Below are positions 1 to 43,796 of a DNA stretch of 43,796 bases, one piece after another. The DNA is from Spirochaetota bacterium (GTDB lineage: Bacteria; Spirochaetota; UBA4802; UBA5368), in assembly GCA_018263175.1 (NCBI GenBank), contig JADFDB010000006.1, positions 1-43,796 on the forward strand, written 5' to 3'. Every line of letters starts with the position of its first letter. Position 1 is the first letter of the stretch. The notes under the pieces were generated by a model. That model ran no database searches. It had not been told where the DNA came from and worked only from the letters and a program-made list of their open reading frames with translations. The position numbers and the translations under genes were made by a program.

Positions 1-1
1 G

Positions 2-316
2 CACCGAATGTGGGGATACCTTTATTTTCATCTGAATAATGTACTGGTCTACTCGGCCCTGCGCGAATATTCGTCCGCTCAGCGGTACGACGCTCCGACG
101 GATTCGTACCGTAAAACGAGGGGAGACCCCGAACGCCTCCGGATATATCTCGGTGCCCTCGGTGTCGTGAAAATAATCGAGGTGGCGCACGTGCTTTCGG
201 TAGGGAATTCCATCAGCGCGGGTCGTGTGCTCGAGGAGCGGTTTTCGATCGCACCGGAGCTGCTTTTCGACGAAGGGGATGTCGCACCCGGTCTCCGCAT
301 GACCTACAGGTTCTGA
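2..316 (+). CDS. C-terminal fragment of a protein truncated by the window edge; tail resembles the C-terminus of the next gene
   Basis: Frame open to the left edge; 'LGALGVVKIIEVAHVL...GLRMTYRF' parallels 'LAALGAVKLADIAAAFF...MLGMSYRR' of the next ORF. Confidence 0.6.
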   Translation, partial: HRMWGYLYFHLNNVLVYSALREYSSAQRYDAPTDSYRKTRGDPERLRIYLGALGVVKIIEVAHVLSVGNSISAGRVLEERFSIAPELLFDEGDVAPGLRMTYRF

Positions 317-336
317 GCCTGCCCCGGCGGACGATA

Positions 337-1854
337 ATGACGATGAATCGCACCCGATATATACGATATCCCGCCGCGCTGATACTCGCGGCCCTTGCGG
401 CCCTTGTCATATTCCAGGGTTCGAGAGCGGAAGCCGCGGAGATACGGGTAAACCCCCCTTCAGGAGGGGTGGCCGTTTTCGCGCTTCCAGCGGCCGACCC
501 GGCGCTCGGCGCGCTCGGCATAGAATCAGCGGCCGCCATTCGCGACGCGTTCGATCGCAGCGGCCGGTTCATGCCGGTCGAGGAGCACCAGCTCCGCTGG
601 GCCTTCAATGGAGCGCAGGGCGCGCCGGGGGACGAATTTTACGAACGGGCGGCGCGGCTCCTCGACGTCGACCTCTACGTGGTGGTTCTGCTCTCGCGGA
701 TGGGTGAGTCATACGGCGCGACCATGAGGGTCGTGCCGCGCCGCGAGGAATTGGGCCACCTCGCGCGCATGGAGCGCTTCGAGAGCCGTATCATGATGAA
801 CATCCCCCTGAAACTCGCGAGGTCCGCGGCCCTGTTGCACGAGGGCCTTCCGCTCGTCGCGGCGGTTTTGGCCCGGCTCGATTCGGACCGCTATCGTATC
901 GGGGCGGGGCAGTGGCACGGACTCGTCGCGGGGACCTTCCCTACGCGCGACCATGGTACGATCGAGGTGCTCGCCGTGGGGCGGTATGAGTCCGTGGTGC
1001 GGATACCGGCGGCACGGCCCGGCGAAGGATCGAGAATCGTCATACCCGTCTTTCCCGACGCAAAGAAAGAGTCGCGCCGCTACACGATGCAAATATCGGA
1101 CAACGCGATCGCCCGGTACGGCGCGGGCTCGACGCTTTTAAAGGACACCGACCCGCGCAAGCGCTATATCGAAGGCGCGTGCGTCATCAATCCGGGCGGC
1201 AACGCGTGTCTGCCGGTATACGGCGCGTTTCTCTCGACCGCCTACCTCGGGTTCAAGGACCCCAGGGCCGATGTGCCGGGGCTCGCCGCTTCGGGCTCGG
1301 TGCTCGCCGTACAGTTCGCGCTTCCGTCGCTTTTAACGGGCTTCTCCGCCCATTTTTTCCCCTGGGAACGGGATGCCGACAAGTCGCGCGACCTGCAGCG
1401 CATGCAGTATTTTCTGTGGGCCGCGTCGCCGCTCACCATAAGCGCCGCGTATTTCGACCAGCTCGCCGCGCAGTTCTCGCGCTCGGGAACGCTGCCGCCC
1501 TTCTTCGAGGACCGCGACGGGTTCGCGGCGCTCTGTTCGGCCGTCGTACCGGGCGGCGGGCAGTTCTACAAGGGGCGCCGGCCGGCCGGCTGGGGATTTT
1601 TCATTTCGGAGATGGCGCTCGGTGCGTGCTCCGCGTATTATTTCGATAGCGGCGATGGGGGGAAGGTACTTCTCGCCGCGCTCGGGGCCGTGAAGCTCGC
1701 GGACATCGCCGCGGCGTTTTTTATGCGGACCGGCTATGACGTCTACAAGCGCGAGACGGCCGACGAGCGCTCCGCCCTCGTGCCGTTTCTCCAGATGCGG
1801 GAGATGCCGGGTGGCGAGGGCGTCATGATGCTGGGCATGTCCTACCGCCGCTGA
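337..1854 (+). CDS. Secreted/membrane hypothetical protein with a C-terminal 'PGGGQFYKGRRPAGWGFF' segment (DUF5683-like)
   Basis: 505 aa ORF, N-terminal signal/TM segment, C-terminal Gly-rich motif followed by hydrophobic segments. Confidence 0.75.
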   Translation: MTMNRTRYIRYPAALILAALAALVIFQGSRAEAAEIRVNPPSGGVAVFALPAADPALGALGIESAAAIRDAFDRSGRFMPVEEHQLRWAFNGAQGAPGDEFYERAARLLDVDLYVVVLLSRMGESYGATMRVVPRREELGHLARMERFESRIMMNIPLKLARSAALLHEGLPLVAAVLARLDSDRYRIGAGQWHGLVAGTFPTRDHGTIEVLAVGRYESVVRIPAARPGEGSRIVIPVFPDAKKESRRYTMQISDNAIARYGAGSTLLKDTDPRKRYIEGACVINPGGNACLPVYGAFLSTAYLGFKDPRADVPGLAASGSVLAVQFALPSLLTGFSAHFFPWERDADKSRDLQRMQYFLWAASPLTISAAYFDQLAAQFSRSGTLPPFFEDRDGFAALCSAVVPGGGQFYKGRRPAGWGFFISEMALGACSAYYFDSGDGGKVLLAALGAVKLADIAAAFFMRTGYDVYKRETADERSALVPFLQMREMPGGEGVMMLGMSYRR

Positions 1855-2019
1855 CACAGGTCCGGCCCGATGACGGTGGCGGAGTCCCGTCGTCGTTTCG
1901 TCTTTTTGCGTTCGTCCCCATTTTACACGGTTGTCATCCGGCGCGCGATGTATTATATTTGACAGCACGACGGTACCGTTTTATTGGCACACAGACGCCA
2001 TCTGTCAATGAGGAGAAAC

Positions 2020-3105
2020 ATGCCGTCATCAGCATATCTTATACTCGAGGACGGGACTGAGCTCCCCGGAGCACCGTTCGGGGCCGACCTCGAAAGCCTG
2101 GGGGAGGTCGTGTTCAACACCACCATGAGCGGTTACCAGGAGGTGCTCACCGATCCCTCCTACAGCGGCCAGGTCGTGGCCATGACCTATCCGATGATCG
2201 GCAATTACGGCGTCAATCCCGACGATGTCGAGTCGGCGAAGATCCAGGTTGCCGGTTTCGTCGTAAAAGAGTACAGCAAAACCTACTCCAACTTCCGCGC
2301 CACGATGTCGCTCGCGGAATATCTGAAACAGGGCGGCATCGCGGCCATCGAGGGCGTGGACACCCGGCGCCTCACGCGCCATATCCGCGACAAGGGCGCC
2401 ATGCGCGCGGGCATTTTCCGTGACCGCAAGGGGGCGCACGAGCGGCTCATGGCGCACCCGAGGATGGACGGGCTCGATCTTGCGTCTAAAGTCTTCTGCG
2501 GGAACTCCTATCGGTTCGGCGGCGCCGGCCCTGAAAGCCTGCCGATCGCCGTTTTCGACTTCGGCGTGAAGATGAATATACTGCGCCTCCTCGAAGGGGA
2601 GGGGTTCGCCGTCACCGTCTATCCCGGCAATACCCCCCTGAAACAGGCGATTGCCGACGGGGCGAAGGGCGTCTTCCTTTCGAACGGTCCCGGCGACCCC
2701 GACGCCGTGGAGTATGCGAAAAATCTCGTGCGCGACATCGTCAAAGAGAAGGTCCCGTGTTTCGGCATCTGCCTCGGCCACCAGCTCATGGCCCTCGGCC
2801 TTGGGGGCCGCACCTACAAGCTCAAGTTCGGGCACCGCGGCGCGAACCAGCCGGTGAAAGACCTTGAAACGGGACGGGTGGAGATAACCTCGCAGAACCA
2901 CGGCTTCGCGGTGGACCTCGACTCGATGAAGGGTATAAAGGACGTCGAGATAACCCACGTCAACCTGAACGACAACACCGTCGAGGGGTTCAGGCACCGG
3001 CGGCTGCCCATGTTCTGCGTACAGTACCATCCGGAGGCGAGCCCCGGGCCGCATGACTCGCGTTATCTTTTCAGGCGTTTTCACGGGATGGTAGCGACGC
3101 GCTGA
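2020..3105 (+). CDS. carA: Carbamoyl-phosphate synthase small subunit
   Basis: Motifs 'LEDGTELPGAPFG', 'VFNTTMSGYQEVLTDPSY', class I GATase 'CFGICLGHQLMALGLGG', 'VQYHPEASPGPHDS'; ATG at 2020 with AGGAG upstream preferred over the track start 1984. Confidence 0.96.
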   Translation: MPSSAYLILEDGTELPGAPFGADLESLGEVVFNTTMSGYQEVLTDPSYSGQVVAMTYPMIGNYGVNPDDVESAKIQVAGFVVKEYSKTYSNFRATMSLAEYLKQGGIAAIEGVDTRRLTRHIRDKGAMRAGIFRDRKGAHERLMAHPRMDGLDLASKVFCGNSYRFGGAGPESLPIAVFDFGVKMNILRLLEGEGFAVTVYPGNTPLKQAIADGAKGVFLSNGPGDPDAVEYAKNLVRDIVKEKVPCFGICLGHQLMALGLGGRTYKLKFGHRGANQPVKDLETGRVEITSQNHGFAVDLDSMKGIKDVEITHVNLNDNTVEGFRHRRLPMFCVQYHPEASPGPHDSRYLFRRFHGMVATR

Positions 3106-3179
3106 TGCGCGACCGTCCGTCCCGGTAAATATATTGAATCCCCTTCAGAATCGCACTATTTTCTCAGTGGAGGCCGCTT

Positions 3180-5498
3180 GTGTCCGTCGTCACGAACAAG
3201 ACTGAGTCCGATTGGAACGAAATAATCATATCCTCGGCCGTGGTCCCCGCCGTCTCGGGCAATGCGGCCGTGGTGCTCGAGAAGCGTTATCTTGCCAGGG
3301 ACGAGGAGGGGCGCGTCGTCGAGACGCCGGCGGGAATGTTCGAACGGATCGCGAAATTCATCGCGTCCGCCGATTATGCCTACGGCAGATCGCGGGAAGA
3401 GGTGAGCGCAACCGCCACGAGGTTCTACGAGATGATGGCCTCGCTCGAGTTCATTCCGAACAGCCCCACGCTCATGAACGCCGGCAGGCCCCTGGGGCAG
3501 CTTGCCGCCTGTTTCGTTCTGCCCGTCGGCGATTCCATGGAGGATATCTTCGACGCCATCAAGAACATGGCCCTCATCCACAAGAGCGGCGGCGGCACGG
3601 GCTTCTCGTTTTCACGCCTGCGTCCGAAAAACGACATGGTGCGCTCCACCACCGGCGTGTCGAGCGGCCCGGTTTCCTTTATGAACATCTTCAATGCCGC
3701 GACGGAAACCGTAAAACAGGGTGGGACCAGGCGGGGCGCGAACATGGCGATCCTCGCTGTCGACCATCCCGATATTCTCGAATTCATCTCGGCGAAGGAA
3801 AAGGGCGGTGTACTGACCAATTTCAACTGCTCGGTCGCGCTTACCGACGAATTCATGCGCGCGGTGGAGAGCGGCGGCGAATACGATCTCGTCAATCCCC
3901 GCACGGGAGGCGTCGTCACGCGGCTGAATGCCGCAAGCGTGTTCGACCTCATCGTCGGAAAGGCCTGGGAGAACGGCGAACCCGGGATCGTTTTTATCGA
4001 TCGCATCAACGACGGCAATCCGCTTAAAAAGGTCGGGAGGATAGAGAGCACCAATCCCTGCGGCGAACAGCCCCTGCTCCCCTACGAGTCCTGCAACCTG
4101 GGGTCCATCAATCTTGCCCGGGTCATTGCCGGCGATGACGACGGGGCCAGAATCGATTATGAAAAGCTCGCCGCGATTACGCGCGACGCGGTGCATTTTC
4201 TCGACAACGTGATCGATCGGAACAGGTATCCGCTCCCCGAGATACGGGAGATGACGCTCGCGAACAGGAAGATCGGCCTGGGCATCATGGGCTTCGCCGA
4301 TATGCTCATCCGCCTCGGCATTCCGTACGACTCGGATGAGGCGGTCGATATCGCCGAGGGCGTAATGTCGGCGATCCAGGACGAATCGAAAAAGGCCTCG
4401 CGCGCGCTCGCCGCTGAGCGCGGGGCCTTTCCGAATTTCGGGCTTTCGGATTTCGCCGAACGGAACGAACCGCCGATACGCCACGCGACCACGACGACGA
4501 TCGCGCCGACCGGAACCATCAGCATCATCGCCGACACCACGAGCGGCATCGAGCCCATCTTCGCGCTGGCCTTCGTACGCAACGTCATGGACGACAGCGC
4601 GCTTGTGGAGGTCAATCCGCTCTTCGAGCGCGCCGCGCGTGAGCGCGGGTTCCATTCGGACGAGCTCATGAAGCGCGTGGCCGCCGAGGGCACGGCCGCG
4701 CACATCGACGAGGTGCCCGCGGACGTACGGGGAGTTTTCGTCACCGCGCACGACATCGCGCCGGAGAGCCATATCAAGATCCAGGCGGCCTTTCAGCGGT
4801 TCGTCGATAACGCGGTGTCGAAGACCGTGAATTTTCCGAACGAGGCGGCGGTCGGCGACATCGACAGGGTCTACCGGCTCGCCTATGCCACGGGCTGCAA
4901 GGGCGTGACGGTGTACCGCGACGGCTCGCGCGAGAACCAGGTGCTCGAGGTGAAACGCGAGACGGCGCCCTCCGCGGCGGCCGCCGACGGGCCGCACCAG
5001 CTCATGCCGCGATCGCGCGGCGAGGTTACCTTCGGCTCGACGCGCAAGATGTCCACGGGCTGCGGGGCGCTGTACGTGACGATCAACCAGGACGACGAGG
5101 GGCTCTTCGAGGTATTCGCCACGATGGGCAAGAGCGGCGGTTGCGCGGCGAGCCAGACCGAGGCGGTCAGTCGCCTCATTTCGCTCTCGCTGCGCTGTGG
5201 GATCGAGCCCGTACAGATCATCAAGCAATTGAAGGGCGTGCGCTGTCCGAACCAGGCGTGGGAAAAGGGCGGGCGCATCTATTCATGCGCCGACGCCATC
5301 GCCAAGGCGCTCGAGCGGCACCTCGGCGTCGACTCGCGCGAGGGCCAGGGGAGCGATGCCGCGAAGAACGCCGCCGAGACCAACGGCAAGGGCTCGGACG
5401 CCGTGATGGTGGGCGTGTGCCCGGATTGCCACGGGCCGCTCGAGTTCGAGTCGGGCTGTTCGGTCTGCCGCATGTGCGGCTTTTCGCGCTGCGGATAG
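3180..5498 (+). CDS. nrdJ: Adenosylcobalamin-dependent (class II) ribonucleoside-diphosphate reductase
   Basis: 'NSPTLMNAGRPLGQLAACFVLPVGDSMEDIF', 'GGGTGFSFSRLRP', 'ATGCKGVTVYRDGSRENQVL', C-terminal Cys-rich 'CPDCHGPLEFESGCSVCRMCGFSRCG'. Confidence 0.93.
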   Translation: MSVVTNKTESDWNEIIISSAVVPAVSGNAAVVLEKRYLARDEEGRVVETPAGMFERIAKFIASADYAYGRSREEVSATATRFYEMMASLEFIPNSPTLMNAGRPLGQLAACFVLPVGDSMEDIFDAIKNMALIHKSGGGTGFSFSRLRPKNDMVRSTTGVSSGPVSFMNIFNAATETVKQGGTRRGANMAILAVDHPDILEFISAKEKGGVLTNFNCSVALTDEFMRAVESGGEYDLVNPRTGGVVTRLNAASVFDLIVGKAWENGEPGIVFIDRINDGNPLKKVGRIESTNPCGEQPLLPYESCNLGSINLARVIAGDDDGARIDYEKLAAITRDAVHFLDNVIDRNRYPLPEIREMTLANRKIGLGIMGFADMLIRLGIPYDSDEAVDIAEGVMSAIQDESKKASRALAAERGAFPNFGLSDFAERNEPPIRHATTTTIAPTGTISIIADTTSGIEPIFALAFVRNVMDDSALVEVNPLFERAARERGFHSDELMKRVAAEGTAAHIDEVPADVRGVFVTAHDIAPESHIKIQAAFQRFVDNAVSKTVNFPNEAAVGDIDRVYRLAYATGCKGVTVYRDGSRENQVLEVKRETAPSAAAADGPHQLMPRSRGEVTFGSTRKMSTGCGALYVTINQDDEGLFEVFATMGKSGGCAASQTEAVSRLISLSLRCGIEPVQIIKQLKGVRCPNQAWEKGGRIYSCADAIAKALERHLGVDSREGQGSDAAKNAAETNGKGSDAVMVGVCPDCHGPLEFESGCSVCRMCGFSRCG

Positions 5499-5503
5499 GA
5501 CAA

Positions 5504-5531
5504 AAAAGGCGCGCCGGACGGCGCGCCTTTT
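5504..5531. terminator. Bidirectional rho-independent terminator between convergent genes
   Basis: AAAAGGCGCGCC-GGAC-GGCGCGCCTTTT, 12-bp stem with 4-nt loop. Confidence 0.9.
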
Positions 5532-5553
5532 CGTACGGGTATGCGAACGGCGG

Positions 5554-6390
5554 TCAGAGCGTTCTCGTCACGCTGAAATCGGCCCAGACGTGGTTTTTAA
5601 TCCTGCCCCTGCCGTTCCCGTCCGGGTCATACTCCTTCCAGAAGTCGCTGTCGAGCGAGCGGGCGTAGTACAGCCCCGCGGCGAAAACCGTGCCGCTGAA
5701 GTCCTTCAGGAAGCCGAGCCGGAGCCCGGCGTCGCTGAAGCCCTTCGCGTCGAGATAGGCATTGTTGTAATAGCCGACCCAGGCGGACACGGTGACGGCG
5801 GAGTCCGCGGTCTTCATGAATTCCTGGCCCAGCGAAAACTTTGCGTAATAGTCCTCATCATGGGGGAACTTGTCCGCGTTTTCCTTAATGAAGTAATCGT
5901 AGTAGAAGTCGATGCGCGGATTGAGCACCGTTTTGAGGCCCAGACCGAGCGATCCCTCGATGAAGGCCGGGTTGGTGGCCGAAGAATCGTTGTCGTCGTA
6001 GAACGGATACTGGGCGTACAGGGCGCCGACGTTGAACGACGCGATTGCACCGAGGTTTTTCGCGAAGGACGCGCAGTAATCGACCTCGTGATATGGCCGG
6101 ATTGCCCTGCGGTCGCGGCTGGTGTCCGCCGAGAAATAATCCATGTCGAGGCCCGCGGTGACGAGAAGCGACAGACCCGTGTCGCCGAGCGCGAGGCCCA
6201 CGGACGGCCACAGCACGCCCGAACCCTTGCCGTTCACCTCCACCCCGCGCCACCAGTAGGTGCTCGCATAGCTGAGGCCCACCGGGATTTTAAAGAACGA
6301 TCCGCCCTCCTCGGCGCGGGCTTTTCCCGGCGCTATGCCCGCTGCGAGCAGGGCAAGGGCGGCCAGGCACGATAACAGTCTTGTTTTTCT
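5554..6390 (-). CDS. Outer-membrane beta-barrel-like protein (TorF-like family suspected)
   Basis: Signal peptide 'MRKTRLLSCLAALALLAAGIAPGKARA', alternating aromatic beta-strand pattern, C-terminal aromatic-containing strand; start at 6390 rather than track start 6585. Confidence 0.65.
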   Translation of the reverse strand, partial: RKTRLLSCLAALALLAAGIAPGKARAEEGGSFFKIPVGLSYASTYWWRGVEVNGKGSGVLWPSVGLALGDTGLSLLVTAGLDMDYFSADTSRDRRAIRPYHEVDYCASFAKNLGAIASFNVGALYAQYPFYDDNDSSATNPAFIEGSLGLGLKTVLNPRIDFYYDYFIKENADKFPHDEDYYAKFSLGQEFMKTADSAVTVSAWVGYYNNAYLDAKGFSDAGLRLGFLKDFSGTVFAAGLYYARSLDSDFWKEYDPDGNGRGRIKNHVWADFSVTRTL

Positions 6391-6534
6391 CATGACAACT
6401 CCTCTCTTATGCCGGATTGTACTGAACGATGTTTCGTAATTGCGGTCTATGTGCCGCGTTGCAATGTTAGTGCCGTAGTATAGGCACTCGAAACGGGGCC
6501 GCGCAAGTTTTTTCCTGAGCAGCGCGACCCCGGT

Positions 6535-6810
6535 TTTTGCCGAACGACCCGATCGCATCGCCGCCGGTTTCTCCGGTCCGCACACGGATGCACTCTTCGA
6601 GGGGAATGATGAATATCTTGCCGTCGCCGATCTTCCCGGTGCGCGCTCCCTCGATGATCGCCGCGATCGTCGATTTTAAGCCTGTCGAACATGATGACCG
6701 CGGGGACCACGGGTACGCCCGCGGCAAGGCCGATAATCGCCGATTAAGCGACGCCCACGAAGGCGCAGGGGACGGTGATCGAGACCAGGCCCGCGAGGAG
6801 AGCGGCACAA
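6535..6810 (-). pseudogene. Fused remnant of ammonium transporter (amtB) and PII protein (glnK/glnB)
   Basis: Minus-strand frame A: '[46 protein letters not shown]' (Amt-like, internal stop); the adjoining frame continues '[41 protein letters not shown]' (PII C-terminal signature). Confidence 0.85.
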
Positions 6811-6877
6811 TTTTGTGCCGACCGGGGCTTCGTCGATACGGAATGGTGCTGGGAGTACGGCGGAACGAAACGGGCCG

Positions 6878-7828
6878 CTATTGGGGACTGGTGCCTGGAA
6901 TCGGCTGCGTATCCCTGTCTCCGCGATACTCGTGTACCCAGGGACCGCGTTTGAGCTTGTGGCGGAAGTTGGTGGAATCGTCTTCGATTATCTTTTCCAG
7001 ATAGGCGATCTGACGCTCTATTGCCTCAAGATACAAATTTGTATCGATACCGTGGCGGTGTTTGAAATAAAGCTGGGAATAAATATGAATGTTCATGTAT
7101 GACTCGGTCAGCCGCTTCTTCGTTATCTGGTAGAAGTCGACGGTCTTTCGGAGCAGGTCGAATTCCGTGTTGAAGTCGGCGATACCGGCTTCCCTGAATT
7201 CGTAATAAAGGAAGAGCAGTTTTTCCAGATAGGCCCGGTCCGACATCTGCCCCAGGATATCCGCCGTGCCGAGGATGCACCCGGCGCACTGTTCCGCGTC
7301 GGAGGCGAACGGGATGGTGTCTAGATCGACGCTGAGTCCCGTGCAGCGGATGCTGTTGCTTATCATCCTGACCGACTCGTCGTCAAAACGGAACGCGTCG
7401 CGGTTCTTCTGCAGAAAGTTCACGCTGCGCTCCACGTGCGTGGCGGTGTATTTGGCGCCGGTTCCCTCCGTGTCCCACGTCTCCTGGATATAGCCGGTAT
7501 CGTGCAAAAGGGCGGCACAGCACAGATTGATGGTGACCGGTGCCGGAAGGGGCGGGTTCTGGATGTTAAAACCATCAACGATCCGGGCCGAGGCCAGGAG
7601 CGCGTCCATGGTGTGCGTCAGATTGTGGTAGTCGGTGTTGCATGCGCGATATCCGGGATATTTCCCCGCAAAGAGCTCCCGGACGATCCGGGCGCCGCGG
7701 GAGACCGGGGCGAAGGCGCGGGCGGGATAATGGCGGCAGAAGATGTTCCTGACTTCAGCGATGACCGCCGAAGGCTTCCGCGACTCTAGTAGGCTTGAGA
7801 GCTGATGGGCGTCCTCCCGATGTGTCAT
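6878..7828 (-). CDS. HD-domain phosphohydrolase
   Basis: 'DYHNLTHTMDALLASARI...CCAALLHDTGYIQ' HD motif; start MTHRED at 7828 likely. Confidence 0.75.
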   Translation of the reverse strand: MTHREDAHQLSSLLESRKPSAVIAEVRNIFCRHYPARAFAPVSRGARIVRELFAGKYPGYRACNTDYHNLTHTMDALLASARIVDGFNIQNPPLPAPVTINLCCAALLHDTGYIQETWDTEGTGAKYTATHVERSVNFLQKNRDAFRFDDESVRMISNSIRCTGLSVDLDTIPFASDAEQCAGCILGTADILGQMSDRAYLEKLLFLYYEFREAGIADFNTEFDLLRKTVDFYQITKKRLTESYMNIHIYSQLYFKHRHGIDTNLYLEAIERQIAYLEKIIEDDSTNFRHKLKRGPWVHEYRGDRDTQPIPGTSPQ

Positions 7829-8071
7829 GATACTCCTCCTTGAATAGCGGGGCACGCATGTTTAGGCGCTCTATGTTTTCTGTGCCGCGAGAAAAATTGA
7901 TACCGGATTCGGTTCCTTGCCCATGCGCTCCGAACCCCGGCTCCGGTCCGCTGCCGGCGGGCAAAGCTCTATCGCTGAAAAACGAGGCAATTGCATTAAT
8001 AGTGCAAAGAATTAGGGAAAGTGCAAATTTTTTCCGCTTTTTTTCTCGTGGAACGCCCTTCCCGGGTGCGC

Positions 8072-8803
8072 TCAGCCCGTGTTGCCGGGCATCAGGCCGA
8101 AATTGAGGTTTCTGCCCGAAGACCCCGCGCGATGGCTGAAGAATTCGTCGCTTTCCTCGAGCGTGCAGCGCCCGGCTGTCAGTATGCGATCGGGGCTCAG
8201 CCCCCGTCGGGACAGGGACGCCAGGATACAGCCCGGTAGATCGAGCCGTATGGAGCCGTTTTCCCATGTAAGGTGGCCCGGGAAGTGGGAGGCGACATCC
8301 TCGTTGACGGTGTACGAGCCGGGGCCGATTCCGGGCAGGATGAACGCGTCGAGCTCGCCGGGGCATGAGCCGTAGCGCCGCACCATGTGCTCGACGAGCT
8401 TCCCGGCGATGTCGAGCCGGCATCCGCGCCAGCCGGAGTGTGCGGCCCCGAGTACGCGGCGTGCCGCGTCGTATACGAAGACCGGCACGCAGTCGGCGGT
8501 GCGGATGACCAGGCATACGTCCCGGAGGGAGGTAATCATGCCGTCGGCGTCCGCTATCGTGGGGGGATCGCCGGCGGGGACGGTTTCGATATCGACGATT
8601 TCGTCGCCGTGCACCTGATTGAGCATGAGGATTGCACGCGTCGGTGCGCCGATATGGGCGCCGAGGAGCTCCTTTTCGCGACGTCGTATGCGCGGACTTT
8701 CGTCGGAATAATCGATCGTATTGGCGCGTCGTGCGGCGATGCCGATCTCAAGCCCGTCCGGGGTCGGTACCATGAGAAGTCCATTCTTCTGTCGCAGGCT
8801 CAT
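8072..8803 (-). CDS. pgeF: Peptidoglycan editing factor / YfiH-family (laccase-domain) protein
   Basis: 'LNQVHGDEIVDI', 'IRTADCVPVFVYD', 'AAHSGWRGCRLDIAGKLVEHM', 'GIGPGSYTVNEDVASHFP'. Confidence 0.92.
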   Translation of the reverse strand: MSLRQKNGLLMVPTPDGLEIGIAARRANTIDYSDESPRIRRREKELLGAHIGAPTRAILMLNQVHGDEIVDIETVPAGDPPTIADADGMITSLRDVCLVIRTADCVPVFVYDAARRVLGAAHSGWRGCRLDIAGKLVEHMVRRYGSCPGELDAFILPGIGPGSYTVNEDVASHFPGHLTWENGSIRLDLPGCILASLSRRGLSPDRILTAGRCTLEESDEFFSHRAGSSGRNLNFGLMPGNTG

Positions 8804-8903
8804 TGTGGATTCGCTCCATCATCTTGACGATCGTCCGCGCGCGCGTCGATGTACCGGTGCTTCGGCCGGACCGCCGCACCCGAGTGCGCGGGGCCGGTTT
8901 CGT

Positions 8904-9701
8904 TTACAGCGGGATATCGTACCGCTTTTTTTTCGAGAAGCCGGATATCGAACGGTACCCGGCCTTTTTGGCCGCTTCTGCCGCGAGCGCAAACTCGTAG
9001 GCCACCTCGTCCGGGTTGTGGGCGTCGGAGCCCAGGGTGAGCGGCACCCCCTCGTCGAAGAGAATGGAGAGAATCGACGCCGAGGGATACATCTCGCCCG
9101 CCGGCTTGCGAAGTCCCGAGGTGTTGATCTCGACCGCGATGCCCCGGGCGGCGCATTCGCCGGCGAGGCGGCGTACCATGCCGCTCTGGTCGGCGCGGGA
9201 GCGATGACCGAATTTTTTCACGAGATCGAAGTGCCCGATTATATTGAAAACGCCCGCGGCGATGAGGCCGCTCACTATGGCAAAATAATCAGCGTAGACC
9301 GTGTCGATATTCCTGTGGTCGAACTCGTCCAGGTGGTCCGGGTTGTCGAAGCCCCAGCCGTCGATGAAGTGGCATGAGCCGATGAGGTAATCGATGCGGT
9401 CGTCCGCAAGGTATCGCCGGTCGAAGCTGTCGTGAAAGGGAAAGTCGACTTCCATCGCCGTTTTAACGACGATCGAGCCCGTGTGCCGTTCGCGCGCCGA
9501 GCCGACGAGCGCCAGGTATTCCTCGACCTGTTCGGGAAGCATCGTGATGCCCTCGCGAAGGCCTGTGGGGAGCGGGGCATGGTCGGAGAAGCCGATCTCC
9601 GAAAGCCCGGCGCGCACGGCGGCCCGGATGAAATCGTCGGGGCTCCCTTCGGCATGCCCGCAGAGGGGGGTGTGGGTGTGATAATCGACGAGTCCCTTCA
9701 A
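8904..9701 (-). CDS. PHP-domain histidinol-phosphatase (HisJ family)
   Basis: 'DYHTHTPLCGHA', 'IGFSDHAPLP', 'EVDF', 'GHFDLVKKFG', 'TLGSDAHNPDEV'. Confidence 0.88.
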   Translation of the reverse strand: MKGLVDYHTHTPLCGHAEGSPDDFIRAAVRAGLSEIGFSDHAPLPTGLREGITMLPEQVEEYLALVGSARERHTGSIVVKTAMEVDFPFHDSFDRRYLADDRIDYLIGSCHFIDGWGFDNPDHLDEFDHRNIDTVYADYFAIVSGLIAAGVFNIIGHFDLVKKFGHRSRADQSGMVRRLAGECAARGIAVEINTSGLRKPAGEMYPSASILSILFDEGVPLTLGSDAHNPDEVAYEFALAAEAAKKAGYRSISGFSKKKRYDIPL

Positions 9702-10375
9702 TAGCCGTTCCGCGAATAGAAAAAGGATATCTCGTCTATCTGGCTCGATACGGCCGGCGTTTCGGCACGGTCGCGCCGGATGAAAAATTTATCGATCCGC
9801 GCGTCGTCCGACCGTGACACGATTGACAGCGCGTACCACAGCGGCGGTATGCGAATTCCGTCCCGGCCGGACCACTCCGCTGGTATGCCGCCGGAGGCGA
9901 AGGATTCGGCTAATTCGAAGGAAAGGAATTCCGCGTATTCGCTGAAACGGGAATTGTCGATTGCGAAAAGGCAGGGGTGGTGCAGATAAAAGACGAGTAT
10001 GGCCCGCCGGCGCAGGTACAGGGCCATGAGCTCCGTTTCACCCGCCTCGACATGGCGGGGGCGGAGCACAATCTTTTCGACGTTCTCGAGGTCGCTCTTG
10101 CGGGGATACAGTGAGAGCAGGTAACGGATGTAGTCCGGCCCTTTGAGTATCGCCCGGCTGCCCTGATACGCGCGCCGCGGGTACAGTATCTCGACGGCGC
10201 CCCGCCCGTGCCTGAGACGATCCCCGACGTAAAGAGAGTCGAAGCGCGAGACGAGGATATTGTCGATGTCTAGGGAGAGGTCATCTTCGATCTCTCCGGT
10301 GGACTGTTCGACCGGAGGGCCGTCCGTCGCGTCGACATCCCGGTAATATTCGCGTATATCAAACATACTGATCAA
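9698..10375 (-). CDS. Conserved hypothetical protein
   Basis: 225 aa ORF overlapping the PHP gene start by 4 nt (ATGA), same strand. Confidence 0.65.
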   Translation of the reverse strand: MISMFDIREYYRDVDATDGPPVEQSTGEIEDDLSLDIDNILVSRFDSLYVGDRLRHGRGAVEILYPRRAYQGSRAILKGPDYIRYLLSLYPRKSDLENVEKIVLRPRHVEAGETELMALYLRRRAILVFYLHHPCLFAIDNSRFSEYAEFLSFELAESFASGGIPAEWSGRDGIRIPPLWYALSIVSRSDDARIDKFFIRRDRAETPAVSSQIDEISFFYSRNGY

Positions 10376-10440
10376 TGTAGCGTACGGGTGGTCCGATACA
10401 ATCTTTTTTCACCGACGCCGGGAAAAATAGGGAGACGGCG

Positions 10441-10470
10441 AAAAAAAAGACGATTCCGGGAGGAATCGTC
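10441..10470 (-). terminator. Rho-independent terminator for minus-strand transcription
   Basis: GACGATTCC-GGGA-GGAATCGTC with an 8-A tract on the plus strand (U8 on the minus-strand RNA). Confidence 0.85.
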
Positions 10471-10602
10471 AACCGTTTTAGTGGAAATTTGGAAGGTTGC
10501 TACCCTGAGGCAGCACTATCACTATAGCGCACAGGTCATGGAGCGCCCAAATTAATTATCATTTTTTAATCGACGAAATCGGTGTTTTTGTGTTTCTTTC
10601 CC

Positions 10603-10625
10603 CGATACCGATACCGATACCGATA
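10603..10625. repeat. Tandem hexamer repeat (CGATAC)x3 plus CGATA
   Basis: Read directly: cgataccgataccgataccgata. Confidence 0.95.
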
Positions 10626-10770
10626 ACTCGATTCTCGTCTGTGTGGCCCCGACATGCCGCAGAACGTTGGTAGCCGTCTGCTGGAAAATTCTGAAAAGGG
10701 CTACGACGCGCTCATCCCGTATCGCCGCGTCGTCTTCGACGAGCAGTATCCTCATTCCGGGTCGCGGCAT
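10624..10770 (-). pseudogene. Response-regulator N-terminus fused to a histidine-kinase fragment (two-component fossil)
   Basis: 'MPRPGMRILLVEDDAAIRDE' (receiver start) followed in frame by 'RVVALFRIFQQTATNVLRHVGATQTRIEL' (NarX/DegS-type HATPase N-box-like). Confidence 0.7.
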
Positions 10771-11052
10771 AATGGCTCTTCCGTAGTGAACAGGGTCGCA
10801 CGCAATGTGCGTCAGGGCGATGAGCAGTGTATACCGGTGGAACCTGAAAGTCAAGAGGGGGGCGGGAAGCTCAAAAGGATGCGGACGCGGAATGGCAATT
10901 TTCTCGACAGAAAAATTACTTGTTATAAAACACGATTTTGAGTGTGGTATACTGGAATTGTTGTATAACCGGGGAGAATCCAGATATTCTCAAGAGGTGA
11001 AACAGGTCTGCTGATTCGGGCTTATTGCGGAATCAGAAAAATACCACCGTAG

Positions 11053-11910
11053 ATGGCGAAGGCGGCTTGCATGTTCGACGCAGTATTCATAATCACGCTC
11101 CTCCTGTTTGCCGGCACCTCGGCGATGTGCATCTACTCGCTGCATACCGATGATGCGAGGTACCGTAACAGGGCAAAAGTCCTGCTCCTGGCGGCGGTCC
11201 TCGCGTTTTTCGCGCTGGGGGCCGTGCGGTTTTATTCCCACACCGGCGAGGGTGTCGTCAGGGGGGCGTTCAGCATCTGGGGATATTTTTATCTTCTCAC
11301 GCTCGTTCTCGTGCTTCTGCTTTTTTACCTGTACTTCTCGCGATGGAAGACCCAGTGGTGGTCGTTTACGACGCTCGCGGTCCCCTTTATTACGCTGGTA
11401 CTCATCATCTCGATTCCCTTCCTCGATTCCGCCAGGAGGATAACGGTCGATACCGGGCACTGGCTGCTCCCGCTCCACATCGTAATAGCGATCCTCGGAG
11501 AGATTTTCTTCTTTCTGAGCTTTGCCGGTTCGGTGCTGTACCTCGTGATGGAATGGCAGTTGAAGAAAAAGGCCTCGATGCGTTTCGTGTTCCGGCTTCC
11601 GACCCTCGAGTCCATTGAGAATTTCAACCGGTGGGCGATCGCCCGCGCGTTCGCGCTGCTTTCGCTCGGGCTTGTCTCCGGCGCCGTTGTCGCATACGCG
11701 GTGTTCTCCACCCCGTATCAGGGCAGTCCCAAGGAGATCATCCTCTATGCGTCGTGGGCCGTTATGCTGGGGCTCTTCTGGTTGCGCCACGGCGGGCGTA
11801 TCAATCCGCACAGGGCGAGCCAGCTCAACGCGTTCCTTTTCGCCGTGCTCATGTTCATCTTCATGTTTTCCAACATCTACATTACCATGGGGTTCCACGG
11901 CTTCAAATGA
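11053..11910 (+). CDS. hemX: HemX/CcsA-like integral membrane protein (cytochrome c assembly family)
   Basis: About 8 hydrophobic segments, 'TGHWLLPLHIVIAILGEIFFFLSFAGSVLYLV' region, directly upstream of hemA. Confidence 0.8.
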   Translation: MAKAACMFDAVFIITLLLFAGTSAMCIYSLHTDDARYRNRAKVLLLAAVLAFFALGAVRFYSHTGEGVVRGAFSIWGYFYLLTLVLVLLLFYLYFSRWKTQWWSFTTLAVPFITLVLIISIPFLDSARRITVDTGHWLLPLHIVIAILGEIFFFLSFAGSVLYLVMEWQLKKKASMRFVFRLPTLESIENFNRWAIARAFALLSLGLVSGAVVAYAVFSTPYQGSPKEIILYASWAVMLGLFWLRHGGRINPHRASQLNAFLFAVLMFIFMFSNIYITMGFHGFK

Positions 11911-13223
11911 AAGAGATCATTGACAGGCCCGAGATCGGCCTTATCGGGCTCAGCCATAAAACGGCGCCGGTCGGCCTTCGCGAGCGCTTTACGATCGGCG
12001 ACGACGAACTGCCCACCTTCTTCGATAAAACATGCTCCGAGGGTGTCGATGAGATCGTGTATCTGTCCACCTGCAACCGGGTGGAGATATATTTTATAAC
12101 GCGCGATATGAACGCGGCGGTCGAGTCGGTGCTGAGCGTTTTGGAGGGCGTTTCCTCCCTCCCCAGGGCGGAATTCGAGCCGGTGCTCTACAAGAAGTAT
12201 TCGCGCGAGGCGGTGTTGCATCTGCTGTCGGTGGCCTCCTCGCTCGATTCGATGGTGCTCGGGGAAAACGAGATTTTCTTCCAGGTCAAGAACTGCTACG
12301 GCAAGTCGGTGCGCGCGGGGAGGGCCGGCACCGTGCTCAACCGGCTCTTCCATCTGGCGTTCCGAACGGCAAAGCGCGTGCGTACGGAGACCGAGATATC
12401 GAAGAACCCGCTCTCAATCGCGTATATCGCCACCGAGCTCGCGCGCAAGATCTTTGACGATCTCTCGCGCCAGCGGGCGCTGTTGGTCGGTGCGGGCGAG
12501 ATGGGCGAGCTCATCCTGAAATATTTCACCAAGTTCAGCATAGGCGAGATCACCATAGCCAACCGCTCGCTCGCCAACGCCGAGCGGATAGCGCGCGAGG
12601 TCAACCGCGAGGCGCACATCGTGCCACTCGACGATATAGCCCCGGCGGCGGAGGGCGCGGACATCGTGATCGCGTCGGCGTCCTCACCGGGCTTTATCAT
12701 CACGACCGAGATGATGAAGTCGGTGGCGAAAAAGCGCGGCAGCCGCCCCGTTTTCCTGATCGATATCGCCGTCCCGCGAAACGTCGATCCCGGGGTCGGA
12801 AAGCTCGACAATGTGTTTCTGTATAACATCGACGACCTCAAGTCGATCGCGGATGAAAACCTCAAGCACCGGCTGCGGGAGGTGGATGTCGCGGAGGGCT
12901 ATATCCGCTCCGACGCGGACGAGTTTTATGAATGGTACGAGGGCCTCGCCGTCGTCCCGGCGATCGTAAAAATACGCACCGAGTTCGAGGCTATCCGCAC
13001 GGGCGAGCTCGAGCGTTACCGGAGGCGCAGGCTCAAACATCTGTCGGAGGACGATTTCCGCATCATCGAGGACCTCACGCGGCAGATCATGACCAAGACG
13101 CTGCACAACCCGATCGCCTATCTCAAGCACTACCAGACGAAGGCGAAGGGACACCGCGATCGCGAAGCGCACCACGGCCCCGGAGAAGTGGCGCGCATTA
13201 TAGAGGAGCTGTTCGGGAAATGA
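11907..13223 (+). CDS. hemA: Glutamyl-tRNA reductase
   Basis: 'GLSHKTAPVGLRERF', 'YLSTCNRVEIYF', 'ALLVGAGEMGELILKYF', 'LIDIAVPRNVDP'; ATG overlaps the upstream stop (ATGA). Confidence 0.96.
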   Translation: MKEIIDRPEIGLIGLSHKTAPVGLRERFTIGDDELPTFFDKTCSEGVDEIVYLSTCNRVEIYFITRDMNAAVESVLSVLEGVSSLPRAEFEPVLYKKYSREAVLHLLSVASSLDSMVLGENEIFFQVKNCYGKSVRAGRAGTVLNRLFHLAFRTAKRVRTETEISKNPLSIAYIATELARKIFDDLSRQRALLVGAGEMGELILKYFTKFSIGEITIANRSLANAERIAREVNREAHIVPLDDIAPAAEGADIVIASASSPGFIITTEMMKSVAKKRGSRPVFLIDIAVPRNVDPGVGKLDNVFLYNIDDLKSIADENLKHRLREVDVAEGYIRSDADEFYEWYEGLAVVPAIVKIRTEFEAIRTGELERYRRRRLKHLSEDDFRIIEDLTRQIMTKTLHNPIAYLKHYQTKAKGHRDREAHHGPGEVARIIEELFGK

Positions 13224-14290
13224 AGATGGCGCCGGACACACTGAGGCTCGTATTCTGGGAGCTCACCAAACGATGCAACCTGCGCTGCGTGCACTGCCGC
13301 GCGGAGGCGGACGATTCGCTCTTCGCCGGGGAGCTCGACACGGCCGCGGCGCTGCGCGTCGTTGACGACATAGCCGCCTTCGCAAATCCCATTCTGGTGC
13401 TCACCGGCGGCGAGCCGCTGTACAGGGCGGACCTCTTCGAGATCGCGCGCCATGCCGCGTCAAAGGGACTGCGGACCGCGCTGGCGACCAATGGGACGCT
13501 GATCGACGCGGGAATCGCGCGCGTCATCCGGGAGGCCGGATTCGGCCGGGCAAGCATCTCGATCGACGGATCGAACGCCGCCTCGCACGACGGCTTCCGC
13601 GGCATCCCGGGATCGTTCGAGCGGGCGCTCGGGGGGGCGCGGCTGCTCTTGGAGGAAGGCGTCGAGTTCCAGTTCAATACGACCATCACGCGGCGGAACG
13701 TGGGCGAGATCGAGGGAGTGCTCCGGCTCGCCGAGGAGCGCGGCGCGAAGGCCCTGCACGTTTTCATGCTGGTGCCGGTGGGCTGCGGCGTGGAGATCGC
13801 CGAGAGCGATATGCTCTCACGCGAGAAATACGAGGAGGTGCTCGCCTGGCTGTACCATCGCACGAAGGACGCGCCCTTCGAGTTCAAGGCGACGTGCGCC
13901 CCGCACTATTACCGCATCATGCGCCAGGAGGCGAAAAAGGAGGGGCGCACGGTGAGCTTCGAGACCGACGGCATGGCCGCCATGACGCGCGGCTGCCTGG
14001 CCGGGAGCGGCGTGTGCTTCATATCGCACCGGGGCGACGTGCAGCCCTGCGGCTATCTTCCGCTCGTGGCGGGGAACGTGCTCGAGAGGCCGCTCGCGGA
14101 GATATGGGAGAAATCGGAGCTGTTCGCCAGACTTCGAAAGATCGACGACCTTGGCGGCAAGTGCGGCCTGTGCGAATACCGCGCCTTCTGCGCGGGCTGC
14201 CGCGCCCGGGCCTATTACGACACGGGGGACTGCATGGCCGAGGAGCCCTATTGCGTGTACGTACCGAAGCGGGCGGGGTCGCGAGAATGA
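13220..14290 (+). CDS. ahbD: Radical SAM heme synthase AhbD-like (Fe-coproporphyrin III to heme b)
   Basis: 'CNLRCVHC' CX3CX2C, 'LTGGEPLYRADLFE', SPASM-like 'CGLCEYRAFCAGCRARAYYDTGDCMAEEPYC'; operon context. Confidence 0.85.
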   Translation: MKMAPDTLRLVFWELTKRCNLRCVHCRAEADDSLFAGELDTAAALRVVDDIAAFANPILVLTGGEPLYRADLFEIARHAASKGLRTALATNGTLIDAGIARVIREAGFGRASISIDGSNAASHDGFRGIPGSFERALGGARLLLEEGVEFQFNTTITRRNVGEIEGVLRLAEERGAKALHVFMLVPVGCGVEIAESDMLSREKYEEVLAWLYHRTKDAPFEFKATCAPHYYRIMRQEAKKEGRTVSFETDGMAAMTRGCLAGSGVCFISHRGDVQPCGYLPLVAGNVLERPLAEIWEKSELFARLRKIDDLGGKCGLCEYRAFCAGCRARAYYDTGDCMAEEPYCVYVPKRAGSRE

Positions 14291-15339
14291 CACGCTTCAC
14301 GCGCACCGAGGAGCGCATCATCAACCGCATACAGGAGGACATCCCCCTGGCGATCGAGCCCTTCCGGCGCATCGCGGGCGAGCTCTCGCTTGCCGAGGGA
14401 GAGCTCCTCGAAACGGTCGCGCGCCTGAAGGCGAAGCGGATCGTGCGGAACATTTCGGCCATCTTCAACGCGAACCGTCTCGGCTACCATTCGAGCCTGA
14501 TCGCGCTTTCGGTCGCCGACGCGGACGTTGAACGCGCGGTCGAGGTCATCAACGCGCATCCCGGTGTAAGCCACAATTATCTGCGCGACCACCGGTTCAA
14601 CATCTGGTTTACGCTGGCGATGGACGGCGCGACGCCGCTCGAGGAGGCCGCCGCGGTGCTCGCCCGGCACTGCCGCGCGGCGGACCATCTCATCCTCAGA
14701 AACGAAAAGCTCTACAAAATAGAATTCATGCTGAGGCTGGGGGATGACGTGCCCGAGGACGAGGAGGAGGACTGGGCGGCCGGAACGAGCGGCACGGCCC
14801 CCGCGCACGACGACGGTGAGTACCCGTTGAGCGCAGAGGAGCGGGAGGCGGTGCTTTTGCTCCAGACGGACCTTCCCATCACCTCAAGGCCGTTCGACGC
14901 GATAGTCGCCGATGCGCAGAGCTCGCTTGGCGCCGCGCGGCTCGTGGCCATCGGCGAGGATCTGAAATTGAAGGGAATCATGCGGCGCTACGCCGCGGTG
15001 CTCAAGCACTATAACGCCGGGTACGGCGCGAACGCCATGACCGCGTGGAGGATCGGCGCGGGGCGCACGGAAGACGAGGTCGTGCCGGTGTTTTTATCGA
15101 ATAAAAGCATTTCGCATCTTTACCGGAGGACGGAGCATCCCGGGCGATGGGAACACCCGCTGTTCGCGATGATCCACGCGCGAAGCGATGCCGAACTCGA
15201 CGGCATTATCGCCGCCCTCGAGGCGAAGTCGGGCCTCGACGACTACCTGGTGCTGAAAAGTCTCCGCGAGTTCAAAAAGAAGCGCGTGACGTATTTTTCG
15301 CCGGCGTTCGACGCGTGGAAGAAGGAGAACATGCGATGA
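14287..15339 (+). CDS. ahbAB: Fused siroheme decarboxylase (AhbA-AhbB / NirDL-like, two Lrp/AsnC-type halves)
   Basis: First half 'IVRNISAIFNANRLGYHSSL...VSHNYLRDHRFNIWFTL'; second half 'IMRRYAAVLKHYNAGYGANAM...SISHLYRRTEHPGRWEHPLFAMIHARS'; linker 'EDEEEDWAAGTSGTAPAHDDGEYPLS'. Confidence 0.88.
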   Translation: MTRFTRTEERIINRIQEDIPLAIEPFRRIAGELSLAEGELLETVARLKAKRIVRNISAIFNANRLGYHSSLIALSVADADVERAVEVINAHPGVSHNYLRDHRFNIWFTLAMDGATPLEEAAAVLARHCRAADHLILRNEKLYKIEFMLRLGDDVPEDEEEDWAAGTSGTAPAHDDGEYPLSAEEREAVLLLQTDLPITSRPFDAIVADAQSSLGAARLVAIGEDLKLKGIMRRYAAVLKHYNAGYGANAMTAWRIGAGRTEDEVVPVFLSNKSISHLYRRTEHPGRWEHPLFAMIHARSDAELDGIIAALEAKSGLDDYLVLKSLREFKKKRVTYFSPAFDAWKKENMR

Positions 15340-15415
15340 AGTCCGACCGCGCCTTGATCTGCGTCGCCGGGAAAACATCGGCTGTAAAAATTAATAAGCG
15401 TTCCGGAGCATTGCG

Positions 15416-16690
15416 ATGATCGATATAGGAAAACTCTACTGCGGTGGCTCGTCCACCGGTGACGGACTGCGCTACGGGACCGAGGCACCGTCGGACGCGC
15501 ACGGCAACGCGCCGCACCATCGCGAAACGCTCGCGAGCGAGCGGCGTCCCATCGTGGTGTGGAGTACCACGCGCAGCTGCAACCTGAGCTGCGTGCACTG
15601 CTATACCGACTCGGCAAACGTGAAATACTCGGGCGAGCTCGACACCGGCGAGGGCTTGAAGCTCATCGACGACCTCGCGTCCTTCCGTGTGCCCTCGCTC
15701 CTCTTCTCGGGAGGCGAGCCGCTCATGCGCAGGGACCTCTTTCGCCTCATCGAACACGCGGCGAAGGCCGGCATCCGCCCGGTCATCTCGACCAACGGCA
15801 CGCTGATCGACCGCGGCGCGGCGAACTCCATCCGCAACGCCGGCGTCACTTACGTCGGCATAAGCCTGGACGGCATGGAGGAGGTGAACGACCGCTTCCG
15901 CGGAATGAAGGGAGCGTTCGCGAAGGCCATGAAGGGCTTCGAGCACTGCATCGCCGCGGGGCAGCGGGTCGGACTCCGCCTCACGCTCACACGCCGGAAC
16001 TACGAGGACCTGGACGGCATCTTCGATTTCATCGAGCGCGAGGGGATAAGCCGTGCCTGCTTTTACCACCTCGTCTATTCGGGCAGGGGCGGGAATATGT
16101 ACGGCGACGACCTCACCCACGCCGAGAGCCGCCGCGCCATGGACATCATCCTTCGGCGCACGAAGGATTATTTCGATCGCGGGCTCGACATCAACATCCT
16201 GACCGTGGACAACCACGCCGACGGCGTGTACATTTATCTCAGGCTTCTCGATGCCGATCCGGCGCGCGCGGAGGAGGTGCGAACGCTCCTCGCATGGAAC
16301 GGCGGCGGGGCGCACTCGACCGGGGTCGGTATCGGCAATATCGATTTCTTCGGGAACGTGCATCCCGACCAGTTCTGGCAGGACTACACGCTCGGCAACG
16401 TCCGCGAGCGGAGCTTCGGCGACATCTGGATGGACGAGAGCGATCCGCTCATGCGCGGGCTCAAGCGCAAGGCAGAGTACATCAAGGGGCGCTGCAGGCT
16501 GTGCGCGCACCGCGCGCTCTGCACCGGCGCCATGCGCGTGCGCGCCTTCCGCGCATACGACGACCCGTGGGCGCCCGATCCGCAGTGCTACATCACCGAC
16601 AAGGAGATCGGGCTTGACGATGAGAAGATGCGGGAGCTGCGCGAAAGCGGCGAGGAGTTCCCGGTCCCCATGGAGCTCGCAGGACGATGA
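15416..16690 (+). CDS. ahbC: Radical SAM 12,18-didecarboxysiroheme deacetylase AhbC-like (NirJ-related)
   Basis: 'IGKLYCGGSSTGDGLRYG', 'VVWSTTRSCNLSCVHCYTDS', 'LFSGGEPLMRRDL', 'CRLCAHRALCTGAMRVRAFRAYDDPWAPDPQCYITDKEIG'. Confidence 0.9.
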   Translation: MIDIGKLYCGGSSTGDGLRYGTEAPSDAHGNAPHHRETLASERRPIVVWSTTRSCNLSCVHCYTDSANVKYSGELDTGEGLKLIDDLASFRVPSLLFSGGEPLMRRDLFRLIEHAAKAGIRPVISTNGTLIDRGAANSIRNAGVTYVGISLDGMEEVNDRFRGMKGAFAKAMKGFEHCIAAGQRVGLRLTLTRRNYEDLDGIFDFIEREGISRACFYHLVYSGRGGNMYGDDLTHAESRRAMDIILRRTKDYFDRGLDINILTVDNHADGVYIYLRLLDADPARAEEVRTLLAWNGGGAHSTGVGIGNIDFFGNVHPDQFWQDYTLGNVRERSFGDIWMDESDPLMRGLKRKAEYIKGRCRLCAHRALCTGAMRVRAFRAYDDPWAPDPQCYITDKEIGLDDEKMRELRESGEEFPVPMELAGR

Positions 16691-17349
16691 AACTCTATCC
16701 GGTTCTGCTCAACATCGAGGGCGCTCTTGCCGTGGTGGTCGGTGGCGGCGAGGTGGCGCTCAGGAAGGCGCTCGACCTCCTCGATGCGGGCGCGCGCGTG
16801 AGGGTGGTCTCGCCGCGTCTGCACCCGGAGCTCGTGGACGCGGCGCGCGCGAACGCCGAAAGGCTCGTCCTCGTGGAGCGCGCGTACCGGGCCGGCGACC
16901 TCGAAGGGGCCGCCCTCGTCTTCACGGCGACCGACAGCCCGGACGTCAACCGGTCCGTGTTTGAGGAAGCAGGGCGGCGCGGCATCTTCATTAACTCGGC
17001 CGACGATCCGCCCAACTGCTCGTTCTACCTGCCGTCATTCGTTCGCAGGGGCGATTTTATCATGGCCGTTTCCACAAGCGGGGCTTCGCCCGCCTACGCG
17101 GCGCGGCTTCGACGCGCGCTCGAAAAGGCCGTTCCGGAGAATGTCGACGCGATCCTTGCCGCGCTTCGGGAGGCACGCCGTATTCTTCAGGTGGACGAGG
17201 CCTTTGCCGACATGGATTTTTCCGCGCGCGGAGAACTTTTAAAGAAGATCGCCGCCGACGACGCCCTCCTCGCGCGATGCGCCCGTGCATACGAGGAGGC
17301 GGAGCTCCCGCGCCTGCTGAACGGAATGCGCGGACGCGGGGTGCGCTGA
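16687..17349 (+). CDS. Precorrin-2 dehydrogenase / possible sirohydrochlorin ferrochelatase (SirC/Met8p/CysG-N)
   Basis: 'PVLLNIEGALAVVVGGGEVALRKALDLLDAGARVRVVSP', 'SADDPPNCSFYLPSFVRRGDFIMAVSTSGASPAYAARLR'. Confidence 0.93.
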   Translation: MKLYPVLLNIEGALAVVVGGGEVALRKALDLLDAGARVRVVSPRLHPELVDAARANAERLVLVERAYRAGDLEGAALVFTATDSPDVNRSVFEEAGRRGIFINSADDPPNCSFYLPSFVRRGDFIMAVSTSGASPAYAARLRRALEKAVPENVDAILAALREARRILQVDEAFADMDFSARGELLKKIAADDALLARCARAYEEAELPRLLNGMRGRGVR

Positions 17350-17422
17350 GAACGGCATGAGCCGGAGCGAAAGCCCCGGCCTTTTTATGGGCTCGGGCTT
17401 TTCGCGCATCGCAACCCGGCGT

Positions 17423-19219
17423 CTATTCGGCGTACATGCGATCGATCAGCGGTTTGTAGATCTCGGCGACCGCCTTGCGTTTGATCTTCATGGTCGGCGT
17501 GATCTCACCGTCCTCCACGGTGAATTCCTTCGCGAGGAGGGTGAAGCGCTTGATCTTCTCGAACTCGGCAAATTCCTTCGAGCACTCTTCTATACGCTTC
17601 CGGTAAAAGTCGACGATCTCCGGCCGTGCGATGAGCTCCTCGTGAGAGGCATGGGCGATGCCATGCTCCTTCGCGTACTCGACGAGCGCCTCGAACGAGG
17701 GCACGATGAGGGCGCTGACGTACTTGCGCTGGTCGCCGATGACGGCAATCTGCTCGATGAAGTGGTCGGCGCCGACGGTGCTCTCGATGAGCTGCGGCGC
17801 GATATATTTCCCGCCCGATGTCTTCATGAGGTCCTTGATGCGCTCCGTGATGCGCAGCTCACCGTTCACCTCGAAGAAACCGGCGTCGCCCGTGCGGAAG
17901 AAGCCGTCGGCGGTGAAGACCTCGGCGGTCGCCTCGGGCTTCTTGTAATAGCCCTTCATGATGTTCCCGCCGCGGATGAGGATCTCGCCGTTCGCCTCGT
18001 CGATCTTCACCTCGATGTTGTCGAGGGGCTTGCCGACCGCTCCAAATCTGAAAAAATGCGGCTCGTGGCAGGTAACCGTCGCCGTCGTCTCGGTAAGCCC
18101 GTAGCCGTAGCAGATGAAGACGCCGGTTGCGTAGAAGAACTCCTCGATCTCCTGCGAGAGCGGGGCTCCGGCGCACGGGAAGAACTTGATTCGGCCGCCC
18201 GTGATGTCACGAAGCTTGGAGAGCACCAGTTTGTCGGCCAGACCGTACTTCAGCGCGAGCCAGGGGCCGACGAATGCTTTATCGCGCTTCTTTTCGTTGC
18301 GTGCCGCGCCGGTGCGTATGGCCCAGTTGAAGAGCTTTCTTTTTGCCGGCGGCGCGGCCTCGAGGCGGTTGAAGACCGTCGCGTAGATCTTTTCGTAGAA
18401 ACGCGGCACCGCACACATTATGGTGGGTTTCGCCTCCTGGATGAACTCCACAATCTTCTTGGTATCGTCGAGGTAGTTGTTCGTCATGCCGACGGCGAGC
18501 GCGTAATAGGTCCAGATTCGCTCGAAGACGTGCGAGAGCGGCAGGAAGCAGAGCGAGACATCGTTTTCGTTGGGGTCGATGAGCCGCCGGTCATGCCGCT
18601 CCTTCTGGAAGATGATGTTGGAATGCGCGAGCATCACCCCCTTGGGCTCCCCCGTGGTGCCGGAGGTGTAGATGATGGTGAGCAGGTCTTCGGGGACACC
18701 GCGCGCCATGCGCTCGTCGAATTCCCTGTCGCGGTCCGACTTCCGCCCGATCTCGAGGAAATCGCCGAAGTACATGACGTCGGCCGACCGGGCGATCGGG
18801 AGCTTTTCATTGAAGACGACGATCTTCTTTAGAAATTCGTTTCTGCCGAAAATCTGCATGGCCTTGTCGTACTGTTCCCGGTCACCGACGAAGAGCACCG
18901 CGATCTCCGCGTCGTTGATGATGTATTCGGCCTGCTTCGCCGTGTTTGTGGGATAGATCGGCACCGGAATGGCCCTGACGCAGAGGGCGCCGATGTCGGC
19001 AATGCTCCACCGGGGCATGTTCTGAGAGAAGATGCCCGCCGTCTTTTGCTCGCCGATGCCGCATTCGATAAGCGCCTTGCCGACGGCGCGCACCTGCTCG
19101 CCGAACGACCGCCACGACGTCTCCTCCCATTCGGCGCCGGGCTTGTAGCGGAGGGCTATGCGGTCGCCGTATTTTTCGACCTGCTGCCGGAACACCTGTG
19201 AGTAATGACGATAGTCCAT
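17423..19219 (-). CDS. Long-chain fatty-acid--CoA ligase (AMP-forming)
   Basis: 'TIIYTSGTTGEPKGVMLAH', 'YGLTETTATVTCH', 'FRTGDAGFFEVNGELRITERIKDLMKTSGGKYIAPQLIE'; start MDYRHYSQ at 19219. Confidence 0.93.
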   Translation of the reverse strand: MDYRHYSQVFRQQVEKYGDRIALRYKPGAEWEETSWRSFGEQVRAVGKALIECGIGEQKTAGIFSQNMPRWSIADIGALCVRAIPVPIYPTNTAKQAEYIINDAEIAVLFVGDREQYDKAMQIFGRNEFLKKIVVFNEKLPIARSADVMYFGDFLEIGRKSDRDREFDERMARGVPEDLLTIIYTSGTTGEPKGVMLAHSNIIFQKERHDRRLIDPNENDVSLCFLPLSHVFERIWTYYALAVGMTNNYLDDTKKIVEFIQEAKPTIMCAVPRFYEKIYATVFNRLEAAPPAKRKLFNWAIRTGAARNEKKRDKAFVGPWLALKYGLADKLVLSKLRDITGGRIKFFPCAGAPLSQEIEEFFYATGVFICYGYGLTETTATVTCHEPHFFRFGAVGKPLDNIEVKIDEANGEILIRGGNIMKGYYKKPEATAEVFTADGFFRTGDAGFFEVNGELRITERIKDLMKTSGGKYIAPQLIESTVGADHFIEQIAVIGDQRKYVSALIVPSFEALVEYAKEHGIAHASHEELIARPEIVDFYRKRIEECSKEFAEFEKIKRFTLLAKEFTVEDGEITPTMKIKRKAVAEIYKPLIDRMYAE

Positions 19220-19335
19220 TGTATCCAATCCTCCTGTGTGTGATGTTGCTGTTGTGGTCCCCATAATGGGTCGCCGGGGATGCACAAATATTCATGTAAC
19301 CAATTATGTAATAAGTCAAGATTATTTAAAATAGG

Positions 19336-19496
19336 CTTATCGCAAATCTCAGGGATGTCGGGCTTACTCTGGCTGCAGGCGAGGGGAAGCCGGCCTGTCC
19401 CTCAACTATGTGAGAATTCTAATATAGTTGTTGCGAACCTCGTCTTCTCCCCGCCGGCGGCGGGGAGAAGACGTATTTTCAGGGGTATGCGATAAG
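19336..19496. repeat. Nested inverted-repeat element (possible REP/MITE-like)
   Basis: Outer arms CTTATCGCA (19336-19344) / TGCGATAAG (19488-19496); inner CAACTAT...ATAGTTG; core hairpin CGTCTTCTCCCCGCC-GGC-GGCGGGGAGAAGACG at 19441-19473. Confidence 0.6.
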
Positions 19497-19529
19497 ATGG
19501 AAGTTCCGGGAAAGTGCCGGCGAAGGTGT

Positions 19530-21071
19530 TCACCGAAAATTGAGACAGCGGATAAACTCGTCGTTGAAATCGGCGCGCATGGTGAGCTCGACGACGCTGA
19601 GCGCGTCGCGAAGCGAACGGCACCTGCCGATGAACGCGTGGTCCGTGCATGCGCGCTCGGCCGCCGCGAGGCTCGTATTGCCCAGAAAGCGGTAGGCGGC
19701 GTTCGGGAAGTCGGGCAGGAAGCCGAGCGTACGGAAATTCTCGATGTCGAGATTCTCGCCGAAGGCCCCGGCGACGAGAACGTGTTCGATTCGCCCGGCA
19801 TCGTACGCGGCCTCTACGAGGAGTATGCGCGCGGCGGCAAGGCTGGCGCCCTTGGCCAACTGGATGTTCCGGATGTCCTTCTGGGTGATCGAAACGCCGC
19901 GATCGAGCAGGCAGGCCGTTGTGCCGCCTTGATTCACGACGCGGCCGCTGAATATCGCGGAAGTCTCCGCCGCCGCGCGGTCGAAGGCGCCGCTGCCGCG
20001 CACAACGCCCTCGCGGAGCATGATGGCCAGCGCGTCGATAATGCCGGTGCCGCAGATTCCTACGGGTGCGGCGCCGCCGATTATCTGCGGGCGGAGAATT
20101 CCGTTCACGGCGGTATAATGATTGATCGCGCCCTCGTCGGCCGTCATGCCGGAGGATATGTTCATGCCCTCGAGTGCCGGGCCCATGGCGCAGGAAGCGG
20201 CGTAGACCGTGCCGGCATCATCGCGCAAAAACATCTCGCCGTTGGTGCCGATGTCGATGAAGAACACGTTGCGCTCGAGGCCCATAAGCTCCGACAGGGC
20301 AAGGCCGCCGACGAGGTCCCCACCGAGGAAGGCCGAGGCCGAGGGGAGCGCCGCGATGCGGGCCGCGGGCAGAAGGTCCTCAAGCGCGGTGTGCTGATCG
20401 TAGTCGAGCTCCCGCGCGGTGTAGGGGTGTACGCCGAGCGTCCTGACGTCGATGTCGAAGAAGAGATGGGTCATGGTCGTGTTGCCCGAGACGACGAGGA
20501 GGCCGATGTCGTCCGGGGTCATGCCGCTTCCCGAAAGGCCTGCGGCTATGGATGAGGCGACCGCGGAGCGAATTACGCGCACCAGCGATTCGCGGAGTGC
20601 CGGATCCGCTGAGGCGGCGATGCGCGCGATGACGTCGTGGCCGTGGCGCCGCTGCGGATTGAGGAACGAGCCGAGCGGGTGGGCCGGGCCGTCCGGGCGC
20701 TCGACGATGGAGAGCTGTACCGTGGTGGTGCCGATATCGAGCGCGACTGCCGGGTCGTGCAGGCGCGAGGGAAGCGGCCTCTCGGAGCGTGCCGCCGCGG
20801 CGGGAGGGACGCGCACCGTCATGTCGTTTTCGAGTGTGGTACGGCAGGCGAGACGCGCGCGCGGTTCCGATGGAAAGAAGCGCTTCTCCGCGTCGGAGCG
20901 CTCCGCTGCGCCGGACTCGATCAGCACGCCGCACTTGCCGCAGATCCCCTTTCCGCCGCAGGGGGTGCGCAGGAGCGCCCCCATGTCCGCGAGCGCGTCG
21001 ATGAGCGGCGTTCCCCTGTCGAATTCGCGGGACGCGCCGCCGGGTGCAAGGGTCAGAAGTAATTTTTCCAT
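19530..21071 (-). CDS. RACo-like ASKHA-domain reductive activator with N-terminal 2Fe-2S ferredoxin (DUF4445 family)
   Basis: 'CGGKGICGKCGVLIESG...ACRT' 2Fe-2S motif, 'ALDIGTTTVQLSIV', 'FIDIGTNGEMFL', 'GICGTGIIDALAIM', 'VAGAFGENLDIEN'. Confidence 0.9.
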   Translation of the reverse strand: MEKLLLTLAPGGASREFDRGTPLIDALADMGALLRTPCGGKGICGKCGVLIESGAAERSDAEKRFFPSEPRARLACRTTLENDMTVRVPPAAAARSERPLPSRLHDPAVALDIGTTTVQLSIVERPDGPAHPLGSFLNPQRRHGHDVIARIAASADPALRESLVRVIRSAVASSIAAGLSGSGMTPDDIGLLVVSGNTTMTHLFFDIDVRTLGVHPYTARELDYDQHTALEDLLPAARIAALPSASAFLGGDLVGGLALSELMGLERNVFFIDIGTNGEMFLRDDAGTVYAASCAMGPALEGMNISSGMTADEGAINHYTAVNGILRPQIIGGAAPVGICGTGIIDALAIMLREGVVRGSGAFDRAAAETSAIFSGRVVNQGGTTACLLDRGVSITQKDIRNIQLAKGASLAAARILLVEAAYDAGRIEHVLVAGAFGENLDIENFRTLGFLPDFPNAAYRFLGNTSLAAAERACTDHAFIGRCRSLRDALSVVELTMRADFNDEFIRCLNFR

Positions 21072-21242
21072 TACACCGGGTTGTTGCATACGCGGACGGC
21101 AAAATCAAATTATTTTTTTGCTCCTTCGCCGGTGCTCACACGGCGCGCCGGGAAGGTACGGGTTTTTTAATTGCTTTTTAATCACAAACTTTTATAAATA
21201 GCTGCCATCGCGCCGCCGAGGCGCTCCCGGCACAGGGCATTT

Positions 21243-22415
21243 ATGGACGATTTCACCATCATCTCGTATCCCGGAACAAAGGACGAGTCGCTTCTTTCCC
21301 TGGCGGAGGAGCGCTCGAAATACCTGATGCCCTTCGGTGGCAGGTTCCGCATCGTCGATTTTACCATACGAAATTCCGCCTCGTCGGGTGCGCGCCACAC
21401 CATCATCTACAACAACTACGAGGACGAGCTCGAGTCGTACGTTGAGAATTACGGGCCGTTCAAGGACAAGAAGTTCCCCGCCATTAAAGTCGTTTCGCGC
21501 GGGTACTCCGACGTCAAGTTCTGCTACAACCTCGTGATGGACAGCAATACCGATTACTACATCATCTATAACGGCGACAATCCGTCGATCATCGATTTCT
21601 CCGAGCTCATCGACAAATACAAGAAAAAGAAAAAATCGGGGGCGATGCTCTTCAGCATGAAGACGTCGAGCAGGGAGTCGATGGCCTATACCATCCTCAT
21701 CACCAATCAGAAGAGCCTTCTCGCCGTCATCAACGAGGCGATGGACGAGGACAGGCACGCGCCGAATCTCTTCGAGATGATCATCAACGCGCTCATCAAC
21801 CGGGGAATACGGCGTGAGGTGCTCCACGCTCATTACTGGCCCATAAAGAGCATACCCGATTACTACCGGTTAAACATGGCGCTGATGAGAAGCCGGGATC
21901 TTTTCTCCCGCGTTTTCGACGATCCGGCCATGAGGGGGTTCATTCCCCGCGCGGGGGTCGCGTTTCTCGGGAAGCACGCCAGGGTGGCGGGCTCCTTTAT
22001 AAGCGACAACTGCGTCATCGAGGGGACCGTGCAGAACTCCATCATTTTTCCGGGCGTCGGGATCGATGAAAAGGCGACGGTCCGGGACTCGATCGTGCTT
22101 CCCTTCAACCGGATCGGCCCCGGCGCATACGTCGTCAAATCGGTCATCGACGAGCGGACGCCCCCGCGTCAGGACGACCCTGCAGGCGTCCGGCATACCA
22201 TAGGCAGCCGTTGCCATGTGGGCTCCGAACACGAACAGCTCAAGAGCAAGGACTATCCCCGGTCGATCTACCAGAGCATAACGCTCATCGGCAAGGACTC
22301 GCTCATCCCGGACGGCGCCCGCGTCGGCGGGGCGTGTTATGTTTCATCGGGCCGCGGGGACGAGTTCTTCTCGAAAAGCAAGTATCTCTATGACGGGCTG
22401 TCGGTCGTAAAATGA
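21243..22415 (+). CDS. GlgC/GlgD-like sugar-1-phosphate nucleotidyltransferase family protein, degenerate N-terminal motif
   Basis: 'KYLMPFGGRFRIVDFTIRNSASSGARHTIIYNNY', left-handed beta-helix-like C-terminus 'SFISDNCVIEGTVQNSIIFPGVGIDEKATVRDSIVLP'. Confidence 0.8.
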   Translation: MDDFTIISYPGTKDESLLSLAEERSKYLMPFGGRFRIVDFTIRNSASSGARHTIIYNNYEDELESYVENYGPFKDKKFPAIKVVSRGYSDVKFCYNLVMDSNTDYYIIYNGDNPSIIDFSELIDKYKKKKKSGAMLFSMKTSSRESMAYTILITNQKSLLAVINEAMDEDRHAPNLFEMIINALINRGIRREVLHAHYWPIKSIPDYYRLNMALMRSRDLFSRVFDDPAMRGFIPRAGVAFLGKHARVAGSFISDNCVIEGTVQNSIIFPGVGIDEKATVRDSIVLPFNRIGPGAYVVKSVIDERTPPRQDDPAGVRHTIGSRCHVGSEHEQLKSKDYPRSIYQSITLIGKDSLIPDGARVGGACYVSSGRGDEFFSKSKYLYDGLSVVK

Positions 22416-22487
22416 TGTTTTGCCGCCCGGCTTCGCCCGATGTCGTCGCGATCAATCCATTGAGAATGTCGGAACCGGGAACGCCCC

Positions 22488-23147
22488 ATGTTCATTCCTT
22501 ATAAGGACGAGAATCCTACCGGCCGCTTCGCGGTCGTGACCTTCCTTCTCATCATCGCCAATTGCGCCGTCTTTGCCGGCCAGGTTTTCACGCCCGCGGG
22601 CTTCGAGGCGGCCACGTCCCGGTTCGCGTTCAATCCGGTCTCGCTTGACGGAGGGGCCGCCGGCTCCCCGTTCCCGGCAATCGGGCCGCTCTTTTCGCTC
22701 GTATCGTATATGTTTTTCCACGGCGGGCTTTCGCACCTGGGCTTCAACATGCTCTTCCTCTGGATATTCGGCAACAACGTTGAGGACCGCATGACGCGCG
22801 GCGGCTACCTCCTCTTCTATTTGATAACGGGTATCATCGCCGCGCTCGCCTTCGCGGCCCGCACCCCGGATGCCGATGTCCCGCTCGTCGGCGCCTCCGG
22901 CGCGATATCGGCCGTGCTCGGCGCATACCTGTTCATGTTTCCCGCCGCGAGAATCCACGTCTGGATGCTCTTCTTCACGATGCGGATGCCGGCGTTCGTA
23001 TTCCTGCCGATATGGTTCCTGCTTCAGATTTCCGGATTGTTCGGGGGCGCCGACAGCATCGCGTGGATCAGCCACATCGCAGGGTTCACGGCGGGAGTAC
23101 TGTTATACAAGTTGTTTACCGTGGATCGAGGAAGGACCGGGCAATGA
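22488..23147 (+). CDS. Rhomboid-family intramembrane serine protease
   Basis: 'FFHGGLSHLGFNMLFLWIFGNNVED', 'GASGAISAVLGAYL', 'SHIAGFTAG'. Confidence 0.93.
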   Translation: MFIPYKDENPTGRFAVVTFLLIIANCAVFAGQVFTPAGFEAATSRFAFNPVSLDGGAAGSPFPAIGPLFSLVSYMFFHGGLSHLGFNMLFLWIFGNNVEDRMTRGGYLLFYLITGIIAALAFAARTPDADVPLVGASGAISAVLGAYLFMFPAARIHVWMLFFTMRMPAFVFLPIWFLLQISGLFGGADSIAWISHIAGFTAGVLLYKLFTVDRGRTGQ

Positions 23148-23196
23148 CGATTTTTACCGTCGGCGGATATCTCGATCGTTCAATGGAGGCGGTACA

Positions 23197-24867
23197 ATGA
23201 GAAGGATGGCGGCACTGGTTCTCTGGCTGTCGGTAACGGCCCCGCTCTGGGCCGCCGAGATAGCCGTGATTCCCTACCGGGTGGAGAATTCCTCGGAACA
23301 GTTTAACGAGGCCGTCGGCGCGGAGTACGCGAAGCTGCTCGGGGTGGCCCTGATTTTAAAAAAAGGCATCGAGCCGTACCCGCCGCAGGAGCTCGAGATC
23401 GATATGAGGAGCTTTGCCATAGACCCGCGGCGCCCCATACGCGGCGATTCACTCGACGCGCTCGGGCGGGGGCGCTATATCGATCTCATTCTGACGGGCA
23501 CGCTGTCGCGCTCGGGGGATGTGTATACCTCGGAAAGCGTGCTCTACTCGACGGCCCAGCGCAAGGTCATCTCGAGGGAACGGGTTCGGGCGGACGGCCT
23601 TTTTGCTCTCGCCGAGAAGGACATACGCGAGATCTTCGTCACCTATCCGGACCGCGCCGCCCCCGGCGACGGAGGCTCGTCCGTCGATGCCGCGGTGGTG
23701 CTTGATACGTCGTATAACCTTGGCCGGGAGTGGGAGGCCGTCAACAAAGGTCTTGCCGGCTTCGCCTCGGCGGTGTCCGGCGACTGGGAGGGCTCTCTAC
23801 GCCTGTTTCTGGTGCCGTTCTCCGACGCGTCCCCGGCACCGAAGGCCGCCCGGGCCATAACATCCCCCCTGTCACTGAAGCGTGAGCTCGGCTCGATCAG
23901 GCCCCGGGGCGGTGCCGGTCCGGCCGCTCTCGGAAAGGCGCTCGCGTACGCGCTCAATTCGGTCCCCTGGCGCAGGGAGGCGAAAAAGATCATGCTGGTC
24001 ATATCCAATTCGCCCGCCCGCGACGTGTCCTCCGCGGAACGAGCCGCCCTCGGGGCGCGCAACAAGGGGATTGCGGTCTACACCGTGCCGCTCGGCCGCA
24101 TAGGGCGGGACGAGGCCGAGGCGATGCGGCAGATGGCGATCACCGGGCGCGGACGCTCGTTCCCGGTGGCCTACCGGCAGCGCGTGTATAACGCGGAGGG
24201 GAAGACGATCGACGTTTTCATGCAGTCCGGCCGGCTGTTCCATGCCGGGAGCCCGGGGGAACGGTGGAAAAACGGCCTTTTCGACGAGGGGGGCGGGGGA
24301 AGGCTCATGCGCCCGAAGCCCTTCCTCTCGGAGCTTTTCTACGATGAGAAGCGGTATGACGTCAATGCCTATACGATGGGCGAGCGTTACGCCGACATCG
24401 CCGGGGTCCGCGTGATAAACAGGGAGCGGCTCGAGAGCAACGTCGACACCCTGCTGGCGGGTATCGGAGAGGCGCATGCCGCGACGCTTGCCAGGGGCGG
24501 CGCGCGAAGGGCGGCGGCCAAGGCCCTCGTCTCCGACGAGCGCCTTTCGCTCTGGTTGCAGATCTCCGATCATGCGCTCGTCGAGTTCTTCGAAAAGCGG
24601 ACCGCGCCGGGCCGCTATGTGACCCTCGGCGTGATGGTGAGGATGAAACCCGATGAGGCCTACGGGTTCGATTTCAGCCCGCGGCGAATCCTGACCGGCA
24701 TCGAGGACGCACAGGTTCCCGGCATGGCAAGGGCGACGCTTCGCGAGATCATGGAGAGGCCCGAATACTACACGGCGAACGGGCTCATGCGCCCACCGGT
24801 ATGGTTTATCCGCGTGAAGGTGGAGCGCGTCGAACGGCTCGGGGACGAGGCGGACATCAGGGACTGA
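23197..24867 (+). CDS. Secreted hypothetical protein with vWA-like central domain
   Basis: Signal peptide 'MRRMAALVLWLSVTAPLWAAEIAVIPYRVEN'; 'VVLDTSYNLGREWEAVNKGL...KKIMLVISNSPARD' resembles a vWA fold with degenerate MIDAS; start 23197 preferred over 22870. Confidence 0.6.
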   Translation: MRRMAALVLWLSVTAPLWAAEIAVIPYRVENSSEQFNEAVGAEYAKLLGVALILKKGIEPYPPQELEIDMRSFAIDPRRPIRGDSLDALGRGRYIDLILTGTLSRSGDVYTSESVLYSTAQRKVISRERVRADGLFALAEKDIREIFVTYPDRAAPGDGGSSVDAAVVLDTSYNLGREWEAVNKGLAGFASAVSGDWEGSLRLFLVPFSDASPAPKAARAITSPLSLKRELGSIRPRGGAGPAALGKALAYALNSVPWRREAKKIMLVISNSPARDVSSAERAALGARNKGIAVYTVPLGRIGRDEAEAMRQMAITGRGRSFPVAYRQRVYNAEGKTIDVFMQSGRLFHAGSPGERWKNGLFDEGGGGRLMRPKPFLSELFYDEKRYDVNAYTMGERYADIAGVRVINRERLESNVDTLLAGIGEAHAATLARGGARRAAAKALVSDERLSLWLQISDHALVEFFEKRTAPGRYVTLGVMVRMKPDEAYGFDFSPRRILTGIEDAQVPGMARATLREIMERPEYYTANGLMRPPVWFIRVKVERVERLGDEADIRD

Positions 24868-26347
24868 CGGCGTTCCCGCGGCGTTCACGAACGGCCATGT
24901 AACGGGAGACATTGCCGATGGACCGCACGGCGGAGCCGAGATCGTCGAACACCGGGATGCCGCGGGAGAGAAAGGCCGCTCGCGCGGAACGCATCAGCTT
25001 TTCCACATCCATCGAATCCGCTCCGCGCAGGTGATTGGGGAGCACCGCGACCACGGGCTTCCCCCCGGCGTCGACGGCCTCCCGCGCGGCGTCGGCGAGT
25101 GCCTCGACCGGTACGATCTCCTCGAGGGGGGGATTGCTGAACATGCCGAGCGCCGCCTTGTAGTGGTAGAGGAGCTGAACGAGCACCTGGATGTCCACGC
25201 GCTCGTCGCGCGCGGCGAGAAGCAGCACGTCCCTGAGTATGTTCGCCGGCACGTAGGGGTTCGCCACGTCGATCGGGTTCGCCGCGCTCGATCCCGGTTT
25301 CGGCAGCAGGGCCATAATCGCCTCCTGTAAATCCGCCGCGAGCACGGGCAGCTCCATGCCGTACGCGTCAGCCGCGTCCGCGGCCGCGACGCCGAGCGCG
25401 CCGCCGCCGCCCACGATGCTGATGCCGCGATAGCGCCGCCACGGCAGGCGGGTGAACGCGAGGGCCGTGTCGGCCATCGCGGGGATCGAGTCGACGCTGA
25501 CGGCGTTGCACTGGCGAAGCAGCGAGTCCCATATAACGCGCGAGCCGCCCATGGACGCCGTGTGGCTCGCGACGGCCTTGCCTCCGGCCTCGGACAGGCC
25601 GCCCTTGTAAACGATCACCGGCTTTCCGGCACAGACGTCGCGAAGGCGCGAGTAAAAACACCTCCCGTCGTCCACGCCCTCTATGTACATCCCGATGATG
25701 TCCGTCTGCGGGTCCCTGCCGAAATATTCGAGCAGTTCGGTTTCGCGCAGGTCCGCGCCGTTTCCGAAGCTGATCGCTGCGCTGAATCCGATGCCGTGCC
25801 ATGTGCCCATGTGCGCGATATCGATGGTATGGCCGCCGCTCTGCGACAGGAAGGCGAAACGGCCGGCCTCGCGCGAGAGGGCCGGGCCCGGCAGCAGGGT
25901 GAGCCCGCCGCGGGGACTGTACACGCCGAAGCAGTTGGGGCCGATGACGCGGATCCCCCGCGCGGCGATGGCACGCACGCGCTCCTCGAGGGCCGCTCCC
26001 TCCGGCGTCCCCGATTCCCTGAAGCCGGCGGACAAAATTTCGGCCCCCGCGGCGCCCTTCCGCCTGCACGACTCGAGCGCGTCGGGAACGAGGTGGGCGG
26101 GAAGAGCGATGATGGCGAAATCGATATCGCCAGGAATGGCCTCGACGCTGGTGCGGATATCGAGCCCATGGATGGAGCCGCCCTTCGGATTGACCGGGAA
26201 GAGCTCGCCATCGAAGCCGATGCTTATGAGCGAGGATAAAATTCCGCTTCCGAAGCCGAATCCGCTCGAGGTTACGCCCACAACCGCGACCCTCCGCGGG
26301 TTGAGGATCCGTTCCATCGTTTCGGCGGCTCTGTCCGTGGTGTTCAT
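24857..26347 (-). CDS. NDP-forming acyl-CoA synthetase alpha subunit-like (CoA-binding/ligase domains, no ATP-grasp seen)
   Basis: 'RVAVVGVTSSGFGFGSGILSSL', 'VIGPNCFGVYSPRGGL', 'FLSQSGGHTID', 'VASHTASMGGS', 'VGGGGALGVAAADAA'. Confidence 0.85.
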   Translation of the reverse strand: MNTTDRAAETMERILNPRRVAVVGVTSSGFGFGSGILSSLISIGFDGELFPVNPKGGSIHGLDIRTSVEAIPGDIDFAIIALPAHLVPDALESCRRKGAAGAEILSAGFRESGTPEGAALEERVRAIAARGIRVIGPNCFGVYSPRGGLTLLPGPALSREAGRFAFLSQSGGHTIDIAHMGTWHGIGFSAAISFGNGADLRETELLEYFGRDPQTDIIGMYIEGVDDGRCFYSRLRDVCAGKPVIVYKGGLSEAGGKAVASHTASMGGSRVIWDSLLRQCNAVSVDSIPAMADTALAFTRLPWRRYRGISIVGGGGALGVAAADAADAYGMELPVLAADLQEAIMALLPKPGSSAANPIDVANPYVPANILRDVLLLAARDERVDIQVLVQLLYHYKAALGMFSNPPLEEIVPVEALADAAREAVDAGGKPVVAVLPNHLRGADSMDVEKLMRSARAAFLSRGIPVFDDLGSAVRSIGNVSRYMAVRERRGNAVSP

Positions 26348-26460
26348 GAATGTCGTCTCCCGTCGGCAAGCGCGTGTTGGACGGCGTGCGATGAGCGCTC
26401 CGCAATCAAAAATGAGACGGAGCGGAGCGTGAATGTCAACCGCTTATTGGGCTTTTGCGC

Positions 26461-26489
26461 TTGACGTTCCCGTATTAATGGGATATATT
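26461..26489 (+). promoter_or_regulatory. Sigma70-type promoter upstream of clpB
   Basis: TTGACG - 17 nt - TATATT. Confidence 0.6.
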
Positions 26490-26655
26490 TTAATCAGCGG
26501 CGGGGGAGCGGCGTTCCTCCCCTTCCTGGAATAGCCGTTATATAGACAAAAAAAGAGACGCTCCGCATTGTGCTTGCAGTATACCATCCGGCATCTCCAT
26601 AGTTCCGTCGATGTATCGCCTGCCTCGTGTGTTATAACGTTTGGAGGATGTAGAT

Positions 26656-29235
<2,580 letters not shown>

Positions 29236-29376
29236 TCGCTCCGCGGACGGCGCCGGACGGCTGCGCGCCGCCGGGGCCCCGCTCCGCGGCACGGGGGACG
29301 CCTGCACTATCCTCATGGAGCCCGCGAATTGAAGCGCGGGCGGAGTTAATGCCAATCGAAGCGGCTGCCCTCCGGT

Positions 29377-30006
29377 TTATATCCAGCCGAGCACGCCTGC
29401 GAAGACGATGATCGCGGCGGCATTCACCGCGAAAAGACTCCCGATAACGGTGGCCTGCGTTCGGGGCTTCCAATCATAACAGAACATGGACACCACGAAA
29501 AACGGTATGTATACGGTTATGAACACCGGGAAGGCCCCCCACCACGGATAGACCCACACGAAGGCGGGCGTCTTGACGAGAAATATCTCGAAGATCGAGA
29601 AGAAGGCCGCGTTGCCGATCGCGAATACGAGGCGGTTGTTGACGCCCAGTATCTTAACCGTCGGATCGGCGGGCAGCAGCTTGCTGAAGACGAGCCCCGC
29701 GATGGAGAACATCAGGGAGAGCTCGACCCCGACTCCGATGAGCAGCAGGAATGCCGTTCCCGTGGGGGCCGTCCAGAGGGCATGTCCGGAAAAATGCTGC
29801 ACGAGCGCGTTAACGATCTCGACGAACCAGTGCACCATGTAGAGGGAAAGGCCCGCGGCGACTCCCTTCCAGTTCTTTTTAGAAATTTCGTTAAAATACA
29901 CATAGACCACAAGCGCAAGAAGCGTGATAACGTACCATTGAAACGGCTGTCCGCTTCGGAGCAGATCGAGCGCCTGCGTCGTCGCTTCGGGATTGTTGAG
30001 GTTCAT
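29377..30006 (-). CDS. Multi-pass integral membrane hypothetical protein
   Basis: Several hydrophobic TM segments; start MNLNNPEATTQ at 30006. Confidence 0.65.
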   Translation of the reverse strand: MNLNNPEATTQALDLLRSGQPFQWYVITLLALVVYVYFNEISKKNWKGVAAGLSLYMVHWFVEIVNALVQHFSGHALWTAPTGTAFLLLIGVGVELSLMFSIAGLVFSKLLPADPTVKILGVNNRLVFAIGNAAFFSIFEIFLVKTPAFVWVYPWWGAFPVFITVYIPFFVVSMFCYDWKPRTQATVIGSLFAVNAAAIIVFAGVLGWI

Positions 30007-30296
30007 AGTATCATCCTCCGGGCTTAGATGGTTTTGCCGCACCGCATGAATGGCGTATAAAGGCGTTGCTGGAGTGCACGTACAGTGCATACGAAGATAT
30101 GACTTATTGCAATCAGAAAACGGCCGCCCGATAGCGGCCGGAGACTAGTACGGGGCCGTTTGTTTTTTATAAGAATTTAACGTCATACAACGGTTTTTCA
30201 CGTGATTTTTTTAAGCACCGGTGGTATCCTGTCCCGGGGCTTCGGCGGTCGGACACGCCGGGGCTTCAACAAACTCAGCAACTACAGACGGTTACA

Positions 30297-32015
30297 ATGA
30301 AAAGTCGAGAAACGGGAAGTCTCTTCGGTAAAAACATCGGCGGGACGCGCATCGTCCCGGTGGCGTTCAAGATCATCCTGATCTTCGCCCTCTTCATCCT
30401 CATCTCCAATCTGACCAGCAACTACGTGAATCTCGTATTCAACCGCACGAAGATGGTCAACATGATGCGGCAGCTGCTCGCCAAGGATCTCAAGGACATC
30501 TATGTGTTCTGCAACAACCAGTTCGAGATCTATAATTACAACAAGGATCTGACGGGGTCCCTCGCCGGCATCGAGAACCGTGCGCGGAATGAGTTTTCCA
30601 AGCACAAGTCGGTTCTGCTCGGCGTGAGGCCCGACGGCGCCATCCTTTTCCAGGCCTCGAACTTCGGGAAGTCCGAATCCTTTGCGGACTCCGGGACGCT
30701 CGCCGCGCTCAACGAGGGGCTCGCGAAGAATACGGGAGAGGGGGTCGTCCAGTTCAGCTTCAACGGCGAGGCCTATTTCGGCATCTACAAGTATAATCCC
30801 AAGTGGGAGGTCTTCATCATACGCGCCGAGGAGCAGAGCGAGTTCTACGAGGAATCGCGCGCCGTCTTTCGGGACGTGAGCGTCATAATCCTCGTCATTA
30901 CCGTTATCTGCGGCATCGTGGGCGTGTATGTTCTGCGCTATGTACTGCGCTTTATCGACATCATCACGACCGAAATTATGACGATGCTTGACGAGCAGCA
31001 GCTCCGCATCATCAACCTCAAGGGCGCGCCGAACGACGACATCACCTTCCTCGGGGTGGCGTTCAACTCGCTCGCGAGCACCATTTCTAATCTGCTCAAT
31101 ATCTTCCGGAAATTCGCGAACCGGGACGTGGTCATAAAGGCCTATCGCGACCGCGAGGTGCGCCTTGAGGGGAAACAGAGCGATCTGGCCATCCTCTTCT
31201 CGGACATCAAGAGCTTCACCTTCATCACCGAAACCCTCGGGGCCGACATCATCAAGCTCCTGAACCTCCACTACGATCAGGCGATACGGAGGGTGGTCGA
31301 GCACGACGGCATTATCGGGTCGATCATCGGCGACGCGCTGCTCGCGGTATTCGGCGCCCTGGACCAGTACGAAGACGAGCACAAAAATAAATCGTACCAG
31401 GCGGTCATCGTGGCCTATACGCTTCAGGACCTGACGAAGAGGCTGCGGGCCGATATGGCCGCGAAGAAGAAGGAGATCGAAAAGAACAAGGGCCGTCTCA
31501 ACGAGGACCAGGAGAGGGTGTATCAGGCCGTGCTGCTCGAGATCGGCGTGGGGATCGACGGCGGGCTTGTCTTTTACGGCAACATCGGCTCCCACATACG
31601 CATGACCAACACGGTCATCGGCGATAACGTAAACGCTGCATCGCGCCTCGAGGGACTTACGCGCGAGTATAAGCTGCCCGTGATCTGTTCCGAATACATC
31701 AAGGACGACATCGAGGCGAGCGAAAACGCCGGCGAAATACGCTTTATCGAAATCGACGTCGTAAAGGTTAAAGGGAAAACCGAGGGCAAGAGGATATACT
31801 GGCCCGTTTTGGAAAAGGATTATACGAAAACCCTGGAAAAGAGCATGAAGGCCTTTTCCGCGGGGCTCGAGCTGTATTACAGGGGTGACTGGCGCAAGGC
31901 GCACCAGCTTTTCAAGCGCTGCACCCTTCCGGTCGGTGAGGTCTTCGCCGGGCGGACCGCCGACACTACTCCACCGAAGAACTGGAATGGCATATGGGAA
32001 ATGAAAACGAAATAA
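30297..32015 (+). CDS. Class III adenylate/guanylate cyclase with N-terminal extracytoplasmic sensor region
   Basis: 'LAILFSDIKSFTFITE', 'GSIIGDALLAVFGALD', 'GNIGSHIRMTNTVIGDNVNAASRLEG'; two TM segments flank an extracytoplasmic region. Confidence 0.9.
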   Translation: MKSRETGSLFGKNIGGTRIVPVAFKIILIFALFILISNLTSNYVNLVFNRTKMVNMMRQLLAKDLKDIYVFCNNQFEIYNYNKDLTGSLAGIENRARNEFSKHKSVLLGVRPDGAILFQASNFGKSESFADSGTLAALNEGLAKNTGEGVVQFSFNGEAYFGIYKYNPKWEVFIIRAEEQSEFYEESRAVFRDVSVIILVITVICGIVGVYVLRYVLRFIDIITTEIMTMLDEQQLRIINLKGAPNDDITFLGVAFNSLASTISNLLNIFRKFANRDVVIKAYRDREVRLEGKQSDLAILFSDIKSFTFITETLGADIIKLLNLHYDQAIRRVVEHDGIIGSIIGDALLAVFGALDQYEDEHKNKSYQAVIVAYTLQDLTKRLRADMAAKKKEIEKNKGRLNEDQERVYQAVLLEIGVGIDGGLVFYGNIGSHIRMTNTVIGDNVNAASRLEGLTREYKLPVICSEYIKDDIEASENAGEIRFIEIDVVKVKGKTEGKRIYWPVLEKDYTKTLEKSMKAFSAGLELYYRGDWRKAHQLFKRCTLPVGEVFAGRTADTTPPKNWNGIWEMKTK

Positions 32016-33214
32016 AAGACCTCGAGCCGGTTGAGGATGGCACATCGATATTTCTCCCCGAGGCGATACAGGATCCCGACGGAAAGCCACCGGAGTACTC
32101 GCTTAACAATGAATTCGCGAGGGCGAAGCGAAACCGTAACTACGGGTTCTACCTGCTTGTGGCCGGTTTCATGGTGGCGCTCATCGTCGGGACGCTGATG
32201 CTCGCCCAGCTCATTCAGGAGCGGTTCAACCGGGAGGAGGTCGCGATCACCGCTTTCGAGGACATGCGGCTCATCGAGATTCTCGACAAGGCCCGAAGGC
32301 TCGAGAGCGAGCTGGAACAGGCCCGTACGCGCATGAACGATACCCGCGGCACGATGAACGACGAGCTGGCCCGCGCGAAAGACGAGGAGACGAAGGCCGC
32401 GATCCAGGCGAAATATCGCGCCCGATTGAAAAATCAGCGACAGGAGGTCGCGGCGATCCAGCAGAAGCTCGATACGCACGACGTCCGTCTGCAGGAAAAT
32501 ATCAAGAAGGCCGAGGCCCTGGTCAGCAACTATCAGAAACTGCACAATATCGAGATGGAAAAGCAGAGGCGCTATTACGAGAACCGTATAGCCGAGACGG
32601 TCTTAAAATACAATCCGCACTTCACCGAGCGGGACCTGCGGCGTATACTCGGAGAAAAAAGTCCTGCGCTGGAGAAAGGCGTACCTAAGTTCAACGAGTT
32701 TAAAAAGGAGCTGACGAGCGACGCGCGGTACACCGAGTCCGAGTTCATCGAGATGCGGCGCATGCAGTCGGACCAGATGGCCGTCATCGGCCGGATGAAC
32801 CGTATACCCTACGTCAATTCGGTCGCCCCGACGCTCGATAAGATCGAATACTTTGCGCGCGAGCTTACCGGCCGCTATGAGAGGATGTGGAGCGGGCTGG
32901 CGGATTCGGTGAAGGTAAAGAGCGCGCAGCTCAATCATTTCCGGTATGCCTTCGATTATCTGGCCCGGACCGAACCGGAAAGCGGCTATATCGTCGATCC
33001 GCGCGATACCGACGCAATCTTCGTACACCTGCGGGCGGTCCATGCGGTAAAGGACGGGACCACGGCGATGGTATTCCGCGAGGACGACGAGTACGTGGGC
33101 AGAATACAATTTTACGCGGCGGGCGCGGGAGTATTGGCGCGGGTCGTGGAGATCCAGGAGGGCAGGAAGATACAGCCCTTCGACAGAATTCTTATCAAGG
33201 TGCGACAGGAGTGA
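31994..33214 (+). CDS. Hypothetical protein: single TM plus coiled coil
   Basis: 'YGFYLLVAGFMVALIVGTLMLAQLI' TM then 'ESELEQARTRMNDTRGTMNDELARAKDEETKAAIQ' coiled coil; overlaps the cyclase 3' end by 22 nt. Confidence 0.75.
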   Translation: MGNENEIKDLEPVEDGTSIFLPEAIQDPDGKPPEYSLNNEFARAKRNRNYGFYLLVAGFMVALIVGTLMLAQLIQERFNREEVAITAFEDMRLIEILDKARRLESELEQARTRMNDTRGTMNDELARAKDEETKAAIQAKYRARLKNQRQEVAAIQQKLDTHDVRLQENIKKAEALVSNYQKLHNIEMEKQRRYYENRIAETVLKYNPHFTERDLRRILGEKSPALEKGVPKFNEFKKELTSDARYTESEFIEMRRMQSDQMAVIGRMNRIPYVNSVAPTLDKIEYFARELTGRYERMWSGLADSVKVKSAQLNHFRYAFDYLARTEPESGYIVDPRDTDAIFVHLRAVHAVKDGTTAMVFREDDEYVGRIQFYAAGAGVLARVVEIQEGRKIQPFDRILIKVRQE

Positions 33215-33216
33215 GT

Positions 33217-33978
33217 ATGAAACGATTCGCGATCGTGCTGATGATGCTGGCGCTCGCCGGGGCGGCCCGGCTCGACGCCTATGACTGGGCCTCGGCGAAC
33301 ATCGCCGTGGACGGGGAGGAGAAGGACAACGGCCGGACTGTTCTGACGCTCAGGGACGGCGAAGGCAGGGTCTTCGTACTGGGGTACGATGCCGAGCCGG
33401 CCGATGCGACAGTACAGCGGATACTGAAGCTTAAAGACGATTTTAACGCCTGGGAGCACATTAAAATCGGCAGGATGAACTTCGAATACTCCAGGGACGT
33501 GCTCGAGGTCAACCTGGTGCCCTCCGATTTTACGTACAAGGGGATAAACGTGCTCGACTACCTGCCGGCGGGGCTGCTCTTCTCGTATTATGACACGATG
33601 TATTATAATTATCGCATAACGCGAGACAAGATGTTCGTCCGCGTTTACGGCGAGTACGTCACCGAGGAAGAGCTCTGCGAGAAGACGATTGCCGCCGTGA
33701 GCGACCCCCTGGCCTATATAAGGGCCCGCGATCCGGAATATCTGCTGCAAAGGCTCGACCGCCTCGTTAACGCGATGATGGCCTTTGAAAGCAAGGGGCT
33801 CTTCGGCTCGGCGAAGCCCATAGAGCGCAGGATCGTGCAGCGCATAGTCGAAATCAAGCGGCAGAACCCGGCGTATAAGCGCAAGGATATCGTCAAGGTG
33901 CTCGACAGGGAAAAGATCTCGATCGGCGAAAAAGAGGTCGGTGTGGTTCTGGGGATATACTATAACGAGTTTGAATAA
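33217..33978 (+). CDS. Secreted hypothetical protein
   Basis: Signal peptide 'MKRFAIVLMMLALAGAARLDA', start 2 nt after the upstream stop. Confidence 0.75.
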   Translation: MKRFAIVLMMLALAGAARLDAYDWASANIAVDGEEKDNGRTVLTLRDGEGRVFVLGYDAEPADATVQRILKLKDDFNAWEHIKIGRMNFEYSRDVLEVNLVPSDFTYKGINVLDYLPAGLLFSYYDTMYYNYRITRDKMFVRVYGEYVTEEELCEKTIAAVSDPLAYIRARDPEYLLQRLDRLVNAMMAFESKGLFGSAKPIERRIVQRIVEIKRQNPAYKRKDIVKVLDREKISIGEKEVGVVLGIYYNEFE

Positions 33979-34004
33979 GCGTACGGACGCCCCGTGATGC
34001 GGCC

Positions 34005-34058
34005 GGTGGGATAAAACGAAGGCGCGGTTATATAACCGCGCCTTCGTTTTATCCCACC
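34005..34058. repeat. Perfect 54-bp palindrome, likely bidirectional terminator
   Basis: GGTGGGATAAAACGAAGGCGCGGTTAT|ATAACCGCGCCTTCGTTTTATCCCACC; arms 27 nt with no spacer. Confidence 0.97.
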
Positions 34059-34157
34059 AAAAATCTTCTCGCCTTTTTCGCATGACCGCTGTAAAATCGG
34101 GCTATTGTCGTGTGAACGGCCTGCATTCAGGAAAGTATATATAAGGAGGTTGGTGCA

Positions 34158-35630
34158 ATGAAAAGGGTATTTAAATGGCTCGGCATCGCCATCGGTGTGC
34201 TGGTACTTGTCATCATCGCGGCGGGCGTCGCCATCATGCTCATCGTCGACAAGGACATGATAGACGCGCAGATGGAAAACGCGCTCAATCGGCAGGTCTC
34301 GATCGGTGCGATCGATGTAAGCGTCTTTTCGGTGGTTTCGGGCATAGAGGTAAAGGATGTCAAAATTTCCAATTTCAAAACACCCGCCCAGCGGGAGGCG
34401 CTTAAGGGGAAGCCCGTTTCCGCGAACGAGTTGTTCGTAGGATTGTCATCGTTCACCTTCAAGCTCAAGTTTTTACCCCTGTTGAAGAAACAGGTTGAGC
34501 TTCGCGAGCTCGTGCTGTTGGAGCCGGTCATCAACGTGGTCCGCTATCCGAGCGGGCTGTTCAATTTTTCGGACCTTCTCGCTCCGAAGAAGATGACGGC
34601 TGAGGAAAAGGCTGAAGCGTTGAAAAAACAGCAGGAAGAGGCGAAAAAGAAGGCCGAGGAGGCGAAACAGCCGCAGAAAGCGTTTACGGCCGACGATCTT
34701 CCCGTGGAGATCGCGATCGGCAAGGTCGGCATCGAAAAGGGTCTTGTTTCGTTCGTCGACCAGGGGCTGAAACAGAGTTTCTCCATTTACAATCTGACGG
34801 CGCTCGTGCATTCAATCGAGATCGACCCTAAAGACCTCGCCAAAAAGAATTCGGTTAAACTGAAAATTGAGACGGGAATCAAGACCGTCGGCCAGGTGCA
34901 GACCGGAAGCGTTAAAAGCTTCGATGTGGGGCTTTCAATAAACGGTACGCTGAAGCCCTTCGATCCGAGGTCGAAAAAGGTCGACCCCGAGCTGTCGGCG
35001 AAGGTGGGATCGGGCTATGGTACGCTTACGGGGTTGCAGATATTCGAGAAACTGAAGGAGGTCGAGCAGCTCGAAAAGTACTGCGGGAAGTTCAGCTTTC
35101 TTAAAGGGGACGTTAAATGGAAGAACGCCTATGTCTCCGTATGGTACAAGGGCGGCACGGTTAAGCTGACCGACGGTAGGATTGCGACCGATGATTACGC
35201 GCTCAACTTTGCCGGCATGACGAACATCAACACAAAGGCCGTCGGGATGGACATGGACATGCTCCTGGCGGAGAAGCATAACAAGCCGATCCGCGAAGGA
35301 ATCGCCAAAAATGTCGAGAAGGGCATAAAGGCGGCGAAGCTCGAAAAATATGTTAAAACTGAAAAGGTCGCGGACTCGGCGATGAAGTCGCTGACGAACA
35401 AGGACGGCAAGGTCTATCTGCAGTACAAGGTGACCGGAACGATGGCGAAGCCCGATGTGAGGCTCGTGGCGCCGAAGCTGCCGGGCATCGGCGATCTCGT
35501 CAAGGACGCGGCGGGCGACATTAAGGACGTTGTCCAGGAGAAGGCCGAGAAAAAGGTCGAAAAGGCCGTGGACAAGCAGAAAGACAAGGCGAAGAGCAAG
35601 GCTACAAAAAAGCTTAAGAAACTCTTTTAA
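34158..35630 (+). CDS. AsmA-family protein
   Basis: 'MKRVFKWLGIAIGVLVLVIIAAGVAIMLIVDKDMIDAQMENALNRQVSIGAIDVSVFSVVSGIEVKDVKISN' AsmA-like N-terminus; Lys-rich tail. Confidence 0.8.
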   Translation: MKRVFKWLGIAIGVLVLVIIAAGVAIMLIVDKDMIDAQMENALNRQVSIGAIDVSVFSVVSGIEVKDVKISNFKTPAQREALKGKPVSANELFVGLSSFTFKLKFLPLLKKQVELRELVLLEPVINVVRYPSGLFNFSDLLAPKKMTAEEKAEALKKQQEEAKKKAEEAKQPQKAFTADDLPVEIAIGKVGIEKGLVSFVDQGLKQSFSIYNLTALVHSIEIDPKDLAKKNSVKLKIETGIKTVGQVQTGSVKSFDVGLSINGTLKPFDPRSKKVDPELSAKVGSGYGTLTGLQIFEKLKEVEQLEKYCGKFSFLKGDVKWKNAYVSVWYKGGTVKLTDGRIATDDYALNFAGMTNINTKAVGMDMDMLLAEKHNKPIREGIAKNVEKGIKAAKLEKYVKTEKVADSAMKSLTNKDGKVYLQYKVTGTMAKPDVRLVAPKLPGIGDLVKDAAGDIKDVVQEKAEKKVEKAVDKQKDKAKSKATKKLKKLF

Positions 35631-35646
35631 GACGCCGTTTTCGGAG

Positions 35647-35688
35647 CGGCAAAAAAGCGGCATCGATATCGATGCCGCTTTTTTGCCG
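35647..35688. terminator. Perfect 42-bp palindrome acting as bidirectional terminator between convergent genes
   Basis: CGGCAAAAAAGCGGCATCGAT|ATCGATGCCGCTTTTTTGCCG. Confidence 0.92.
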
Positions 35689-35722
35689 TGCAGGCTTCTC
35701 GTGCCGGGTTATCATCGAATTA

Positions 35723-36688
35723 TCAGTAGTTCCTTGCGCTCGTGAGCTCCCAGTCCTTGGCCTCGAGGTCGAATGGCGGATGATAGTGATTGAAGAAGGA
35801 CTGCAGTGTGGACGAAGCGTACCCGGCCGGCAGAATATCGCCGAAGGCGATCGTGTAATTGACCGACACGCCGAGGTAGATATTCCGTGTGTCGTGTTTG
35901 TAGTACTTGTTGTAATAGCCGCGCGCGTAATAGCCGAAGTCCAGGTTTACATACCGCAGCGGCGTAAGCGAAAGATAGGGGATGCCGCCGAGCTTCGTGA
36001 CGAGCAGATATTTCTGGCCGCTGTAATCGGTGAAAAAATCGCCCCCCCAGTTGTCGGTAAACGATTTCCTGAATCTCTTGGTGGGAACGTATTCCCATTG
36101 AAGAGCGAACATCCGGTCGAGCACGGGGAAACCGTCGAGGAGCATTCCGATTCCTGCGCCTACGGTATTGAAGATGACGTCGTTGATGTCGAACCCCTGC
36201 GCTGAGGAGAATCCGTCACCGATCTCCATGATGAGCTGAACTGAGCTTGCGTAGATTCCCCCTTCTATGTTCGCGCGCAGCGGCGACGAGCCGGTCGAGC
36301 GGAAGAAGAAGGTGGCCAGACGCTTGACGGCGTAGGTGGCGTACAGATGTCCGAATTTGTCCGACGCGCCGTTGAGCGCATGGGCTCCCCACACCTTCGA
36401 GGGCTTGTATTTGAACGGGGTTCCGTCGAACCAGCTCCACTCCACCAGCCCCCATACGGTCACGAAGCCGGGGCCGAACAGGTAAATGCCGGTGCGGATG
36501 TAAGGCCATTTGGATTCGTCGAAGCTGTACGTATCGTAGAGGTTGACGGGAAGGCGGACCGTCGGGCTTTCGGCCGCGGGGACCGCGGGCGGTATCGGCT
36601 GCTGTTCTTCGGCCGGGGTTTCCTGCGCCGAGAGCGTGAGATTGAAACTGAGCAGGGCAAAGAGCGTGAGTGTCAGGATTCTTTTCAT
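35723..36688 (-). CDS. DUF2279-like periplasmic/outer-membrane protein
   Basis: Signal peptide; 'DKFGHLYATYAVKRLATFF...MEIGDGFSSAQGFDINDVIFNTVGAGIG'. Confidence 0.75.
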   Translation of the reverse strand: MKRILTLTLFALLSFNLTLSAQETPAEEQQPIPPAVPAAESPTVRLPVNLYDTYSFDESKWPYIRTGIYLFGPGFVTVWGLVEWSWFDGTPFKYKPSKVWGAHALNGASDKFGHLYATYAVKRLATFFFRSTGSSPLRANIEGGIYASSVQLIMEIGDGFSSAQGFDINDVIFNTVGAGIGMLLDGFPVLDRMFALQWEYVPTKRFRKSFTDNWGGDFFTDYSGQKYLLVTKLGGIPYLSLTPLRYVNLDFGYYARGYYNKYYKHDTRNIYLGVSVNYTIAFGDILPAGYASSTLQSFFNHYHPPFDLEAKDWELTSARNY

Positions 36689-36808
36689 GTGCCGTACGCT
36701 TTGGTTATCGGGTGTCTTCGGTTCCGGAGCGCCGCCCCGGACAATAAGGCGTTATGGAATTGGAACGGCAGTGAAATGTCAAGACGTTGACGGTTTTTTT
36801 ACAAAATT

Positions 36809-37297
36809 TTATATATCCGGGGAATGCGGTCCTTTTAACCTTTTTTCCCTGCGCAGATTCCCGAAAAATGAACTGAGGAGAGCGGAGGCCTCGTCTCTGA
36901 GCGGGCCGAACACAATCTCCGGAACATGGTTGAGGCGGCTGTCGCCGCATACCGAAAAGACCGTACCGCATGCGCCATATTTGACGTCTTCGGCGGCGAT
37001 GACGAGCCGTTCAATGCGCGCGTGGACGATGGCACCCGCGCACATCACACAGGGCTCCTTGGTGACGTACAGCGTGCACCCGTTAAGGCGCTCGTTGCCG
37101 AGCGTTTCGGCCGCGGATTCGATGGCGATCATCTCGGCATGCAGGAGGGGGTTCGCCAGGGAGCGGTTCCTGTTGTGCGCGCGGGAGATGATCTCGCCTT
37201 GCCGGGTGATTACGGCGCCGACGGGGATCTCGCCTTCTTCGTCCGCTCTGTGCGCCTCTTCGAGCGCGATCAGCATGAACGAGGTATCGTCGTTCAT
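36809..37297 (-). CDS. tadA: tRNA-specific adenosine deaminase
   Basis: 'HAEMIAIESAAE', 'LYVTKEPCVMCAGAIVHARI', 'YGACGTVFSV'. Confidence 0.93.
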   Translation of the reverse strand: MNDDTSFMLIALEEAHRADEEGEIPVGAVITRQGEIISRAHNRNRSLANPLLHAEMIAIESAAETLGNERLNGCTLYVTKEPCVMCAGAIVHARIERLVIAAEDVKYGACGTVFSVCGDSRLNHVPEIVFGPLRDEASALLSSFFGNLRREKRLKGPHSPDI

Positions 37298-37366
37298 CGT
37301 CCTTAGACCGCTCCTTTCCCGTGAGTGTCGTCCGGCCCACCCGCTTCGGGTGTCGGGGACACAAAA

Positions 37367-37395
37367 GAAAAGGCGAGAATAGATCCCGCCTTTTC
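37367..37395 (-). terminator. Rho-independent terminator downstream of tRNA-Arg
   Basis: GAAAAGGCG...CGCCTTTTC stem between tRNA-Arg and tadA. Confidence 0.7.
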
Positions 37396-37404
37396 GATTA
37401 TGTG

Positions 37405-37478
37405 CGCGTCTAAGAGGATTCGAACCTCTGACCTACGGATTCGTAGTCCGGCGCTCTATCCAGCTGAGCTATAGACGC
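37405..37478 (-). tRNA. tRNA-Arg (anticodon ACG)
   Basis: Minus strand GCGTCTATAGCTCAGCTGGATAGAGCGCCGGACTACGAATCCGTAGGTCAGAGGTTCGAATCCTCTTAGACGC; loop CTACGAA; acceptor GCGTCTA/TAGACGC. Confidence 0.95.
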
Positions 37479-37495
37479 GTTGGTTACGAGTACCC

Positions 37496-38065
37496 CTACA
37501 ACTCGACTATATGAGTATATTTTTTGAGCCAGGGTATTTCAAGCCTTTTTTCCCTGAGCAGGAAATAAACCGCCCACGCGCAAATGGAAAAGTACACAAC
37601 GTGGACGAGGTACACCATAAGCGCAAGGGCGAAGCGCACCGGCCGCCAGTCCCTCGGGATAAAAATAAAGTACAGGAAAAACAACGCGAGCGCCGCTCCG
37701 GTAAAAAATACCGCGAGCGCGAAGGCGCGCCTGCCGTTTTCCCGGCACAGCGCGTCGTCGGGTTTGAGATACAGCGGGACGAGCCAGCCGATAAACGGGA
37801 GATAGGCCGCCGCGGCGAAATATTTATTGTACATTGGCCGGTAGATCTCGTTTCGGTAGTGTTCGAGCTTGGCCCGTATCTCGGGCCAGTGCCGCCGGAT
37901 ATCGCGGAGGTAGGTGGCTGAGGCGAGCACTCTCCCCCACGCGAACAGCAGCCACTCGCGCGTTCGAGGCCAGTTTTTCCGAAAGTCCCTGACGTAGCGC
38001 AGGGTGACAAGCGCCTTTTCCTTCAGCAGGGAGAGTCGATCTTTAACGGCGTGTACAAACTTCAC
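37496..38065 (-). CDS. Small integral membrane protein (DUF4870-like)
   Basis: 'AAAAYLPFIGWLVPLYLKPDDALCRENGRRAFALAVFF' plus TM segments; GTG start at 38065 (the ORF track extends into tRNA genes). Confidence 0.65.
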   Translation of the reverse strand: MKFVHAVKDRLSLLKEKALVTLRYVRDFRKNWPRTREWLLFAWGRVLASATYLRDIRRHWPEIRAKLEHYRNEIYRPMYNKYFAAAAYLPFIGWLVPLYLKPDDALCRENGRRAFALAVFFTGAALALFFLYFIFIPRDWRPVRFALALMVYLVHVVYFSICAWAVYFLLREKRLEIPWLKKYTHIVEL

Positions 38066-38079
38066 TGCGCATTCCCTTT

Positions 38080-38166
38080 CGGAGAGAGAGGGATTCGAAC
38101 CCTCGGTACCGTATTTGGTACAACGGTTTAGCAAACCGTCCCCTTCGGCCTCTCGGGCATCTCTCC
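38080..38166 (-). tRNA. tRNA-Ser (anticodon GCT)
   Basis: Acceptor GGAGAGA/TCTCTCC, long variable arm, anticodon loop TTGCTAA, GGTTCGAATCC. Confidence 0.94.
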
Positions 38167-38195
38167 AGTGTAGTGATAAACCGGCTGTGTGATAT

Positions 38196-38279
38196 CGGAG
38201 GGTGAGGGATTCGAACCCCCGGAGCTTGTCACTCAACGGTTTTCAAGACCGCCTCTATAGACCACTCAGACAACCCTCC
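38196..38279 (-). tRNA. tRNA-Ser (anticodon TGA)
   Basis: Acceptor GGAGGGT/ACCCTCC, long variable arm, anticodon loop CTTGAAA, GGTTCGAATCC. Confidence 0.94.
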
Positions 38280-38387
38280 GCGTATTACTCTATGGAGGGT
38301 GCCCGTTCTGTCAAACAAAAATTTCCAGGGCGCATTCAGGACCGACTGAACCATCGGTACGCGGTATTTCCGCCGCGGGATGGGCGC

Positions 38388-39254
38388 TCAGCTCACGATT
38401 TCGGTGCCGATACCGGCATCGGTGAATATCTCGAGCAGTACGGCGTGTTCGACCCTGCCGTCGATGATGTGGGTCTTGTTGACGCCGCGAAGGGCGTTGA
38501 GACAGCAGTTGACCTTCGGGATCATCCCGCCGCTTATCTCGTTCGACGCGATGAGCGCGGGGATCTCCGGCGCGGTGAGTGTCGAGGCGAGCGCGCCGGC
38601 TATCTTAACGCCCTCCACATCGGTGAGGAGGATGAGCTTCTCGGCGCACAGGGCCTCCGCGATCGCGCCGGCTGCCGTGTCGGCGTTGATGTTGTAGGTG
38701 GCGCCGGCCTCGTCGTAACCGATGGGCGCGATGACCGGGATGAATTTATCGCGATCGAGCGCCTCGATCACCCGCGGATTGACCCGGCTCACCGATCCGA
38801 CCAGGCCTATGTCGAGTTTCGTGCCGTGGTCGTCGTGGAAGAGCTTCTCGGCGATAATGAGCCCGCCGTCTTTCCCGGAGAGGCCCACGGCCTTGCCGCC
38901 GACCATGTTTATGTTATGGACGATCTCCTTGTTGACCTTGCCCACCAGCACCATCTCGACGATATCCATGGTCTCGACGTCGGTGACGCGCATTCCCGCC
39001 ACGAACTCGCTCTTCTTGCCGACCTGCTTGAGGAGGTCGCCGATCTGCGGCCCGCCGCCGTGAACGATGACCGGATTTATACCCACCAGTTTAAGGAGCA
39101 CCATGTCGGTGGCGAAGGAGCGCTTGAGCCGTTCGTCCTCCATCGCGTGACCGCCGTATTTAATGACGATTGTTTTGCCATAGAATTCCCGAATGTAGGG
39201 GAAGGATTCGATTAAGGTGCCGACTTTTTCTATGTAGCGCTGCATGGCACGCAT
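38388..39254 (-). CDS. argB: Acetylglutamate kinase
   Basis: '[10 protein letters not shown]', '[11 protein letters not shown]', '[15 protein letters not shown]', 'LLTDVEGVK', '[14 protein letters not shown]'. Confidence 0.96.
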
Positions 39255-39269
39255 TCTCCTTTTCGTATA

Positions 39270-40652
39270 TTATTCGAGGTAAACGCTCTCCGTGTCCGGT
39301 ATGGACAGGGAAGCGGGGATATCCGCCGCTTCGAGCGCAAGCAGGGGGGATATCTCGATTTTTTGAACCCGCGCCGGGATGCGTATACCGCGTTTCCCGA
39401 TCCAGCGCCGATACAGCCCGGTCATGAGCTCGTGCGCGGACTCCACCGAGTCGACCCCCGACGGGTTTTTTACCGGGGCGAACTCGTCCTCACGACGTAT
39501 CTCGAGCACGATGTTTTTGTCCGTGAGCGGAAGGGCATCGAAGACGAATTTTTCGAATTTGAATCCTTCAATCTCAACAGGACCCGACAGGGTGTGCGAG
39601 ACGATATTTTTCCGCGCGACGTGGAAGGGAAGCGAGGCCTCCGCTCCGCCCGCTATTTTTTCAAGGAAGCCGACGTTGAACAGATGGATGGCGATGCTGC
39701 CCATGCAGAAACGGAGTGCGCCGCGTTCGTCGCGCATGTTCTGCAAATCTTCGGGCAGGTCCGAATATTCGACCACGCCGATCGTCCCGTCGTCGAAGCG
39801 CACGAAGACGCCGAGTTTTTCGTCCGGATAGGCCTTCATGAGGCCCTTGCTCGAAATATCGGCGCCGCCCTGCGCGTGAAAGCCGATGAATACCGGATCG
39901 ACGATGGAAACGAGCGGATTGTCGACCTGAAAGTACGAAATCACCTCGATGCCGCGCCCGCGCATCGCCGCGAGCGTTCCCGAACCGGCGAGCGCGCTCA
40001 GGCTTCCGCCGTGGCCGTCGGGATTTTTAAAAATGGCCGAGGGAGACTCGAGGATCAGCCTGCCGCCGGCGTCGAGGGAGGGGATCATGCTCTGGGGGAA
40101 GATGTAGACGTCTTTCTCGTCGAGCCCAAAGTGATTGTGGGCGGCGAGGTAGCGCATCGTGTCCGCATGATTGGCCTCTGAGGTCATGATGAGCCAGGGT
40201 ATGGGAGCGCCGTACTTCTCGGAGCTTTTAAGGATTTTTTCCGCGTGGATCCGGAAAAGGGATTTGCCGGAAACCGGCCCCACCGCGAAGAGCCCCTTGG
40301 GGCCGTCGAAGCCGAGGCGGGACCCCTGCCCGCCTGCCACGACAAAGGCCGCGACGGCACCCCTTCGGATGAGCGCACTTCCGTCCTCGCGCGCGGCTTC
40401 GAAGCGGCGCACGGCCCCGCTGTCGGCGGGTACGGGGATATAGGGTGCGGGCTCGAAGCCCATTGCCGGCGGGGCGCTCTCGCCGGCCTGCCGATAGAGG
40501 CGTGCGAGAAGCTTGAAATCTATCGAAGACGCGTCGTCGAGCAGGGCCTTTCTTCCGGCGTCCGGGAGCCGCTCCCAGAAGGCGAAGATGTGCTCCTGCC
40601 CGTAATCGTATACGCGCTCTATAACGTCGTTCCGGTCCGGGTATGAAATCAT
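39270..40652 (-). CDS. UDPGP-family UTP--(N-acetyl)hexosamine/glucose-1-phosphate uridylyltransferase
   Basis: 'FVVAGGQGSRLGFDGPKGLFAVGP', 'MTSEANHADT', 'NPDGHGGSLSAL', 'QVDNPLVSIVDP'; start MISYPDRN at 40652 (track ORF extends spuriously to 41471). Confidence 0.9.
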   Translation of the reverse strand: MISYPDRNDVIERVYDYGQEHIFAFWERLPDAGRKALLDDASSIDFKLLARLYRQAGESAPPAMGFEPAPYIPVPADSGAVRRFEAAREDGSALIRRGAVAAFVVAGGQGSRLGFDGPKGLFAVGPVSGKSLFRIHAEKILKSSEKYGAPIPWLIMTSEANHADTMRYLAAHNHFGLDEKDVYIFPQSMIPSLDAGGRLILESPSAIFKNPDGHGGSLSALAGSGTLAAMRGRGIEVISYFQVDNPLVSIVDPVFIGFHAQGGADISSKGLMKAYPDEKLGVFVRFDDGTIGVVEYSDLPEDLQNMRDERGALRFCMGSIAIHLFNVGFLEKIAGGAEASLPFHVARKNIVSHTLSGPVEIEGFKFEKFVFDALPLTDKNIVLEIRREDEFAPVKNPSGVDSVESAHELMTGLYRRWIGKRGIRIPARVQKIEISPLLALEAADIPASLSIPDTESVYLE

Positions 40653-40833
40653 TGCATGTCCTCGCGGGCTAGGTGATGATAGACTAATCGGCGCCATTTT
40701 CGCCGGGATGTCAAATAAGTTTTTAGCGTCCGTGTCCCGGCGCCGGTTTGCCGGAGAAGGGCTTGCAAAAGACGGGAGCCCGCCATAGCATCGGACCGGA
40801 CGGTATAATAAAAACGAAACGGGGAGATGCGCG

Positions 40834-42183
40834 ATGAAAACCATGCGGGAGGATATGCGCGAGATGTATACCGCCGCGATCGAGGCCGTCAATCCGCGAA
40901 GGGCGGTGCTCGAGCATCTGCAAGTGCGCGACGGCAGTCTGCTCGTATACTCGAACGAAAAGCAGGTCCGCGAACTCGATCTCTTTCGGTTCCGCCGCGT
41001 GTACGTGCTGGGCGCGGGGAAGGCCACCGCCCTCATGGCGCAGGCGGTCGAGGAGCTGCTCGGGGACAGGATCACCGCAGGCTGTATATCGGTGAAGTAC
41101 GGGTATACCGCGCCGCTCTCGCGCATCGAAGCGGTCGAGGCCGCGCACCCCGTACCCGACGAAAAGGGAAGGATGGCCGCGGAGCGCATAGTGCAGCTCG
41201 CCGCCGAGGCGGGCGGGGAAGACCTCGTCATCTCGCTCATCTCGGGAGGGGGCTCGTCGCTGCTTCCGCTGCCGGTACCGCCCGTCACGCTCGAGGAAAA
41301 GCGCGAGACTACAAATCTTCTTTTAAGGAGCGGCGCGTCGATCCACGAGATGAACGCCGTGCGCAAGCACCTGTCCCGTATAAAGGGTGGAAATCTCGCG
41401 CGGGCCGCGCATCCGGCGACCGTCATCAATCTCATGATCTCGGACGTGGTCGGAGACGATCCCGACGTCATCGCGTCGGGGCCGCTGGTTCCCGACGCGT
41501 CGACCTTCGCCGATGCGCTTGCTGTCCTCGAGCGCTACCGCATCGCCGGCTCGGTGCCCGCGGCCGTGCGCAAACGCATCCGGGACGGTGCCGACGGTCT
41601 CGTGCCGGAAAACCCCAAAGCGGATGAGGAATGCTTCGCGGGCGTGACCGGCGTTATCATCGCCTCGAACATCCTCGCGCTTAACGCGGCGCGCCGGAAG
41701 GCTGCGGCCCTGGGCTACAACACCGTCGTCCTTTCCTCGCTCGTCGAGGGCGATACGCGCCAGGCGGCGCTTTTCCATGCGGCCATCGCACGCGAGGCAC
41801 TCGCTTCGGGCAACCCGGCGAAGGCTCCGGCCTGCATCATCAGCGGAGGGGAGACCACGGTCGAGGTGCATGGCAAGGGCCTTGGCGGACGCAACACGGA
41901 GTTCGCACTGCATTCAGCGGTCTTTTTGGCCGGGGTGCGGGGCATCTCTGCGGCCAGCGTGGGTACCGACGGTTCCGATGGCCCGACCGATGCGGCCGGC
42001 GCTTTTGCCGACGGTGCAACGATCGCGCGCGCTGAGAGCGCCGGCCTGAACGTCGGATCGTACGCGGATAATAACGATTCGTATAATTTTTTTAAGGATC
42101 TCGGCGATCTCATCATCACCGGCCCCACCAATACCAACGTGATGGACGTGCGGATTATGCTGGTTCGGGAGGACGGCGGGTGA
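40834..42183 (+). CDS. Glycerate 2-kinase (DUF4147/MOFRL)
   Basis: 'VLGAGKATALMAQAVEELLGD', 'SLISGGGSSLLPLPV', 'MNAVRKHLSRIKGGNLARAAHPA', 'SGGETTVEVHGKGLGGRNTEFAL', 'SVGTDGSDGPTDAAGAFAD'. Confidence 0.93.
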   Translation: MKTMREDMREMYTAAIEAVNPRRAVLEHLQVRDGSLLVYSNEKQVRELDLFRFRRVYVLGAGKATALMAQAVEELLGDRITAGCISVKYGYTAPLSRIEAVEAAHPVPDEKGRMAAERIVQLAAEAGGEDLVISLISGGGSSLLPLPVPPVTLEEKRETTNLLLRSGASIHEMNAVRKHLSRIKGGNLARAAHPATVINLMISDVVGDDPDVIASGPLVPDASTFADALAVLERYRIAGSVPAAVRKRIRDGADGLVPENPKADEECFAGVTGVIIASNILALNAARRKAAALGYNTVVLSSLVEGDTRQAALFHAAIAREALASGNPAKAPACIISGGETTVEVHGKGLGGRNTEFALHSAVFLAGVRGISAASVGTDGSDGPTDAAGAFADGATIARAESAGLNVGSYADNNDSYNFFKDLGDLIITGPTNTNVMDVRIMLVREDGG

Positions 42184-42319
42184 AGGAGCAAAATTACCGC
42201 GTAATGCGCAATAGACGACATAATACGGGGCGGCCACCCGCTAAGAAATTATAAAAATTTTTAAAAAAAATGTTGCTTATAATTAAATTGTCCTCTACCC
42301 TATGCCTTGCTTGTAAAAA

Positions 42320-42420
42320 GGCGGCTTTCTGCCGTTTCCGGGATGTGCCCGAACGGGGCGGCCGAATCAATCGGGGGACCGCTGCAGGCGGAAAAGGCGG
42401 CGCGGGCATGGATGCCCGCG
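42320..42420 (+). promoter_or_regulatory. Structured 5' leader: five consecutive potential hairpins upstream of the 42457 gene
   Basis: Stems at 42320-42333, 42348-42357, 42362-42374, 42379-42391 and 42401-42420 (CGCGGGCAT-GG-ATGCCCGCG). Confidence 0.4.
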
Positions 42421-42456
42421 GTATCATGAATAAAGCAGATCAAAAGGAGTGATGCT

Positions 42457-43206
42457 ATGAAATTCAGAGATGGCGCAAAGTGGTTCGTTTCCATTCTTGC
42501 CGTATGCGTTATGGCAACGGGCATATCGGCGCAGGAGAAGAAAGCGGGAGATGCCAAGAAGGATCCGCGGGCCGAATATTCGGAAGCCGAACGGCCCGAA
42601 GAAAATTATCTTGCGCGCTTTCAGGCCATAGAGGTGTCGGAGAAGCTTATCAAGGAAAACCTGGAAAAGATTTATGTACTTAAAGTAATAGCATCCAACT
42701 TTAAAGATCAGGGCTGGGAAGGCGATTATCAGAAGATTTATGACCAGTACAAAAAAGGCGTCGGTTTCTTTTACAAGCGCGATGTGATCTACTCGAGGGT
42801 TGAGCTGGAGAACAACAAGAAGGCCATCGGGGACCTCTTCAAGAAGATCAGCGAATATTACAAGGAATACACGCAGACGCTGCTGTTCCAGTGCGCGGAC
42901 ACCATCCTGAACCTCTCGCTCGATGAGCGCAGCCAGTCCGATCCCAACAAAGGGAAGGTGGTTTTCCAGAACATGATGCGTCTCAGGATCGGCTACGGCC
43001 AGCTTGACGACGCGGAGAACAGCTATACCGACGGTCTCTACAGGACCTCGATCCTCCACTACCGTGTGGCGAAGGCCTATGGTATCAGGATCATGGAAGA
43101 GCTTGATCCTGTCAATGCCAAGGGCAAGTTCGACGTTCACAAGGCCGACAATCTTAACAGAGTGCTCAATCCCGAAAGGGCGAAGGCCGAGCCGGCAGCG
43201 AAATAA
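42457..43206 (+). CDS. Secreted hypothetical protein
   Basis: Signal peptide 'MKFRDGAKWFVSILAVCVMATGISAQ', charged helical body, RBS AAAGGAG upstream. Confidence 0.75.
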   Translation: MKFRDGAKWFVSILAVCVMATGISAQEKKAGDAKKDPRAEYSEAERPEENYLARFQAIEVSEKLIKENLEKIYVLKVIASNFKDQGWEGDYQKIYDQYKKGVGFFYKRDVIYSRVELENNKKAIGDLFKKISEYYKEYTQTLLFQCADTILNLSLDERSQSDPNKGKVVFQNMMRLRIGYGQLDDAENSYTDGLYRTSILHYRVAKAYGIRIMEELDPVNAKGKFDVHKADNLNRVLNPERAKAEPAAK

Positions 43207-43228
43207 CGCTTTTTTGAAAGAGTGCATG

Positions 43229-43257
43229 AAAAAAGGGGAAGCTTCTTCCCCTTTTTT
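43229..43257 (+). terminator. Rho-independent terminator
   Basis: AAAAAAGGGGAA-GCTTC-TTCCCCTTTTTT. Confidence 0.9.
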
Positions 43258-43290
43258 ATTGATATCGACCACAAGCATGGCACCGGGCTG

Positions 43291-43796
43291 ATGATCCACG
43301 TTCCAAATTTCCACATAGTGCGCATAACGGCGGCGGTTTTTGCGGTGTTCGCCTTCCTTCTTGTGCCCGAGTCGGTGGTGCGGCGGGAATTCCCGGGCTA
43401 CCGCGTCGTGCTCGACCCCGGCCATGGCGGCATGTCCCTTCCCGGGTACTCCCGGCACGGTGATCGGTATGACCTGCTGTCGGGGGCCTATCTGCAGCCT
43501 TTCAAGGAGGGCGCGTCGTGGGGCGCCATCGAGGAGCACGAGGTGGTGTATGAGATCGCAAAAAAAGCGGCCAGCCTGCTTGCGCTCTGCGGAGAGGGGG
43601 GAGATTTCGCCACCTTCAGCCGGCTGCTCGAACGGTATGCGATTGAAGCCCCGGAGCGGATTACGGTGGATGTTTCACTCAGCCGGGGGGATTCGCGCGA
43701 CAGAGATGAGATCCGCCGGCGCATGGACCCCAACGCGGAATTCAGACTGTTCGATTATCCCGGCCCCGATGGCTCACTTCGTCCCGGCAGGATATC
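43291..43796 (+). CDS. N-acetylmuramoyl-L-alanine amidase (Amidase_3-like), N-terminal part, runs off the window
   Basis: Manual translation: 'MIHVPNFHIVRITAAVFAVFAFLLVPESVVRREFPGYRVVLDPGHGGMSLPGYSRHGDRYDLLSGAYLQPFKEGASWGAIEEHEVVYEIAKKAASLL...' with DPGHGG motif; open to window end, absent from ORF track. Confidence 0.8.
   Translation, partial: MIHVPNFHIVRITAAVFAVFAFLLVPESVVRREFPGYRVVLDPGHGGMSLPGYSRHGDRYDLLSGAYLQPFKEGASWGAIEEHEVVYEIAKKAASLLALCGEGGDFATFSRLLERYAIEAPERITVDVSLSRGDSRDRDEIRRRMDPNAEFRLFDYPGPDGSLRPGRI

Follow-up and report, generated by a model that had tools for sequence, protein, structure and literature searches.

A six-gene cluster in an uncultured spirochaete very probably encodes the terminal part of the siroheme-dependent (Ahb) pathway to heme b, a reading to which we assign a probability of about 0.9. 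It draws on the content, order and conservation of the genes, on their family placement and catalytic motifs, and on the failure to detect competing terminal pathways. In this pathway, AhbA and AhbB decarboxylate siroheme, AhbC removes acetates and AhbD makes heme b from Fe-coproporphyrin III; the route is oxygen-independent and known from sulfate reducers and archaea. The operon is a new instance of an already known pathway. It lies within a stretch of DNA of 43,796 nucleotides, here called the window, and its host is a spirochaete MAG (G000) that is 73% complete and in 241 contigs.

Gene content of the operon

The initial annotation had proposed a six-gene heme operon on one strand, and all six genes were found on the + strand at 11053-17349 (Table 1). 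Four of the five gene junctions are 4-base overlaps, and we infer that the six genes are co-transcribed. The arrangement is not due to chance, because hemA-ahbD and ahbAB-ahbC-sirC recur across genomes of the order. A promoter scan of the operon gave matches at chance level only, a terminator scan gave none that was convincing, and an Rfam search of 10300-17500 found nothing. Translation of ahbD probably starts at the first of its two candidate positions, since this start gives an ATGA overlap with hemA and relatives too begin with MKM.

Table 1. Genes of the operon and their predicted products (window positions)
Gene	Position	Strand	Predicted product and remarks
hemX	11053..11910	+	Cytochrom_C_asm membrane protein adjoining hemA
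hemA	11907..13223	+	glutamyl-tRNA reductase; 4-base overlap with hemX
ahbD	13220..14290	+	radical SAM heme synthase making heme b from Fe-coproporphyrin III; start 13220 or 13226
ahbAB	14287..15339	+	fused siroheme decarboxylase
ahbC	15416..16690	+	radical SAM 12,18-didecarboxysiroheme deacetylase, NirJ1/AhbC type
sirC	16687..17349	+	precorrin-2 dehydrogenase, probably sirohydrochlorin ferrochelatase too (CysG-B/Met8p type)

HemA matched TIGR01035 with 402 bits (cut-off 210) and has three GlutR-type Pfam domains. HemX has several hydrophobic segments and matched PF01578 (Cytochrom_C_asm) with 45.7 bits against a Pfam cut-off of 29.9. Its identification as CcsA/CcsB was rejected on a score of 41 bits, compared to a cut-off of 188, and on the missing WWD motif, which was also missing in all of the HemX orthologues (15/15). 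HemX is a hemA-adjacent Cytochrom_C_asm protein without the WWD motif of CcsA, and is likely to be a regulator of HemA abundance. The adjacency of hemX and hemA, with the same protein family, is known from gtrR-hemX of Bacillales (PMC5801465), where hemX lies downstream of hemA rather than upstream as it does here.

AhbD scored 481.5 bits with TIGR04545, 149 bits over the next family and 18 bits below the NCBIfam cut-off of 500; in the phylum sample, AhbD scored over this cut-off in 18 genomes, every one from the same order. The protein carries the radical SAM motif CX3CX2C at 17-24 and a full eight-Cys SPASM motif at 224-343 (CX32CX17CX37CX2CX5CX2CX17C), and its fold resembles PqqE, SuiB and anSME. 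The same eight-Cys pattern is found in the characterised AhbD proteins of methanogens and sulfate reducers (PMC10452713), and it was present in none of the 109 AhbC and none of the five NirJ sequences searched.

The proposed AhbA and AhbB were both matched by their NCBIfam models, with the correction that ahbA and ahbB form a single fused gene. The product, one 350-aa protein, scored 201.6 with the AhbA model (cut-off 140) and 183.6 with the AhbB model (cut-off 125), and matched PDB 4ch7 with an E-value of 3.9e-59. The catalytic HXYXR motifs of siroheme decarboxylase (PMC4145669) are present in both halves, as HNYLR at residue 96 and HLYRR at residue 277.

SirC and the source of siroheme

Siroheme could be supplied by SUMT, encoded elsewhere in the host genome, and the dehydrogenase of the operon. 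SirC matched TIGR01470 with 126 bits (cut-off 62), and its best PDB match was CysG, at 82.8 bits compared to 53.7 for the monofunctional SirC 3dfz. As in CysG-B/Met8p, the equivalents of D104, P106 and P133 (Asp104, the flanking loop proline and Pro133) are conserved in all copies of SirC (34/34); unlike CysG, the protein is stand-alone, without a SUMT domain. A search for a dedicated sirohydrochlorin chelatase (CbiX/SirB, CbiK) found none in the host genome, and known chelatases were missing from most AhbAB genomes of the order. Since SirC keeps the residues of the bifunctional enzymes and most genomes are without a known chelatase, SirC probably inserts iron as well as oxidising precorrin-2.

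Alternatively, heme b may be made with SirC acting as a dehydrogenase only; the iron would then be inserted spontaneously or by a chelatase that has escaped recognition. This is possible, if rather doubtful: chelatases can be divergent, and many organisms that make siroheme have no recognisable CysG/Met8p/SirB-like enzyme (PMC4063343), but both the invariant residues and the higher CysG score argue for a bifunctional enzyme, and in monofunctional SirC Ser replaces D104 and the DAPK loop is missing (PMC7018833).

Heme genes elsewhere in the host and its order

The window was said to hold no hemB, hemC, hemD or SUMT gene, which is correct; these occur elsewhere in the host genome, hemB on one contig (G000:C194) and hemC with a cobA-hemD fusion on another (G000:C26). 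In a further genome of the order (G035), nine genes from hemC through sirC lie on one strand within ~10.3 kb.

The rest of the host genome was searched for a rival pathway, as the initial annotation had proposed. No HemH, ChdC or cytochrome d1 match and no HemE or HemN over cut-off was found in the host MAG, absences that are weak at 73% completeness and rest on the relatives. Three PF01208 matches in the host were rejected as HemE; they look methyltransferase-type, because those scored are well short of the hemE cut-off and, on one contig, a B12-binding-type protein is also encoded next to them. HemN matches were obtained in 12 genomes, all below the cut-off. AhbAB was detected in 32 of the 39 genomes of the order, and neither HemE over cut-off nor HemH was detected in any of these 32; ChdC was detected in none of the 39. 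Most of the order appears to use the siroheme route in place of the usual one. What is known of heme synthesis in this phylum comes from Leptospira and its HemH route. The expectation that a spirochaete host would differ in this respect is supported: the host is a spirochaete, and no HemH was found in its genome.

In two sister genera of the order (G013 and G037), AhbAB and AhbC are missing and HemE, HemH and HemY are present. The HemH is a coproporphyrin-type ferrochelatase and the HemY a CgoX-type oxidase, ChdC is absent, and AhbD is retained beside sirC. This suggests, with fair though not firm confidence, that AhbD is an exchangeable last module and that these genera use a hybrid coproporphyrin-AhbD route in which the siroheme half was lost and replaced. 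If so, the conversion of coproheme to heme would fall to a radical SAM enzyme in place of ChdC and would need neither oxygen nor peroxide. An AhbD in another genome (L222 in G346) was set aside as likely contamination, being near-identical to that of G024 and located on a 1.3 kb contig.

That AhbD is retained even in genomes that have lost AhbAB and AhbC and have another way of making Fe-coproporphyrin III fits heme b as the product. It is very unlikely that the genes serve another derivative of siroheme or Fe-coproporphyrin.

AhbC, NirJ and heme d1

By profile score, AhbC is of an intermediate NirJ1/AhbC type. It scored 524 with NirJ1 and 498 with AhbC, below the cut-off of 650 in both cases, and 397 with NirJ (cut-off 515). 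Equally intermediate AhbC/NirJ1 scores were obtained in other phyla for AhbC proteins whose genes adjoin ahbD. In the tree, the five NirJ sequences formed a separate clade with support of 100/100, and a topology constrained to place the window AhbC inside this clade was rejected (AU p = 0.0023). Of the outcomes that the initial annotation had named as refuting its reading, neither a grouping of the radical SAM proteins with NirJ nor a complete rival pathway together with a nirS cluster was observed.

These data bear on a rival reading, judged less likely beforehand, in which AhbC would act as NirJ and the operon would provide heme d1 to a cytochrome cd1 nitrite reductase. AhbC is homologous to NirJ and scores best with NirJ1, a family that NCBI labels as putative heme d1 biosynthesis. 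However, phylogeny separates it from NirJ, and the operon includes AhbD, an enzyme of heme b synthesis. PF02239 (cytochrome d1; NirS, NirF, NirN) had no match in the host MAG (73% complete) or its genus, a search of families f1, f3 and f5 gave no match either, and relatives of the host showed partial beta-propeller repeats only. The nirDLGH-nirJ clusters on Paracoccus, Ruegeria and Pseudomonas plasmids encode homologues of the siroheme decarboxylase and of the radical SAM protein, but cytochrome d1-domain genes adjoin them, unlike in the window, and no AhbD occurs in the stretch read. On these grounds we rejected a heme d1 role as very unlikely. In the NirJ1/NirJ2 set (TIGR04054, TIGR04055), NirJ1 is the closest profile to the window AhbC, but the second radical SAM protein of the operon is clearly an AhbD, at 481 bits, and not a NirJ2, at 312 bits.

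It is also very unlikely that the contig came from another organism and was misbinned with the spirochaete: the MAG is in many contigs and close AhbC relatives occur in three MAGs labelled deltaproteobacterial, but operon genes are found in four congeneric genomes, in two of which the flanking genes on either side are shared as well, and AhbAB was detected in six of the order's seven sampled families.

Proposed pathway and implications

From homology and conserved motifs we infer the following activities. HemA would start the pathway from glutamyl-tRNA, with HemX probably tuning HemA abundance, and HemB, HemC and CobA-HemD, encoded outside the operon, would lead to precorrin-2. SirC would oxidise precorrin-2 and probably also insert Fe(II), giving siroheme. 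AhbAB would then take two acetate carboxyls off siroheme to give 12,18-didecarboxysiroheme, AhbC would yield Fe-coproporphyrin III by removing the two acetate side chains that remain, and AhbD would oxidatively decarboxylate two propionates to give heme b. Oxygen would be needed at none of these steps.

The enzyme set is that of Methanosarcina barkeri and Desulfovibrio, and the HXYXR motifs are shared too, one in each half of AhbAB. In contrast to those organisms, which have separate AhbA and AhbB subunits, the two are fused here, AhbC falls in the intermediate AhbC/NirJ1 group and SirC looks bifunctional. Fusion of AhbA and AhbB (ahb-nirDH) occurs in almost all non-methanogenic archaea having these genes, and archaeal ahb genes, like those of the window, cluster with early hem genes (PMC3004389). 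The present fusion differs in being bacterial and in accompanying an AhbD of the full-SPASM type of methanogens and sulfate reducers.

Together, these results extend the siroheme route to uncultured Spirochaetota, as a trait of a whole order. They argue that NirJ1-named proteins act in heme b synthesis as deacetylases of the AhbC type, and if this is so, database names in many anaerobes would be corrected. We propose that SirC, as encoded in these operons, fills the gap left by the missing chelatase. In the anaerobic growth of coproporphyrin-route bacteria, the replacement for the ChdC step has been called unknown (PMC10965808); the arrangement in the two genera with the putative hybrid route offers a natural candidate for an enzyme that could stand in for ChdC independently of oxygen.

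Organisation of the heme operon across the order

The window is contig C208 of a metagenome-assembled genome (2.65 Mb, 73% complete). The six genes of the initial annotation, hemX-hemA-ahbD-ahbAB-ahbC-sirC, were confirmed on the forward strand at the positions described. Four-base overlaps occur at hemX/hemA, hemA/ahbD (start 13220), ahbD/ahbAB and ahbC/sirC, and 76 bases separate ahbAB from ahbC. This junction layout, together with the convergent AMP-binding gene past sirC, fits a predicted single transcription unit; a promoter and terminator scan of the operon was uninformative. AhbAB was found in four genomes of the host's genus. All six genes are present in G003 and G004, with matching neighbours on both flanks, and a contig end interrupts the operon in G001 and G002. 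Most of the best-matching named GTDB relatives of AhbC come from uncultured 'Spirochaetes' MAGs. Elsewhere in the host genome, contig C79 carries URO-D-type methyltransferase genes.

Two modules, (hemX-)hemA-ahbD and ahbAB-ahbC-sirC, recur across the order, contiguous in families f1, f6 and f7 and located apart from each other in f4 and f5. Extra genes are inserted inside the run in two f1 genomes, and hemC, cobA-hemD, hemB and hemL adjoin it in eight f7 genomes. In family f10 of the same phylum, the nine-gene Ahb cluster has its own gene order, its AhbC exceeds the AhbC cut-off (704 bits) and its AhbD is placed elsewhere in the tree, suggesting a separate origin. Three loci from MAGs labelled deltaproteobacterial (L069, L068 and L073) encode AhbC 76-80% identical to that of the window. 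Since L069 clusters with the spirochaete G035 and has the same nine-gene order, it represents either a lateral transfer or a mislabelled MAG.

Features and their coordinates in the window and in other genomes
Feature	Location	Position (strand)	Remark
Ribonucleotide reductase with TSCPD domain	window	3180-5498 (+)	
PHP/histidinol-phosphatase-like gene and conserved 225-aa gene	window	8904-10375 (-)	upstream of operon; kept in f1, f2, f6
Six-gene operon	window	11053-17349 (+)	
AMP-binding gene	window	17423-19285	convergent to operon; next gene past sirC
RACo-type corrinoid activation protein	window	19530-21089 (-)	
733-aa protein	window	39270-41471 (-)	UDPGP nucleotidyltransferase domain confined to C-terminal half
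hemE-hemH-hemY	G013, L182	8683-12123	
ahbD-sirC	G013, L211	8468-10119	
hemE-hemH-hemY	G037, L183	7106-10530	
ahbD-sirC	G037, L212	6962-8656	
ahbD, ferrochelatase gene (hemH) directly after	G352, L223	7909-9976	
hemC, cobA-hemD, hemB, hemL, hemA, ahbD, ahbAB, ahbC, sirC	G035, L045	1545-11818	one strand, ~10.3 kb
Nine-gene Ahb cluster	f10, L220	6037-15985	also L219
NirJ1-like radical SAM protein, second one with full AhbD-type SPASM motif, AsnC-like protein of fused length	Paenibacillus polymyxa plasmid pSb31l, L203	4001-7208	

Assignment of the operon proteins

HemA was identified unambiguously by profile search (402 bits). AhbAB is one 350-aa protein that exceeds both curated cut-offs (AhbA and AhbB) and matches the fused NirD-like protein 4ch7 (E 3.9e-59). 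The HXYXR motif, placed in the active site (PMC4145669), occurs once per half (H96NYLR and H277LYRR). AhbD scored 481.5 bits against TIGR04545, under the cut-off of 500, with the next family at 333. Its cysteines (CX3CX2C and CX32CX17CX37CX2CX5CX2CX17C) fall within the full SPASM pattern reported for AhbD of methanogens and sulfate reducers (PMC10452713). In the sequence set analysed, this pattern was found in 0 of 109 AhbC and 0 of 5 NirJ sequences; one Paenibacillus plasmid radical SAM protein does carry it. The AlphaFold2 model of AhbD (pLDDT 85) resembles PqqE, SuiB and anSME, the expected SPASM enzymes.

Judged by profile scores, AhbC is the weak point among these assignments, at 524 bits for NirJ1 (named by NCBI for putative heme d1 biosynthesis), 498 for AhbC and 397 for NirJ, each under its cut-off. 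Scores just as intermediate were obtained for AhbC proteins from Actinomycetota, Armatimonadota and WOR-1 whose genes neighbour ahbD, and one authentic NirJ reached 572 bits on the NirJ model. NirJ sequences formed a separate clade (support 100/100), and a grouping of the window AhbC with NirJ, which would have spoken against the initial annotation, was rejected (p = 0.0023).

CbiX/SirB and CbiK are both absent from 28 of the 32 genomes with AhbAB. The chelatase activity of CysG is tied to D104, to a loop with P106, and to P133; monofunctional SirC is reported to be without D104 and the loop (PMC7018833). Because equivalents of all three residues are kept in the window SirC and all 33 related copies, and CysG ranks first among PDB matches, SirC is probably a bifunctional dehydrogenase/ferrochelatase of the Met8p type.

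Predicted heme synthesis in the host and a candidate hybrid route in its relatives

HemB is encoded on contig C194 of the host, and HemC and a CobA-HemD fusion on C26. A search for a competing heme pathway or nirS found no HemE over cut-off, HemH, ChdC (the last enzyme of the coproporphyrin route) or cytochrome d1 in the 73% complete genome, and HemN matched under cut-off only. Because of this incompleteness, the argument rests on relatives. AhbAB is present in 32 of the order's 39 genomes; HemE over cut-off together with HemH is present in exactly two, G013 and G037, both without AhbAB. In four f3 genomes (G009, G014, G018 and G026), AhbAB, HemB, CobA, HemE and HemH were not found; these genomes look unable to make tetrapyrroles, an apparent loss of synthesis.

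G013 and G037, from two sister genera, are 98% and 94% complete and gave no AhbC-like match where other genomes give one near 200 bits. Both carry hemE-hemH-hemY. Among ferrochelatases, the G013 HemH scores highest with the coproporphyrin type (155 bits versus about 103 for mammalian enzymes), and the nearest match of the G013 HemY is 3i6d, presumably the enzyme from Bacillus subtilis. ChdC was not found in either genome, and HemN was under cut-off. Both retain full-score AhbD (507 and 505 bits), with sirC directly after it (overlapping in G013), and the two proteins are sisters inside the order's AhbD clade. The simplest reading of these sequences is that ahbAB-ahbC was lost from the middle of an ancestral operon and that AhbD would now take coproheme from the coproporphyrin route as its substrate, a candidate hybrid route. 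G352, a single-contig genome (4.0 Mb) from a distant spirochaete family, has an ahbD-hemH pair and is perhaps a second case; its AhbD is without the full SPASM motif.

Both the Ahb pathway and the fusion of AhbA with AhbB have been described before (PMC3942049, PMC3004389, PMC4145669), so the operon is a further instance of a known pathway. A literature search outside subscription titles gave a single sulfite-reduction paper and none linking AhbD with spirochaetes. If they are confirmed, the hybrid relatives would carry more of the novelty than the operon.
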